Assembly: GCF_017308075.1 (NCBI RefSeq)
Contig: NZ_JAFKFX010000037.1
Coordinates: forward strand, 62,001 to 126,000
DNA: 64,000 nucleotides
Reading direction: 5' to 3'
Source: Allobosea sp.
GTDB taxonomy: Bacteria > Pseudomonadota > Alphaproteobacteria > Rhizobiales > Beijerinckiaceae
Shown here piece after piece: positions 1 through 64,000 of the stretch. How positions within the stretch are numbered: the first letter of the stretch is position 1; every line of letters begins with the position of its first letter. The position numbers and the translations under genes were made by a program. The notes under the pieces are model-generated. The model did no database searches and had not been told where the DNA came from. It saw only the letters and a list, made by a program, of their open reading frames with translations.

Positions 1-236
1 CGTTGCCGCCGCTCCCCGCAGTGATCGAGCGCGCCTCCTGGTGGGCCGAGATCTTCGAGACGCCCTGCATCGCCTATGCGCCCGACGCCGGGTCGGTGCC
101 CGCGCTGGTCGAGACCGGCGCCGAATTCCTGGCTCTGGGCGCGTGGCTCTTCGCCGAGGGTGTCGATATCCGGGCCGAGGTCGCCGCCGCCGATGCGGCG
201 ATCACCGCGCATGCCGCGCGCAAGGAGGCTCGATGA
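1..236 (+). CDS. thiE: Thiamine phosphate synthase, C-terminal part (cut by window start)
   Basis: The last 77 or so codons of an open frame that enters from outside the window. The translated tail, with WWAEIFETPCIAYAP followed by an alternation of VPALVETGAEFLALG and a short final helix, resembles the closing beta/alpha units of alphaproteobacterial ThiE-type TIM barrels. That family couples the thiazole and pyrimidine phosphates in thiamine synthesis. The catalytic N-terminal part is not visible, so the assignment rests on the tail only. The stop codon overlaps the ATG of the next gene by four bases (ATGA), which suggests co-transcription. Confidence 0.6.
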   Translation, partial: LPPLPAVIERASWWAEIFETPCIAYAPDAGSVPALVETGAEFLALGAWLFAEGVDIRAEVAAADAAITAHAARKEAR

Positions 237-1153
237 GGCTGCGCCTCGCTTTGCTGGCGCTGGCCATCACCCTGCCGGCCCGGGCGGCGGAGCCCGACCT
301 CGCTTATGGTGCCTATCAGGCCGGTCACTATCGCCGTGCCCAGACCGAAGCGCTGAAGCGGCTCGAAACCAATCCGAACGACGCTGCTGCGATGACGCTG
401 CTCGGCGAGATCTACCGCCAGGGCCTCGGCATCCGGCTTGACCCGGCCACCTCCGCCGACTGGTACCGGCTCGCCGCCGAAAGGGGCGACGTCAACGCCA
501 TCTTCGCCCTCGGCATGGCGACGCTTGAGGGCCAGGGCGTGCCGCGCGACCCCGCCAAGGCGGGCACCCTGCTGGAGAAGGCCGCCGCCGCCGGCCACCC
601 GGCCGCGAACTACAATCTCGCTCTGGCCTTGCTCGCCACCGGCCAGCCGGCCGATGACAAGCGTGCGCTCGCCTCGCTCGGCATCGCCGCCAATGCCGGG
701 ATCGGCGACGCCATGCATGCGCTCGCCGTGCTCCACAAGATCGGCCGCGGCGTTCCCGCCGATGCGGAGAAGGCGGCGCAATGGATGGCCAAGGCCGCCG
801 CCAGCGGCAATGTCGCCGGCGAGGTCGAATACGCGATCATGCTGTTCAATGGCGACGGCGTCGCCAAGGATGAGCGCGCCGCCTCGCGGCTGTTCATCCG
901 CGCCGCCAACAAGGGCAACGCCATCGCCCAGAACCGGCTGGCCAAGCTCTACCAGTTCGGCCGCACCGTGCCGCCCGACCTCGCCGAGGCCGCGGCCTGG
1001 CATCTGGCGGCCCGCGGCCAGGGCCTCGCTGATGCGACCCTGGACGAGGTGCTGGAACGGCTCTCCCCGGAGCAACTCGCCCGCGTCGCCCGCCTCGCCG
1101 CCGACCGGATCGAGGCCACGGCCTTGACGACGCCGAGCCAACCGAGCAAGTGA
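233..1153 (+). CDS. Sel1/TPR-repeat protein with signal peptide
   Basis: A 306-residue protein starting at the ATG that overlaps the upstream stop codon. Residues 1-20 form a signal peptide (MRLRLALLALAITLPARAAE), so it probably sits in the periplasm. The rest is about six Sel1-like repeats of some 36 residues, each with the pattern of a small helix pair containing G-x-GV-x-D followed by A-x-x-W/L and an AA-x-G turn; clear copies cover roughly residues 79-114, 151-187 and 188-223. Sel1 proteins are scaffolds for protein-protein contacts; no enzymatic motif is visible. A longer upstream in-frame start exists but would overlap thiE and lacks signal-peptide character. Confidence 0.85.
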   Translation: MRLRLALLALAITLPARAAEPDLAYGAYQAGHYRRAQTEALKRLETNPNDAAAMTLLGEIYRQGLGIRLDPATSADWYRLAAERGDVNAIFALGMATLEGQGVPRDPAKAGTLLEKAAAAGHPAANYNLALALLATGQPADDKRALASLGIAANAGIGDAMHALAVLHKIGRGVPADAEKAAQWMAKAAASGNVAGEVEYAIMLFNGDGVAKDERAASRLFIRAANKGNAIAQNRLAKLYQFGRTVPPDLAEAAAWHLAARGQGLADATLDEVLERLSPEQLARVARLAADRIEATALTTPSQPSK

Positions 1154-1248
1154 CGGCGGAATTCGCGCCACCCGACCGGCGCCAACTGCCCGCTCTTTGA
1201 TAGCCCACTCCCATTCTGCCGCCCCCGGCGCGCCCTGAGGTTCGTAAG

Positions 1249-2037
1249 ATGATCCGTTCCCCGCTGATGACCGTGATGACCGATGCCGTGATGAAGGCGT
1301 CGCGTTCTCTGAAGCGCGATTTCGGCGAGGTCGAGAACCTGCAGGTCCTGGCCAAGGGCCCGGGCGACTTCGTCTCCAAGGCCGACCACAAGGCCGAGGA
1401 GATCCTGCGCGCCGCCCTGGAGAAGGCCCGGCCGGGCTATGGCTTCGTCATGGAGGAGAGTGGCGTCGTCGTCGGCACCGACGAGAGCAATCGCTGGCAT
1501 ATCGACCCGCTCGACGGCACCCACAACTTCCTGCGCGGCATTCCGCACTGGAACATCTCCGTCGCCCTGGAGCGCGACAACCAGTTCGTCGCCGGCGTGG
1601 TCTACGATGCCGCCAAGGACGAGCTCTTCATCGCCGAGAAGGGCAAGGGCGCCTATGTCAACAACCGCCGCATGCGTGTCTCCGGCCGCCGCGAGTCGTC
1701 CGAGATGCTGATCGGCATGGGCGTGCCGCATATCGGCAAGGGCGGCCACCCGCTCTTCCTGCGCGAACTGGCGGCGGTGATGCCGCGCTTCGCCAATGTC
1801 CGGCGCATGGGCTCGGCCGCGCTCGACATCGCCTATGTCGCTGCCGGGCGCATGGACGCCTATTGGGAGCGCGGCCTCAACACCTGGGATTTCGGCGCGG
1901 CGGCGGTGATGGTCCGTGAAGCCGGCGGCACCTTCGGAACGCTCGACGGCAAGCAGCCGACTTCGGCCCATGACGTGATCTGCGGCAATGAAGCCGGCGA
2001 GCCCGCGCTGCGCGCCGCCCTCAAAACGGTGGTCTGA
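1249..2037 (+). CDS. Inositol monophosphatase family protein
   Basis: A 262-residue member of the Mg2+-dependent, Li+-sensitive phosphatase family (inositol monophosphatase, SuhB, CysQ and relatives). The metal-binding signatures are complete: E69-E70 in the MEES segment, the hallmark DPLDGT at 86-91, and WDFGAA at 213-218 in the C-terminal signature. Length is usual for the family. It is cytoplasmic with no signal peptide. The family covers inositol-1-phosphate, PAP and histidinol-phosphate phosphatases, which sequence motifs alone do not separate. It follows the Sel1 gene after about 95 bases and precedes the MotA/OmpA pair. Confidence 0.88.
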   Translation: MIRSPLMTVMTDAVMKASRSLKRDFGEVENLQVLAKGPGDFVSKADHKAEEILRAALEKARPGYGFVMEESGVVVGTDESNRWHIDPLDGTHNFLRGIPHWNISVALERDNQFVAGVVYDAAKDELFIAEKGKGAYVNNRRMRVSGRRESSEMLIGMGVPHIGKGGHPLFLRELAAVMPRFANVRRMGSAALDIAYVAAGRMDAYWERGLNTWDFGAAAVMVREAGGTFGTLDGKQPTSAHDVICGNEAGEPALRAALKTVV

Positions 2038-2123
2038 GGCGGGGTAGACCGCATTCGCGCTTGATCCCGGCGTGGCGGGAGGCGACATTGCCAAGGGCGG
2101 AGAAACGGAACGGAATACCACGC

Positions 2124-3143
2124 ATGGCCAATGACGAAGCGGCCCCAGAGGCCGTGGCGCGGGAGGATGCGGCTGCGGCGCCGATGCCCGCATTGCATTC
2201 CGAAACGCTCCGCTTCTCGCGGCCCTTGCGCTACTTCGTCCGGGCGCTGGTCTTCCTGGCGCTGATCGGCTTCCTGGTCTTCATCCTCCAGGGCGGTCTG
2301 CGTTCCGCTTTCATGACCAATCCGGGCCTGAACGGCCTGATCGTCGGCGCATTGCTGGTCGGCGTGCTGATCGCGCTGCGGGAGCTCTGGCGCATCGACA
2401 GCGAGGCGCGCGCCGCGACGCGGCTCGCCGCCAGCCCGGCGGACGCCGCACTTCGCCGCGCGCAGGTGATCAGCCCGCTCGCCGCGGTGTTGCCCGCACT
2501 GCAACGGCGCAGCCTCGCCTCCGACCAGGCGGCGAGCCTGCTCGAATCGATCGCCGTCAGGCTCGACGACGGCCGCGAGGTCCTGCGCTATCTCGCCGGC
2601 CTGCTCGTCTTCCTCGGCCTGCTCGGCACCTTCTGGGGCCTGCTCGACACGGTGTCCTCCGTCGGCAACGTCATCAAGTCGTTGCGCACCGGTGCCGAGG
2701 CCGGGGTCCTGTTCGACGAGCTCAAGGCCGGCCTCGCAGCGCCGCTGGCGGGCATGGGCCTGTCCTTCTCGTCCTCGCTGTTCGGCATCGCCGGCTCGCT
2801 GGTGCTGGGCTTCCTCGAACTCCAGGTCGCGCAGGCCCAGCGCCGCTTCCGCAACGAGATCGAGGGCTATCTCGGCGCCAGCACCGCCACGAGCACCAGT
2901 GCCGGCCTCGACGGCCTCGGCGAGCGCTTCGACAAGCTCCATGCCGCGATCCAGGATGGCGCCAACAGCCGCGCCGCGGCGCAGGCTATGACCAATCTGG
3001 CCGAGGGCATCCAGGGCCTCGTCCAGCACATGCGTTCCGAGCAGCAGCTGATTCGCGACTGGGTCGAAGCGCAGGCCGCCCGCGAAAAGGATCTGAAGCG
3101 CCTGATCGAACGCCTGACCGCCGACACGGTGACCGAGCCATGA
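2124..3143 (+). CDS. MotA/TolQ/ExbB-family proton channel protein
   Basis: A 339-residue inner-membrane protein. The start at 2124 is chosen because MANDEAAPEA begins a plausible cytoplasmic N-terminus, whereas the in-frame upstream start is arginine-rich and runs through intergenic sequence. Four hydrophobic segments are visible at about 37-56, 70-87, 155-176 and 205-232; the last two match the conserved MotA/TolQ/ExbB channel fold (GLLGTFWGLLDTV and PLAGMGLSFSSSLFGIAGS). A coiled tail follows. The next gene encodes a MotB/OmpA-type partner 52 bases away, so the two likely form a proton-driven complex at the peptidoglycan. No flagellar or Tol genes are nearby, and its precise role is unknown. 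Confidence 0.85.
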   Translation: MANDEAAPEAVAREDAAAAPMPALHSETLRFSRPLRYFVRALVFLALIGFLVFILQGGLRSAFMTNPGLNGLIVGALLVGVLIALRELWRIDSEARAATRLAASPADAALRRAQVISPLAAVLPALQRRSLASDQAASLLESIAVRLDDGREVLRYLAGLLVFLGLLGTFWGLLDTVSSVGNVIKSLRTGAEAGVLFDELKAGLAAPLAGMGLSFSSSLFGIAGSLVLGFLELQVAQAQRRFRNEIEGYLGASTATSTSAGLDGLGERFDKLHAAIQDGANSRAAAQAMTNLAEGIQGLVQHMRSEQQLIRDWVEAQAAREKDLKRLIERLTADTVTEP

Positions 3144-3195
3144 GCCCGGCCCGGTTCTCCGGTCCTGGCCGGTTCTGACCGCAAGGAGCTAGCGC

Positions 3196-4212
3196 ATGGC
3201 CCTGTCCCGCTCCCATCGCCGCGAGGACGTCAATTTCTGGCCGGGCTTCGTCGATGCGCTCTCGACGATGCTGATCGGCATCGTCTTCCTGCTCTCGGTC
3301 TTCGTCCTCGGCCAGTTCTTCCTGTCGCAGGAAATCTCCGGCAAGGACACGGTGCTCGACCGGCTGAACCGCCAGCTCTCCGAGCTCACCGACCTGCTGG
3401 CGCTGGAGCGCGCCGCCGGCAAGGAGGCCAAGGATTCGCTCGCTCTGCTTCAGTCGACCCTGACCACCGAGCAGGCCGAGCGCAGCCGCATCCAGGGCAT
3501 GCTCGACAGCGTCAACGGCAAGGCGCCGGCGCAGCTCGCCGAGAGCCAGAAGGCGCTCGAAGCCGAGAAGCAGCTTTCGGCGCGGGCCCAGGCCACCGTC
3601 GAGCTGGTCAACCAGCAGATCCTCGCCATGCGTCGCCAGCTCGCCGCCCTGGAGGAGGCGATCGGTGCCGCCGAGGCCAAGGACAAGGAATCGCAGACCC
3701 GCATCGCCGAGCTCGGCTCGCGCCTCAACGTCGCCCTCGCCCAGCGCGTCCAGGAGCTGGCGCGCTACCGCTCCGACTTCTTCGGCCGGCTGCGCCAAGT
3801 GCTCGGCACCAGGCCCGACATCCGCGTCGTCGGCGACCGTTTCGTCTTCCAGTCCGAGGTCTTCTTCGATGCCGGTCAGGCGGTGCTGAAGCCGGAAGGC
3901 CGTGCCGAGCTCGACAAGCTCGGCACGATCATCGCCGATCTCGGCAGCGAGATGCCGCCGGACATTCCCTGGATCCTGCGCGTCGACGGCCATACCGACA
4001 ACCGCCCGATCCGCTCGGCCCAGTTCCCCTCGAACTGGCATCTCTCGACCGCGCGTGCCGTCGCCGTGGTCGAGTATCTGATCACCAAGGGCATCCCGGC
4101 CGACCGCATTGCCGCAACCGGCTTCGGCGAGTTCCAGCCGCTCGACGTCGCCAACAATGACGAGGCCTGGCGCCGCAACCGCCGCATCGAGTTCAAGATC
4201 ACCGAGCGCTGA
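3196..4212 (+). CDS. OmpA/MotB-like peptidoglycan-binding protein
   Basis: A 338-residue partner of the preceding channel protein. One N-terminal membrane helix (about residues 15-43, GFVDALSTMLIGIVFLLSVF) contains an aspartate, D20, at the place where MotB-type stators carry their proton-binding residue. Residues 45-200 are a long charged, probably coiled-coil stalk. The C-terminal 120 residues are an OmpA-type peptidoglycan-binding domain, with FFDAGQAVLKPEG, VDGHTDNRPI and a closing RRNRRIEFKITER. The last 33 bases of this gene recur almost exactly at 9036-9068. Confidence 0.88.
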   Translation: MALSRSHRREDVNFWPGFVDALSTMLIGIVFLLSVFVLGQFFLSQEISGKDTVLDRLNRQLSELTDLLALERAAGKEAKDSLALLQSTLTTEQAERSRIQGMLDSVNGKAPAQLAESQKALEAEKQLSARAQATVELVNQQILAMRRQLAALEEAIGAAEAKDKESQTRIAELGSRLNVALAQRVQELARYRSDFFGRLRQVLGTRPDIRVVGDRFVFQSEVFFDAGQAVLKPEGRAELDKLGTIIADLGSEMPPDIPWILRVDGHTDNRPIRSAQFPSNWHLSTARAVAVVEYLITKGIPADRIAATGFGEFQPLDVANNDEAWRRNRRIEFKITER

Positions 4213-4225
4213 GGCGCACCGGAAA

Positions 4226-4249
4226 CGAATGCGGCCGGAGCCGCATTCG
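4226..4249. terminator. Stem-loop between convergent genes
   Basis: A perfect 10-bp inverted repeat, CGAATGCGGC / GCCGCATTCG, with a four-base CGGA loop. It lies between the OmpA-like gene and the convergent acetyltransferase gene. No T-run follows, so it is at best a weak or bidirectional terminator. Confidence 0.45.
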
Positions 4250-4282
4250 CGAGGAACGGCAGGGCGACGCCCGGCCGGGCCA

Positions 4283-4735
4283 TCAGGCCTTCAGGCGCAG
4301 CTGCGCGTTCTCGAACGGCAGGCCCTCATCGTCCTGCGCCCTTCTCGACTGCTCCTCGAAGCCGAGGGCCTCGTAGAAGCGAAGGGCCTGGACGTTGCCG
4401 GTATAGACCTCCAGCAAGAGCTCGCCCTTCAGCTTCAGCGCCTGGGCGACCAGGGTCCGGCCGATGCCATGCCCTTGCTGGCCGGGCGCGACGAACAGCC
4501 CACCGATGAAGTTGTCGAGGAGACTGACGAAGCCGACCGGCTCTCCGGCGCGGCAGGCCACGAAGGTCTCAGCCTCGGGGAGATATTTCGTCTCGATCAG
4601 GACGCGCTGCTCACGCAGGCGCTCCTCGCCGATGAAGGGGTGGGCCAGAAGCGAAGCTGCGAACCAGATGGCCGACAGCGTTTCGAGATCCGTCGACGCC
4701 TCATAGGCGCGGATCGTGATTTCCACGTTTTTCAT
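4283..4735 (-). CDS. GNAT family N-acetyltransferase
   Basis: A 150-residue protein with the Gcn5-related acetyltransferase fold. The acetyl-CoA pyrophosphate-binding motif A is clear at about residues 83-99 (VAPGQQGHGIGRTLVAQ, the Q-x-x-G-x-G/A pattern), followed by the usual VYTGNVQALRFYEALGF motif B segment near the end. Length is that of a single-domain GNAT. The acceptor substrate cannot be told from sequence. It is transcribed toward the OmpA-like gene. Confidence 0.88.
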   Translation of the reverse strand: MKNVEITIRAYEASTDLETLSAIWFAASLLAHPFIGEERLREQRVLIETKYLPEAETFVACRAGEPVGFVSLLDNFIGGLFVAPGQQGHGIGRTLVAQALKLKGELLLEVYTGNVQALRFYEALGFEEQSRRAQDDEGLPFENAQLRLKA

Positions 4736-4910
4736 GATGTTTCCGCAGATGGGAATGCAAGCAGAGAAGCCCCTTGGGGGGCTGATGACACCGCTGGATG
4801 CGGTTCAGACGAGGCCTCTGCGCATAAACTTCCTTCTGCCGATGGCAGGCCTGTAGCGCCGGAGCCGGCAGATCTCAAGGGCCTTTCCGGAACCTGATCC
4901 TCCCAGCCGG

Positions 4911-4944
4911 AAAAAAGCGCCCGCAGGCTGGGCCTGCGGGCGCT
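4911..4944 (-). terminator. Rho-independent terminator of the tct operon
   Basis: A perfect 13-bp inverted repeat (4916-4928 and 4932-4944) with a three-base loop. On the minus strand it is followed by six T residues (the A-run at 4911-4916), the classic intrinsic terminator layout. It lies about 65 bases downstream of tctA, which ends at 5010. Confidence 0.8.
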
Positions 4945-5009
4945 ACAAATCCGGTGCCGTCCTCTTGCGCTGCGCGACGCCGGGCAGCGCGAGCAGGGGC
5001 GATATGTCC

Positions 5010-6518
5010 CTACAGGTCCTGCGCCGTGACCTCGCGGCGCCGCCCTCCCCGTACCGAGGCGAGAATCGTCCAGGCGACGATGCCGATCGTGACCGTCGCC
5101 AGCACCGCGGCGATCGGCCGGTCGACGAGGCCGAGCAGGCTGCCATCGGACTTGATCATCGAGTTGATGAAATACTCCTCCAGCAGCGGCCCGAGCACCA
5201 CGCCGAGGATCACCGGCGCGACCGGAAAACCGTTCTCCTCCATCACGAAGGCGAGCACGCCGAAGGCCAGCATCAGTCCGACATCGAACAGCGAGTTGTT
5301 GATCGCGTAGGAGCCGAGGATGGCGAAGACCAGGATGATCGGCATCAGGACCTTGCGCGGCACCGTCAGCACCTTCGAGGCGACCTTGATGATCGCCCAG
5401 CCGAGCGGGAGCATCATCAGATTGGCGATGACGAAGACGAGGAAGAGCGCATAGACGTTCTGCGGGTTGCTGACGAAGATCGTCGGCCCCGGCGCCATGT
5501 TCTTCATCATCAGCACGCCGATGGCGATGGCCGTGATCGAATCGCCGGGAATCCCGAAGACCAGCGCCGGGATCCAGGCGCCGGCGAGCGAGGAATTGTT
5601 CGAGGCACCGGCCTCGATCAGCCCTTCCGGATGGCCCGTTCCGAACTTCTCCGGCTCCTTCGAGAAGCGCTTGCTCATCGCATAGGACATCCAGGCCGCC
5701 ATGTCGGCGCCGCTGCCCGGCTGGATGCCGACCACCGTGCCGAGCGCGCTGCCGCGCAGGAGCTGCACCGGATACTGCTTGGTCAGCCGCCACATATTGG
5801 CGAAGATCGGCCCGATCTTCTTGATCTTGATCTGCGGCGCGCTGCCATCGGCGATCATGTGGCGCATCACCTCCGAGCAGGCGAACATGCCGACCATCAT
5901 CGGGATCAGCGAGACGCCGCCGAGCATCTCGGTGGAATCGAAGGTGAAGCGCGGCTGGCCGGCCGGATTGTTCATCCCGACCATGGCGATCATCAGCCCG
6001 AGCAGCAGCGCGATGCAGGCCTTGAGCGGCGTCGAGGAACCGATGAACACGGCGCCGCCGAGCCCGAGCATGACGATCCAGAAGAATTCCACCGAGCCGA
6101 AGCCCAGCGCGAAATCGGCGATCGCCGGGGCGGCCGCCATCATCACTGCCGTGCCGAAGAGTCCGCCCAGCACCGAGAACCAGAGGCCAATGCCGAGCGC
6201 GAGCTCCGGCTCGCCGCGCTGGGTCATCTTGTAGGAATCCTCGACATAGGCCGCCGAGGCCGGCGTGCCGGGAATGCGCAGCAGGCAGCCTGGAATGTCG
6301 CCGGAGAAGATCGCCATGGTCGAGGTGGTGACGATCGCGGCGATCGCCGGCACCGGCGGCATGAAGAAGGTCAGCGGTACCAGCAGCGCCGTCGCCATCG
6401 TCGCCGACAGGCCGGGAATGCAGCCGACGACCAGGCCGTAGATCGCGGAGGCGGTGATGACGAAGAGCACATAGGGATCGAGCACCATCCCCAGCGCGGT
6501 CACATAAGCGTCGAGCAT
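5010..6518 (-). CDS. tctA: Tripartite tricarboxylate transporter, large permease TctA
   Basis: A 502-residue inner-membrane protein, the usual TctA length, made almost entirely of hydrophobic segments. The hallmark N-terminal region GLVVGCIPGLSATMATALL and the internal GIQPGSGADMAAWMSYAMSK both match the family, as does the repeated GIPGDSITAIAIG. TctA forms the transport path of cation-coupled tripartite carboxylate importers. It is the last gene of the operon GntR-tctC-tctB-tctA, four bases after tctB, and is followed by an intrinsic terminator. Family members take citrate, tartrate, terephthalate and many others, so the substrate is open. Confidence 0.95.
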   Translation of the reverse strand: MLDAYVTALGMVLDPYVLFVITASAIYGLVVGCIPGLSATMATALLVPLTFFMPPVPAIAAIVTTSTMAIFSGDIPGCLLRIPGTPASAAYVEDSYKMTQRGEPELALGIGLWFSVLGGLFGTAVMMAAAPAIADFALGFGSVEFFWIVMLGLGGAVFIGSSTPLKACIALLLGLMIAMVGMNNPAGQPRFTFDSTEMLGGVSLIPMMVGMFACSEVMRHMIADGSAPQIKIKKIGPIFANMWRLTKQYPVQLLRGSALGTVVGIQPGSGADMAAWMSYAMSKRFSKEPEKFGTGHPEGLIEAGASNNSSLAGAWIPALVFGIPGDSITAIAIGVLMMKNMAPGPTIFVSNPQNVYALFLVFVIANLMMLPLGWAIIKVASKVLTVPRKVLMPIILVFAILGSYAINNSLFDVGLMLAFGVLAFVMEENGFPVAPVILGVVLGPLLEEYFINSMIKSDGSLLGLVDRPIAAVLATVTIGIVAWTILASVRGGRRREVTAQDL

Positions 6519-6522
6519 GGTC

Positions 6523-7002
6523 TCACCAGCGCACGGGTTCGAGCAGCCCCCAGGGCAATTGCACCCCGAGGCCGAGATAGAAGATCGAATGCATCACCAG
6601 CGCGGCGGCGAGCGCGAGCGGCACGGCGAGCTTTGGCCGGACGCCGCCGGCGAGGAAGAGTACGGCCAGGATCACCGACCCGGCGATCAGGAAGCCGAGC
6701 GCTTCCGAGGCAAACACGTAGAACAGCACCGCGCCGGGCACGAGCAGGAGCCTGACGAGCGCAACGGGGCTCCGCGCCCAGTCGGCCAGCGCCAGCGCCG
6801 GCCCACGCTCGGGCGCGCGGGCGCCCTGCCAGGCGAGCAGCGTGGCGCAGAGCACCAGGAAGCCGGCGAGGATCAGCGGAAAGGCGGAAGGGCCGAGCGG
6901 CTGCTGCGACGGATTGGGCAGGTTCCAGGAGCCGGCAGCGAAGAGGCCGGCAACCACCAGGAAGATCAGCCCGGCGACGAGATCATTGAACTTCATGCGC
7001 AT
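6523..7002 (-). CDS. tctB: Tripartite tricarboxylate transporter, small permease TctB
   Basis: A 159-residue membrane protein with four to five hydrophobic segments; it opens with MRMKFNDLVAGLIFLVVAGL, the typical TctB beginning, and has the internal PFPLxxAGxLVLC-like stretch (SAFPLILAGFLVLCATL). It is encoded between tctC and tctA with only four bases before tctA, and supplies the small integral subunit of the same importer. Confidence 0.92.
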   Translation of the reverse strand: MRMKFNDLVAGLIFLVVAGLFAAGSWNLPNPSQQPLGPSAFPLILAGFLVLCATLLAWQGARAPERGPALALADWARSPVALVRLLLVPGAVLFYVFASEALGFLIAGSVILAVLFLAGGVRPKLAVPLALAAALVMHSIFYLGLGVQLPWGLLEPVRW

Positions 7003-7070
7003 TTGCCCGGATGAGCGAGCGGAGCGCCGGGACGGCGCTCCGCAAGGAATAAGGCGAGCGAGTCTCGCTG

Positions 7071-8039
7071 CTACTGGCGCAGGCGCAGGCCGAGCGCGCC
7101 CATGATCTCGCCATTGTTCTTGTGCTGCGTGGCGAGGAACTCGCCGAAGGCCGGGCCCTTGGCATAAGCATGGCCGAAGCCGCGCTCGGCGAGGAACTTC
7201 TTGTATTCCTCGGAATTCGCGACCTTGTCGGCCGCCTCGACCAGCTTGGCGGTGATCTCGGCCGGAACCCCGGCCGGCGCCGCGAGGCCACGCCAGGTGC
7301 CGCCCTCGTAGTCCTTGCCGATCGCGTCCTTGACGGTCGGAACGGCCGGGAAGGCGCCGATCTTCTCCTTCGACATCACGGCGAGCGACTTGACCCGGCC
7401 GGCATCGAACATCGGCTTGCCTTCCGGCAGCGAGGACGGGACGATCTGCACGCCGCCCGAGGCCAGCTCCTGGAAGCCCGGGGCCGCGCCCTGGCTCGGC
7501 ACCACCACGACGGCCTTGGGGTCGATGCCCTCGAGCTGGAGCAGGCCCGCGAAGGCGAGGTGATAGGCGGCGCCGGCAGCCATGCCGGAGAGCTTGTACT
7601 TGCCGACCGGCTGCTTCTTGATGTCGTCGAGCGCGGCGCGCAGATCGCCCCAGGGCGAGTTCGCCGCGACGTTGAAGGCGGCGGAATCGAAGTTCACCAG
7701 CGCGATCGGCGTCAGCTTCTCATAGGTGAAGGGGGCGGTGTTCGACCAGTAGAAGGTCGTGACCTCCGCCGTGGCGAGGCCGATCGTGTAGCCGTCCGGC
7801 TTGGCGTTGACCATTTCTGTATGGCCGACGACACCGCCGCCGCCGGTGCGGTTGACGACGTTGACCGGCTTGCCGAGCTCCTTCTCGAGTCCGGCAGCGA
7901 CCATGCGTGCCACCGCGTCGGTACCGCCGCCGGCGGCCCAGGGCACGACCAGCGTGATCGGGCGCTCGGGCCAGGCCGCGCTCGCCGAGAAGCTCGTGGC
8001 CGCGAGGGCGGCCGCCATCATCAGGCTCTTCAGTTTCAT
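7071..8039 (-). CDS. tctC: Tripartite tricarboxylate transporter receptor TctC
   Basis: A 322-residue periplasmic binding protein. Residues 1-22 are a signal peptide ending SASA. The mature start WPERPITLVVPWAAGGGTD is the diagnostic TctC/Bug opening, and NRTGGGGVVGHTEMVNAKPDG follows as expected. It lies 68 bases before tctB and directly after the GntR gene. Being with cognate permeases, it is more likely a working receptor than one of the many orphan Bug proteins. Confidence 0.93.
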   Translation of the reverse strand: MKLKSLMMAAALAATSFSASAAWPERPITLVVPWAAGGGTDAVARMVAAGLEKELGKPVNVVNRTGGGGVVGHTEMVNAKPDGYTIGLATAEVTTFYWSNTAPFTYEKLTPIALVNFDSAAFNVAANSPWGDLRAALDDIKKQPVGKYKLSGMAAGAAYHLAFAGLLQLEGIDPKAVVVVPSQGAAPGFQELASGGVQIVPSSLPEGKPMFDAGRVKSLAVMSKEKIGAFPAVPTVKDAIGKDYEGGTWRGLAAPAGVPAEITAKLVEAADKVANSEEYKKFLAERGFGHAYAKGPAFGEFLATQHKNNGEIMGALGLRLRQ

Positions 8040-8049
8040 CTCGTTCTCC

Positions 8050-8775
8050 CTAGGGTTTGTCGTTCTCGGTTCGCGCCGGCTTCAGGCTGCCGGAGAGGAG
8101 GTGCTGCTGGGTGTAGCCGAGCAATTCTTCCATCGCCCGGCGCGCCCTCGCGGGGTCGCGGGCGGAAATCGCCTGCGCCACGGCCGCATGATTTGCGAGA
8201 TTGCCGGCAAAGACGCCGACCGTGATGTCGAAGAGCGCGCTCAGAATGGTGTCGATCACGCCGCGGAAGCTGCGCAGGATCGGATTGTGCGTGGCGTCGA
8301 TGATGGCGAGGTGGAACGCCTTGTCGGCAGCGATCGCGGCGGCCGGATCGTCCTGCCCGCGCTCCATCGCGGCGAGAGCAGCCTCGATCCGGGCGCAGTC
8401 CTCCGCCGTCGCCCGCTCGGCCGCCAGCGCCGCGGCGGCCGGCTCGATGATGGCGCGGGTCTCGTCGAGGGCCAGCAGGATCTCGTCGCCGAGGCCGTCG
8501 CCGCCGCGCAGCCAGCCGAGCACGTCGCGGTCGAGCATCGACCAGTCATGGGCGGGGCGGACATGGGTGCCATGGCGCGGGCGTACGCTGACCAGCCCCT
8601 TGGCGGCCAGGATCTTCACGGCTTCGCGCACCACGCCACGCCCAGCCTGGTAACGCGCCTCGAGCTCGTGCTCGGGCGGCAGCGCCGCGCCGGGAGCGAC
8701 CTCGCCACGCACGATCGCCGCGCCGAGATGGGCGACGATCGCACCGATCTTGCCGGGCTTCACGCCACGCCGCAT
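8050..8775 (-). CDS. GntR/FadR-family regulator of the tct operon
   Basis: A 241-residue protein. The start at 8775 is preceded by GGGAGGCGGA, a strong ribosome-binding site; a longer in-frame start lacks one. The N-terminal winged helix (about residues 18-75, LPPEHELEARYQAGRGVVREA then RPRHGTHVRP) is GntR type. The C-terminal helical FCD domain carries the acidic and histidine residues (AADKAFHLAI, NHAAVAQAI) that often bind a metal and a carboxylate ligand. It is 10 bases ahead of tctC, so it most likely controls that operon and itself. A palindrome at 8854-8866 is a candidate operator. Confidence 0.88.
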   Translation of the reverse strand: MRRGVKPGKIGAIVAHLGAAIVRGEVAPGAALPPEHELEARYQAGRGVVREAVKILAAKGLVSVRPRHGTHVRPAHDWSMLDRDVLGWLRGGDGLGDEILLALDETRAIIEPAAAALAAERATAEDCARIEAALAAMERGQDDPAAAIAADKAFHLAIIDATHNPILRSFRGVIDTILSALFDITVGVFAGNLANHAAVAQAISARDPARARRAMEELLGYTQQHLLSGSLKPARTENDKP

Positions 8776-8849
8776 TCCGCCTCCCTGACTTCGCCTTGTT
8801 GGCTTCGTGTCAGCTCTTTCGCACAGCGCGGGACCACCTGCAATCATTC

Positions 8850-8870
8850 ATCCGATGTTTAACATCCGAT
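8850..8870. promoter_or_regulatory. Candidate GntR operator upstream of the tct operon
   Basis: A 13-bp palindrome GATGTTTAACATC at 8854-8866, flanked by a direct repeat of ATCCGAT (8850-8856 and 8864-8870). It lies about 80 bases upstream of the GntR start codon in a locally AT-richer stretch, the position expected for an autoregulatory FadR-type site. Confidence 0.45.
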
Positions 8871-9035
8871 CTTTGACGGAGCCTGCGCGGAACATCACGG
8901 AGCGGACCACGCTCTGGCGGGCTGGCGGGCTTGGAAGGCCCCCGTCATGGCGGCGGGAACGAACCAGCCACGCCGGCCGCCGATGCCTTCCGGCACGGCT
9001 GTGCTAGAGCTTGCCATCCATCGCCAGCGGCAGGC

Positions 9036-9068
9036 GCCGCGTCGAGTTCAAGATCACCGAGCGCTGAG
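9036..9068 (+). pseudogene. Remnant 3' end of an OmpA/MotB-like gene
   Basis: These 33 bases match the last 33 bases of the OmpA-like gene (4181-4213) at 32 positions. In frame they encode RRVEFKITER followed by the same TGA, compared with RRIEFKITER in the intact gene. Upstream of it the frame does not continue as an OmpA domain. It is either the tail of a deleted paralogue or a recombination scar. Confidence 0.55.
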
Positions 9069-9080
9069 CCAGGTTAGCCG

Positions 9081-9236
9081 ATGTCGACGATCAGCCTCTC
9101 CGAGGGCACGTTGCCGTATCAGCCCTGGATCGATGGCAAGGGCGATACATTCCATCTCGTGCACGACAACAAGTGGTATCGCCTGACGTTGGATGAGGTC
9201 CTTGCACGTCTTGAAGGGGGTTCAGCGGCAGTCTGA
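9081..9236 (+). CDS. Small hypothetical protein (51 residues)
   Basis: ATG to TGA with a product beginning MSTISLSEGTLPYQPWIDGK and ending LEGGSAAV. The composition is that of a folded small protein, with W16, W32 and Y33 and balanced charge rather than the arginine-rich look of a shadow frame. No close family is recognised. The ribosome-binding site is weak (AGGT). It starts 13 bases after the OmpA-like remnant, and 240 bases separate it from nagB. Confidence 0.35.
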   Translation: MSTISLSEGTLPYQPWIDGKGDTFHLVHDNKWYRLTLDEVLARLEGGSAAV

Positions 9237-9422
9237 CCGCTATTATGCGCGAGTGCACGCTCCGCCCATCCATGCCGCGGGCCGATCTGGATCGGGTCGC
9301 CGCAGATGTGGTCAAAGACCGCGTTGGCTGGCTGCGAACCTGTGCGCGCAAGCCCCGCAAAAAGCTGCGGCGCCATGCCTTCGCGACAGGTGCATAGCCC
9401 CGCGCCCATGCTAGGCTGACAG

Positions 9423-9442
9423 CTGGGATGGTAGTATCCCAG
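9423..9442. promoter_or_regulatory. Palindrome upstream of nagB
   Basis: Inverted repeat CTGGGAT-N6-ATCCCAG, perfect over 7 bp arms. It ends 36 bases before the nagB start codon, where a repressor site or the leader hairpin of the amino-sugar operon would be expected. No regulator gene for the operon lies inside the window. Confidence 0.4.
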
Positions 9443-9478
9443 ATGGCGACCGCCATAGTCGTGCCGGGCAGGAGCAGC

Positions 9479-10222
9479 ATGATCGATATCCGCATCACCC
9501 CCGACAAGCAGGAGCTCGGCCGGCAGGCTGCGGCACTCGGTGCCGAGACGATCCGCGCCGCCATCGCCCGTCATGGCGAAGCGAATATCATCGTCGCCAC
9601 CGGCGCCAGCCAGTTCGAGATGCTGCAGAACCTCGTCGCCGCCGAAGGCATCGACTGGTCGAAGGTCACCGCCTTCCATCTCGACGAATATGTCGGCCTG
9701 CCCGTATCGCACCCGGCGAGCTTTCGGCGCTATCTGCAGGAGCGCTTCGTCACCCCGCTCGGCGGCAAGGTGACCTTCGTGCCGGTCAATGGCGAGGGCG
9801 ACGCGCAGGCCGAAACGGGCCGCCTCAACGCCCTGATCGCCGGTCGGCGCATCGATCTCTGCTTCGCCGGCATCGGCGAGAACTGCCATCTCGCCTTCAA
9901 CGATCCGCCGGCCGATTTCGAGACGAAAGACCCCTATATCGTCGTCACGCTCGACGAAGCCTGTCGCAACCAGCAATTCGGAGAAGGCTGGTTCGAGAGC
10001 CTCAAAGCCGTGCCGGAGCGTGCGATCTCGATGAGCGTGCACCAGATCCTGAAGAGCGAACTGATCATCCTGTCGGTCTCGGACACCCGCAAGGCCAAGG
10101 CGGTCCAGCACGCGCTCGAAGGCGAAATCTCGCCGCAGTACCCGGCCTCGATCCTGCGCCGGCACGCCAATACCGTGATGTTCATCGACCCGGCGGCCGC
10201 CTCGCTGCTGAAGCAGGGCTGA
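9479..10222 (+). CDS. nagB: Glucosamine-6-phosphate deaminase family protein
   Basis: A 247-residue sugar-phosphate isomerase-fold protein. The start at 9479 ([10 protein letters not shown]) fits the family; longer in-frame starts run through the palindrome. [10 protein letters not shown] (about 61-70) matches the conserved NagB active-site segment. At the second one the protein reads [13 protein letters not shown], whereas Escherichia coli NagB has GxGxDGHIAFNEP, so the usual catalytic Asp is Asn and the Glu is Asp. [14 protein letters not shown]-type variants are a known branch of the family. NagB converts glucosamine-6-P to fructose-6-P and ammonia. nagA begins eight bases after it. Confidence 0.82.
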
Positions 10223-10229
10223 GACGACG

Positions 10230-11258
10230 ATGCCCGTCTCGCCCGGTCTCGTCGACCTCCAGGTCAACGGCTTCGGCGGGGTCGATTTCAACGATCCCGC
10301 GATCACCGCGGCCGATCTCGACCGTGCGCTGGAGGCAATGCTCAAGACCGGCGTCGCCTTCTGCCTGCCGACGCTGATCACCGCCCATCCGCACGAATTG
10401 CAGGAACGCTTCCGGGCGCTCGACGCCGCGGTGTCGCAGAGCCGGCTCGGGCCGCTGATGTGCCCGGGCTATCATCTCGAAGGCCCGTTCCTGAACCCCG
10501 CGCCGGGCTATCATGGCTGCCATCCGCCTGCGGCCATGACCGCGGCCAGGCTCGACCTCGTCAGCGGGCTCGAGCGCGACCTGACCCGCCCGATCCTGAT
10601 GGTGACTCTGGCCCCCGAGCGCGAAGGTGCCCTCGCTTTGACGAAGGCGCTGGCTGAGGCCGGCAAGATCGTCGCCATCGGCCATTCCGCGGCGGATTTC
10701 GAGGTGGTCGCTGCGGCTGCCGATGCCGGACTCAGCCTCTCCACCCATCTCGGCAACGGCCTGCCGCAGAGCCTGCACAAGCTCGCCAACCCGGTTTTCG
10801 CCCAGCTCGCCGAGGACCGGCTGATGGCCGGCTTCATCGCCGACGGCATCCATCTCCATCCCAAGGCCTTGAAGGCGCTGATCCGGGCCAAGGGCTTCGA
10901 ACGTTCGATCCTGGTCACCGATGCGGTGGTCGCCGCCGCCGCGCCCGTCGGCCGCTATCACTTCGCCGGCATGGCGGTCGACCTCACCGCCGACGGCTCG
11001 GTCCGCCAAGGCGAAGGCCTGCTCGCCGGCTCGGCGCTCTGCCTCGACCAGGCGGTGCGCAATCTCGTCGCCTGGGGCATCGCCACCGCCGATGACGCAC
11101 TCGCCATGGCCTCGCGCCATCCGCTCGCCGCAATCCGGCCAGCGCTCGACGCGCATGGCATCACCCTTGCCGAAGGCGCGGTTGAATGGTCGGATGGCCT
11201 CTTCGTAGAGCGGATCCGCATCGGCGATGCCGAGCGCCGTTACGAACGCCGGCCTTGA
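10230..11258 (+). CDS. nagA: N-acetylglucosamine-6-phosphate deacetylase, short form
   Basis: A 342-residue amidohydrolase with the NagA signatures: PGLVDLQVNGFGG at the start of the barrel, the metal-ligand glutamate in YHLEGPF, histidines in AIGHSAAD and STHLGNG, FIADGIHLHP, and LVTDAVVAAA near the C-terminal half. NagA removes acetate from GlcNAc-6-P, feeding NagB. Canonical NagA proteins are about 380 residues; here the first 50 or so, which form half of the small beta-sandwich, are absent and the protein begins right at the barrel. The upstream space is occupied by nagB, so this is not an annotation slip. Confidence 0.88.
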   Translation: MPVSPGLVDLQVNGFGGVDFNDPAITAADLDRALEAMLKTGVAFCLPTLITAHPHELQERFRALDAAVSQSRLGPLMCPGYHLEGPFLNPAPGYHGCHPPAAMTAARLDLVSGLERDLTRPILMVTLAPEREGALALTKALAEAGKIVAIGHSAADFEVVAAAADAGLSLSTHLGNGLPQSLHKLANPVFAQLAEDRLMAGFIADGIHLHPKALKALIRAKGFERSILVTDAVVAAAAPVGRYHFAGMAVDLTADGSVRQGEGLLAGSALCLDQAVRNLVAWGIATADDALAMASRHPLAAIRPALDAHGITLAEGAVEWSDGLFVERIRIGDAERRYERRP

Positions 11259-11307
11259 GCCGCCGCGACGCCTTAGCAAGACGCCATAGCAATAACAGGG
11301 GAACGCG

Positions 11308-12498
11308 ATGACCGAGGATTTCAATGCCATCAGCCGCCGCACCGTGCTCGGCGGTCTAGCTGCGGTCGCCGCTGGCGGCCCGGCCTTCGCGGCCTCGCCG
11401 CCGCTGCCGACCAGCCCGGTCGTGATCAGCATCATGGATGTCGGCGGCGCGCTCGCTTTGATGCAGAAGGCGTTCGAGGATTACCGCGCCGCCAACCCCA
11501 AGCTGGTCTCGCGCATCGCCTTCGTGAAGGCCCCCGCCCCCGAGCTCGCCAGCAAGCTCAAGGCGCAGCAGGATGCCGGGCGGGTCGATCTCGACCTGAT
11601 CCTGACGGGCAGCGACGGCCTCGCCGCCGGCCTCGAGCAGAAGCTCTGGCAGAAGATCCTGCCCGATTTCTCCGACAAGTTCCCGAATATCGAGGCCAAT
11701 TACGAGCCGGCGGCGCTCAACCTGCACAAGGCGCAGGGCGACGGCTTCGGCGTCGTCGTCAACTACTATCCGTCCGGCCCGCTGCTCGAATACATGCCGG
11801 ACAGGGTCAAGAACGTGCCGACCACGGCCGAGGAGCTGCTCGCCTGGGCCAAGGCCAACCCGAACAAGTTCATGTATGCCCGCCCGACCAATTCCGGCCC
11901 GGGCCGCACCTTCATGATGGGCCTGCCCTATATCCTCGGCGACAAGGACCCGCAGGACCCGGTCAATGGCTGGGAAAAGACATGGGCCTATCTCCAGGAG
12001 CTCGGCCAGTACATCGAGTACTACCCGGCCGGCACCGGCGCGACGATGAAGGAGTTCGGCGACGGCTCGCGCGACATCATCATCTCGACCACCGGCTGGG
12101 ACATCAACCCGCGTGCTCTCGGCATCGTGCCGAAAGAAGCGAAGATCCAGACGCTGAAGGGCTTCCACTGGGTCTCGGACGCCTTCTTCATGTGCGTTCC
12201 CAAGGGCATCCCGAACGATCGCCTCGCCGTCGTGCTCGACATCATGGCCCATGTGCTGACGCCGAAGATGCAGGCCTATTCCTATGACGAGGGCTATCTC
12301 TATCCGGGTCCTGCGGTGAGGAACGTGCCGCTCTCGCTGGCGCCGGAGGCGAGCCAGAAGGTCATCGCCGAGTTCGGCCGGCCGGAATATGCCGACCTGA
12401 TCGCCAACAACCCGATCGAGCTGCCGCTGAAGCCCGACAAGATGGTCGTCGCCTTCCGCAAATGGGACGAGCTCGTCGGGGCGAAGCGGGCAAAGTGA
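11308..12498 (+). CDS. Extracellular solute-binding protein (ABC type), Tat signal
   Basis: A 396-residue family-1-like periplasmic binding protein. The N-terminus carries a twin-arginine motif (SRRTVLGGLAAVAAGG) and a cleavage region near PAFA. The body shows the usual two-lobe pattern with a helix-capping GSDGLAAGLEQKLW segment and a hinge near FHWVSDAFFMCVPKG. It lies 49 bases after nagA, so it probably captures an amino sugar or oligomer. No ABC permease or ATPase gene follows; its membrane partners must be encoded elsewhere, or it is an orphan receptor. Confidence 0.82.
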   Translation: MTEDFNAISRRTVLGGLAAVAAGGPAFAASPPLPTSPVVISIMDVGGALALMQKAFEDYRAANPKLVSRIAFVKAPAPELASKLKAQQDAGRVDLDLILTGSDGLAAGLEQKLWQKILPDFSDKFPNIEANYEPAALNLHKAQGDGFGVVVNYYPSGPLLEYMPDRVKNVPTTAEELLAWAKANPNKFMYARPTNSGPGRTFMMGLPYILGDKDPQDPVNGWEKTWAYLQELGQYIEYYPAGTGATMKEFGDGSRDIIISTTGWDINPRALGIVPKEAKIQTLKGFHWVSDAFFMCVPKGIPNDRLAVVLDIMAHVLTPKMQAYSYDEGYLYPGPAVRNVPLSLAPEASQKVIAEFGRPEYADLIANNPIELPLKPDKMVVAFRKWDELVGAKRAK

Positions 12499-12505
12499 GA
12501 CCCTG

Positions 12506-12600
12506 TCGTCATGGTCGGCCTTGTGCCGACCATCCACGCCTTCCTTGATCGAGGCAGTGTTCAAGACGTGGATGCTCGCCACAAGGGCGAGCATGACGGT
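12506..12600. repeat. REP-like repeat pair (BIME type)
   Basis: Two hairpins in inverted orientation. The first has ATGGTCGGC / GCCGACCAT (12511-12519, 12525-12533) around CTTGT; the second has ATGCTCGCC / GGCGAGCAT (12572-12580, 12586-12594) around ACAAG. Their outer flanks (CCACG and CGTGG; GTCATG and CATGAC) also mirror each other. Such paired palindromes occur as dispersed intergenic repeats in this bacterial group. It sits downstream of the solute-binding protein gene. Confidence 0.65.
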
Positions 12601-12782
12601 GGAGCAAGGCATCGCATTGACTTCCCCGCTGCCATGCGTTTCTCGTCGCCGCAGAGCGCATGGGGCGCCACCTGTCCGCGGCAAGGGAGCCTGCTCCCAC
12701 CCAAATCGGCTAGAGCGCATCTCACCATCGCTTTCTTCCGGCCTGTGAAGCGGACATCAGGCTTTTTCCGGAAGGAAGAACC

Positions 12783-14495
12783 ATGTCCGTGCCCGTCCGC
12801 GAGCTCACGCCCCGTTCGAACCTCGAAACCATCCGCCGCCAGGCCAAACGCTGGCTGAAGGAGATCGAGGCCGGCGACGGCGCAGCCCTCGCCCGCTGGC
12901 ACGCCCAGAACCAGACCCGCCTGCCGAAGCTGCGCGAGGTCCAGCATGCCATCGCCCGCGAATACGGCTTCGTCGGCTGGACGGCCCTGAAGCAGGAACT
13001 CGCGGCCCGTGAGCTCGCGGCACGCGGCAAGGCGGCGATCGTCGCGCTCTTCCTGGAGAAATCGGCGCTGCGCTACGGCGTCCGGCCCGGCACGCAGCAA
13101 TGGGGAGGTTATGAGGCCGACCGCCCTGCCCGCGGCGCGCTTGCCCTGCACCTGCTCGAACGCCACCCCGAAATCGCCCGAGACAGCATCCACACCGCCG
13201 TCGCCGCCCATGACCTCGCCACCATCGGCGCCTTCCTGGCCAGCGACCCCGCGCTCGCGACCCGCCCGAGCGCGTTCGACGGCTGGACGCCGCTGCTCCG
13301 CCTCGCCTTCACCCGCCTTCCGGACCACGCGGCGGCAACGAATGCGCTGGGGATCGCCGAGCTTCTGCTCGCCCATGGCGCAGACGCCAACGGCTTCTGG
13401 AGTGATGGCAGCAACCATTTCACCGCCCTGACCGGCGCCGTCGGCGGCGGCGAGAACGGCCAGCCAGCCCATCCGCAGGCAGAGGAGCTAGTGCCGCTGC
13501 TGATCGCCCACGGAGCCGATCCGCTCGACGGGCAGGCGCTCTACAATAATTCGCTCGGCGCCGACGCGACGCTCTGGCTCGAACTCTTCTGGGACGAAAC
13601 GACGAAGCGCGGTCAGCAGGCCCGCTGGCACGAACCGATCCGCGAATTGCCGGCGCCGCCACTCGACTACCTGCTCGGCAATGCCGTGCCGCGCCAGCCC
13701 CGGCGCGCCGCCTGGCTCCTCGCCCATGGCGCGCATGCCGACGCGGTCGATGCCCACACGAAGCACAGCCTGGTCAGGCAGGCACTGCTCGACGGCCGCG
13801 ACGACCTCGTCACGCTTCTGCTCGATCACGGCGCCGCCCCGGTCGAACTCGGCGAGCGCGAGGCCTTTACCGCCGCCATCGCCCGCAGCGACGCGGCCGA
13901 GGCGGTCCGGCTGCTGCAAGCGCATCCGGCGTTCCGGCTCGATCCGGGCCCGCTCCGGGTCGCCATCCGCCAGGGCCGTCCCGAAATCGCCGCCCTGGCG
14001 CTCGGCCTCGGCCTGTCTCCCGATGCCGAAAGCCGCGACGGCGTGCGCGCCTTGCACGAGGCGGCCGGCGCCGATGCAGTCGAGATCATCGCCTTGCTGC
14101 TCGCGGCCGGCGCCAAGATCGATCCTGTGGAGCGCCGCTTCGGCGCGACGCCGCTCGGCTGGGCCCATCACCAGGGCGCGAGCGCCGCACAGGCGCTGCT
14201 CGCCGCCCGCAGCCGCGACATCGGTGCGCTCTGCCGCGCCGGCGAGGGCGAGCGGCTGGAGGCGCTGTTCGCCGAAGCCCCCGGGCTCGCCAACGCTCCA
14301 ACGCGCTCCGGCGATCCGCCACTGTTCTGCCTGCCCGATGACGACGCCGGCGCCGCCGACCTCGTCGAACTCCTGCTGGCGGCAGGTGCGGACCGGCAGG
14401 CGCGCAATGCCGCCGGGCTGACGCCGGCCGAGGCGGCGCGCCGCCGCGGCCTGCTCGACACCGCCGCGCTGCTTGCGGCTCCGGCGAGCAACTGA
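12783..14495 (+). CDS. Ankyrin-repeat protein
   Basis: A 570-residue soluble protein without a signal peptide. Residues 1-75 form a helical domain (PRSNLETIRRQAKRWLKEIE, VQHAIAREYGFVGWTALKQE) often found ahead of ankyrin arrays in these bacteria. From about residue 155 several ankyrin-like units can be read, for example GWTPLLRLAF, AELLLAHGAD, ALHEAAGADAVEIIALLLAAGA, and a clean final pair LVELLLAAGADRQARNAAGLTPAEAARRRG. The array mediates protein contacts; no catalytic motif is seen. An RBS-like GGAAGGAAG precedes the ATG. Confidence 0.85.
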   Translation: MSVPVRELTPRSNLETIRRQAKRWLKEIEAGDGAALARWHAQNQTRLPKLREVQHAIAREYGFVGWTALKQELAARELAARGKAAIVALFLEKSALRYGVRPGTQQWGGYEADRPARGALALHLLERHPEIARDSIHTAVAAHDLATIGAFLASDPALATRPSAFDGWTPLLRLAFTRLPDHAAATNALGIAELLLAHGADANGFWSDGSNHFTALTGAVGGGENGQPAHPQAEELVPLLIAHGADPLDGQALYNNSLGADATLWLELFWDETTKRGQQARWHEPIRELPAPPLDYLLGNAVPRQPRRAAWLLAHGAHADAVDAHTKHSLVRQALLDGRDDLVTLLLDHGAAPVELGEREAFTAAIARSDAAEAVRLLQAHPAFRLDPGPLRVAIRQGRPEIAALALGLGLSPDAESRDGVRALHEAAGADAVEIIALLLAAGAKIDPVERRFGATPLGWAHHQGASAAQALLAARSRDIGALCRAGEGERLEALFAEAPGLANAPTRSGDPPLFCLPDDDAGAADLVELLLAAGADRQARNAAGLTPAEAARRRGLLDTAALLAAPASN

Positions 14496-14523
14496 GCCTG
14501 CGAGGGCCGGGCCGGCGCGCCGC

Positions 14524-16515
<1,992 letters not shown>

Positions 16516-16520
16516 CTGGG

Positions 16521-18119
16521 TCACATCCGGTAGACGGGGCGATGCCCGGGCAGTTCGACCTCGCGCGCGGCGAGCGCGAGGCAGAGCCCGATCACGTCGC
16601 GGGTCTGGGCCGGCTCGATGATGCCGTCGTCCCAGAGCCGGGCGGTGGCGTAATAGGGCGTGCTCTGCTCCTCGAACTGCGCCCGCGTCGCCCGGTCGAC
16701 CCTGTCGATCTCGCTTTCGTCGGCGGCGCCGCGCGTCAGGCTGGAGCGCCGCAGCTCGGTCACCACCGTCGCCGCGACCTCCGGCGACATCGTCGCGATC
16801 CTCGCATTGGGCCAGGCGAAGAGGAAGCGCGGCTGGAAGCCGCGCCCGCACATGCCGTAATTGCCGGCGCCATAGGAGCCGCCGATGATCACGGTGTAGC
16901 GCGGCACGCGGGCGTTCGAGACGGCGTAGACGAGCTTCGCCGAGTGCTTGGCGATGCCGCCACGCTCGGCCTCGGTCCCGACCATGAAGCCGGTGATGTT
17001 CTGCAGGAAGAGCAGCGGAATCCGGCGCTGGTCGCAGAGCTCGATGAAATGCGCGCCCTTCAGCGCACTTTCGGAGAACAGCACGCCGTTATTGGCGAGG
17101 ATGCCGACGGGCTGGCCGTGGATATGAGCGAAGCCGGTGACCAGGGTCGCGCCATAATCCGGCTTGAAGGCCTCGAAGACGCTGCCATCAACCATGCGGG
17201 CGATCACCTCGCGCACGTCGAAGGGCTGCTTCAGATCGGTCCCGACGATGCCCTCGATCTCGGCGGGATCGTAGAGCGGCGGGCTCGTCAGGCGCACCTG
17301 CGGGCGCGGCGCCGACGGCCAGTTCAGCGCGCCGACGATGTCGCGCAGCTTGGCGATCGCCTCGAACTCGCTCTCGGCGAGATAGTCGCTGACGCCGGAG
17401 ACCAGCGTATGCATCTCGGCCCCGCCCAGCGTCTCGCCATCGACGATCTCGTTGATCGCCGCCTTGACGATCGGCGGACCGCCGAGATGGATGCGGCCGG
17501 TGCCGCGCACCATCACCACCTCGTCGGAGAGCGCCGGGATATAGGCGCCGCCCGCCGTGCAACCACCGAACACCGCCGAGATCTGCGGCAGGCCGGAAGC
17601 CGACATCCGGCATTGCTGCAGGAAGCTGCCGCCGAAATGGTCGCGGTCGGGAAAGACCCGGTCCTGCTCGGGCAGGAAGGCGCCGCCGCAATCGACGAGA
17701 TAGAGGCAGGGCAGACGGTTCTCGAAGGCGATCTCCTGCGCCCGCAAATGCTTCTTCACCGTCTCGTGGAAGAAGGAGCCGCCCTTCACCGTCGCGTCAT
17801 TGGCGATGATCATGCAGGGGGTGCCACAGACCATGCCGATACCGGTGACGATGCCGGCGGCCGGCACCTCGTTGCCATAGAGCTCCCAGGCCGCGAGCGG
17901 CGACAATTCCAGGAAGGGCGAGAAAGGATCGACGAGCAGGTCGATGCGCTCGCGCACCGGGATCTTGCCGCGCTCGCGATGGCGCGCCTGCAGCTTCTCG
18001 CCGCCGCCGGCCAGCACCCGTCCATGCCGCTCGCGCAAGGTCTCGACCAGCCCTGCATAAGCGGCCCGCCGCTCGTCCTGCTCGGCCCCGCCGCGCAGCC
18101 TGCTCTCGATCACCGGCAT
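16521..18119 (-). CDS. Acyl-CoA carboxylase, carboxyltransferase subunit
   Basis: A 532-residue crotonase-fold carboxyltransferase, the length of methylcrotonyl-CoA carboxylase beta. Conserved stretches include ARHRERGKIPVRERIDLL near the N-terminus, SGLPQISAVFGGCTAGGAY, and the C-terminal GGSYGAGNYGMCGRGFQPRF that marks the MCC/geranyl-CoA group rather than propionyl-CoA carboxylases. It transfers the carboxyl group from biotin to the acyl-CoA. No isovaleryl-CoA dehydrogenase or HMG-CoA lyase gene is nearby, so leucine breakdown is not supported by context; the divergent neighbours are a MaoC hydratase and a TetR regulator. Confidence 0.9.
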   Translation of the reverse strand: MPVIESRLRGGAEQDERRAAYAGLVETLRERHGRVLAGGGEKLQARHRERGKIPVRERIDLLVDPFSPFLELSPLAAWELYGNEVPAAGIVTGIGMVCGTPCMIIANDATVKGGSFFHETVKKHLRAQEIAFENRLPCLYLVDCGGAFLPEQDRVFPDRDHFGGSFLQQCRMSASGLPQISAVFGGCTAGGAYIPALSDEVVMVRGTGRIHLGGPPIVKAAINEIVDGETLGGAEMHTLVSGVSDYLAESEFEAIAKLRDIVGALNWPSAPRPQVRLTSPPLYDPAEIEGIVGTDLKQPFDVREVIARMVDGSVFEAFKPDYGATLVTGFAHIHGQPVGILANNGVLFSESALKGAHFIELCDQRRIPLLFLQNITGFMVGTEAERGGIAKHSAKLVYAVSNARVPRYTVIIGGSYGAGNYGMCGRGFQPRFLFAWPNARIATMSPEVAATVVTELRRSSLTRGAADESEIDRVDRATRAQFEEQSTPYYATARLWDDGIIEPAQTRDVIGLCLALAAREVELPGHRPVYRM

Positions 18120-18179
18120 TCGCCCAAGCCTCCCGCAATCTGCCGGCCAGCGCCTTGCCCGCGCGCCGCGGCATTGATA

Positions 18180-18195
18180 CCTAACTACCGATAGG
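18180..18195. promoter_or_regulatory. Possible TetR operator in the carboxylase/MaoC divergent promoter
   Basis: An imperfect palindrome CCTAACTACCGATAGG (CCTA-N8-TAGG outer arms) inside the 147-base divergent region between the carboxylase operon and the maoC-tetR operon. It is the most symmetrical AT-containing element there and would suit control by the adjacent TetR protein. Inner positions match poorly, so confidence is low. Confidence 0.28.
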
Positions 18196-18266
18196 GAGCC
18201 GCTATAGGCAAGGCCCTTCCGCGCGGTTGCGCAGCGGGCGCCCTGCCGCAGACCGGGAGGATTTCA

Positions 18267-18737
18267 ATGGGTCGCGTCTATGACGAGTTTTCGCTCGGCC
18301 AGCGTTTCGTCACGCCGGGCCGGACGATCACCGAGGCTGATATCGGCGCCTTCGCCGGCCTCACCGGCGACTACAACCCCGTCCACACCGATGCGGATTT
18401 CGCCGCGAAGACCGAGTTCAAGACCCCGGTTTCCCATGGCCCGATGGGCATCGGCATTGCCTTCGGACTGGCCTCACGGCTAGACCTGATCGACGGAACG
18501 GTGATCGCGCTGCTCGGCGTGAACTGGGATTTTCGCGCTCCCGTCCGCGCCGGCGACACCATCCGCGCCATCATCGAGGTGACCGAGATGCGAGCAGTCA
18601 AGCACCCTGATCACGGCCTGATCGGGCTTGCCATCGCGCTGGAGAACCAGGCTGGCACGGTTGTCCAGCAGGGCTCCGCGCGGCTGCTGATGCGACGCCG
18701 GCGGATCGCCGGCACTGCCTGGGGCGAAATTCCGTGA
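18267..18737 (+). CDS. MaoC-like enoyl-CoA hydratase
   Basis: A 156-residue single hot-dog domain protein. The hydratase motif with its catalytic Asp/His pair is present as LTGDYNPVHTDADFA (about residues 31-45), followed by VSHGPMGIGIAFGLA as in (R)-specific enoyl-CoA hydratases. An RBS (GGGAGG) precedes the ATG. The stop overlaps the GTG of the TetR gene. Together with the divergent acyl-CoA carboxylase this suggests breakdown of a branched or unsaturated acyl-CoA. Confidence 0.87.
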   Translation: MGRVYDEFSLGQRFVTPGRTITEADIGAFAGLTGDYNPVHTDADFAAKTEFKTPVSHGPMGIGIAFGLASRLDLIDGTVIALLGVNWDFRAPVRAGDTIRAIIEVTEMRAVKHPDHGLIGLAIALENQAGTVVQQGSARLLMRRRRIAGTAWGEIP

Positions 18738-19339
18738 AACAGGACCCGTCCGGCAATCCGGCGAGCGGCCAGCGCCCGGAAGGCGGCGCGCGCCGCCAGA
18801 TCCTCGACGCCGCCGCGGCTTTGCTCCGCCAGGGCTATGACGCCACGACGACGCGGGAGATCGCCGCCCGCGTCGGGATCAAGGCCGGCAGCATCTATCA
18901 CCACTACCCGTCGAAGGAAGCGATCGTCAGTGCCGTCGTCAACGAGGGCGTGCGCGTCGTCCATGAGGCGGTGACGGGCGCGCTCGCGGCACTCGGGTCA
19001 TCGGCATCGCCGCGCGAAAGGATGCAGGCGGCGATCAAGGCGCACCTGCTCTCCTCGCTCGAGCACAGCGCCTACACCTCGGCCAGCATCCGTGCCTTCG
19101 CCTTCCTGCCGGCCGCGGTCCAGGAGGACTGCCGCGTCGAGCGCCGACGCTATGAGGAGATCTGGCGCGGACTGGTGACGGAAGCCGCGGCAGCCGGACT
19201 CCTCGCCCCGGGCGTCTCGCAGGATGCGGTGCGTCTCCTCTTGCTCGGCGCGGTCAACTGGGCCGGTGAATGGTACCGGCCCGAACGCATGAGCATCGAC
19301 GAGATCGCCCGCGACTTCGCCGCCAGCATCCTGCGCTGA
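18734..19339 (+). CDS. TetR/AcrR-family regulator
   Basis: A 201-residue regulator starting at a GTG within the GTGA overlap with maoC. The N-terminal helix-turn-helix is typical (ILDAAAALLRQGYDATTTRE then GIKAGSIYHHYPSKEAIVSA, residues about 24-68). The C-terminal ligand domain is not diagnostic, but genes next to acyl-CoA enzymes often encode acyl-CoA-responsive TetR repressors. It probably controls maoC and the divergent carboxylase genes. Confidence 0.88.
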   Translation: MKQDPSGNPASGQRPEGGARRQILDAAAALLRQGYDATTTREIAARVGIKAGSIYHHYPSKEAIVSAVVNEGVRVVHEAVTGALAALGSSASPRERMQAAIKAHLLSSLEHSAYTSASIRAFAFLPAAVQEDCRVERRRYEEIWRGLVTEAAAAGLLAPGVSQDAVRLLLLGAVNWAGEWYRPERMSIDEIARDFAASILR

Positions 19340-19351
19340 CCCGCCACCGTC

Positions 19352-23356
<4,005 letters not shown>

Positions 23357-23639
23357 CGAACCCTACCCCCTCTTTGCGGACGCGTCTGACCGCTCCGGCG
23401 GAGGCAAGACGGCGCTGCGATGCCCCCCACATCACCGCCGTTGATAGGGGTGACCTTGTGTAAATTGCGTTATCGCCGCACGGAAAAGCGAAGCGGACGG
23501 CACCATTGTCCGAAAGCAACGCCGGCGCTGCGCGAGAGTAATTTCCGGTCCGGCCTAAGCCTCATTCCGGACAAGTCACAAAGCAGCGCAGCTTCCGAAA
23601 GCCATCGCAGAGCGATTTGCGCGCGTCCTGATCGGACGA

Positions 23640-23830
23640 TGCGTCGATACAGCCTCTGTCGAACTCCAGACCATTCATGATGCCGGTGATGACCCGGCGG
23701 TCACGACATGCGGCCCGCCCCGCATATCCGTCGCCAGAGGCGGCGCGATCCGCGCGAATTGCGCATCCGTCAACCAGAAGCGACCCCGGTTGATGCCCCC
23801 TTCCTTTCGGAAACCGTGAGTCACACCGGG
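23640..23830 (-). mobile_element. Degenerate IS5-family transposase remnant (5' end)
   Basis: On the minus strand the sequence GAAAGGAAGG acts as a former ribosome-binding site, followed by ATC where an ATG would be expected, then codons for NRGRFWLTDAQFARIAPPLA and TDMRGGP, the typical start of IS5-type transposases. A frameshift near 23690 moves the frame to RRVITGIMNG, matching the next conserved segment. The catalytic DDE part is missing. Nothing recognisable was found in 23357-23640 or 23831-24025, so this whole 670-base gap without a gene appears to be decayed insertion DNA. Confidence 0.6.
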
Positions 23831-24025
23831 CCGGCGACGCCGGCCATTTTGGGAAGCCCATCCCCGGGCGCAGCAGGGGCATCATCGCAGTCGCGACAAT
23901 GTTGTTTCTGACACCTTCCCCCAAAAGCATCCGCAGGAACCAGCAAGTCAAAACTGTGCATGCCCGCGCAGCAACGGAGGCTTTTCAACGCATCGACCGG
24001 CAAGGCATCGAGCGGCAGACCACGA

Positions 24026-24391
24026 TCAGGAACGTTGAACGGCGTGAAAACCAGCCAGTTTGAGTTTATGCCCCACCTCGACGATGGCATTCAACGCCGG
24101 AAGAAGTTCGCTTCCAAGAGGCGTCAGGCGATACTCGACAGTCGGTGGCGTCGTCGCCAGAACATGCCGGGAGATGACGCCGCGTTGCTCCAACTCCCGA
24201 AGCCTCTGGGAGAGGACCTTTGCGGAAATCGGCGGAATATCCATACGTAACTCGCTGAAGCGGCGAGGTCCGCCTCGCAACTGCCAGATGACATTTGGGG
24301 CCCAGGCGCCCTCTATGATCGCCATGCATTCGGTGAGCGCGCACGGCGGCGGCGGCGCCTCGCTTCGATTTTTTCTGACCTTAATCGGCAT
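24026..24391 (-). CDS. HxlR-family winged-helix regulator
   Basis: A 121-residue regulator. The N-terminus has the family cysteine before the recognition fold (CALTECMAIIEGAWAPNVIW), then GGPRRFSELRMDIPPISAKV and LSQRLRELEQRGVI, the HxlR winged-helix pattern, closing with YRLTPLGSELLPAL. HxlR proteins often sense quinones or electrophiles through the conserved Cys. It is divergent from the GST operon, 128 bases away, and probably represses it. Confidence 0.88.
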   Translation of the reverse strand: MPIKVRKNRSEAPPPPCALTECMAIIEGAWAPNVIWQLRGGPRRFSELRMDIPPISAKVLSQRLRELEQRGVISRHVLATTPPTVEYRLTPLGSELLPALNAIVEVGHKLKLAGFHAVQRS

Positions 24392-24427
24392 GTCGAAACC
24401 AGGTTACTCCGCGGAAACGTGAAACGG

Positions 24428-24446
24428 AAGTTTCCAATAGAAACTT
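24428..24446. promoter_or_regulatory. Candidate HxlR operator
   Basis: Perfect inverted repeat AAGTTTC-CAATA-GAAACTT in the AT-rich divergent promoter between the HxlR gene and the GST operon. A second, wider pair GGTTAC (about 24402) and GTAACC (about 24458) brackets it. Both are placed to control the two divergent transcripts. Confidence 0.45.
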
Positions 24447-24519
24447 AGTTGTCATTGGTAACCGAAATTCATAGCTTGAGATCGTCGACGGTCAACCAGC
24501 AGACGACATGGAGTAGCTG

Positions 24520-25146
24520 ATGCACCTGTATTTCAAGCCCGGCGCGTGCTCACTTGCCGCGCGTATCGTTCTCACCGAACTCAATGTCCCTTTCGAAGCC
24601 ACGCAGGTCGACACCAAGACCGGTCTGACGGCAGCCGGTGCTGACTATCGATCGATCAACCCGCGAGGCTATGTGCCGGCGCTCGTCCTTCAGGACGGCA
24701 CGGTCATCACCGAAAATCCAGCGATCCTGCAATATATTGCCGACCGCCATGGCGATGAAGCGCAGCAACCCGCGGCCGGCACGCTCGATCGTGCACGCTT
24801 GCATGAAGCCCTCAACTTCGTCTCCTCGGAACTTCACAAAGCGTTTTCGCCCTATTTCGGCGAGCGCCCGCTCTCACAAACGGAAAAGGAGGCTGCCGAA
24901 GCAGTGCTTGCCCGGCGGATCGGCGATGTCGCAAGCATGCTTGCCGACGGACGAAGCTTTGTCCTCGGAGAGACCTACAGTGTTGCCGATGCATATCTGT
25001 TCGTTGTTCTGAACTGGGCGAGATTTGTCGGACTGGATCTCAGCCGCTGGCCTCAGGTCGAACGATACGTCTCCAGCATGGCGTCACGGCCGGCGGTCCG
25101 CAAGGCGATGGCCGACGAAGGGCTGATCGAGAAGGCCGCCGCATGA
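24520..25146 (+). CDS. Glutathione S-transferase, beta-class-like
   Basis: A 208-residue GST. The thioredoxin-like N-terminal domain opens MHLYFKPGACSLAARIVLTE, with C10 at the site of the beta-class catalytic cysteine, and has the cis-proline glutathione-binding segment GYVPALVLQDG followed by ITENPAILQYIA. The C-terminal all-alpha domain contains GETYSVADAYLFVVLNW. It conjugates or reduces electrophilic compounds using glutathione. It is the first gene of a three-gene operon with a SnoaL-like protein and a tautomerase. Confidence 0.93.
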   Translation: MHLYFKPGACSLAARIVLTELNVPFEATQVDTKTGLTAAGADYRSINPRGYVPALVLQDGTVITENPAILQYIADRHGDEAQQPAAGTLDRARLHEALNFVSSELHKAFSPYFGERPLSQTEKEAAEAVLARRIGDVASMLADGRSFVLGETYSVADAYLFVVLNWARFVGLDLSRWPQVERYVSSMASRPAVRKAMADEGLIEKAAA

Positions 25147-25523
25147 GCGCGCCATTTCAAGCCGTCACCGCGGTCCTCGAGGCGTATTTCGACGGGCTAT
25201 ATTATTGCGACGCCGCGAAGCTCGAGCAGGTCTTTCATCCGAAAGCAATATACGCGACGGCTGACGAAACCCCGCTGCTGTATCGCACGATGCCCGAATA
25301 CATGCAGGTCATCGCGGCCAGAAAGTCTCCGGCCAGTCGCGGCGATGAACGCCACGACGTCATCGACGCCATCGATTTCGCTGGCGATAACACAGCCTTT
25401 GCCCGTGTGCGCTGTACCATAGGCGCGCGTGATTTCGTCGATTTCCTGACGCTGGTGAAGGTCGATGGGCAGTGGCGCATCATGGCCAAGATATTCCAGA
25501 TCATCGAGCGCAAGCCGGAGTAA
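25143..25523 (+). CDS. SnoaL/NTF2-like protein
   Basis: A 126-residue protein of the nuclear-transport-factor-2 fold: an N-terminal helix followed by VLEAYFDGLYYCDAAKLEQVF, FHPKAIYATAD, and the closing beta-sheet with VKVDGQWRIMAKIFQI. Members include putative lumazine-binding proteins, dehydratases and isomerases; no catalytic set can be assigned here. The ATG overlaps the GST stop by four bases, indicating translational coupling. Confidence 0.8.
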   Translation: MSAPFQAVTAVLEAYFDGLYYCDAAKLEQVFHPKAIYATADETPLLYRTMPEYMQVIAARKSPASRGDERHDVIDAIDFAGDNTAFARVRCTIGARDFVDFLTLVKVDGQWRIMAKIFQIIERKPE

Positions 25524-25527
25524 CGCG

Positions 25528-25743
25528 ATGCCCTACGTCAACATCAAGATCACACGCGAGGGTGCGACAGCGGAACAGAAGGCGATGCTCATCAAAGGCG
25601 TCACGGATCTTCTCGTTACGATCCTCGACAAAAAGCCGGCGACCACCTTCGTCGTGATCGACGAGGTCGCTTTTGAAGATTGGGGAGTCGGCGGCCTGCC
25701 TGTCGATGAATATCGCCGTCAACTCGCGAGCGGCGCCACCTAG
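25528..25743 (+). CDS. 4-Oxalocrotonate tautomerase family protein
   Basis: A 71-residue protein starting at 25528, four bases after the SnoaL gene. Removal of Met exposes Pro1 (MPYVNIKITREGATAEQK), the catalytic base of this family, and the rest matches small tautomerases, including FVVIDEVAFEDWGVGG. Such enzymes move double bonds in enol/keto acids or quinone-like compounds. With the GST and HxlR genes it forms a detoxification-type cassette whose codon use is less GC-biased than its neighbours. Confidence 0.88.
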   Translation: MPYVNIKITREGATAEQKAMLIKGVTDLLVTILDKKPATTFVVIDEVAFEDWGVGGLPVDEYRRQLASGAT

Positions 25744-25812
25744 ACTCCAGTCTCATCAGGTATTCCCTTCGCTCCAGTCGGAGCGAAGGTGCAAGGCGAG
25801 GGAAGCCGCGCG

Positions 25813-26286
25813 CTAAACCGTGGTGTCGAGCCAGTTGTCCTCGCGGAAGATCAGCCGGGCGAGAAGCCCGTCCAGCAATTCGCGCTCGGCCGTGGAGGCC
25901 AGAGGCTCGAGCATCGGGCGCTCGCGCGCGACGAAATAGGCGACGACCTTCTCGCTCATTGCGCGCCCCTCCTCCGTCAGCGAGAGCAGCTCGATTTTGC
26001 GGTTCTGCTCGGCCGGTTCCTTCGCGATCAGGCCGAGCCGTACCAGCTTGCCGACCGCCGGGCTGATGCTGTTGCGCGGCCTCCCGGTCATCTCGGCGAT
26101 CTCGATCCCGCTCAGCGGCGTCATATGCGCCAGGCAGAACAGGATCGCCGCCTCGGCCCGGTTGAAGCCGAGATCGGCCTGCACCCGGGCATAGATCACG
26201 CCCATCAGATAATTGGCCAGGAAGCTGATCCGGTAGCCGGTAGTGATCGCGTTGCCGGTGAGCATGGCCTTCGCTGAATCTCGCAT
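25813..26286 (-). CDS. MarR-family regulator
   Basis: A 157-residue winged-helix regulator. Start 26286 (MRDSAKAMLTG) is preferred; another ATG lies in the palindrome at 26346, and a third at 26265. The DNA-binding region reads LSGIEIAEMTGRPRNSISPA then VGKLVRLGLIAKEP with the wing EQNRKIELLSLTEEGRAM. The family usually binds short palindromes and is released by small aromatic or carbonyl ligands. It is divergent from ridA, separated by a perfect palindrome at 26318-26357. Confidence 0.88.
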   Translation of the reverse strand: MRDSAKAMLTGNAITTGYRISFLANYLMGVIYARVQADLGFNRAEAAILFCLAHMTPLSGIEIAEMTGRPRNSISPAVGKLVRLGLIAKEPAEQNRKIELLSLTEEGRAMSEKVVAYFVARERPMLEPLASTAERELLDGLLARLIFREDNWLDTTV

Positions 26287-26301
26287 GCGCGCTGAATCCG
26301 A

Positions 26302-26330
26302 TTGACAGGGATCGGCGCCCGCCCTCTTAT
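26302..26330 (+). promoter_or_regulatory. Sigma-70-type promoter of the ridA operon
   Basis: A perfect -35 hexamer TTGACA (26302-26307), a 17-base spacer and TCTTAT (26325-26330) as -10. The -10 lies inside the left arm of the palindrome, and the predicted start of transcription falls near 26337, at its centre. The leader would then hold only the right arm, leaving AAGAGG free as ribosome-binding site for the GTG at 26364. Confidence 0.6.
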
Positions 26331-26357
26331 GTTCCGAACGGAACATAAGAGGGCGGG
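26318..26357. promoter_or_regulatory. Perfect 40-bp palindrome, candidate MarR operator
   Basis: Arms CCCGCCCTCTTATGTTCCG and its exact reverse complement, separated by AA. Symmetry is perfect over 19 bp per arm. It covers the -10 and start site of the ridA promoter and lies upstream of the MarR start, so binding by MarR would block the ridA operon and probably also its own transcript. The AT-containing core (TATGTTCCG / CGGAACATA) fits MarR-type half-sites. Confidence 0.75.
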
Positions 26358-26363
26358 ACGGTT

Positions 26364-26771
26364 GTGAGACAGCAGGTAGCCAGCGACGGCCCTTATGAAA
26401 AGCGGATTGGCTATTGTCGCGCCGTCCGCGTCGGCAACCATGCCGTCGTCGCCGGTACCACCGCCCTCGGCCCGGACGGCGTGGTCGGGGCGGGCGATGT
26501 CGAGGTCCAGACCAGGGAGAGCCTGCGCAAGATCGCCGAAGCGCTGACGGCCTGCGGCATGAACGGGCTCGAGAACACCGTCCGCACCCGCATCTTCCTG
26601 CGCCATGCCGAAGACTGGGAGAAGGTCGGAAAGATCCACGGCGAGTTCTTCGGGCAGATCCAGCCCGTCACGTCCTTTCTGGCCGGGATCACCTTCATCC
26701 ACCCGGACATCCTGATCGAGATCGAAGCCGACGCAATTCTCGGAGGAGGAGAAAATGGCGTTCACGCGTAG
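26364..26771 (+). CDS. RidA-family protein (imine/enamine deaminase or relative)
   Basis: A 135-residue protein starting at a GTG seven bases beyond the palindrome. The family pattern is clear: RVGNHAVVAGTTALGPDG near the N-terminus, a central helix ending TVRTRIFLRHAEDWEKVGK with the active-site arginine, and closing FIHPDILIEIEADAIL. RidA hydrolyses reactive enamine/imine intermediates to 2-keto acids and ammonia; some family members have other roles. The stop overlaps the start of the downstream TRAP receptor by 17 bases. Confidence 0.85.
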   Translation: MRQQVASDGPYEKRIGYCRAVRVGNHAVVAGTTALGPDGVVGAGDVEVQTRESLRKIAEALTACGMNGLENTVRTRIFLRHAEDWEKVGKIHGEFFGQIQPVTSFLAGITFIHPDILIEIEADAILGGGENGVHA

Positions 26772-27834
26772 GCGGATACTGGCCGGAGCAGCCGCGGCCA
26801 CGACGATCGCAGCACCGGCGGCAGCGCAGCAATCCGGCGAGCTGCGCTGGCGCCTGGCCTCGAGCTTCCCGAAATCCCTGCCGATCCTGTTCAATGCCGC
26901 CGAGAACCTGGCGCGCCGGGTCGATCAGCTGACCAAGGGACGCTTCAAGATCCAGGTCTTCGCGGCCGGCGAGATCGTCGGCGGGCTCCAGGTGCTCGAT
27001 GCGGTCGGCGCCGGGACCATCGAATGCGGCCACAGCGCGACCTTCTACTATACCGGCAAGGACAAGGCGCTCGCCTTCGATACCGGCCTGCCCTTCGGCC
27101 TCAATTCGCGCCAGCACATCGCCTGGATGATGCAGGGCGGCGGCCTCGAGTTGCTGCGGCCCCTCTTCGCCCGCTTCGGCGTGGTTCAGTTCCCGCTCGG
27201 CAATACCGGTTGCCAGATGGGCGGCTGGTTCCGCAAGGAGATCAGCAGCGTCGCCGATCTCTCCGGCCTGAAGATGCGCATCCCCGGCATCGGCGGCGAG
27301 ATTCTGTCGCGCATGGGCGTCGTGCCGCAGACCATCGCCGCCGGCGACATCTATTCGGCCCTGGAGCGCGGCACGATCGACGCGGTCGAATGGGTCGGCC
27401 CGGCCGATGACGAGCGCCTCGGCTTCCAGAAGGTCGCGCGCTACTATTACTCGCCGGGCTGGTGGGACTGCGGCCCGCAGATCAGCCTCTACATCAACGA
27501 CAAGGCCTGGGCCGCCCTGCCCGAAGAGTTCAAGGCGGCGATCGAGACGGCGAGCGCCGAGTCGACCATGCTGATGCTCGCCCAATACGACACCCAGAAC
27601 ATGGCCGCCCTGCGCCGGCTGGTCGGTGCTGGCGTACAGCTCCGCTCCTTCCCCCGCGACGTGATGGAAGCTGCGTTCAAGGCGGCAGACGCCTATTATC
27701 GCGAGGAAGCGGCGCGCAATGCCGAGTTCCGGCGGATCTACGAGCCGTGGACGCGCTTCCGCGACGAGATCCAGCAATGGTTCCGCATCGCCGAGCTGAA
27801 CTACGACGTCTTCGCGCATACGCAGAAGCGATGA
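26755..27834 (+). CDS. TRAP transporter receptor, TakP-like (2-keto-acid type), orphan
   Basis: A 359-residue periplasmic binding protein with a Tat-type signal (MAFTRRRILAGAAAATTIAA, cleavage near AQQ). The mature protein follows the TakP pattern: WRLASSFPKSLP, FKIQVFAAGEIVGGLQVLDA, GHSATFYYTGKD, GNTGCQMGGWFRKEI and ALERGTIDAVEWVGP. TakP of Rhodobacter binds 2-oxo acids with sodium. No DctQ or DctM gene follows, so membrane partners must be elsewhere. It overlaps ridA by 17 bases and is clearly paralogous to the protein encoded at 43668-44765. Confidence 0.9.
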   Translation: MAFTRRRILAGAAAATTIAAPAAAQQSGELRWRLASSFPKSLPILFNAAENLARRVDQLTKGRFKIQVFAAGEIVGGLQVLDAVGAGTIECGHSATFYYTGKDKALAFDTGLPFGLNSRQHIAWMMQGGGLELLRPLFARFGVVQFPLGNTGCQMGGWFRKEISSVADLSGLKMRIPGIGGEILSRMGVVPQTIAAGDIYSALERGTIDAVEWVGPADDERLGFQKVARYYYSPGWWDCGPQISLYINDKAWAALPEEFKAAIETASAESTMLMLAQYDTQNMAALRRLVGAGVQLRSFPRDVMEAAFKAADAYYREEAARNAEFRRIYEPWTRFRDEIQQWFRIAELNYDVFAHTQKR

Positions 27835-27883
27835 GCGGACTCCATTTCCGCGACGGCGACGCCCCGCAGGACGCCGTCGGATC

Positions 27884-28579
27884 GTGAAACCGCTCGGCCT
27901 GCTCGGCGGCATGAGCTGGGAGAGCACGGCGGTGTATTACCGCCTGCTCAACGAGGGCGCGCGGGCCAGGCTCGGCGGGCTCCACTCCGCCCCGCTCCTG
28001 CTGCATTCCTTCGACTTCGCCGCGATCGCCCGCCTTCAGGCGGCCGGTGCCACGGCCGAACTGGCGGAGCTGATGACCGCCGCCGCCCGCGGCCTCGAGC
28101 GGGCGGGCGCGGCCGGCGTCATGATCTGCGCCAACACCATGCACAGCCTCGCTCCGCAGATCGAGGCGGCGATCGGCATCCCGCTCATCCATGTCGTCGA
28201 CGTCACCGCACGCGCCATCGAGGCCGCAGGCTGCCGGCGGCCGGCCCTGCTCGCCACCCGCTACACCATGGAACAGGGCTTTTATCGTCAGCGCCTTGCG
28301 CAAGGCGGCCTGCTGTCTCCGGCGATCCCCGACGCGCGGGGGCGCCTCGCGATCAGCGACATCATCTTCGAGGAGCTTTGCTGCGGCATCATACGCCCAC
28401 AATCGCGCGCGACCTGCCTGCACGAAGTCGAGCGCATGCGGCCTCAGGCGATCGACAGCGTCATCCTCGGCTGCACTGAGCTGACGCTGCTGCTCTCGCA
28501 GGGCGACTTCGCTCTGCCGGTCTTCGACACGACGCAGCTCCACGTCGCCGCAGGCCTGGATTTCGCCTTCTCCGGCTGA
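27884..28579 (+). CDS. Aspartate/glutamate racemase family protein, YgeA-like
   Basis: A 231-residue protein beginning at GTG with the typical MKPLGLLGGMSWESTAVYYR. The two catalytic cysteines are present: C82 in ICANTMH and one in ILGCTEL in the C-terminal half. The region ATRYTMEQGFYRQRL is characteristic of the YgeA branch, which racemises several amino acids without PLP. It lies 49 bases after the TRAP receptor and is probably the last gene of the MarR-controlled operon. Substrate is not deducible. Confidence 0.88.
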   Translation: MKPLGLLGGMSWESTAVYYRLLNEGARARLGGLHSAPLLLHSFDFAAIARLQAAGATAELAELMTAAARGLERAGAAGVMICANTMHSLAPQIEAAIGIPLIHVVDVTARAIEAAGCRRPALLATRYTMEQGFYRQRLAQGGLLSPAIPDARGRLAISDIIFEELCCGIIRPQSRATCLHEVERMRPQAIDSVILGCTELTLLLSQGDFALPVFDTTQLHVAAGLDFAFSG

Positions 28580-28744
28580 GCCGCGGACGAGCTGCGCTTC
28601 CCCGGCGCTGCGCCCGGGAAGTCCCCACCACCCCGGCGGAACGGACGGCGCCGGCCGCATTTTAAGTTTCTCCGGGAACTTGTACGTCCGCCGCCAGTTT
28701 TATTGGCAGCGGACGAAATACCGTTTTTCCACAAGGAGATAATG

Positions 28745-29044
28745 ATGCGGAACGTGGTTCTCACGTCGATTTTCTGCGCCTTGGTTGCGACCGGCGCGCA
28801 GGCACAGACCTCGACCACATCGCCGATGCCGGCCCCGAAGGCGCCGGCCGACGCCAATGCGCCCCTGCCGGGGGCCAACAGCTTCACCGAGGGCCAGGCC
28901 AAGAGCCGCCTCGAGGCCAATGGCTACTCCAATGTCAGCGCTCTCAAGAAGGACGACAACGGCGTCTGGAAGGGAACGGCGACGCATTCGGGCGCGCAGG
29001 TCAGCGTCTCGGTCGACTATCGCGGCAACATCACCCGCAACTGA
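28745..29044 (+). CDS. Small secreted PepSY-like protein
   Basis: A 99-residue protein. Two ATGs are adjacent; 28745 has the better spacing (six bases) from AAGGAG. Residues 1-20 are a signal peptide ending AQAQ, followed by a proline/alanine linker and a small domain FTEGQAKSRLEANGYSNVSA then KDDNGVWKGTATHSGAQVSV, which looks like a PepSY-type inhibitor/binding fold. It is likely periplasmic. It heads a run of small envelope and stress genes. Confidence 0.75.
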   Translation: MRNVVLTSIFCALVATGAQAQTSTTSPMPAPKAPADANAPLPGANSFTEGQAKSRLEANGYSNVSALKKDDNGVWKGTATHSGAQVSVSVDYRGNITRN

Positions 29045-29076
29045 GCGAACTCATCGATTTCGGGAGACAAGCAGAG

Positions 29077-29613
29077 ATGACCCAAACCATCACGCGATCC
29101 TACGACACTTATGAATCCGCTCGCATCGTCGTCGAGCAGCTCGAAGCCGCGGGCTTCTCCAATTCGGAGATCAGCCTCGTCGGGCGGCATGAGAAGGCCG
29201 ATGACAGCAATGCCGGCGAAGGTGCCGGCATCGGCGCCGCGCTCGGGGGAGCCGCCGGCCTGCTGGCGGGCCTCGGCCTGATCGCCATTCCCGGCATCGG
29301 GCCGGTGGTAGCGGCCGGCTGGCTCGCTTCGACCGCGGCCGGCGCTGTAGCCGGCGGCGCAACGGGCGGCATCGTCGGCGCCCTGACCAGCGCCGGCACC
29401 AGCGAGGAAGACGCCAACTACTATGCCGAAACGGTGCGCCGCGGTGGATCGGTCGTCTCGGTCCGCACCAGCGACGACCGGGCGCCCGCCGCAGAGGCGA
29501 TCATGGACGGCGCCACGCCGATCGACCGCGACGAACGCCTCGCCGATTACCGCAGAACCGGCTGGAGTCGTTTCGACGACCGGGCCGAGCCGTATCGTGG
29601 CCCGTTGATCTGA
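29077..29613 (+). CDS. General stress protein with glycine-zipper membrane segment
   Basis: A 178-residue protein. The N-terminal 40 residues (YDTYESARIVVEQLEAAGFS, then EISLVGR) form a small alpha/beta unit like those of YflT/general-stress-protein domains. Residues about 48-110 are glycine- and alanine-rich with repeated G-x-x-x-G and a PGIGPVVAAGW turn, suggesting insertion in a membrane. The tail has YYAETVRRGGSVVSVRT. It is flanked by a PepSY-like gene and csbD, an arrangement common among stress-induced genes of Rhizobiales. Confidence 0.8.
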   Translation: MTQTITRSYDTYESARIVVEQLEAAGFSNSEISLVGRHEKADDSNAGEGAGIGAALGGAAGLLAGLGLIAIPGIGPVVAAGWLASTAAGAVAGGATGGIVGALTSAGTSEEDANYYAETVRRGGSVVSVRTSDDRAPAAEAIMDGATPIDRDERLADYRRTGWSRFDDRAEPYRGPLI

Positions 29614-29668
29614 CCGCTCGGCCGCCTGGGCGGCCTCCCACCCCTCCCACCTTGAAAGGAGTGATCCG

Positions 29669-29872
29669 ATGGACTGGAACCGCGTCGAAGGAAACTGGAA
29701 GCAGCTCAAGGGCAAGGTCAAGGAGCAATGGGGCAAGCTGACCGACGACGATCTCGACGTCATCGCCGGCAAGCGCGACCAGCTCGAAGGCAAGATCCAG
29801 GAGCGCTACGGCATCGAGAAGGACCGCGTGAAGGCGGACGTCGATAGCTGGTACGATCGCCAGAGCTGGTGA
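29669..29872 (+). CDS. CsbD family stress protein
   Basis: A 67-residue hydrophilic protein covering the whole CsbD domain: MDWNRVEGNWKQLKGKVKEQ, then WGKLTDDDLDVIAGKRDQLE and GKIQERYGIEKD. These small proteins accumulate under general stress, often under an alternative sigma factor; their biochemical role is unknown. A good ribosome-binding site (GAAAGGAGTG) precedes the ATG. A strong stem-loop follows 40 bases after the stop. Confidence 0.93.
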   Translation: MDWNRVEGNWKQLKGKVKEQWGKLTDDDLDVIAGKRDQLEGKIQERYGIEKDRVKADVDSWYDRQSW

Positions 29873-29913
29873 CAGCCAGCCGACAGGGTTCGGTGCGGTC
29901 GGCGCCGAGCCCG

Positions 29914-29940
29914 CGCCCGCCGCCGATCGGGCGGCGGGCG
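29914..29940. terminator. Stem-loop downstream of csbD
   Basis: Perfect 11-bp inverted repeat CGCCCGCCGCC / GGCGGCGGGCG with a GATCG loop. It lies between csbD and a convergent small gene. There is no T-run, so it is a probable but not classical bidirectional terminator. Confidence 0.5.
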
Positions 29941-29957
29941 GTCTACATAGGGAGAGG

Positions 29958-30137
29958 CTATTTCTCGCCGGCCTGGGCCGGCTTCTTGCCGCCCTCCTTC
30001 GCCTCCGACGTCTCGGCGTCATGCGGCTCGGGGTTCCGGATGGCATTTGCGGCCGCCGCCTTTCGGGCGGCCCGTTTGCGCCGGTCAAGGCGCTCGAAGA
30101 CGCGGGCGAGACGCAGAGACAGGGGGCGCGACGACAT
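29958..30137 (-). CDS. Small basic hypothetical protein (59 residues)
   Basis: ATG at 30137 to TAG at 29958. GGAGA precedes the start at seven bases. The product begins MSSRPLSLRLARVFERLDRR, continues with a lysine/arginine/alanine helix, and ends in a charged tail (EAKEGGKKPAQAGEK). The third codon positions are strongly GC-biased, as in real genes here. No known family is recognised. It may be a nucleic-acid or membrane-surface binding peptide, but this is speculation. Confidence 0.45.
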   Translation of the reverse strand: MSSRPLSLRLARVFERLDRRKRAARKAAAANAIRNPEPHDAETSEAKEGGKKPAQAGEK

Positions 30138-30308
30138 GGGACGTCTCCGATTGCGCTGTTATGGAGCAAGGCGTTTCAAAATAGGACGGCATCGGCACGG
30201 TCTGACCTCTTACGCGCAAAACGCGCGCCAGCATCGGCGTTTGTGCAGCTTCAAACTCCTGCCAAATCTCTGTGATCGACTGGTCGGCTTTCGAACCGGG
30301 AGACCAAA

Positions 30309-30518
30309 ATGCGACTGACCCTGGCCATCCTCGCCCTGGCCCTCAGCGGATGCAGCGGAGCGCAGCAGCCGCAGGGATCGACCCCCAATCTGACCATCGG
30401 AACGGCGCAGTGCTCGAAGCATTCCTGGGGCACGTCGGCCATGGCCGCATGCCTGGATCGCGCTGCGGAGAGCCAGTCGGCGACCGTTGCGGAAGGGGCC
30501 TCGGGGGGCAATGGCTGA
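30309..30518 (+). CDS. Small lipoprotein (69 residues)
   Basis: Starts at ATG after GGGAGACC. The N-terminus MRLTLAILALALSGCSGAQQ is a type II signal peptide with lipobox LSGC (C15), so the mature peptide of about 55 residues should be lipid-anchored. It contains two further cysteines (AQCSKHSWG and AACLDRAA), which might form a disulphide. Function unknown; it belongs to the stress/envelope run of small genes. Confidence 0.65.
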   Translation: MRLTLAILALALSGCSGAQQPQGSTPNLTIGTAQCSKHSWGTSAMAACLDRAAESQSATVAEGASGGNG

Positions 30519-30638
30519 GCCGACCTTGCCCTTCGGGAAGTTCGCCGCCCCGCCCAAAGCCTTGTGCAGCGCAGCAAAAAGGCCTATCTTTGGTATGCCA
30601 GAAGCAAAACTCCCCCTAGATCATGAAAGGAGAGAACC

Positions 30639-30764
30639 ATGCTCGAACGGCACGACTCGGAAGGCGCGCTTGACGCCGAGCACGAGGACGACATCGAGAC
30701 GACCCAGCAGGACGACTCGGAAACGTTCTCGCCACGCGCCCATCAGGATGGGTTCTGGAGCTAG
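30639..30764 (+). CDS. Small acidic hypothetical protein (41 residues)
   Basis: ATG to TAG, with a very strong ribosome-binding site AAGGAGAG five bases upstream of the start. The product begins MLERHDSEGALDAEHEDDIE, is highly acidic, and ends with aromatic HQDGFWS. An almost perfect 14-bp stem-loop begins nine bases after the stop. The combination of RBS, acidic composition and downstream hairpin supports a real small gene; no family is recognised. Confidence 0.5.
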   Translation: MLERHDSEGALDAEHEDDIETTQQDDSETFSPRAHQDGFWS

Positions 30765-30772
30765 TACCGGAC

Positions 30773-30812
30773 GCTTTCAAATGGCAGTGCCCGGACGTTG
30801 CCATCTGAAAGC
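30773..30812. terminator. Stem-loop downstream of the 41-residue gene
   Basis: Inverted repeat GCTTTCAAATGGCA (30773-30786) and TGCCATCTGAAAGC (30799-30812), 13 of 14 pairs, with a 12-base GC-rich loop. It probably ends the small acidic gene's transcript, though no T-run follows. Confidence 0.45.
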
Positions 30813-30908
30813 TGGATCTGTCGATAAGCGACGCCGGAGGCAGGGCTTGAGCTCACAGGGCGACACTGTCGCCCGCCCCCGCCCCGGCGATTTCAATGAA
30901 GAAGAAGC

Positions 30909-30950
30909 GGACGGCGTGACAGCGCTCCTTCACCGGGAGCGACGCCGTCC
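30909..30950 (-). terminator. Stem-loop downstream of the secreted protein gene
   Basis: Outer arms GGACGGCGT (30909-30917) and ACGCCGTCC (30942-30950), with an inner GCTCC / GGAGC pair around the apical loop. It lies 28 bases past the end of the minus-strand gene at 30979-31350 and is the likely terminator for it. Confidence 0.45.
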
Positions 30951-30978
30951 GGGAAGCCGATAGCCGAAGGCGCCGCTG

Positions 30979-31350
30979 TCAGCCGATGCGCCTGGTGACG
31001 ACGGTCAATTCCCCCTCGTCGCTCATCTCGGCCATCACCACGTCGCGGGCCGAAAACCCCTGCGCCTCCACCGCCGATCTGACCGTCGGCACAGCCTCGA
31101 TCGCCTGCTGCAGCTGTTGCACCTCGTTGGCCGTGCGGGTCGCCACATGCTGGTTCACTCTCGCCCTCGCCTCATCGGGCAGATCGTCGAGCTCGACCAC
31201 GTGAATGGCCGTGATCTCCGAAGCAGCCGGCACAATGTCGGGGGAAGCCACCGGCGATTGCACCGGCGGCGTTCCGCTCGGCTCGGTCTGAGCCTGCGCC
31301 ACACCCGCCAGGGCGAGCGCTGCGACGGCCGCTATCGTGATCGTGCGCAT
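30979..31350 (-). CDS. Secreted hypothetical protein (123 residues)
   Basis: Starts at 31350 after GGGGAGGAGG, an excellent ribosome-binding site. Residues 1-20 are a signal peptide (MRTITIAAVAALALAGVAQA). A proline/serine-rich linker leads to a compact domain with VVELDDLPDEARARVNQHVA, an alpha-helical middle, and ARDVVMAEMSDEGELTVVTR at the end. The family is not recognised; it is probably periplasmic. Confidence 0.65.
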   Translation of the reverse strand: MRTITIAAVAALALAGVAQAQTEPSGTPPVQSPVASPDIVPAASEITAIHVVELDDLPDEARARVNQHVATRTANEVQQLQQAIEAVPTVRSAVEAQGFSARDVVMAEMSDEGELTVVTRRIG

Positions 31351-31607
31351 GAGACCTCCTCCCCTGTCGATCGCCTCCATAAGACCGCACGAATGGGAGC
31401 AGAGGCCGAGCTCCCGCGGGTGATTTCGTGACCATCTCGCGGCAGTCCTGTGGCGCCCGCCTTGCCCCGCCCGTCCATCTCGCGATAATCGGCGTTTCGC
31501 CGGCGCTGCATGCCGGGCTGTGGAACACCGCCGGCGACCGCACGGATACCCTTGGTCCCGATCGCGAGATATGCGACGCCGCAACTGCGAATGCCGGAAA
31601 GGGGACG

Positions 31608-32492
31608 ATGCGCCACGTGAGCAGCCTGATCGATCGCATGCGGCTCGAAGCCCCCGAGATGAACCGGGCTGAGCGCAATGTCGCCGAGATCATCCTGGCG
31701 GACATCGACGGCGCAGCCCGCATCAGCACCCGCGACCTGGCGACCCAGGCCCATGTCAGCGAACCCACGGTGGTGCGCTTCGCCCGCCGCATGGGCTGCG
31801 ACGGCTTCACCGATTTCAAGATCCGCCTGGCCCAGGAATACGCGATCGGCCGGATGTATCTCGCCGCCGAGCGCCAGCAGCCCGCCGACACCGGCAACGA
31901 GGTCGCCGAGCACGTCTACAACGCGACCGTGCAGGCGCTGTCGATGGCCTTCGCCCAACATGATCCGCACGCGATCGAGGCGGCCGTTGACCTGCTCGAC
32001 AAGGGCCGCCGCGTCTTCTGCTTCGGCGTCGGCGGCAGTTCGGCCAATGTTGCGACCGAGGCGGAGAACCGGCTATTCCGCCTCGACGTCGCGGCGTCCT
32101 CGACGGCCGACCCCTATCAGCAGCGCGTCATGGCCGCGACCTGCGGGCCCGACGACGTCCTCCTGATCTTCTCGGTGACCGGCAAGCCGCGCTCGCTGCT
32201 CGACAGCGCCGAGATCGCCCGCGGCCAGGGCGCCGGCGTCATTGCCGTCACCCACCCGCCGAGCCCGCTCGCCGAACTCGCCAGCGTGCTCGTGCCGCTA
32301 CAGGCCTTCGACGAAGAGAAGTTCTTCTACATGCCCAATCGCGGCCGCTACGGGCAGCTCTTCCTGCTCGACTGCATTGCGACCCTGCTCGGCGCCCGCC
32401 GCATGAAGGTCGTCTCGAAGAAGCTCTGGCGCGCCCGCGCGACGCTCATCGCCCTTCACGGCAGCACCGAAGGGCAGCCGATCGGCGACTGA
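31608..32492 (+). CDS. MurR/RpiR-family regulator
   Basis: A 294-residue regulator beginning at the ATG after AAAGGGGA; further upstream codons are not conserved in character. Residues 1-80 are an RpiR helix-turn-helix (NRAERNVAEIILADIDGAAR, STRDLATQAHVSEPTVVRFA). Residues about 120-260 are an SIS sugar-isomerase-like sensor domain (RRVFCFGVGGSSANVATEAE, LLIFSVTGKPRSLLD). It lies 303 bases upstream of the enolase/creatininase/ABC operon, with two TGTA-N7-TACA-type sites in between. RpiR proteins mostly sense phosphosugars or keto-sugar acids. Confidence 0.9.
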   Translation: MRHVSSLIDRMRLEAPEMNRAERNVAEIILADIDGAARISTRDLATQAHVSEPTVVRFARRMGCDGFTDFKIRLAQEYAIGRMYLAAERQQPADTGNEVAEHVYNATVQALSMAFAQHDPHAIEAAVDLLDKGRRVFCFGVGGSSANVATEAENRLFRLDVAASSTADPYQQRVMAATCGPDDVLLIFSVTGKPRSLLDSAEIARGQGAGVIAVTHPPSPLAELASVLVPLQAFDEEKFFYMPNRGRYGQLFLLDCIATLLGARRMKVVSKKLWRARATLIALHGSTEGQPIGD

Positions 32493-32503
32493 TCTCCTCG
32501 AAA

Positions 32504-32518
32504 GGTAATTTCGCTACA
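32504..32518. promoter_or_regulatory. Candidate RpiR site 1
   Basis: GGTAATTTCGCTACA, which departs from TGTA-N7-TACA at one defining position. It lies 12 bases after the RpiR stop codon and has the same geometry as the better site at 32730-32744, which makes both more believable. Confidence 0.45.
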
Positions 32519-32711
32519 TTGACGGACCAGCAGAGCCCGCCGGGACATGCGGCGCGGCTTGATGACGCGTGGAATCATCTAGAATAATTCACAAAATCAG
32601 CTATTTATCCATCAAGAAGACAGGAGAACACCGAAACGTCTCGTCCGCGCCCGCGGGCGTTTTATCCCTGCCACGTGGCGCCAGAACGTGGCCGACTGTG
32701 CAAATCGCGCC

Positions 32712-32746
32712 AGCTAGATTGACAGTAAATGTAATCTAGCTACATT
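32712..32746. promoter_or_regulatory. Candidate RpiR site 2 with nested inverted repeat
   Basis: TGTAATCTAGCTACA at 32730-32744 is a perfect TGTA-N7-TACA element, the geometry of HexR/RpiR-family operators, and extends to AATGTA-N7-TACATT. Overlapping it, AGCTAGATT (32712-32720) and AATCTAGCT (32733-32741) form a second perfect 9-bp inverted repeat. The block ends 50 bases before the enolase-like start codon. The rest of 32493-32795 is AT-rich with no gene. Confidence 0.6.
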
Positions 32747-32795
32747 CCCGGCCCGTCGCGCGCCACGCGCCAATGACCAGAAGACGAGCCGAGCC

Positions 32796-33944
32796 ATGCA
32801 ACCAGCCGACGGAACGATCCTGTCCTTCCAGTTCGACGAGGTCATCGTCCCCGCCAATCCCGGCGTCATCAATTCGGAGAGCCTCGCCAAGCCGCTGCAT
32901 ATGCTGCCGGTCGGCGGCAAGGCGAGCTGGAGCGTACAGTTCGACGAGCTCCCCAAGCTGATCGTCAGGATGACGCTGAAAAACGGCGTCGTCGGCATCG
33001 GCGAGTTCTATCGCGACCATGAATGGCCCCGCCTCGAGGCGATCTGCGCCAACCTGATCGGCCAGTCGATCTTCGACTTGCCGCTGCAGGATCTGCCGCT
33101 GCCGCTCTGCCGCGAATATGACGGCTTCGAATGCGCGATCTGGGACGCCTATGCCAAGACGCTGGGCGTGCCGATGCACCGGCTGCTCGGCGGCGCCATC
33201 CGCGACCGGGTCAATGTCAGCGCCTGGTCGAGCCACCGCACCCAGGACGAGGTCGGCCCCTGGGTGAAGCGCTATTTCGAGCAGGGCTACCAGGTCATCA
33301 AGTTCAAATGCGACCTCGAGGACGACGTCGCCGGCTGGTGCGCGCAGATCAAGCAGCATGCGCCCGGCATGAAGGTGATCTTCGATCCCAACCAGCGCTG
33401 GGAGAACTCGGGCAATGCGCGCCCGATCATCCGGGAGCTGGAAAAAATCGGCAACGTCCTGCTGCTCGAGGACCCGCTGCCGCGCTGGATGTTGCAGGAT
33501 TTCGCGGAGCTGCGCCGCTTCTCCTCGATCCCGATCGTGCTGCACGTCTCGCTGCCCTATATCTACCAGGGCCAGCGCGCGCATGACGCGATCAACGCCA
33601 TCGCTCATGGCGCCGTCGACGGCTTCAACTTCAATTGCGGCCTCGCCAAGTTCCAGACGCTCGACCACATCGCCTCGACCGCCGGTGTCTATTGCTGGCA
33701 CGGCTCGGAGGTCGATCTCGGCATTCTCGAAGCGATGTATGTCCACCAGGCTGCCGCGGCGAAGAGCTGCGTCTGGCCGAGCGACATTTTCGGCCGGATG
33801 ATCCGCAGCCACGATCTGCTCGCCAAGCCGCTCACCTTCGAGCCGCCGCATGTGCGCATTCCCGATGACGGGCCGGGGCTCGGCATCGTCCTCGACGAGG
33901 CCGCCATCGCCCGCTTCCGCGTCGGCGGCCGCACGATTTCCTGA
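32796..33944 (+). CDS. Enolase-superfamily (mandelate racemase-like) protein, atypical metal site
   Basis: A 382-residue protein with an N-terminal capping domain and a modified TIM barrel. The K-x-K motif is present as IKFKC (K169, K171). Two of the three usual metal ligands are seen: D197 in FDPN and E225 in LLEDP. At the third position, where relatives have an acidic residue, the sequence reads IPIVLHVSLP, so the ligand is absent or replaced by H250. The conserved GLAKFQTLDHIA helix and WHGSEVDLGI follow. Members abstract a proton alpha to a carboxylate. It is the first gene of the creatininase/ABC operon. Confidence 0.82.
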   Translation: MQPADGTILSFQFDEVIVPANPGVINSESLAKPLHMLPVGGKASWSVQFDELPKLIVRMTLKNGVVGIGEFYRDHEWPRLEAICANLIGQSIFDLPLQDLPLPLCREYDGFECAIWDAYAKTLGVPMHRLLGGAIRDRVNVSAWSSHRTQDEVGPWVKRYFEQGYQVIKFKCDLEDDVAGWCAQIKQHAPGMKVIFDPNQRWENSGNARPIIRELEKIGNVLLLEDPLPRWMLQDFAELRRFSSIPIVLHVSLPYIYQGQRAHDAINAIAHGAVDGFNFNCGLAKFQTLDHIASTAGVYCWHGSEVDLGILEAMYVHQAAAAKSCVWPSDIFGRMIRSHDLLAKPLTFEPPHVRIPDDGPGLGIVLDEAAIARFRVGGRTIS

Positions 33945-33961
33945 ACAGCGAGCTCATTTCC

Positions 33962-34720
33962 ATGCGTTGGGAAACCCTCACGACGAACGAAGTCGCCGCG
34001 CTCGATCGCGACATCCCCATCGTCCTGAACGTCGCCGCGATCGAGCAGCACGGCCCGCATCTGCCGCTCGAGACCGACGCGGTCATCGGCGACCACTTCC
34101 TGCAGGCGCTGGAAGCGAAGCTCGGCGACAAGGTTCTGATCCTGCCCCAGGTCAAGGTCTGCTGCTCCGAGCACCATATGGACTTCGCCGGCACGCTCAG
34201 CGTCCGCCACGAGACCTTCCTGGCCTATGTCGGGGATATCCTCGAAAGCGTCGCGCGCCACGGCTTCCGCAACATCGTGCTGTTCAACAGTCATGGCGGC
34301 AACCAGGCGATCGGCCAGGTGCTGCTCGAGACCTTCGGCACGAAGCATCGCGACTGTCGCATCGCCTTCCTGACCTGGTGGCGGCTCGCCGCCAAGGAAC
34401 TCGGCGCGATCCGCGAGAGCAGCTTTGCCGGCATCAACCATGCCTGCGAATTCGAGACCTCGCTGATGCTGCTCGGCGCGCCCAAGAGCGTGCGCACCGC
34501 GCTGGTCTCGGGGATGAGCTATGTCGGCACCCATGACTGGGCCAATGCCGACATGATCCTGCCGGCCCGCGGCGCGCTGTTCCGCTCGATGCACGAGATG
34601 TCCGGCGGCACGGGGGTCGTCGGCGACCCCTCGCTGGCGACGCGCGAGAAGGGCGAGCAGATCACCGCCGCCGTGGTCGAGCAGCTGGCCCATGTCGTGG
34701 AGACCATCCGCCAGCGCTGA
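33962..34720 (+). CDS. Creatininase-family amidohydrolase
   Basis: A 252-residue protein with the complete family metal site: IEQHGPHLPLETD (E28, H30, D39), NSHGGN (109-114) and HACEFETS (H160, E163, E165). Creatininase-family enzymes open cyclic amides (creatinine) or cleave formamide and related amides with two metal ions. It lies 17 bases after the enolase-like gene and 58 before the ABC receptor, so the three probably act on the same imported compound. Substrate unknown. Confidence 0.9.
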   Translation: MRWETLTTNEVAALDRDIPIVLNVAAIEQHGPHLPLETDAVIGDHFLQALEAKLGDKVLILPQVKVCCSEHHMDFAGTLSVRHETFLAYVGDILESVARHGFRNIVLFNSHGGNQAIGQVLLETFGTKHRDCRIAFLTWWRLAAKELGAIRESSFAGINHACEFETSLMLLGAPKSVRTALVSGMSYVGTHDWANADMILPARGALFRSMHEMSGGTGVVGDPSLATREKGEQITAAVVEQLAHVVETIRQR

Positions 34721-34778
34721 CGGGGCGCACAGCTGATTTCAACACCGACTGACAAGAAACCACAGGGAGGAAGCTGAG

Positions 34779-36314
34779 ATGTTGACGAAATTGGCCCGGA
34801 TCGGCGCGACCGCGCTCGCCGTCGCGGGATTGGGCGCCACGGCGCCGGCCCTCGCCCAGCAGAAGGGCGGCGCACTCAACGTCGCCACGATCGGCGAGCC
34901 CAACACGCTCGACCCGATGGTCGCCGCCGGCGACCTCCTGGGCATGATCACCCAGCATTTCTACGAGACGCTCTACACCTTCGACAAGAACTGGGCGCTG
35001 ACCCCGCTCCTCGCCGAGACGCTTCCGCAGATCAGCGATGGCGGCAAGGTCTACACCATCCCGCTGCGCCAGGGCGTCACCTTTCACAACGGCAAGGCGA
35101 TGACCGCGCAGGACGTCGTCGCCTCGCTTAAGCGCTGGACCGAGCTGGCCTCGCGCGGCAAGCTCGTCGCCGGCAACATCGCCTCGATCGAGGCGGAGGG
35201 CGACAACTCGGTCAAGATCACGCTGAAGGCCCCGTTCGCGCCGCTGACCGCGCTGCTCGCCTTCAACAACTCGGCGGCGGTGATCATGCCGGCCGACAAG
35301 ATGGAAAACCCGATCAAGGACGTGATCGGCACCGGGCCCTACCAGCTCAAGGAGCGCAAGCCCGACCAGTACATCCAGCTTGTCCGCTTCGACGGCTACA
35401 AGCAGCGCCAGGGTGAGCCCGACGGCTTCGGCGGCGCCCGCAAGCAGTATCTCGACGAGATCCGCTTCGTGCCGGTGCCCGACGCCAACACCCGCGTCGA
35501 GGGCGCGCTCGCCGGCCAGTTCGACTTCGCCGACCTGATCCCGGTCGAGGCCTTCGACCGGCTGAAGGGCCAGACCAAGACCGAGCCGTTGCTGATGCAG
35601 GGCTTCGGCTGGCCGATGTTCATCATGAACAACAAGCAGGGCATGATGACCAACTTGGGCATGCGCAAGGCTGTCCAGGCTGCCCTGAACGCCGAGGACA
35701 TGCTGGCTGCCGCCTTCGGCAAGCCGGAGTTCTACAAGGTCGACGGCGCCATGTACCCGGAAGGCTATGCCTGGCGCAGCGATGCCGGCATCAAGGCCTA
35801 CAACCAGGGCGATGCCGACAAGGCCAAGGCTCTGGCCAAGACCGCGAAATATGACGGCGCGCCGATCCGCATCCTGACCAGCCGGCAATACGAGTTCCAT
35901 TACAAGATGGCGCAGGTCGCGGCCGAATACCTCAAGGCCGCCGGCCTCAAGGTCGACCTCCAGGTCGTCGACTGGGCGACCTTGGTGCAGCGCCGCGCCG
36001 AGCCGGCCCTCTGGGACATCTTCATCACCCACAGCCCGTTCCTGGCCGAGCCGGCCCTGATCGCGCCGCTGCCCGACAGCTATCCCGGCTGGTGGGCGAG
36101 CGAGGCCAAGAACAAGCTGCTGAACGCCCTCAACGCCGAGTCGGACGTCAACAAGCGCAAGGCGATCTTCGCCGATCTGCAGAAGCTGATCTTCGAAGAG
36201 GTGCCGTTCTACAAGGTCGGCGATTTCGCCGCCCTCAGCGCCAAGTCGCCGCGCCTGAACGGCTACACCGCCTCGCCCTGGCCGTATTTCTGGAACGCCT
36301 CGCTCAAGCCCTGA
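34779..36314 (+). CDS. ABC transporter receptor, family 5 (oligopeptide/dipeptide type)
   Basis: A 511-residue periplasmic binding protein with signal peptide MLTKLARIGATALAVAGLGA ending ALAQ. The family-5 pattern is complete: IGEPNTLDPMVAAGD, FYETLYTFDKNW, YTIPLRQGVTFHNGKAMTAQ, and VIGTGPYQLKE. Besides peptides these receptors bind nickel, glutathione and many small amides. It is followed by an intergenic repeat and then two permeases and two ATPases. Confidence 0.92.
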   Translation: MLTKLARIGATALAVAGLGATAPALAQQKGGALNVATIGEPNTLDPMVAAGDLLGMITQHFYETLYTFDKNWALTPLLAETLPQISDGGKVYTIPLRQGVTFHNGKAMTAQDVVASLKRWTELASRGKLVAGNIASIEAEGDNSVKITLKAPFAPLTALLAFNNSAAVIMPADKMENPIKDVIGTGPYQLKERKPDQYIQLVRFDGYKQRQGEPDGFGGARKQYLDEIRFVPVPDANTRVEGALAGQFDFADLIPVEAFDRLKGQTKTEPLLMQGFGWPMFIMNNKQGMMTNLGMRKAVQAALNAEDMLAAAFGKPEFYKVDGAMYPEGYAWRSDAGIKAYNQGDADKAKALAKTAKYDGAPIRILTSRQYEFHYKMAQVAAEYLKAAGLKVDLQVVDWATLVQRRAEPALWDIFITHSPFLAEPALIAPLPDSYPGWWASEAKNKLLNALNAESDVNKRKAIFADLQKLIFEEVPFYKVGDFAALSAKSPRLNGYTASPWPYFWNASLKP

Positions 36315-36405
36315 GCGAATTTTCAGAGCCTCACGGTCTCACGCTTCGGGAGCAGCCGGTCGCTGCTCCCGACCATCGCCAAGAGGCCATTCGGCAACTC
36401 ACAGC

Positions 36406-36520
36406 CCTCATCCTGAGGAGCCATTTCGTCCGAAATGGCGTCTCGAAGGATGGTCCAGGAGGCTCCCGAGACATCTGGATCATCCTTCGAGACGCCGCTT
36501 CGCGGCTCCCCAGGATGAGG
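36406..36520. repeat. Large imperfect palindromic repeat inside the ABC operon
   Basis: Outer arms CCTCATCCTGAGGAGC (36406 onward) and GCTCCCCAGGATGAGG (ending 36520) differ at one base; inner arms GCGTCTCGAAGGATG and CATCCTTCGAGACGC are perfect. The left half holds an additional small hairpin (CATTTCG-TC-CGAAATG). This resembles dispersed alphaproteobacterial palindromic elements. It occupies the 313-base gap between receptor and permease genes and could act as an mRNA-stability or attenuation element. Confidence 0.75.
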
Positions 36521-36627
36521 TTGGTGAATTCCCGATCGATCTTGCAAGAACGTCCGCGGGCAAGGCTGCCAGCACGGCGCTCGGCCCGCGATCACTCCTC
36601 ACCAAGCACAACGGAAACCAGCACGCG

Positions 36628-37569
36628 ATGACGCGATATGTGATGCAGCGCATCCTCGGCATGCTGGCGGTGATGTTCACGGTCGTGACGATCGTCTTCA
36701 TCATCGTCCGCGTCGCCCCCGGCGACCCCGCTGCGGTCATGCTCGGCCCCGATGCGACGGCCGCCGACATCAGCGCCCTGCGCAGCCGGCTCGGGCTCGA
36801 TCAGTCGCTGCCGACGCAATACGTGCTGTTTCTTGGCCAGCTCCTGCGCGGCGATCTCGGCCAGTCGATCTTCCTCAACATGCCCGTGCTGAGCGCGCTC
36901 GCCGAGCGGGCCGAGCCGACCTTCTTCCTCACCCTGTTCTCGATCCTGATCGCAAGCGCCATCGCCCTACCGGTCGGCATCCTCTCGGCCTATAAGCGCG
37001 GCTCGCTCTTCGACCAGCTCGCCACCACCTTCGCCATGTTCGCCGCGAGCATTCCGAGCTTCTGGCTCGGCCTGATCCTGATCCAGATCTTCGCCGTGCG
37101 TTATGGCTGGATGCCGGCCTCCGGCTATGGCGGCCCCGACGCCTCCTTCCTCGAGCGGCTGCGCCATCTCGTCCTGCCGGCGCTGGCGCTCGGCATCGTC
37201 TCCTCGGCGCTGATCACCCGCTTCACCCGCGCCTCGATGCTCGACGTGCTCAACGACGACTATGTCCGTACCGCCCGTTCCAAGGGCATGGGCGAATGGG
37301 GCGTGGTGATGAAGCACGCCCTCAAGAACGCGCTGATCCCGGTCTTGACCGTGATCGGCCTCACCGCGGCACTGCTGATCTCCGGCGCGGTGGTGACCGA
37401 GACCGTGTTCAGCCTGCCGGGCATCGGCAATCTCGTCGTCTCGGCCGTGCTGCGCCGCGACTATCCGGTCATCCAGGGCGCGCTCCTCGTCATCGCCGCC
37501 CTCTATGTGCTGATCAATTTCCTGATCGACATGCTCTATCTCGCGATCGACCCCAGGGTGCGCTACTGA
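36628..37569 (+). CDS. ABC transporter permease, DppB type
   Basis: A 313-residue inner-membrane protein opening MTRYVMQRILGMLAVMFTVV with the usual RVAPGDPAAVMLGP loop. Five or six membrane segments follow, with the EAA loop as YVRTARSKGMGEWGVVMKHA and LPGIGNLVVSAVLRRDYPVI near the end. One-base overlap with the next permease gene. It forms half of the transport channel for the family-5 receptor. Confidence 0.93.
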   Translation: MTRYVMQRILGMLAVMFTVVTIVFIIVRVAPGDPAAVMLGPDATAADISALRSRLGLDQSLPTQYVLFLGQLLRGDLGQSIFLNMPVLSALAERAEPTFFLTLFSILIASAIALPVGILSAYKRGSLFDQLATTFAMFAASIPSFWLGLILIQIFAVRYGWMPASGYGGPDASFLERLRHLVLPALALGIVSSALITRFTRASMLDVLNDDYVRTARSKGMGEWGVVMKHALKNALIPVLTVIGLTAALLISGAVVTETVFSLPGIGNLVVSAVLRRDYPVIQGALLVIAALYVLINFLIDMLYLAIDPRVRY

Positions 37570-38429
37570 TGGCCGCCCCCTCCTCGCCCGCCGCCCGTCC
37601 GCGGCTCGCCAGCCTGATCCTGCAGCGCAAGACGCTGGTGATCGGCCTCGTCATCATCGCCGTCATCGCCCTGCTGGCGATCCTCGCGCCCTTGATCGCG
37701 CCCTATTCGCCGAGCCGGCTTTCGGTGGTCAACCGGCTGAAGCCGCCGAGCGAACGCTGGTTCTTCGGCACCGACGAGTTCGGCCGCGACATCTTCAGCC
37801 GCACCATCTATGCCGGCCAGCTCTCGCTGCTGGTCGGCGCGGCGGCGACCACGCTCGCCGCGATCCTCGGCATCACCCTCGGCCTCGTTGCCGGCTTCTT
37901 CCGCCGGGCCGACGGCGTCATCGCCCGGATCATCGACGCGATGATGGCGTTCCCCGACATCCTCCTGGCGATCTCGCTGGTCGCGGCGCTCGGCCCCTCG
38001 CTCGCCACCGTCATCGTCGCGCTCGGCATCGTCTACGCGCCGCGCCTCGCCCGCATCGTGCGCGCCTCGACGCTGATCATCCGCGAACTGCCCTATGTCG
38101 AGGCGGCGCGGGCGCTCGGCGTGCCGACCTGGCGGATCATGACCCGCCATGTCCTGCGCAACCTCGTCTCGCCGATCCTGGTCCAGGCCACCTTCATCTT
38201 CGCCTATGCGATGCTGGCAGAGGCGAGCCTGTCCTTCCTCGGCGTCGGCGTCAGCCCGGAAATCCCGACCTGGGGCACGATGATCGCCGGCGGCCGACAA
38301 TATATCGGCCAGGCCGACTGGATGATGCTCTTCCCCGGCGCGGCGATCGTGCTCAGCGTCTTGTCGCTGCAGCTTGTCGGCGACGGCCTGCGCGATCTGC
38401 TCGATCCGCGCCTGCGCAAGGACCTCTGA
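37569..38429 (+). CDS. ABC transporter permease, DppC type
   Basis: A 286-residue membrane protein. The start at 37569 overlaps the previous stop (TGATG). The N-terminal cytoplasmic stretch, first helix LVIGLVIIAVIALLAIL and PPSERWFFGTDEFGRDIFSR are standard for DppC, as is the EAA loop YVEAARALGVPTWRIMTRHV and SLSFLGVGVSPEIPTWGTMI. It pairs with the DppB-type subunit. Confidence 0.93.
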   Translation: MAAPSSPAARPRLASLILQRKTLVIGLVIIAVIALLAILAPLIAPYSPSRLSVVNRLKPPSERWFFGTDEFGRDIFSRTIYAGQLSLLVGAAATTLAAILGITLGLVAGFFRRADGVIARIIDAMMAFPDILLAISLVAALGPSLATVIVALGIVYAPRLARIVRASTLIIRELPYVEAARALGVPTWRIMTRHVLRNLVSPILVQATFIFAYAMLAEASLSFLGVGVSPEIPTWGTMIAGGRQYIGQADWMMLFPGAAIVLSVLSLQLVGDGLRDLLDPRLRKDL

Positions 38430-38431
38430 CC

Positions 38432-39474
<1,043 letters not shown>

Positions 39475-39478
<4 letters not shown>

Positions 39479-40479
39479 CGGCTGCAAGCACGCCCGCAAC
39501 CCCGGTCGCTTCGGAGACGCCGCTGCTCTCCGTCCGCAATCTTCAGAAGGTCTTCTCGACCCGTGGCGGCGAGGTCCGGGCGGTTTCCGACGTCTCCTTC
39601 GAGGTCCGCCGCGGCAGCATCGTCGGCATCGTCGGCGAATCCGGCTCGGGCAAGACCACGGTCGGGCGCTGCATATTGCGTCTGGTCGAGCCCTCCGGCG
39701 GCGAAGCCGTGTTCGACGGCGTCGACCTGTTCGGCCTGCCGGAGAAGGCGCTGCGCGGCTATCGCCGGCGGCTGCAAATCATCTTCCAGGACCCGTATTC
39801 CAGCCTCAACCCGCGCATGCGGGTCGGCGAGATCATCGGCGAGGCGATCGACACGCACGGCCTCGCCAAGGGCAAGGCCCGTGAGGCGCGGATCGCCGAG
39901 CTGCTCGACCGGGTCGGTCTCAACGCCGAGCACGCACGGCGCTACCCGCATGAATTCTCCGGCGGCCAGCGCCAGCGCATCGGCATCGCAAGGGCGCTCG
40001 CGGTGGAGCCCGAGCTGATCATCGCTGACGAGCCGGTCTCGGCGCTCGACGTCTCGGTCCAGGCCCAGGTGCTCAACCTGATCCAGGAGCTGCAGCGCGA
40101 ACTCGGCCTGACCATGGTCTTCATCAGCCATGACCTCTCCGTGGTCGAGTATCTCTGCGACGACATCGTCGTGCTCTATCTCGGCCGGATCATGGAGAAG
40201 GGCCCGGCGCAGGAGGTCTACGCCAATCCGCGCCACCCCTACACCAAGGTGCTGCTCTCGGCCGCACCGGTGCCCGATCCGAGCATCAAGCGCGAGCGCG
40301 TCATCCTCAAGGGTGACATCCCGAGCCCGCTCAACCCGCCTTCGGGCTGCGTCTTCCGCACACGCTGCCCGCATGTGATCGACGCCTGCGCCAGCGCGAT
40401 CCCCGAGATCGAGGAGGTCGGCCTCGGCCACAGCGTCGCCTGCATCAGGCAGAGGGAACTCGCCGACACGGCGGGCTGA
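39475..40479 (+). CDS. ABC transporter ATP-binding protein, DppF type
   Basis: A 334-residue ATPase starting at GTG, in the GTGA overlap with the previous gene. Walker A GESGSGKT (54-61), Q-loop [15 protein letters not shown], signature [10 protein letters not shown] and Walker [13 protein letters not shown] are intact. The C-terminal [14 protein letters not shown] cysteine motif is the usual OppF type. It completes the importer and ends the operon. Confidence 0.94.
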
Positions 40480-40519
40480 GCCCGCCGCGGCGCTTCGCAC
40501 TCGGCACGTGCAGAGGGGC

Positions 40520-40550
40520 TTGACCTTACCACTGTGGGAAGGTGCAGGCT
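40520..40550 (+). promoter_or_regulatory. MerR/CueR-type copper promoter
   Basis: TTGACC (40520-40525) as -35 overlaps the inverted repeat ACCTTACC-ACTGT-GGGAAGGT (40523-40543), followed at a long 19-base spacing by CAGGCT as -10. A dyad between overlong-spaced promoter elements is the hallmark of MerR-family activation, and ACCTT/AAGGT arms are those of CueR sites. It sits 31 bases upstream of the copper chaperone gene. No cueR gene lies inside the window. Confidence 0.65.
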
Positions 40551-40580
40551 GCTGTCATCGTCAACCGAGGACAGCGAACC

Positions 40581-40847
40581 ATGTGCTCCTGCCAGCAACA
40601 TTCCCAAGCCGCCGCGACCGCCGCGGCGCCGGCCGAAGGCGCCGTCAGCTTCCGGGTCGAGGACATGACCTGCGGCCATTGCGCCGGCACCGTCAAGACC
40701 GCCATCGAGAGCAAGCTGCCGGGAACCAGCGTCGACGCCGACCCCGCCTCCAAGCTGGTCAGCGTCCGTGGCGGCGCCGATTTCGCAGCGCTGAGCGCGA
40801 TCGTGACCGCTGCCGGCTACACCCCCAGCGCACAGCTGACGCGCTGA
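40581..40847 (+). CDS. CopZ-like heavy-metal-associated protein
   Basis: An 88-residue protein. The start at 40581 gives [20 protein letters not shown], a Cys/His-bearing tail, ahead of a standard HMA domain with the metal-binding DMTCGHC (M-x-C-x-x-C) and [16 protein letters not shown]. It should carry Cu(I) to the ATPase encoded next. A stem-loop separates the two genes. Confidence 0.88.
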
Positions 40848-40860
40848 CCCGAGAGAGAGA

Positions 40861-40881
40861 CCGGCGGGCAGATCCCGCCGG
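40861..40881. terminator. Stem-loop between the copper chaperone and ATPase genes
   Basis: Perfect CCGGCGGG-CAGAT-CCCGCCGG hairpin with an 8-bp stem. Without a T-run it is more likely to modulate read-through or mRNA stability, giving more chaperone than ATPase, than to stop transcription. Confidence 0.4.
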
Positions 40882-40917
40882 CTTCGCATCACGGCGCGGG
40901 GAAAGAGAGACGGCACG

Positions 40918-43284
40918 ATGGCTGATCACCAGCACCACGAACATCACGAGCATGGTCACCATCACGGCCATGGAGCGCCCGCGCCGGACAGCGTCAAGGA
41001 CCCGGTCTGCGGCATGACCGTCGATCCCGCCACGGCGAAGCACAGCGCCTCCCACGCCGGCAAGACCTACTTCTTCTGCTCCGAGGGCTGCCACAGCAGG
41101 TTCCAGGCGAAACCGGCCGCCTATGCCGAGGGCACGACGCCGAAGCCCGCCGCAGCGCCCGCGCCCGAGGGCACGATCTATACCTGCCCGATGCATCCGC
41201 AGATCCGCCAGCCCGCCCCGGGCAGCTGCCCGATCTGCGGCATGGCGCTCGAGCCGGAGATGCCGACTGCCGATCAGGGGCCGAGCCACGAGCTCGTCGA
41301 CATGACCCGGCGCTTCTGGATCGGCCTCGTCCTGACCCTGCCGGTCTTCGTCCTCGAAATGGGCGGCCATCTCCTCGGCCTGCACCAGCTGATCGCGCCG
41401 CAGAACTCCAACTGGCTGCAACTCGTCCTGGCGACGCCGGTCCTGCTCTGGGCGGGCTGGCCCTTCTTCGAGCGCGCCTTCGCATCCCTCGTCAATCGCA
41501 GCCTGAACATGTTCACGCTGATCGCCATGGGCACGGGTGTCGCCTGGATCTACAGCGTGATCGCGACCATCGCCCCCGGCATCTTCCCGCCGACATTGCG
41601 CGCTACCGACGGCTCGGTCGCCGTCTATTTCGAGGCCGCTGCCGTCATCACCGTGCTGGTGCTGCTCGGCCAGGTGCTGGAACTCAGGGCCCGCGAGCAG
41701 ACCGGCGGCGCGATCCGCGCCTTGCTCGACCTCGTGCCGAAGACGGCGCGTCGCGTGCGCGAGGATGGCGAGGACGAGGATATCCCGCTCGAATCCGTCC
41801 ATGTCGGCGACCGCCTGCGCGTGCGCCCGGGCGAGACCGTGCCGGTCGATGGCGAGCTCGTCGAAGGCCGCAGCTCGCTCGACGAATCCATGATCACCGG
41901 CGAATCCATGCCGGTCACCAAGGAGGTCGGCGCCGCGCTGATCGGCGGCACGCTCAACCGCACCGGCGGCTTCATCATGCGCGCCGGCAAGGTCGGCAGC
42001 GACACCATGCTCGCCCGGATCGTCAAAATGGTCGCCGAGGCGCAGCGCTCGCGCGCGCCGATCCAGCGCCTGGCCGATCAGGTCTCCGGCTGGTTCGTCC
42101 CGCTGGTCATCGTCATCGCCATCGCGGCCTTCGCCGCCTGGATGATGTTCGGCCCGGAACCGCGCCTCGCCCACGCCCTCATCGCCGCTGTCGCGGTGCT
42201 GATCATCGCCTGTCCCTGCGCGCTCGGCCTGGCGACGCCGATGTCGATCATGGTCGGTGTCGGGCGCGGCGCCGGCCTCGGCGTGCTGATCAAGAACGCC
42301 GAGGCGCTCGAACGCTTCGAGAAAGTCGACACGCTGGTCGTCGACAAGACCGGCACGCTGACCGAGGGCCAGCCCCGGCTGATCGCCATGCGGACGGCCG
42401 GCGGCATCGACCAGAACGAGCTGCTGCGCCTTTCCGCCTCGCTCGAGCGCGCCAGCGAGCATCCGCTCGCGACCGCGATCGTCGAAGCCGCCAAGGAGCG
42501 CGGCCTCGCCCTCGCCGAAGCCCGGGATTTCGACAGCCCGGTCGGCAAGGGCGTGACCGGCAGCGTCGAAGGCCGCGCGCTGGTCATCGGCAGCCACCGG
42601 ATCATGGGCGAGCTCGGCATCGACTTTTCCGCGTTGTCCGCCGATGCCGAGACCCTGCGCGGCGAAGGCGGCACGGTGATCTTCGTCGCCATCGACGGCA
42701 AGCTCGCCGGCCTCTTGGCGATCGCCGATCCGATCAAGAAGACGACGCCGGCGGCGATCCGGGCGCTCCGCGACGCCGGCATTCGCGTCGTCATGCTGAC
42801 CGGCGACAACCGCACGACGGCGCAGGCCGTGGCGCGCCAGCTCGGCATCGACGAGGTCGAGGCCGAGGTGCTGCCCGAGGAAAAGAGCGCCGTGGTCGAC
42901 AAGCTGCGGGCCCAGGGACGGGTCGTCGCGATGGCCGGCGACGGCGTCAACGATGCCCCTGCCCTCGCCGCCGCCGATGTCGGCGTCGCCATGGGCACCG
43001 GAACCGACGTCGCGATCGAGAGCGCCGGCATCACCCTGGTCAAGGGCGACCTTCAGGGCATCGTGCGCGGGCTTCAGCTCAGCCGCGCGACGATGAGCAA
43101 TATCCGACAGAACCTGTTCTTCGCCTTCGTCTACAACGCCGCCGGCGTCCCCGTCGCCGCGGGCCTGCTCTACCCGTTCTTCGGCATCCTGCTCTCGCCG
43201 ATCATCGCGGCAGCGGCGATGGCATTGTCCTCGGTCAGCGTGATCGGCAACGCGCTGCGCCTGCGCGTCACGGCGCTCGACTAA
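40918..43284 (+). CDS. copA: Copper-translocating P1B-type ATPase
   Basis: A 788-residue ATPase. The N-terminus has a His-rich tail ([16 protein letters not shown]), a YHS domain (about 25-70, [20 protein letters not shown]) and a heavy-metal-binding domain YTCPMHPQI with [10 protein letters not shown], instead of HMA domains. Membrane and catalytic signatures are complete: [16 protein letters not shown], the ion-path CPC at 432-434, DKTGTLTEG with phosphorylated D476, a conserved HP (SEHPLATAI), and [10 protein letters not shown]. It exports Cu(I) from the cytoplasm. The chaperone gene upstream and the CueR-like promoter support copper. Confidence 0.94.
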
Positions 43285-43667
43285 GGCCTGCGCACCCGGA
43301 GCGGCAAGTTCCTGGGGGCGTTTCCGGGACCGGCTGGCGTTCCGCTTCGGCAGAATCAATCATCCTGGACGGATGCCCTGATGGAGCGGATGCGCCGCCC
43401 CATCGTCCCGCCGGCCTTCGCGCGCGCCACCCGGACATCACCCGGAACAAAAAATTCGGTGCGCGCCGGCAGGCCGGCAAGAGCCCGACGCCCTATGGTT
43501 TATTCCAGAAAACCGGTCTCCCGGGACCGAAAGCTTCACCTTTCGCCTGCTACGCCTAATTGCGGGGTTGACCGTCCGGCTTGCCACCGGTGGAGGGCGC
43601 TGACATGGTCGCGCCCAAGCCGATACCGGTGGCCGACAAAACTGCTGTTCCAGAGGAAACGTTACTG
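43285..43667. other. Intergenic region without a recognisable gene
   Basis: No convincing reading frame or structured RNA was seen. The stretch around 43440-43560 is less GC-rich and probably holds the promoter for the downstream TRAP receptor. AGAGGAAAC just before 43668 is its ribosome-binding site. Confidence 0.4.
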
Positions 43668-44765
43668 ATGAAACGCCGCTCATTCCTGAAGGGCGCCGGC
43701 ATCGGCGCGGCCGCCGGCATCGCCAGCCCGGCGATCGCGCAGAGCCTGCCGACGATCTCCTGGCGCCTGGCTTCGAGCTATCCGAAGTCGCTGGAGACCC
43801 TGTTCGGAGCCTGCACCCATTTCTCCGAAGCGGTCGCTGCGGTCACCGACGGAAAGTTCAAGATCCAGGTCTTCGCCACCGGCGAGATCGTGCCGGCGCT
43901 GCAGGTCGCCGATGCCGTGACGACCGGTACCGTCGAGATGGGCCATTCCGGCTCCTATTTCTATATCGGCAAGGACACCGCCTTCGCCTTCGGAACCGTG
44001 ATCCCCTGGGGCCCGAACAGCCGCCAGATGCAGGCCTGGCTCTACCATGCCGGCGGCCTGGAGCTGCTCAACGAGTTCTATGCCAAGTTCAACATCTACA
44101 ACCTGCCGGCCGGCAACACCGGCGCGCAGATGGGCGGCTGGTTCCGCAAGGAGATCAAGTCGGCCGCCGACCTCCAGGGCCTGAAGATGCGCATCGGCGG
44201 GCTCGGCGGCAATGTGCTGCAGAAGATGGGCGTGGTGCCGCAGCAGCTCGGCGCCGGCGACATCTATCCCGCGCTCGAGCGCGGCGTGCTCGATGCGGTG
44301 GAGTTCGTCGGCCCCTATGACGACGAGAAGCTCGGCTTCGCCAAGGTCGCGCCCTATTACTATTATCCTGGCTTCTGGGACGGCTCGGCCGAGCTCAGCT
44401 TCTTCATCAACCTGGAGAAGTGGAACAGCCTGCCGCCGGCCTATCAGAAGGCGCTGAAGGTCTGCGCCGAGGCGACCGGCCATGACATGCAGGCGAAATA
44501 CGACGTGCTGAACCCGGCTGCGCTCAAGCGTCTGGTCGCCGGCGGCGCCCAGCTGCGGCAGCTGCCCAACGACATCCTCAAGGCGAGCTACAAGATCACC
44601 AAGGATCTCTACGCCGAGATGTCGGCCGCCAACCCGAACTTCAAGAAGATCTACGACCATCTCTGGGCGTATCAGCAGGACAGCCTGCGCTATTGGGCGA
44701 TCTCCGACTTCGCCTATGACTACATGTCCGTCACTGCCCTGCAGCAGCGCTGGGCCGAAGGCTGA
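43668..44765 (+). CDS. TRAP transporter receptor, TakP-like (2-keto-acid type), orphan
   Basis: A 365-residue periplasmic binding protein. The start at 43668 gives a Tat signal MKRRSFLKGAGIGAAAGIAS, cleaved near AIAQ. TakP-type motifs are complete: WRLASSYPKSLE, FKIQVFATGEIVPALQVADA, GNTGAQMGGWFRKEI, ALERGVLDAVEFVGPYDDEK and YYYYPGFWDG. It is paralogous to the receptor at 26755-27834. No DctQ/M gene is adjacent; an intrinsic-looking hairpin follows immediately. The convergent neighbour is a 2-hydroxyacid dehydrogenase, which yields 2-keto acids. Confidence 0.9.
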   Translation: MKRRSFLKGAGIGAAAGIASPAIAQSLPTISWRLASSYPKSLETLFGACTHFSEAVAAVTDGKFKIQVFATGEIVPALQVADAVTTGTVEMGHSGSYFYIGKDTAFAFGTVIPWGPNSRQMQAWLYHAGGLELLNEFYAKFNIYNLPAGNTGAQMGGWFRKEIKSAADLQGLKMRIGGLGGNVLQKMGVVPQQLGAGDIYPALERGVLDAVEFVGPYDDEKLGFAKVAPYYYYPGFWDGSAELSFFINLEKWNSLPPAYQKALKVCAEATGHDMQAKYDVLNPAALKRLVAGGAQLRQLPNDILKASYKITKDLYAEMSAANPNFKKIYDHLWAYQQDSLRYWAISDFAYDYMSVTALQQRWAEG

Positions 44766-44773
44766 GACCAATC

Positions 44774-44799
44774 CGGCCGGGCCCTTCGGGGCCCGGCCG
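44774..44799. terminator. Strong stem-loop between convergent genes
   Basis: Perfect 11-bp stem CGGCCGGGCCC / GGGCCCGGCCG closed by a stable TTCG tetraloop. It follows the TRAP receptor stop by eight bases and lies before the end of the convergent dehydrogenase gene. Probably a bidirectional terminator. Confidence 0.65.
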
Positions 44800-44811
44800 A
44801 CAAGCATTTCG

Positions 44812-46005
44812 TCAGGTGCGGGTGCGCCGCTGGGCCGGACGCAGATGATCCGGCGTCACGGCTGAGAGCCGCGCAACGCCGAGCAGGATCATCGCCACGT
44901 CGAGCTCGTGGCGCAGCAGTGCGATCGCCTTCTCCGCGCCTTCCTGGCCGCCGGCCGTCAGCCCCCAGAGGAAGGGGCGGCCGATGCTGCAGGCGGTGGC
45001 ACCGAGGCCGACCGCCTTCAGTATGTCCGTCCCACGCCGCACGCCGCCATCGACGATGAATTGGGCCCGGCGTCCGACCGCCCGCGCGATCTCGGGCAGC
45101 ATCGTGACCGGAGCGGGCGAATGGTCGAGCTGGCGTCCGCCATGGTTCGAGACCATCAGCGCTTCGCAGCCGATCTCCACCGCCTTCGCCGCATCCTCCG
45201 GATGCATCACGCCCTTGATCACCATCGGGCCGCGCCAGAGATCGCGCAGCTTCTGCACGTCGCCCCAGTGCAGGGACGCGTCGAAGGAACCGGCGATGCG
45301 CTGGGCGATATTGGTGAAGCCGGTCGTCCCGGCATCCTCGAAATTGCCGAAGCGCGGCGGCGAGCGCAGCACGCCGAACGACCAGGAGGGATGCAGGGCC
45401 AGATCGAGCACATTGGCGAGGCTCGGCCGCAGCGGCATGGTGAAGCGGTTATGGACGTCGCGCTCGCGCCGCCCGGAGACCGGCAGGTCGAGCGTGACGC
45501 AGAGCACGCGATAGCCCGCCTCCTGCGCCCTGTGCACCAGACCATGCATCCAGTCGCGGTCGCGCAGGCCATAGAGCTGGAACCAGAGATCGGTCTCGGG
45601 CGCGCCCTTCGCGACCTCCTCGATCGAGGCCACCGACATGGTCGACAGCGTGTAGGGGATACCCATGCGGCCGGCTGCCCGGGCGGCGAGGATCTCGCCA
45701 TTGGGGTGGTAGAAGCCGGTCAGGCCGGTGGGCGAGAAGACCAGCGGCAGCGCCTGCTCGCGCCCCAGCAGCTCGACCTTCGCCGAGCGTTCCGCCACAT
45801 TGACGGCGATGCGATGCACGAGATGCCAGCCGAGGAAGCCGTCCTCATTGTCGCGCAGCGCCGTCTCGTCCTCGGCCCCGCCGTCGATATAGTCGAAGAC
45901 CGCCTTCGGAAGGCGGCGCTGCGACAGGGTGCGCAGATCGCGGATCGAAGCCGCGTCGGCCAGCCCCGCGCCATAGGACAGCGCGGTTGCGCCGGTTTCT
46001 CTCAC
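44812..46005 (-). CDS. FMN-dependent 2-hydroxyacid dehydrogenase (lactate dehydrogenase family)
   Basis: A 397-residue enzyme starting at GTG 46005 after GGGAGGG. The family barrel is clear: KAVFDYIDGGAEDETALRDN, SPTGLTGFYHPNGE, DLWFQLYGLRDRDW, the catalytic histidine in VSNHGGRQLDH and the phosphate-binding FIVDGGVRRGTDILKAVGLG. These enzymes oxidise L-lactate, mandelate or related 2-hydroxyacids to 2-keto acids. They may pass electrons to quinone or to oxygen. A lactate permease gene begins 17 kb downstream, but no operon link is visible. Confidence 0.88.
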   Translation of the reverse strand: MRETGATALSYGAGLADAASIRDLRTLSQRRLPKAVFDYIDGGAEDETALRDNEDGFLGWHLVHRIAVNVAERSAKVELLGREQALPLVFSPTGLTGFYHPNGEILAARAAGRMGIPYTLSTMSVASIEEVAKGAPETDLWFQLYGLRDRDWMHGLVHRAQEAGYRVLCVTLDLPVSGRRERDVHNRFTMPLRPSLANVLDLALHPSWSFGVLRSPPRFGNFEDAGTTGFTNIAQRIAGSFDASLHWGDVQKLRDLWRGPMVIKGVMHPEDAAKAVEIGCEALMVSNHGGRQLDHSPAPVTMLPEIARAVGRRAQFIVDGGVRRGTDILKAVGLGATACSIGRPFLWGLTAGGQEGAEKAIALLRHELDVAMILLGVARLSAVTPDHLRPAQRRTRT

Positions 46006-46305
46006 GATAGCCCTCCCTGATCTCTCGGCGCGCCGCCAGCTCGGGGGACGCGATCGCCCCTCCTTGTCACGGAGCGGAGCGGTGAGGAACGCCGGAGCGG
46101 GGAAGCGGACCTGACATGACCGCATAGCGACCGAACGGTTTCGAAGCCTCTCCGCAACCGCGCTTCGCGATGCCCGCCCGTTTCGGCAGGCGGCAGACGC
46201 GGATACGGCGGGCAGGCCGCGCCATGTTTCCGGCGCCGATCCCCGCCCGCTTCCGTCCGTCGAAATGGCGTCGCGGCGGCCGAACGATCGGCGCCCGATG
46301 CCGGC
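46006..46305. other. Intergenic region without a recognisable gene
   Basis: About 300 bases of GC-rich sequence between two minus-strand genes. The 30 bases next to 46005 hold the ribosome-binding site of the dehydrogenase gene. No other signal was seen. Confidence 0.35.
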
Positions 46306-46869
46306 TCAATCGCTCATCAGGCTCCTGAAGACCAGGACCGAATGGGGGCTCTTCGAGGAGAGCCCGACGACCCTGCAGCCCTCCCGGACCGGCCCCGCCC
46401 CACGCAGCGTCACCGTCGCGCGGTCCTTCGAATATCCGCCCGTCACCTGGTAGGGTGCGGGCGGGCAGCCCTGCTTGAACGCATAGGCAGTGCCCGAAAG
46501 CTTGCCACCTTCCTTGAAGGGCTGTCCGCGGAACAGGACCGTCCCCTTCCGGGCGAGGCCGTTCAGGGAGGCCTTCGGCTCCTCGTAGACGATGAGGCCG
46601 TGCTCGAACGCCATCTTCATCAGGCTCCCATTATGGTCGTAGGGACCGTGGGAGGCTGCCAGATGGCCCAATGTCTCGAAGTCGAAGAGCTCGTCATCCG
46701 CGGCAGATCGGGTGGCTGCAAGCACGAGGCCGGCTTTGGCAGGATCGTCGCGCCCCGGCGTGGCCGTGAGAATGGCAGTTTCGGCCTCATTTGAAGCAGA
46801 GCGCGCATCGCCCGCCTCGACACCGCAGAACGCTGCCAAGGCGAGCATCATGACCGAACAGCTTTTCAT
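46306..46869 (-). CDS. Secreted hypothetical protein
   Basis: A 187-residue protein starting at 46869 with signal peptide MKSCSVMMLALAAFCGVEAG. The mature part includes LFDFETLGHLAASHGPYDHN, a charged centre, and YQVTGGYSKDRATVTLRGAG ahead of a C-terminal beta segment SPHSVLVFRSLM. Two cysteines (GCPPAPY and EGCRVV) may pair. The family is not recognised; periplasmic location is likely. Confidence 0.65.
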   Translation of the reverse strand: MKSCSVMMLALAAFCGVEAGDARSASNEAETAILTATPGRDDPAKAGLVLAATRSAADDELFDFETLGHLAASHGPYDHNGSLMKMAFEHGLIVYEEPKASLNGLARKGTVLFRGQPFKEGGKLSGTAYAFKQGCPPAPYQVTGGYSKDRATVTLRGAGPVREGCRVVGLSSKSPHSVLVFRSLMSD

Positions 46870-48729
<1,860 letters not shown>

Positions 48730-48764
48730 GCAGCCCGCCTCGAATTCCGAAGCCCGTCGCGCCG

Positions 48765-48780
48765 GCCGGGTTTTCCCGGC
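48765..48780. terminator. Small bidirectional terminator
   Basis: GCCGGG-TTTT-CCCGGC hairpin between the convergent CoA-transferase and hydantoinase genes, directly at the hydantoinase stop codon. Confidence 0.4.
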
Positions 48781-50184
48781 TCAGGCGAACTGGCTGATCT
48801 CTCGCTTGAGGTAGGTTCCGTGGCCCTTTCGGGCCTCGATCCTGCCGTTGCGGGCGACGATCTCGCCGCGGACCAGGGTGATGACCGGCCAGCCGGTGAT
48901 CTTCATGCCTTCATAGGGCGTGTAGTCGGAGCCGTCGTCCAGCATGGCATGCGTCAGCACCTGCTCGATCTGCGGATCCCAGATCGCGATGTCGGCGTCG
49001 GCACCGACTGCGATCGTACCCTTGCGCGGATAGAGCCCATAGGTCCTGGCATGGTTGGTCGCGGTCAGGGCGACGAAGCGGTTGATATCGATCCGCCCTG
49101 CGATCACCCCCTCGGAAAACAGGATCGGCAGGCGCGCGCCGACGCCGGGAATGCCGTTGGGAACCCAACGGAAACTGGTGCGCCCTTTCGGTGCGAGCTT
49201 GCCCTGCGGATCGTCATAGCGGAACGGGCAGTGATCGGAGGAGAACACCGAGAACACGCCCTGCTGCAACCCTTCCCAGCAGGCTTCCTGGCTAGCCGCA
49301 TCGCGGGGCGGCGGCGAGCAGACATATTTCGCCCCTTCCATGTTGAGACCGTCTAGATCTTGCTCGGTCAGGGTCAGATATTGCGGGCAGGTCTCGCCGA
49401 AGATCTTCAGGCCCTTCTGCTGGGCCCGGCGGATCTCCTCCATCGCCTCGCGGTTGGAGACATGGACGACCATCAGGGGGACGTCGGACAGCTCCGCCAG
49501 CGAGATTGCGCGATAGGTCGCCTCGCGCTCGGCGATGACCGGGCGGGAGCTGGCGTGGAAGCGTGGAGCCGTCCTGCCGGCCTGTTCGAGCTGCTCGGTC
49601 AGAAAGCGGATGACGTCGTAATTCTCGGCATGGACCATGACGAGTGCGCGCGTCTCGCGCGCCACCGCCATCACCTTCAGCAGCTCCAGATCGCTCAGGG
49701 CGAGGCCCTCATAGGTCATGAAGACCTTGAACGAGGTATAGCCGTCGCCGACCAGCGCCGGCAGCTCCTGGCCGAGAACCTGCTCGGTCGGGTCCGAGAT
49801 GATCAGATGGAAGGAGATGTCGGTATAGCAGGCGCCTTCGGCCATGGCGTGATAGGCCTGCACGCTCTGGCGCAGCGGAACCCCGCTTTCCTGCAGGCAG
49901 AAGGGCAGGACGGTGGTGTTGCCGCCAAGTGCCGCCGAGCGCGTCGCGCTCTCGAAATCATCGGCCATCCGGATGCCCTCGCCTGAGGGCTGCGAGATAT
50001 GGACATGGCTGTCTATGCCGCCGGGCAGAACCCATTTCCCCTGCGCATCAATGACGCGCTCGGCCTCGCCGAGATCCTCGCCCAGCGCGGCGATCCTGCC
50101 GTGCCTGATGCCGATATCGCAGTGAAACGTGTCGGAGGCGGTCGAAATGCGCCCGCCGCGGATGATTGTGTCGAACGTGCTCAT
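48781..50184 (-). CDS. Dihydropyrimidinase/hydantoinase-family amidohydrolase
   Basis: A 467-residue cyclic amidohydrolase. The metal-binding histidines H60 and H62 lie in GGIDSHVHISQPSG, the carboxylated lysine is K153 in SFKVFMTYEG, and further ligands are in VMVHAENYD and MVVHVSNREAM; CSPPPRD and SSDHCPFRYDD complete the set. The family opens hydantoins, dihydropyrimidines or related rings. The start codon overlaps the stop of the GntR gene by four bases, so the GntR regulator and hydrolase are co-transcribed. Confidence 0.9.
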   Translation of the reverse strand: MSTFDTIIRGGRISTASDTFHCDIGIRHGRIAALGEDLGEAERVIDAQGKWVLPGGIDSHVHISQPSGEGIRMADDFESATRSAALGGNTTVLPFCLQESGVPLRQSVQAYHAMAEGACYTDISFHLIISDPTEQVLGQELPALVGDGYTSFKVFMTYEGLALSDLELLKVMAVARETRALVMVHAENYDVIRFLTEQLEQAGRTAPRFHASSRPVIAEREATYRAISLAELSDVPLMVVHVSNREAMEEIRRAQQKGLKIFGETCPQYLTLTEQDLDGLNMEGAKYVCSPPPRDAASQEACWEGLQQGVFSVFSSDHCPFRYDDPQGKLAPKGRTSFRWVPNGIPGVGARLPILFSEGVIAGRIDINRFVALTATNHARTYGLYPRKGTIAVGADADIAIWDPQIEQVLTHAMLDDGSDYTPYEGMKITGWPVITLVRGEIVARNGRIEARKGHGTYLKREISQFA

Positions 50185-50876
50185 GCCGACTTCCTCCGTC
50201 TGCGGGCGCTCGGCGCCTTGCCCGGCCTGGCGACCGCTGCGAGCGCCCGGGACATGGCCTCACCGGTCAGGCGGTTATGCTCCTCGAGCCGCTCGGCGAG
50301 ATCGAGCCGGGCGCGGGCGCGCAGGGCGATCATGATCCGCTCATGTTCCTGGTAGGATTGCGCCAGCCGCTCGGAGAGCTCGTTGATGGTGAAGCGATAG
50401 CGCCAGATCTTCTGCTGCAGCGCCTCGTAGCTCTGCACCAGAACCGGGTTCTGCGTGGTCTGCGCCAGCTTCTGGTGGAAGGCGAAATTGAGATGCGTGT
50501 AGCTCGCATGCTCGTCCCGCATTAGGGCGTCCTTCAGGGCAAGATGCAGGCGCTCGAGTTCGGCGATGTCGGCATCGCTCGCGCGCTCCGGGGCGAGCAG
50601 GCCGATCAGCCGCTCCAGCGCGCCCTTGAACTCGACGAGCGGGCCGATCTCGCCGGGGTCGATCGGCGCGACCACGGCCCCGCGGTTCGGCCGCAAGGTG
50701 ACGAAGCCTTCCGCAGCCATGACCTTGAGCGCCTCGCGCAAGGGCGTGCGCGATACCCCGAAGCGCTCGCACAGCTTGGCCTCGGGAATCCGGCTGCCGT
50801 CGGCCAGCTCGCCATTGAGCAGCAGCGTGCGCAATTGCGCGATCAGGGCCTCGTGCAGGGTCGGGGGCATCGCCAT
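50181..50876 (-). CDS. GntR/FadR-family regulator
   Basis: A 231-residue regulator. The GntR winged helix covers residues 5-70 (RIPEAKLCERFGVSRTPLRE, then VTLRPNRGAVVAPI). The FCD domain contains YTHLNFAFHQKLAQ and a final YQEHERIMIALRAR. The start at 50876 (MAMPPTLHEAL) is chosen because the frame further upstream runs into the neighbouring gene's region. It is co-transcribed with the racemase-fold gene upstream and the hydantoinase downstream, and likely controls this locus and the divergent TRAP operon. Confidence 0.88.
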   Translation of the reverse strand: MAMPPTLHEALIAQLRTLLLNGELADGSRIPEAKLCERFGVSRTPLREALKVMAAEGFVTLRPNRGAVVAPIDPGEIGPLVEFKGALERLIGLLAPERASDADIAELERLHLALKDALMRDEHASYTHLNFAFHQKLAQTTQNPVLVQSYEALQQKIWRYRFTINELSERLAQSYQEHERIMIALRARARLDLAERLEEHNRLTGEAMSRALAAVARPGKAPSARRRRKSA

Positions 50877-50926
50877 CGGCGTAGCTTCCGGCTCAGGAAA
50901 GGCGGGTGGCGCAGGCAAGGCCTGCC

Positions 50927-51688
50927 TCACGCGACAACCGGCGCGGCCAGTGTTCGATGCCCGAACATCCGACCGAGCTCGCGCAGCGGCTGCATATCGG
51001 CGCTCGTGGCATCGAGACAGCCCCATAAGGTGAAGGCGACGGAATCCAGGACCGGGATGCCGAGTTCCCGTTCGAGCTGCGGGGCGATCAGCGGGCCGCG
51101 CATATTGGTGCAGACGATGGCGATCGCATCCGGCGCACTGGCGGCGACCTCTCGGCACATGCCGGCGATCTCGGCCTCGACGACTTCCGCGAAGGAAAAA
51201 TTGTCGGACCTGCCGCTGTGCCGCTCGGCGACCGTCTCGATGCCGAGCGCGGCATAATTGGCGATGATCTTCTGCTGCACATCGCCCGTATAGGGCGTGA
51301 CCAGCCCGAGCCGCCTGACACCCATCGCCTTGAGCAGATGGTTGAGGCTGAGGATCGCGCTGGTGGCGCGCACGCCGGTCCGTTCTGCGATGGCGGCGCA
51401 GAGCCTCTCGTCACTGTCGAAGCCGAGCCAGCTCGCCGAGGTGCCGTTCCAGGCGATGACATCGGGGCGGGCATCGGCGAGCAGATCTGCCGCCTGAAGG
51501 ATCGGCTCGAGCGAGAACTGGCTGTTGGACGCCGCGTCGAGCGCGATCTTCGTCACCCGGAAGCGGCTGAAATGCACGCTCACCGCCGGAAAAAGCGGCC
51601 AGGCCATGGCCGCCGTATAGGGCTCGAGCACCGTGTTGGAGGACGGGGTGAGCATGCCGATCACGGTCGGCTTAACGTCATATTGCAT
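50927..51688 (-). CDS. Asp/Glu racemase-superfamily enzyme, arylmalonate-decarboxylase-like
   Basis: A 253-residue protein of the maleate isomerase/Asp-Glu racemase fold. Start MQYDVKPTVIGMLTPSSNTV is typical. Only the second catalytic cysteine is kept, C193 in AIVCTNMRG. At the first position the sequence is NGTSAS with G82 in place of cysteine; arylmalonate decarboxylase shows the same Gly/Cys arrangement, while maleate isomerases and racemases have two cysteines. A decarboxylase or other single-Cys activity is therefore likely (inference). It is the first gene of the minus-strand operon with GntR and hydantoinase. Confidence 0.82.
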   Translation of the reverse strand: MQYDVKPTVIGMLTPSSNTVLEPYTAAMAWPLFPAVSVHFSRFRVTKIALDAASNSQFSLEPILQAADLLADARPDVIAWNGTSASWLGFDSDERLCAAIAERTGVRATSAILSLNHLLKAMGVRRLGLVTPYTGDVQQKIIANYAALGIETVAERHSGRSDNFSFAEVVEAEIAGMCREVAASAPDAIAIVCTNMRGPLIAPQLERELGIPVLDSVAFTLWGCLDATSADMQPLRELGRMFGHRTLAAPVVA

Positions 51689-51694
51689 TCAGAA
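51683..51694. promoter_or_regulatory. Candidate GntR half-operon site (racemase side)
   Basis: TTGCATTCAGAA, the exact reverse complement of 51945-51956. It overlaps the start codon of the racemase-fold gene. The two copies face each other across the 290-base, AT-rich divergent promoter region, each next to one of the two operons. Confidence 0.5.
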
Positions 51695-51942
51695 ATCACT
51701 CACAGAGCCGGAGGGCGATAGGCTGGTCGCCAGATTTCAAACCTCTGTATGTCGCGAATCCGACATCGCTGGCAAGTGCACGCTGAGCCGATTTTTTTAT
51801 TGTACGAGCCATTTTTCGCGATAGGCTGCTCAAAATCGCAAGAGCGCTCCACATCTTCACCAGATGCGAGTGCGCCTGGGGAACCGGCCTGGCCTGAAAT
51901 GTGCATTGTCTCGGCGAGAGCGCCTTTTTGACGATCAATGCT

Positions 51943-51956
51943 CATTCTGAATGCAA
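51943..51956. promoter_or_regulatory. Candidate GntR site (TRAP side)
   Basis: Contains the perfect palindrome CATTCTGAATG (51943-51953) and the 12-base element TTCTGAATGCAA shared in inverted form with 51683-51694. It lies 23 bases before the TRAP receptor start codon. Best explained as a binding site for the local GntR regulator. Confidence 0.5.
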
Positions 51957-51978
51957 AATGCAAAAGGGGACGGCAGAT

Positions 51979-53022
51979 ATGAGGAATCTATTTCCGCGCT
52001 TGGCTTTCGCGGCGGCCATGGTGGCCGGCGTCGTTTCCGCATCGGCTCAGACACCGCTTCGGGTCGCCGGCAATTTCTCGCAGAACGTCAAGCAGGTCGA
52101 AATCGAGCGGGCGTTCTTCGATGCGCTCGGCGCCAAGGCGGGCGTGCCGATCGCCATGAACTACAATCCGATGGATGTCGTCGGGGTGAAGGCGCCGGAC
52201 GCCCTGCGCATGCTGCGCGGCGGCTCCTTCGACGTCATGTCGGTGCAGATCGGCATGGCCTCGCGTGACGATCCCTTCTTCGAAGGCGTCGATCTGATCG
52301 GCGTCGCCACCGACATGGCGAGCCTGCGAAAGGTCGTCGACGCCTATCGTGCCGCCTTCGATGCGCGCCTGCAGGCGCGCTTCAACGCCAAGGTTCTGAC
52401 GCTGTGGCCGTTCGGGCCGCAGGTCTTCTACTGCAACCACGACATCAAGTCCCTGCAGGATCTGAAGGGCTTGAAGGTGCGCTCGTTCACGCCGTCGATG
52501 TCGGCCATGCTCGAGCATTTCGGTGCCACGCCGGTCACCCTGCAGTTCTCCGAGGTCTATCCGGCGCTCCAGCGCGGGGTCGCTTCCTGCGGCGTCACCT
52601 CGCCGACCTCGGGCAATACCGGCAACTGGCCGGAGGTGACGACCCATCTCCTGCCGCTTTCGGTATCCGGCTCGGTCCAGGGACATTTCATCAATCTCGA
52701 CAGCTGGAAGAAGTTCACCCCCGAGCAGCAGGCGAAGCTCTCCGCGCAGTTCAAGGCACTCGAGGACCAGCTCTGGAACCTCGCCATCACCGCCAATGAC
52801 GACGCCACGGCCTGCAGCACCGGGCAGGCCGGCTGCAAGTCGCACAAGAAGTTCTCGATGAAGCTCGTCGAGATCAGCGCGGCCGACCGCGCCGCGATCA
52901 AGGAGGTCGCGGAGAAGGTCGTGCTGCCGATCTGGAAGAAGACCTGCAATGCGGTCGACGCCACCTGCTCGGCCAAATGGAGCGAGACCGCGGGCGCCGC
53001 AGTCGGCCTGACCATCCAATAA
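51979..53022 (+). CDS. TRAP transporter receptor (DctP family)
   Basis: A 347-residue periplasmic binding protein with signal peptide MRNLFPRLAFAAAMVAGVVS ending SASAQ. The start at 51979 follows AAGGGGAC. The DctP pattern includes LKGLKVRSFTPSMSAMLEHF, VTLQFSEVYPALQRGVASCG and GHFINLDSWKKFTPEQQAKL. It has extra cysteines near the C-terminal end (TACSTGQAGCKSH, KTCNAVDATCSAKW), which could form two disulphides. It belongs to a different TRAP branch from the two TakP-like receptors and has its own DctQ and DctM genes downstream. Confidence 0.9.
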   Translation: MRNLFPRLAFAAAMVAGVVSASAQTPLRVAGNFSQNVKQVEIERAFFDALGAKAGVPIAMNYNPMDVVGVKAPDALRMLRGGSFDVMSVQIGMASRDDPFFEGVDLIGVATDMASLRKVVDAYRAAFDARLQARFNAKVLTLWPFGPQVFYCNHDIKSLQDLKGLKVRSFTPSMSAMLEHFGATPVTLQFSEVYPALQRGVASCGVTSPTSGNTGNWPEVTTHLLPLSVSGSVQGHFINLDSWKKFTPEQQAKLSAQFKALEDQLWNLAITANDDATACSTGQAGCKSHKKFSMKLVEISAADRAAIKEVAEKVVLPIWKKTCNAVDATCSAKWSETAGAAVGLTIQ

Positions 53023-53028
53023 CCAACA

Positions 53029-53057
53029 GGGCCACCCTCCGGGGTGGCCCTTCTTTT
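53029..53057 (+). terminator. Intrinsic terminator/attenuator between TRAP receptor and permease genes
   Basis: GGGCCACCC-TCCG-GGGTGGCCC stem-loop followed by TTCTTTT. It lies seven bases after the receptor stop and only 15 bases before the DctQ start. Partial termination here would give more receptor than membrane subunits, which suits transporter stoichiometry. Confidence 0.75.
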
Positions 53058-53071
53058 CAGGGAACATGGTC

Positions 53072-53668
53072 ATGACCCAGGCAAACCCGGTCGCGCGCGC
53101 CCTGCTGCCCGCCGCCAGGGCGCTGTCGCTGATCGCCGGCTATCTGCTGCTCGGCCTCGCGCTGCTCGTCACCGCCGAAATCCTGCTGCGGCGCTTCATG
53201 AACTTCTCGCTGCAGGGCGGGGACGAGTTCGGCGGCTATGTGCTGGCGATTCTCGCGGCCTTCGGCTTCTCCTACGCCTTGCTGGAGCGCTCGCATACGC
53301 GCGTCGAGATTCTCCTCGAGCGCGTCGGCACCGGTGCGCGTTCCATCCTCAACCTGATCTCGGCCTGGTGCGTCACCGTGATGGCCTGCTTCATGGCCTG
53401 GCGCGCCTATGCCGCGCTGAGCGAGAGCATCGAATACCGCGCCCTGTCCGGAACTCCGCTGATGACGCCGTTATGGCAGCCGCAGATCCTCTGGTTCGCC
53501 GGCCTGCTGTTCTTCGCCGTCACCTCCGCCGCCGTCGCGCTGCATGCAAGCTGGCTGATGGCACGCGACCGATCGGGGCTGAACCGCTTCTACGGCGTCA
53601 AGACACTCGACGAGATCATCGAGGAGGAAACCGTGCCGACCCTCGAAATGAAGGTGCAGGGCCGATGA
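53072..53668 (+). CDS. TRAP transporter small permease (DctQ family)
   Basis: A membrane protein of 198 residues from the ATG at 53072, which has better spacing to AGGGA than the one at 53066. Four hydrophobic helices are visible, with LLVTAEILLRRFMNFSLQGG and DEFGGYVLAILAAFGFSYAL as the DctQ signature. The stop overlaps the DctM start by four bases. Confidence 0.9.
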   Translation: MTQANPVARALLPAARALSLIAGYLLLGLALLVTAEILLRRFMNFSLQGGDEFGGYVLAILAAFGFSYALLERSHTRVEILLERVGTGARSILNLISAWCVTVMACFMAWRAYAALSESIEYRALSGTPLMTPLWQPQILWFAGLLFFAVTSAAVALHASWLMARDRSGLNRFYGVKTLDEIIEEETVPTLEMKVQGR

Positions 53669-54966
53669 TCGGGGTCACCGGCGCCGCGATCGGCTTCGTG
53701 ATGATGCTCGGCCTGATGATGATCGGGCTGCCCGTGGCGATCGCGCTGTTCCTGACCGCCTTCATCGGCGCCTGGGGCTTTCTCGGCTGGCCGACCCTGA
53801 TGGGCTTCGGCAACCAGATGTGGAGCGGGCAGAACGACTTCATCCTGACCGCCATTCCGCTCTTCGTGTTCCTGGGCGAGATCCTCGTCCGCTCCGGCGT
53901 CGCGGACGGGCTCTATCGCTGCCTGTCCGATTGGCTGCGGCGCCTACCGGGCGGGCTGCTCCATACCAATATCGGCGCGAGCGCGGTGTTCGCCGCGGTC
54001 TCCGGCTCGTCGGTCGCGACCGCCGCGACGATCGGGACCGTCGCCGTGCCGCTCCTGCACGAGCGCCAATATGACGACCGCCTCACCACCGGCTCCATCG
54101 CGGCCGGTGCGACGCTCGGCATCCTGATCCCGCCATCGATCAACATGATCATCTATGGCTCGATGACGAACACCTCGATCGGCCAGCTCTTCGCGGCGGG
54201 CATCGTTCCCGGCCTCATCCTGACCGCGCTGTTCATGGCCCTGATCGTCGTCATGGCCCTGCTGAAGCCGAGCCTCGCCGGGCCGGTCCTGCCCGCCCGG
54301 CCGCGCGCCGAGAAGATCAAGAGCCTGCTCGACATCTTCCCGCCCTTCGTGATCTTCGTCATCGTCATGGGGTCGATCTATCTCGGCTGGGCGACCCCGA
54401 CGGAATCGGCCGCGATCGGCGTCGTCGGCGCGCTCGGCGTCGCCATCGCGAAGCGGCAATTCTCGCTCGCGCTGCTGCATGAGAGCATGATCGCGACGGT
54501 GCGCATCTCCGCGATGATCCTGCTGATCATGGTCGGGGCGCATTTCCTGAACTTCGTGATCGGCGTGCTCGGCATCCCGCAGGCCCTGACCTCGTTCGTC
54601 TCGCAGTTCGGTGCCAGCCAGCTCGAGATCATCCTGATCCTGGTGGTCTTCTACCTGATCCTCGGCTGCTTCATGGAGACGCTCTCCATGATGATCGCGA
54701 CCATTCCGGTGGTCTTCCCGCTGGTCGTGCATCTCGGCATCGACCCGGTGTGGTTCGGCATTTTCCTGGTGCTGATGATGGAGATCGGGCTGATCACGCC
54801 GCCGATCGGCATGAACCTCTATGTCGTGCAGGGCGTAAGGAACCAGGGCTCGATCATGGATGTGATCTATGGCGCGCTCCCCTTCGTGCTGCTGATGCTC
54901 GGCTTCACGGCGCTGCTGGTCCTCTGGCCGCAAATGGCGCTCTGGCTGCCGCAGAAGCTGTTCTGA
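53665..54966 (+). CDS. TRAP transporter large permease (DctM family)
   Basis: A 433-residue protein starting at the ATG in the ATGA overlap. It has about 12 hydrophobic segments; characteristic parts are GLMMIGLPVAIALFLTAFIG, SVATAATIGTVAVPLLHERQ and ETLSMMIATIPVVFPLVVHL, then GLITPPIGMNLYVVQG. DctM carries the sodium-coupled transport route. The amidohydrolase gene follows after one base. Confidence 0.95.
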   Translation: MIGVTGAAIGFVMMLGLMMIGLPVAIALFLTAFIGAWGFLGWPTLMGFGNQMWSGQNDFILTAIPLFVFLGEILVRSGVADGLYRCLSDWLRRLPGGLLHTNIGASAVFAAVSGSSVATAATIGTVAVPLLHERQYDDRLTTGSIAAGATLGILIPPSINMIIYGSMTNTSIGQLFAAGIVPGLILTALFMALIVVMALLKPSLAGPVLPARPRAEKIKSLLDIFPPFVIFVIVMGSIYLGWATPTESAAIGVVGALGVAIAKRQFSLALLHESMIATVRISAMILLIMVGAHFLNFVIGVLGIPQALTSFVSQFGASQLEIILILVVFYLILGCFMETLSMMIATIPVVFPLVVHLGIDPVWFGIFLVLMMEIGLITPPIGMNLYVVQGVRNQGSIMDVIYGALPFVLLMLGFTALLVLWPQMALWLPQKLF

Positions 54967-54967
54967 C

Positions 54968-56428
54968 GTGCTGCTTCTCGAGGCGGATTATCTCCTGCGG
55001 GATGCCGCCTCGCCCGTGATCGCGGGCGGGGCGGTCCTGGTTCGCGATGGGCTCATCGCCGCCTGCGGCGCCGCCGGCGAATTGCGGGCCGCCCATCAGG
55101 GCGCCGAGATCGTCTCACTCGGCCATGCCTGCCTGATGCCGGGGCTGATCAACGCGCATCAGCATGGCCGTGGCCTGAGCCAGATCCAGCTCGGCTTCCC
55201 CGACGATGCGCTGGAGCCATGGATCGCCCGGCGGCGAGGACGGGCCGCGCCCGATGTCTACGCGCTGACCCGGCTCGCCGCCCTGCAGATGCTCGAGAAC
55301 GGCGTGACCGCAACGCTGCACGCCAATTACTCCTATGGTTCGGGGGACTATGAGGCGGAGCTGCGCGCCGCGATCCGAGCCTATGACGACAGTGGCATGC
55401 GCGCCACGATCTGCGTCGGCTATGCCGACCGCGGCGGCCTCGTCTACCCTCCGGCCGACGAAAGCGCCTTCCTGGCGACGCTGCCCGCCGATGTACAGGC
55501 GCTGCTCGGTGCCGGCAGGCCAGGCTACCTGCCGCTCGACGAGACGATCGGCCTGATGGCGCGTCTTTGCGCCGAATACGCCGGCCATCCGCGGCTGGGC
55601 TTCGCCTATGGGCCGGCCGGGCCGCAATGGGTCAGCGACGCAGCCTGGCGGGCTCTCACCGCCGACGCCGGCGCGCGCGGCGTCGGCATGCATTTCCACC
55701 TCCTTGAATCGCCGGCGCAGGCCACCTGCTGCCGCACGCTCTATCCGGAACGGGTGCTGGTGCGGCTCGCAGCACTCGGCCTCTTCGAGACTCGCGCCAG
55801 CGCAGCGCATTTCGTCCAGGCGACGGCGGAGGACATCGCCGATGCGGCGCGCCTTGGCCTGAGGATCGTCGTCAATCCCGGCTCGAATCTGCGCCTCGGC
55901 AACGGCGCCCCGCCGATCGCGGCCCTGATGGAGGCCGGTATCGGCTTCGCGCTGGGCACCGACAACTGCGCGCTCGACGACAATGAGGATTATCTCTCGG
56001 AGCTGCGGCTCGGGCGGCTGCTCGGGCGATCGGCCGCGGCGGCGCCGGCCGAACAGCTGCGCACTTTCCTCGCCACCGCCACGGAGCGAGGCGCCGACGC
56101 CGCCTTTCTCGACGGGACGGGGCGCATCGGCGCAGGGCTCAAGGCCGATCTGGTCGCGATCGATCTGGCGGAGTCCGAGGGGGCCTATCTGGACCCCGAT
56201 GGGCAAGTCCTCGAGGCCATGCTGGCGCGGGCGACGGGCCGGGACGTCGTCATGACCATGGTCGAGGGAAAGATCCTCTGCCGAAATGGCAGAGCGGCCG
56301 GAACCGATGCCGGCAGCCTGCGCGCCAAAGCGAGCCGGACCGCGCGCGAAACGCGGCTCGATCTTGAAACCAGACGCCTGGCCGAGACCCTCTCGGACGC
56401 ACTGCGCCGCCACTACGGCCCCGCCTGA
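54968..56428 (+). CDS. Amidohydrolase-superfamily deaminase/hydrolase
   Basis: A 486-residue protein starting at GTG one base after DctM. It has the MTA/SAH-deaminase/chlorohydrolase organisation: a small N-terminal beta domain, then PGLINAHQHGRG (H64, H66), VGMHFHLLESPAQ, AAHFVQATAEDIADAARLG and LGTDNCALDDNEDYLSELRL, which supply the remaining metal ligands. Members deaminate or dechlorinate heterocycles or hydrolyse guanidines. It is probably translated together with the TRAP genes, so it likely acts on the imported compound. Confidence 0.85.
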   Translation: MLLLEADYLLRDAASPVIAGGAVLVRDGLIAACGAAGELRAAHQGAEIVSLGHACLMPGLINAHQHGRGLSQIQLGFPDDALEPWIARRRGRAAPDVYALTRLAALQMLENGVTATLHANYSYGSGDYEAELRAAIRAYDDSGMRATICVGYADRGGLVYPPADESAFLATLPADVQALLGAGRPGYLPLDETIGLMARLCAEYAGHPRLGFAYGPAGPQWVSDAAWRALTADAGARGVGMHFHLLESPAQATCCRTLYPERVLVRLAALGLFETRASAAHFVQATAEDIADAARLGLRIVVNPGSNLRLGNGAPPIAALMEAGIGFALGTDNCALDDNEDYLSELRLGRLLGRSAAAAPAEQLRTFLATATERGADAAFLDGTGRIGAGLKADLVAIDLAESEGAYLDPDGQVLEAMLARATGRDVVMTMVEGKILCRNGRAAGTDAGSLRAKASRTARETRLDLETRRLAETLSDALRRHYGPA

Positions 56429-56537
56429 GGGCGCCCGGCCGCTGCCGCATGGCATCCGGGCCTCCTCCCGGGTTGACCGGGCTCAACTATGCGCCAGTCT
56501 GTGCCGCAGAATGCGCCGTGCCTTCTGGAAGGATGCC

Positions 56538-58250
56538 ATGAAGAAGCTGATCAACGATCCCCGCCAGGTCGTCCGCGAAATGCTGGAAGGGATCGTTGCC
56601 CTTCATCCCGGTCTCGCCCTGCTGGCGGAGCATGACGTCGTGCTGCGCAGCGACACGCCGGAAGCGGCGCAGCGCAAGGTCGCGGTGATCTCCGGCGGCG
56701 GCGCCGGCCATGAGCCCGCCCATGCCGGCTATGTCGGCACGGGCATGCTGCATGCGGCCGTCTCCGGCGATGTCTTCACCTCGCCCTCCGTCGACGCGGT
56801 CCTCGCCGCGATCCGGGCCGTCGCGGGGCCGGCCGGCGCGCTTCTGGTGGTCAAGAACTATACCGGAGACCGGCTGAATTTCGGGCTCGCGGCGGAACTC
56901 GCGCGCGCCAGCGGCATCCCGACCGAGATCGTCGTCGTCGCCGACGATGTCGCCCTGCGTGACACGGTTCCGGAAGAGCGCCGGCGCGGCATTGCCGGCA
57001 CGGTGCTGATCCACAAGATCGTCGGCGCGCTGGCCGAAGCCGGCGCGGACCTGCAGAGGATCGCGGCGGCGGGCCGGGCAGCGGCGGCGGCGACCGGCAC
57101 CATGGGCGTCGCGCTCGGCGCCTGCACGATCCCGGCCGCCGGCACGCCGGGCTTCAGCCTCGGCGAGGACGAGATCGAACTCGGCCTCGGCATCCATGGC
57201 GAGCCCGGCATCGCCCGCCAGAAGATTGCATCGGCCGACACAATCACCGACCGGATGCTGGACATGATCCTCGCCGATCGCGGTTATCCCGCCGGCACGC
57301 CCGTCGCCCTGCTGGTCAACAATCTCGGCGGCACCACGACGATGGAGCTCGCGGTCGTCGCCCGGCGCGCGCTCGCCCGACTGCGCGAACATGGTCTGGT
57401 CGTGCGACGGGCCTGGGCCGGCACCCTGCTGAGCGCGCTCGAAATGCCGGGCTTCTCGCTCTCGGTGATGGCGCTGGACGATGCCCGCCTCGCTTTGCTC
57501 GACCAGGCGACGCAGGCTCCGGCATGGGCCGGCCCCGGCCTCGTGCCGCAGCGCGCCAGCATCGTCTCGGTCGGAGAGCCTGCCGCGGAAAGCGAGACCG
57601 TCGTCTCGGCGGACGCGCTCGGCGAAACGGTCAGGCGCGCGGCCCTTGCCGCCGCGACCGCTCTCGAAGCTGCCGAGACGCAGCTCACCGAACTCGACAG
57701 CCGCGCCGGCGACGGCGACCTCGGCATCAGCATGAAGCGGGCGGCGGATGCGATCCGCGCGAGCTGCACGGCAAGCCGCTCGGCCGACGCCGCCTCGGTC
57801 CTGGCCTTGCTGGCAGGCGCCCTGCGGCGGGCGATCGGCGGCAGCTCCGGACCGTTCTACGCCGTCGGATTGCTGCGTGCGGCGCGCCAGCTCGCCGGGG
57901 AACCGCAGAGCGATCTGAAGAGCTGGAGCGCCGCCTTCGCGGCCGGCGTCGCCGCCATTTCCGAGCTCGGCGGCGCCAGGGGCGGCGACCGGACCATGCT
58001 CGACGCCCTGCTGCCTGCCGCCGATGCTCTGGCCGACGCCGTCCGGCGCGATCTCACCGCAACCGAAGCCTGGGCGCAGGCGGCCGAGGCGGCACGGAGC
58101 GGCGCCGAGGCGACAGCCGGGATGAAGCCCCGCCTCGGCCGCGCGAGCTATCTCGGCGATCGCGCCCTCGGCGTGCCCGATGGCGGCGCGGTGGCGGTCT
58201 CGCTCTGGCTCGGCGCCATCGCCGGCCGAGCCGCAGCTGAAAGCCCCTAG
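56538..58250 (+). CDS. Dihydroxyacetone kinase, DhaK-DhaL fusion
   Basis: A 570-residue ATP-dependent kinase. The N-terminal DhaK domain (1-330) has VISGGGAGHEPAHAGYVGTG and the substrate-binding H220 in GLGIHGEPG. The C-terminal DhaL domain (about 370-570) has the nucleotide/Mg-binding DSRAGDGDLGISMKRA, GGSSGPFYAVG, ARGGDRTMLDAL and a closing RASYLGDRALGVPDGGA. This single-chain type phosphorylates dihydroxyacetone or short-chain ketoses/aldoses without the PTS. It is 109 bases after the amidohydrolase and may belong to the same operon. Confidence 0.92.
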   Translation: MKKLINDPRQVVREMLEGIVALHPGLALLAEHDVVLRSDTPEAAQRKVAVISGGGAGHEPAHAGYVGTGMLHAAVSGDVFTSPSVDAVLAAIRAVAGPAGALLVVKNYTGDRLNFGLAAELARASGIPTEIVVVADDVALRDTVPEERRRGIAGTVLIHKIVGALAEAGADLQRIAAAGRAAAAATGTMGVALGACTIPAAGTPGFSLGEDEIELGLGIHGEPGIARQKIASADTITDRMLDMILADRGYPAGTPVALLVNNLGGTTTMELAVVARRALARLREHGLVVRRAWAGTLLSALEMPGFSLSVMALDDARLALLDQATQAPAWAGPGLVPQRASIVSVGEPAAESETVVSADALGETVRRAALAAATALEAAETQLTELDSRAGDGDLGISMKRAADAIRASCTASRSADAASVLALLAGALRRAIGGSSGPFYAVGLLRAARQLAGEPQSDLKSWSAAFAAGVAAISELGGARGGDRTMLDALLPAADALADAVRRDLTATEAWAQAAEAARSGAEATAGMKPRLGRASYLGDRALGVPDGGAVAVSLWLGAIAGRAAAESP

Positions 58251-58288
58251 ATCGCCGCGCGTCCTTTCGGACGCGATCACGGCGATCT
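58249..58288. terminator. Stem-loop after the kinase gene
   Basis: Outer arms AGATCGCCG (58249-58257) and CGGCGATCT (58280-58288) and inner arms CGCGTCC / GGACGCG around TTTC. It starts at the kinase stop codon. No T-run follows, but it is a strong structure at an operon end. Confidence 0.5.
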
Positions 58289-58381
58289 ACTCATTGTTAT
58301 CGCGTCGGACGGTGACGGGAGCTGCCGGGCTGAAACCGAGCCCGGACGGGGAGGATATCCCCTCCGCGCCCGGGCCAGCTC

Positions 58382-59452
58382 TCAAGGCACTGCGAGCAGA
58401 TGGATCAGCCCGAGCGAGATCGCTCCGAGCGCGAGAAGCGACAAGATGACTGCGGCGCTGACGCGAGGGCCGGCCTTGGCGACGGAGCGAAGATCGACGC
58501 CGAGCCCGAGCGCAGCCATTGAGATGATGGTCAGCAGGTTCGCCAGACCGGCCAACGGGCTCAGCAATACCGTCGGGATCAGTCCGGCCGAGCGGAGCGC
58601 CGCCATCACCACGAAGCCGACGATGAACCAGGGCACGATGTGATGAGGGGCGAACCGGTGCCCGGCGGCAGGCGCGTCTGTCCGTCCACGCAGCCGGATC
58701 GACAGCATCGACAGCACGAGCACAACGGGCCCGAGCATCAGCACGCGCACCAGCTTGACCAGGGTTCCGAGCTGGATCGCCGCCTGGCCGGCCGGCGCCG
58801 TGGCCGCGAGGACCTGAGGGACAGCATAGACCGTCAGGCCCGCCAGGATGCCGAACTGGTGGACGCTGAGGCCGAGCAGCGCGATCAGCAGCGGCAGGCC
58901 GAGGACGACCGCGACCCCGAGCACCGCCGTGAAGGCGATCGACGCCGCGACATCATCGCCATCGGCCCCGATGACCGGCGCGACAGCCGCGATCGCTGAA
59001 TTTCCGCAGATCGAGTTGCCGCAGGCGACGAGGATCGCCATGCGCTGCGGCAGGCCGAGCAGGCGGCCGATGCCATAGCTCAGGCCGATCGCCACGAAGA
59101 CGACCGCGGCGATCCCGAGCAGCAGCGGCGCGCCGGCTGCGGCGATCGTCGCGGCGCTCAGCGAAGCACCGAGCAAGACGACCGCGATCTCCAGCAGCGT
59201 CTTCGCCGAGAGCGCGATGCCCGGGAGCCAGCGGCGACCGGGACGCCAGAGGGACCTGACCAAGGTGCCGATCAGGATCGCCAGAACCAGGGCTTCGAGC
59301 CAGGCCCGCCCGAAAAATCCGGCCTCGACATGCTCGGCGGCCAGCGCCACGCCCGACACGACCAGGCACAGCAGCAGGCCCGGTCCGAAATGCCTTGCCT
59401 TGGCGGCGATCTGGTCGGCCAGCCCGGCCTGGCCCTGGGTCTGCAAAGTCAT
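58382..59452 (-). CDS. YeiH-family putative exporter
   Basis: A 356-residue inner-membrane protein with about ten helices. Family segments are visible: LSAKTLLEIAVVLLGASLSA, ACGNSICGNSAIAAVAPVIG and IAFTAVLGVAVVLGLPLLIA. YeiH proteins are annotated as putative sulphate or sulphonate exporters; transport has not been firmly shown for most. It is divergent from a LysR gene 204 bases away, an arrangement seen also in other bacteria (yeiE-yeiH). Confidence 0.9.
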   Translation of the reverse strand: MTLQTQGQAGLADQIAAKARHFGPGLLLCLVVSGVALAAEHVEAGFFGRAWLEALVLAILIGTLVRSLWRPGRRWLPGIALSAKTLLEIAVVLLGASLSAATIAAAGAPLLLGIAAVVFVAIGLSYGIGRLLGLPQRMAILVACGNSICGNSAIAAVAPVIGADGDDVAASIAFTAVLGVAVVLGLPLLIALLGLSVHQFGILAGLTVYAVPQVLAATAPAGQAAIQLGTLVKLVRVLMLGPVVLVLSMLSIRLRGRTDAPAAGHRFAPHHIVPWFIVGFVVMAALRSAGLIPTVLLSPLAGLANLLTIISMAALGLGVDLRSVAKAGPRVSAAVILSLLALGAISLGLIHLLAVP

Positions 59453-59501
59453 TGGAGCACCTGAGAATCTGACGGGGCGAGTTTTGCCTCGCCTCCTTCA
59501 A

Positions 59502-59557
59502 TCAATCAAACGGGTTGATTGAGTTATTATGATCGATAATATCGATCATAATAACTC
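59502..59557. promoter_or_regulatory. Two adjacent palindromes, candidate LysR operator
   Basis: Left: TCAATCAA-ACGGG-TTGATTGA (59502-59522). Right: a 37-bp perfect palindrome at 59521-59557 with 18-bp arms beginning GAGTTATTATGATCGATA around one central A. They share two bases. LysR regulators bind AT-rich dyads of T-N11-A type; the right-hand element contains several such arrangements. Both lie in the divergent promoter between the yeiH-like and LysR genes. Confidence 0.7.
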
Positions 59558-59656
59558 GTTCGGCGAGAAGGGTGCTCCAATGGCGCCGTCCAGCATCGAT
59601 CGGCAGCAACAATCGCGCGTGCTCGCCGCTCAGCTCTGTGAACCAGCTGGCAGTCG

Positions 59657-60583
59657 ATGACCCTCGAGCAGCTTCGCATCTTCGTAGCGGTCGCCGAGCG
59701 CGAGCACGTCACCCGCGCAGCCGCAGCGCTCAACCTCACCCAATCGGCAACGAGCGCCGCCATCGCCGCGCTTGAACAGCGCCATGCGGTGAAGCTGTTC
59801 GACCGCGTCGGGCGCCGGATCATGCTGACCGATGCCGGCGCCCTGTTCCTCGTCGAAGCGCGCGCGATCCTCGCCCGCGCCACGGCCGGCGAGCAGGTCC
59901 TGTCGGATCTCGCCGGGCTGAAGCGCGGCCGGCTGGCCCTCGCCGCGAGCCAGACGATCGGCAATTACTGGCTGCCGCGCCGGCTCGCAGCGTTTCGTGC
60001 CCGGCATCCGGGCATCGAGACGCCCTTGGTCATCGGCAACACCGAGACGGTCGCCGCCGCGATCCATGACGGGCTCGCCGATATCGGCTTCGTCGAAGGC
60101 GAGGTCGACGATCCCCATCTGGCGAGCCAGGTCGTGGCGATGGACGAGATGACGATCGTCGTGGCGCCGGAGCATCCCTGGGCCAGGCGGGACCACATCG
60201 ATGCATCGGCCTTCGACCAGACATCCTGGATCCTGCGGGAGCCCGGCTCGGGCACGAGGCAGCTTCTGGACACCGTGCTCGCCGACGCCGGAGGCTCGCT
60301 CGCCGCGCTCGATATCGCACTGGAACTGCCCGCCAACGAGGCCGTGCGCGCCGCGGTCGAGGCGGGCGCCGGCGCCAGCCTGATGTCGCGGCTCGTCGTC
60401 GCCAACGCCCTGCATTCGGGTGCGCTCGTCGAAGTCGCAGTGGATATTCCGGCCCGGCGTTTCATCATGCTGCGGCACAAGGAACGCTATCTCAGCCGGG
60501 CCGCGCAGGCCTTCAGCGTCCTTCTCGCGGAGGACGCTTCCGGGAGCGCCCCCCCAGGACCGCCAAAGCAGCGCCTCCCATGA
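59657..60583 (+). CDS. LysR-family regulator
   Basis: A 308-residue regulator with the standard N-terminal helix-turn-helix (MTLEQLRIFVAVAEREHVTR, AAALNLTQSATSAAIAALEQ). The ligand domain shows RLALAASQTIGNYWLPRRLA and later LREPGSGTRQLLDTVL, the pattern of CysB/YeiE-like effector domains. The gene is divergent from the yeiH-like exporter and most likely controls it through the palindromes at 59502-59557. Confidence 0.9.
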   Translation: MTLEQLRIFVAVAEREHVTRAAAALNLTQSATSAAIAALEQRHAVKLFDRVGRRIMLTDAGALFLVEARAILARATAGEQVLSDLAGLKRGRLALAASQTIGNYWLPRRLAAFRARHPGIETPLVIGNTETVAAAIHDGLADIGFVEGEVDDPHLASQVVAMDEMTIVVAPEHPWARRDHIDASAFDQTSWILREPGSGTRQLLDTVLADAGGSLAALDIALELPANEAVRAAVEAGAGASLMSRLVVANALHSGALVEVAVDIPARRFIMLRHKERYLSRAAQAFSVLLAEDASGSAPPGPPKQRLP

Positions 60584-60643
60584 CCGCTCCTCGCCGCGCG
60601 GACCGTGCGCCCGGCTGCTCTGGGCTTGTGATGACGGGGCACC

Positions 60644-61255
60644 ATGATAGATCGGCGCATGATCACGCGCCTGACCCTCGTCGAGCTCACCACCGCACGA
60701 CAGGAGATCAAGAAGAGCCGCTTCCTGGCCCTCGCCGGCCCCGTTGCCGACGAGGCGGCGGCCAAGGACTTCATCGCCGCGCAGGCCGATCCGGCCGCCA
60801 ATCACAATTGCTGGGCCTGGCGCCTCGGCCAGCGCTATCGGTTCAATGACGATGGCGAGCCCGGCGGAACCGCGGGCAAGCCGATCCTCGCCGCGATCGA
60901 TGGCCAAGCCCTCGATGGTGTCGCCGTCGTCGTGACGCGCTGGTTCGGCGGCGTCCTGCTGGGCGGCGGCGGATTGATCCGCGCCTATGGCGGAACCGCG
61001 GCCCTGTGCCTGCGGGAGGCGAAGAAGACGATGCTCGTCCAGAGCATCTCGGGCACGATAGCCTGCGGCTTCGGCGATCTGGCGCTCGTCCAGGCCCGTC
61101 TTGCGGTGATCCCGGGCGTTCAGCTCTGCGATCAGGCCTTCACGGATACCGGTGCAGTTCTGACGATCTCCGTTCCGAAGGCCGAGGCCGACACCGTGAC
61201 CGGTCTTGTGACGGATATCACCAGCGCTCGCGCGGTGATCCGATGGCAGAGATAG
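60644..61255 (+). CDS. YigZ/IMPACT family protein
   Basis: A 203-residue protein. The N-terminal IMPACT domain is unmistakable: QEIKKSRFLALAGPVADEAA, NHNCWAWRLGQRYRFNDDGE, PGGTAGKPILAAIDGQ and VVTRWFGGVLLGGGGLIRAY. The C-terminal third is the usual ferredoxin-like extension. Function in bacteria is not settled; eukaryotic IMPACT regulates Gcn2. The ATG at 60644 or the one at 60659 could be the start. Confidence 0.9.
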   Translation: MIDRRMITRLTLVELTTARQEIKKSRFLALAGPVADEAAAKDFIAAQADPAANHNCWAWRLGQRYRFNDDGEPGGTAGKPILAAIDGQALDGVAVVVTRWFGGVLLGGGGLIRAYGGTAALCLREAKKTMLVQSISGTIACGFGDLALVQARLAVIPGVQLCDQAFTDTGAVLTISVPKAEADTVTGLVTDITSARAVIRWQR

Positions 61256-61401
61256 GCAGGCAGCAGGCTGAGGAAACGACCAGCCGCACGGTCCGGACCC
61301 GATCCATCAAACGCAGGGACTAAACAGCTGGGCGGAGAAAACGGCAGGGTGGAGCGCATCGGGGCGAGATCCGGCCCGATTTCAGCTTTCAGCGCCGCAT
61401 C

Positions 61402-62520
61402 TCAGATATTCGCCGGATCGCGGCCGGGCGCCTGCTTGTCGATCGAGCAGGGCGTCTTGCTGAAGCGCACCGGCGGCCTGGTGCCGACCAGCCGTCCCTC
61501 GCTGGGATGCTCGACGGTCTCGAAGAAGCCGGTCGCCTTCAGATGCGGGTGGTCGAGCAGGTTCTCGAAGCTGTTGATCGTCGAGCACGGCACATCGGCC
61601 TCCTCCAGCATCGCGACCCATTCCGCCGTGCGGCGTGCGGTGAGGCAATCCGCGAGACGTTCATAGAGGATATCGATCATCGCGGCGCGGGCTGCCGCCT
61701 CACCGAGCGCCGGCTCGTCCGCCCAGTCGTCACGCCCGGCGGCGCGAAAAAAGGCGCGCCAATGCGCGCCGGTATAGGGCATGACGGCAATGAAGCCGTC
61801 CGCGGTCCGGTAGGGGCGCCGATGCGGCGACAGGGCACGCGAATAGCCGCTGGGGCCGAGCGGCGGCGCGAAGCTGCGGCCTCCGAGATGTTCGATCGCG
61901 AGGAACGACACCATCGCCTCGAACATCGGAACCTCGATCGCCTGTCCTTCCCCCGAAACCTCCCGGTGATAAAGAGCCGCATTGATCGCCCCGACCGCGA
62001 AAAGAGCGGTGGTCTTGTCGGCGACGACGGTGGGCGCATAACGCGGCACCTCGCCCGCACGTTCCGCGAGCGCGGCCCAGCCCGCGGCAGCCTGGATGAC
62101 ATCGTCATAGGCCGGCCGGTCACGATAAGGGCCGTCCTGCCCGAAGCCGACAATGGCGCAATAGATCAGGCGCGGGTGGCGGGCGAGCAGCGTCTCCGGG
62201 TCGAGGCCGCTTCTGCGTGCCGCGCCCATCCGCATATTGTGGACGAAGATGTCGGCCTCCGCGATGAGCGCGCGCAGCTTGGCGAGGTCCTGTTCGCGCT
62301 TCACGTCGAGCGTGATGCTGCGCTTGTTGCGGTTGCAGTTGAGGAAGGCCGCGCCCATCCCCGGTGATCTGGCCGGGCCGGGCGCGCGCATGATGTCGCC
62401 GCCCGGCGGCTCGACCTTGAGAATGTCGGCTCCCATGTCGCCGAGGGTCTGCGTCGCATAGGGGCCGGCGATGACCGTGGTCAGGTCGACGACCTTGATA
62501 CCGTGAAGCGGACCCGGCAT
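61402..62520 (-). CDS. CaiB/BaiF-family (class III) CoA-transferase
   Basis: A 372-residue enzyme. Family motifs are visible: IKVVDLTTVIAGPYATQTLG, ADILKVEPPGGD, LNCNRNKRSITLDVK and the catalytic aspartate in RPAYDDVIQA. Class III enzymes move CoA between carboxylic acids (formyl, oxalyl, carnitine, bile acids). The start lies 18 bases downstream of the broken SDR gene, so they were probably one operon. The acid substrate is unknown. Confidence 0.9.
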   Translation of the reverse strand: MPGPLHGIKVVDLTTVIAGPYATQTLGDMGADILKVEPPGGDIMRAPGPARSPGMGAAFLNCNRNKRSITLDVKREQDLAKLRALIAEADIFVHNMRMGAARRSGLDPETLLARHPRLIYCAIVGFGQDGPYRDRPAYDDVIQAAAGWAALAERAGEVPRYAPTVVADKTTALFAVGAINAALYHREVSGEGQAIEVPMFEAMVSFLAIEHLGGRSFAPPLGPSGYSRALSPHRRPYRTADGFIAVMPYTGAHWRAFFRAAGRDDWADEPALGEAAARAAMIDILYERLADCLTARRTAEWVAMLEEADVPCSTINSFENLLDHPHLKATGFFETVEHPSEGRLVGTRPPVRFSKTPCSIDKQAPGRDPANI

Positions 62521-62538
62521 GGCGCGGCGTTTCTCCGT

Positions 62539-63232
62539 TCAGCGCGCAGTGAAGCCGCCGTCGACGGGCAAGGCAACACCGGTAACGAAGGAGGCATCGC
62601 CCGAGGCCAGCCAGAGCACGGCATGGGCCGCCTCTTCCGCCTTGCAGGCGGCCCATGGGCACGGCCGCCAGCATCCGGGCCTGATTTTCCTCCGCCTGCT
62701 TCGGATCGCCCGAGCGCCCGGTGAAGCCGAGCTTCATCGGCGTATCGGCCAGCCCCGGGCAAACGACGTTGACGCGGACATTGTCCGGCGCGAAGCGCTG
62801 GGCGAGGGATTTGGTCAGTCCGACGACGGCGAACTTCGCCGCCGAATAGATCGGACTGAACATCGACCCGACCAGGCCCGAGACCGAGGCCGTGAAGACG
62901 ATCGAGCCGCCGCCGCGCTTGCGCATGTGACCGATGACCTCTCCCGATGCGAGTGCGGCGGAGGTGACGTTGAGCGCGATGGCCTGGTCATAGGCGACAA
63001 GATCGAGGTCCTCGATGCCGCCGGGGCCGGGGATGCCGGCATAAGCCCAGAGGATGTCGACGCCGCCGAGCGCTGCCGCCGCGTCGTTGATCGAACTCCT
63101 CATCTGGTCGGCCTGCGAGAGATCGGCCTGAATCGTCACGATCTCATGGCCCTTCGCCGCCTTGACCTGCCGGAAGGCCGCATGCGCTGGCTCGCCGATA
63201 CCGCTATGGCGCCCGCTCGTCACCTGGGTCAC
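62539..63232 (-). pseudogene. Broken short-chain dehydrogenase/reductase gene
   Basis: The middle of an SDR is intact: GVDILWAYAGIPGPGGIEDL, the catalytic YSAAK in SPIYSAAKFAVVGLTKS, and NVRVNVVCPGLADTPMK. Near 62655 a one-base shift breaks the frame: the expected tail KAEEAAHAVLWLASGDASF and VTGVALPVDGGF continues in another frame to the TGA at 62539-62541. The N-terminus is also defective, with only a degenerate TSGRHSGIG and about 25 residues missing after it, so the nucleotide-binding unit is incomplete. It probably no longer works; a sequencing error alone would not explain both defects. Confidence 0.75.
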
Positions 63233-63352
63233 GACCAGGGCAAGGCATGGGCACCGCTGTTCCGCGCCACCGGCCTCGCGCCCGATCGGGCCGGCCGAGC
63301 CTAAACGTGTATCCGGGTCGACCCGCCGGAGTCAGACACCCCGCCCGCCGTG

Positions 63353-63366
63353 TTGATCTGAATCAA
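63353..63366. promoter_or_regulatory. FNR/FixK-type box upstream of the lactate permease gene
   Basis: TTGATCTGAATCAA is a perfect TTGAT-N4-ATCAA match to the FNR/FixK/Anr consensus. It stands about 175 bases before the permease ATG, in the AT-rich part of the 63233-63541 gap. If used as an activating site near -41, transcription would start around 63400 with a long leader. Confidence 0.65.
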
Positions 63367-63541
63367 ATCAACGCGCCTATCAATGAAGTAAGTCATGAGC
63401 AATCCCCACACATTCTTTCAATCTAATTTGCATATGCTGCAGTAAATTTTTTCAGATCAGGCAATTCATTTCGCAAAATCGATACCTGAATATCGGGGTA
63501 AATTCACAATCTACACCAAAGAAATGAGGTAATTCATCTTG

Positions 63542-64000
63542 ATGAGCGTAGATTTGCTTTACTGGACATTAGCATCAGTGCCGATCGTGATTCTCATCGT
63601 CCTCATGGTCGGCCTCGGCTGGACCGCGCAGCAGGCGGGCAGCACGGGCATCTTCATCGCCGCCGGTGTCGCCGCCTTCGCGTTCGAGACCCCGGCACGG
63701 ACCCTGGCGGTGGCTTCGGCAAAGGGCATCTGGGACGCGATCCCGATCCTCTACGTCATCTGGCCGGCCCTGCTGCTCTACCAGATCATGAACCAGTCCG
63801 GCGGCTATGACGCGCTGCGCCGCGGCATTGCCCGGATGTCGCGCAACGAGCTCTTCATTATCGTTGCGCTCGGCTGGGTCTTCACCTCGTTCCTGCAGGG
63901 GATCGACGGTTTCGGCACGCCCATCGCGGTGGTCGCCCCGCTGCTCGTCGCCTTCGGCATGAAGCCGATCTATGCGGTCGCGATCCCGATCATCGCACAT
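63542..64000 (+). CDS. lldP: L-lactate permease, N-terminal part (cut by window end)
   Basis: An open frame from ATG 63542 to the window end (153 codons so far), preceded by GAAATGAGG-type sequence. The product is membrane-spanning from the start (LASVPIVILIVLMVGLGWTA), and shows the LldP/GlcA signatures IPILYVIWPALLLYQIMNQS and SFLQGIDGFGTPIAVVAPLL. LldP/GlcA proteins take up lactate or glycolate with protons. The rest of the gene lies outside the window. Confidence 0.88.
   Translation, partial: MSVDLLYWTLASVPIVILIVLMVGLGWTAQQAGSTGIFIAAGVAAFAFETPARTLAVASAKGIWDAIPILYVIWPALLLYQIMNQSGGYDALRRGIARMSRNELFIIVALGWVFTSFLQGIDGFGTPIAVVAPLLVAFGMKPIYAVAIPIIAH

Follow-up and report, generated by a model that had tools for sequence, protein, structure and literature searches.

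A perfect 40-bp palindrome as the probable operator of a divergent MarR-type regulator upstream of a Rid-family/TRAP transporter operon

The perfect palindrome at 26318–26357 of the 64-kb stretch of DNA analysed here (the window) very probably represents the operator of the adjacent, divergently oriented MarR-type regulator, overlying the probable promoter of an operon which starts with a Rid-family gene. A MarR operator over this promoter had been suggested by the earlier note, and the suggestion gains support from the co-occurrence of the core palindrome with one subfamily of MarR proteins. The site would be of an ordinary regulatory kind, and the identity of its reader is fairly well supported by comparison of homologous loci. 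On sequence grounds we infer binding, promoter use, autorepression and the nature of a ligand as follows: (i) a MarR dimer would read the two GTTCC half-sites of the core (GTTCC-N4-GGAAC); (ii) since the palindrome extends from about −20 to about +20 relative to the predicted rid start, the bound protein would cover the −10 region as well as the start of the rid-dctP-racemase operon and block RNA polymerase; (iii) since the marR start is located 51 nt downstream of the centre of the core palindrome, the same site probably represses marR, too; and (iv) an inducer, perhaps an amino acid- or keto acid-like compound related to the transporter and the racemase, would release MarR. The operon content (Rid-family protein, TRAP binding protein, Asp/Glu racemase) suggests such an amino- or keto-acid signal.

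The arms of the palindrome (26318–26336 and 26339–26357; CCCGCCCTCTTATGTTCCG-AA-CGGAACATAAGAGGGCGGG) comprise 19 nt each and are 100 % complementary. The flawless 40-bp palindrome with 19-bp arms and a two-base spacer, as described before, is borne out. When the window was shuffled 40 times with its dinucleotide content preserved, the longest perfect arm per shuffle amounted to 9–14 bp (loop ≤8). It is the longest perfect palindrome of the window; longer-armed inverted repeats are also present but imperfect, and one of 35-nt arms (83 % complementary, 2 nt between) is located at 36431–36502. A scan of 464 kb of this genome, made up of the window and 20 further stretches of 20 kb each, retrieved no perfect palindrome with arms >14 bp (loop ≤12) outside the window, the two longest ones (19- and 18-bp arms) both residing inside it. 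The second of these (59521–59557; 18-bp arms, 1-nt centre) is flanked by a gene for a membrane protein, presumably YeiH-like (58382–59452, minus strand), and by a LysR-type gene recognized by eye (59657–60583, plus strand); its inner 31 nt are absent from 19 other genomes of the genus at ≤3 mismatches. A dispersed repeat or the end of a mobile element was rejected as explanation for the palindrome at 26318–26357, since its extended core (TGTTCCGNNCGGAACA) is single copy, with no second site in the genome at ≤1 mismatch. Likewise, an intrinsic terminator was dismissed, none being found in 25700–26500.

The marR gene (25813–26286, minus strand) encodes a protein of 157 amino acids with a MarR domain, for which the MarR and MarR_2 profiles both pass (PF12802, 32.5 bits, cut-off 27; PF01047, 27.7 bits, cut-off 24.6); TrmB (PF01978) also scores above its cut-off (32.4 versus 25.6 bits). 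The start at 26286 is favoured, rather than an ATG within the palindrome (26346), because Bosea sp. WAO carries a 1-nt indel just upstream of the 26286 start. Genes of HxlR-type, GST, lumazine-binding-like and tautomerase proteins are located between a large NRPS-like gene and marR (24026–25743), the GST/tautomerase cluster upstream of marR being encoded on the plus strand. On the other side of the palindrome, a GTG codon opens the Rid-family gene (26364–26771, plus strand; Ribonuc_L-PSP, PF01042, 67.2 bits, cut-off 27.3). Its former designation as ridA holds for the family domain, but whether the gene is a strict ridA is questionable, since the alignment with 2dyy places Thr (PVTS versus PARV) at the Arg (Arg105/107) which we take to be the catalytic residue of RidA, and TIGR00004 scores below its cut-off (46.8 versus 106.25 bits). 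The nearest solved structure by sequence is 3i7t. According to the part of PMC4433059 available, this Arg is kept in RidA and Rid1–3, replaced by Trp in Rid4 and Rid7, and variable in Rid5 and Rid6; the product thus fits the description of Rid5/Rid6. The dctP gene for a TRAP solute-binding protein (26755–27834, plus strand) overlaps the end of the Rid-family gene; solved relatives of its product include 2hzk, deposited under the name SmoM, and 7ug8, the entry of a ketoacid-binding protein. An Asp/Glu racemase family gene (27884–28579, plus strand) is a probable further member of the operon.

The promoter proposed by the earlier note was found where it had been placed, i.e., a −35-like TTGACA (26302–26307, plus strand; 6/6 matches, kept in strain WAO), a spacer of 17 nt and a −10-like TCTTAT within the left arm (26325–26330, plus strand), even though the −10 is weak (4/6 matches, A at position 2 missing). 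A sigma-70 scan of 25700–26500 reported no promoter, because it demands the A at position 2 which TCTTAT lacks. TTGACA occurs three times in the window, counting both strands together, and two pairings of TTGACA with a hexamer at 16–18 nt reach 4/6. A rid promoter at 26302–26330 is regarded as probable, with moderate confidence. For marR, the minus strand offers no good promoter, the best candidate matching 7/12 positions. The right arm indeed supplies the predicted ribosome-binding site, AAGAGGG (26347–26353, plus strand), followed after 10 nt by the GTG at 26364.

Location of this Shine-Dalgarno-like stretch within the stem would also agree with the palindrome acting as an RNA hairpin, such that transcripts arriving from upstream fold and hide AAGAGGG, yet this reading appears highly improbable. 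A strong fold is predicted for RNA containing both arms (−44.2 kcal/mol, z −7.1, 0/200 shuffles as good), and the plus-strand cluster upstream of marR might provide read-through in the window. RNA from the predicted start at the centre, however, omits the left arm, and transcripts from 26337 fold in an ordinary manner (64 nt, z −1.55, 19/200 shuffles as good; 54 nt, z −0.06). In addition, the NRPS-like gene of strain WAO adjoins marR and shares its strand, so that this next upstream gene and marR are both oriented opposite to rid while the palindrome is unchanged; 8.5 kb of this locus reveal no obvious source of read-through into the palindrome. Moreover, the motif is found again in homologues, where the outer flanks mostly do not pair. 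Thus, the suggested hiding of the ribosome-binding site stands with respect to a strong fold of RNAs starting upstream, but not with respect to the predicted start, nor is an upstream transcript evident in strain WAO. In the 64-nt RNA (26337–26400), CAUAAG of the right arm forms base pairs with CUUAUG near the beginning of the rid gene, but this fold is not significant (19/200 shuffles as good, see above); strain WAO differs by one base in the region of this pairing.

Assignment of the palindrome to a MarR protein as operator rests on the core GTTCC-GAAC-GGAAC (26331–26344), predicted for a MarR subfamily from motif co-occurrence in the upstream regions of homologues. MarR homologues (26–41 % identical to that of the window) were taken from whole genomes and plasmids, among the matches listed. 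Of 86 loci, 83 were retained (L066, L067 and L090 had no tblastn match at 1e-3), and removal of 26 near-duplicates by shared 4-mers, WAO among them, left 57 dereplicated regions; L044, a gene with internal stop, was kept, and only 107 bp of upstream sequence were available for L015. The motif GTTCC-N4-GGAAC was first spotted by eye in L053, L057, L058 and the window, then scanned for elsewhere, the 230-bp zone being set afterwards. Within this zone, a site with ≤1 mismatch is present in 37 of the 57 regions (window included) versus 0.92 % of 2850 control segments drawn from the same loci; before dereplication, 57/83 loci possess one, among the matches listed. The best site has no mismatch in 14 regions, one in 23, two in 6 and at least three in 14. 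A ranking of palindromes blind to the motif and omitting the window, WAO, L053, L057 and L058 (53 regions) placed GTTCC-N4-GGAAC first among 11,264 palindromes, with occurrence in 33/53 regions versus 5/318 controls, among the matches listed.

The motif is also linked to the recognition helix: proteins with P[KR]N[ST]xS, a class chosen after seeing the data, have the site in 30/36 cases, those with other helices in 6/20 (Fisher p 1e-4, window left out). The adjacent MarR of the window belongs to this helix class, which is shared by 6 of the 20 regions (among 57) devoid of a site at ≤1 mismatch. Single-linkage clustering at 40 % identity assembles all 37 site-bearing members in the 50-member cluster that holds the MarR of the window, and none of the seven proteins outside has a site; therefore, the motif looks like a trait of one MarR subfamily. 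At 45 %, 15 clusters are formed, seven of them with site (including that of the window), and a single cluster accounts for 29/37 site-bearing members. Since the homologues share ancestry and are not independent, the p values of these motif tests overstate the evidence.

A matrix built from 54 sites has its best match in the window at 26325–26350 (score 20.8; next 14.3), a partly circular result, since these sites were picked by a pattern that the window matches exactly. The second-best match (24425–24450, with AAGTTTCCAATAGAAACTT) is located in the HxlR-GST intergenic region and may be the HxlR protein's own site. Nine MarR loci (L013, L014, L022, L039, L044, L076, L078, L092 and L099) have two such sites upstream (≤1 mismatch), spaced 23–27 or 49–53 bp apart, i.e., near whole helical turns; spacings differ in L084 (22) and L033 (64), and the window has a single site. 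There is no sign of a wide regulon of the window's MarR, as GTTCCNNNNGGAAC occurs six times in the genome versus seven times for a reversed control. Searches with exact letter strings, which are a poor key, retrieved no literature report of GTTCC-N4-GGAAC as a MarR operator. In the parts of two articles available, it is not given as such an operator (PMC5343134), or GTTCC and GGAAC appear only in primers (PMC5401885).

The same genome encodes a MarR paralogue on contig C45 (L070, 26 % identity, helix GLPKNTLS) with the same core upstream of its own gene, namely GTTCCATATGGAAC without mismatch at a distance of about 96 nt from the extrapolated start. Hence, the palindrome could belong to another regulator such as this paralogue, the adjacent MarR acting elsewhere. 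We consider this very unlikely, since it is the adjacent MarR that carries the motif-linked helix class, and since marR and rid are, at the cut-offs used, co-present or co-absent in 67 genomes of the genus: a MarR match at E 1e-15 occurs in 19/67 genomes and one of at least 94 % identity in 2/67, and it is the same two in which rid is matched at E ≤1e-40. The paralogue might nevertheless cross-bind at the palindrome.

The nearest named relative, Bosea sp. WAO, is the only relative with the same locus, the order marR-rid-dctP-racemase being retained with proteins 87–97 % identical. HxlR, GST, lumazine-binding and tautomerase proteins had no match in 8.5 kb of the WAO locus. The palindrome is identical at 40/40 positions, the neighbouring 31 bp (26287–26317) at 25/31. 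A search for the palindrome beside marR-rid pairs in related genomes, as recommended earlier, was thus successful for strain WAO, but across the order TTATGTTCCGNNCGGAACATAA was found at ≤2 mismatches in only 2/397 genomes (a sample without WAO), namely the own genome and one 2-mismatch match. Between the window and WAO, 66/348 fourfold sites in marR, rid and dctP are different (19 %); at this rate, the chance of zero change is 0.0002 for the 40 bases of the palindrome and 0.004 for the 26 outer ones. Since it rises to 0.065 for the 13 outer bases remaining when the −10-like and Shine-Dalgarno-like stretches are set aside, a separate constraint on the outermost bases gains mild support, which does not amount to proof.

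The long perfect arms pose a small separate puzzle, the operator being more symmetric than its relatives need. All 13 outer pairs beyond the 14-bp core are mirrored in the window versus a mean of 3.4 and a maximum of 7 of 13 in the 54 related sites, even base use giving one quarter, i.e., 3.25; the next longest among these sites extends 14 pairs from the centre. Since the related sites show hardly any symmetry beyond the core, such long arms do not appear to be called for by binding of the subfamily alone. One may speculate that the core is the MarR operator and that the outer arms, without function of their own, owe their symmetry to a template-switch mutation which acted on a quasipalindrome. 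This is compatible with the operator reading, and we hold it plausible, if slightly short of probable. It agrees with the low outer symmetry of related operators and with the perfection of quasipalindromes by template switching in E. coli, as described in the part of PMC7202029 available; the unchanged outer bases between two species with 19 % fourfold difference (see the chances of 0.004 and 0.065 above) argue against it. Alternatively, the symmetry may be functional: both strands would receive a −10-like TCTTAT and an AAGAGGG leader within one 40-bp element, a single MarR site thereby controlling two divergent promoters which overlap, or else the outer arms would serve a cruciform or contact with a second protein. 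Separately, GTTCC-N4-GGAAC would be common to the whole MarR subfamily as its operator. This combination seems rather unlikely. Template switching, a symmetric −10/leader pair and an additional contact could each be the source of the symmetry.

With the palindrome read as MarR operator, a striking sequence feature yields a testable prediction of the operator used by a MarR subfamily that occurs in several families of the class, and the motif together with the P[KR]N[ST]xS helix would be of help in finding the targets of uncharacterised MarR genes. MarR regulators typically bind palindromes of 16–20 bp, often overlapping the −10 and −35 elements, as stated in the part of PMC5401885 available. 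The locus agrees with MarR-family local repressors in that the regulator is divergent from its target and the palindrome overlies the probable promoter, but differs from them by its perfect 19-bp arms. Two further loci (L014 and L076; MarR identity 36–38 %), in which marR is divergent from a gene for a DctP-like protein as judged by eye, likewise have GTTCC-N4-GGAAC upstream (one and no mismatch, respectively), but possess two sites 24 bp apart instead of one. In Shinella sp. HZN7 and Rhizobium sp. CC-CFT758, a homologous MarR is encoded next to genes for creatininase, isoaspartyl peptidase and an ABC transporter. Compared to the window, the transporter class differs in both, and Shinella sp. 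HZN7 has no site at ≤1 mismatch. Shared with the window is the placement of uptake and catabolism genes alongside marR, and in Rhizobium sp. CC-CFT758 a RidA-family gene is located nearby and two sites are present at one mismatch.
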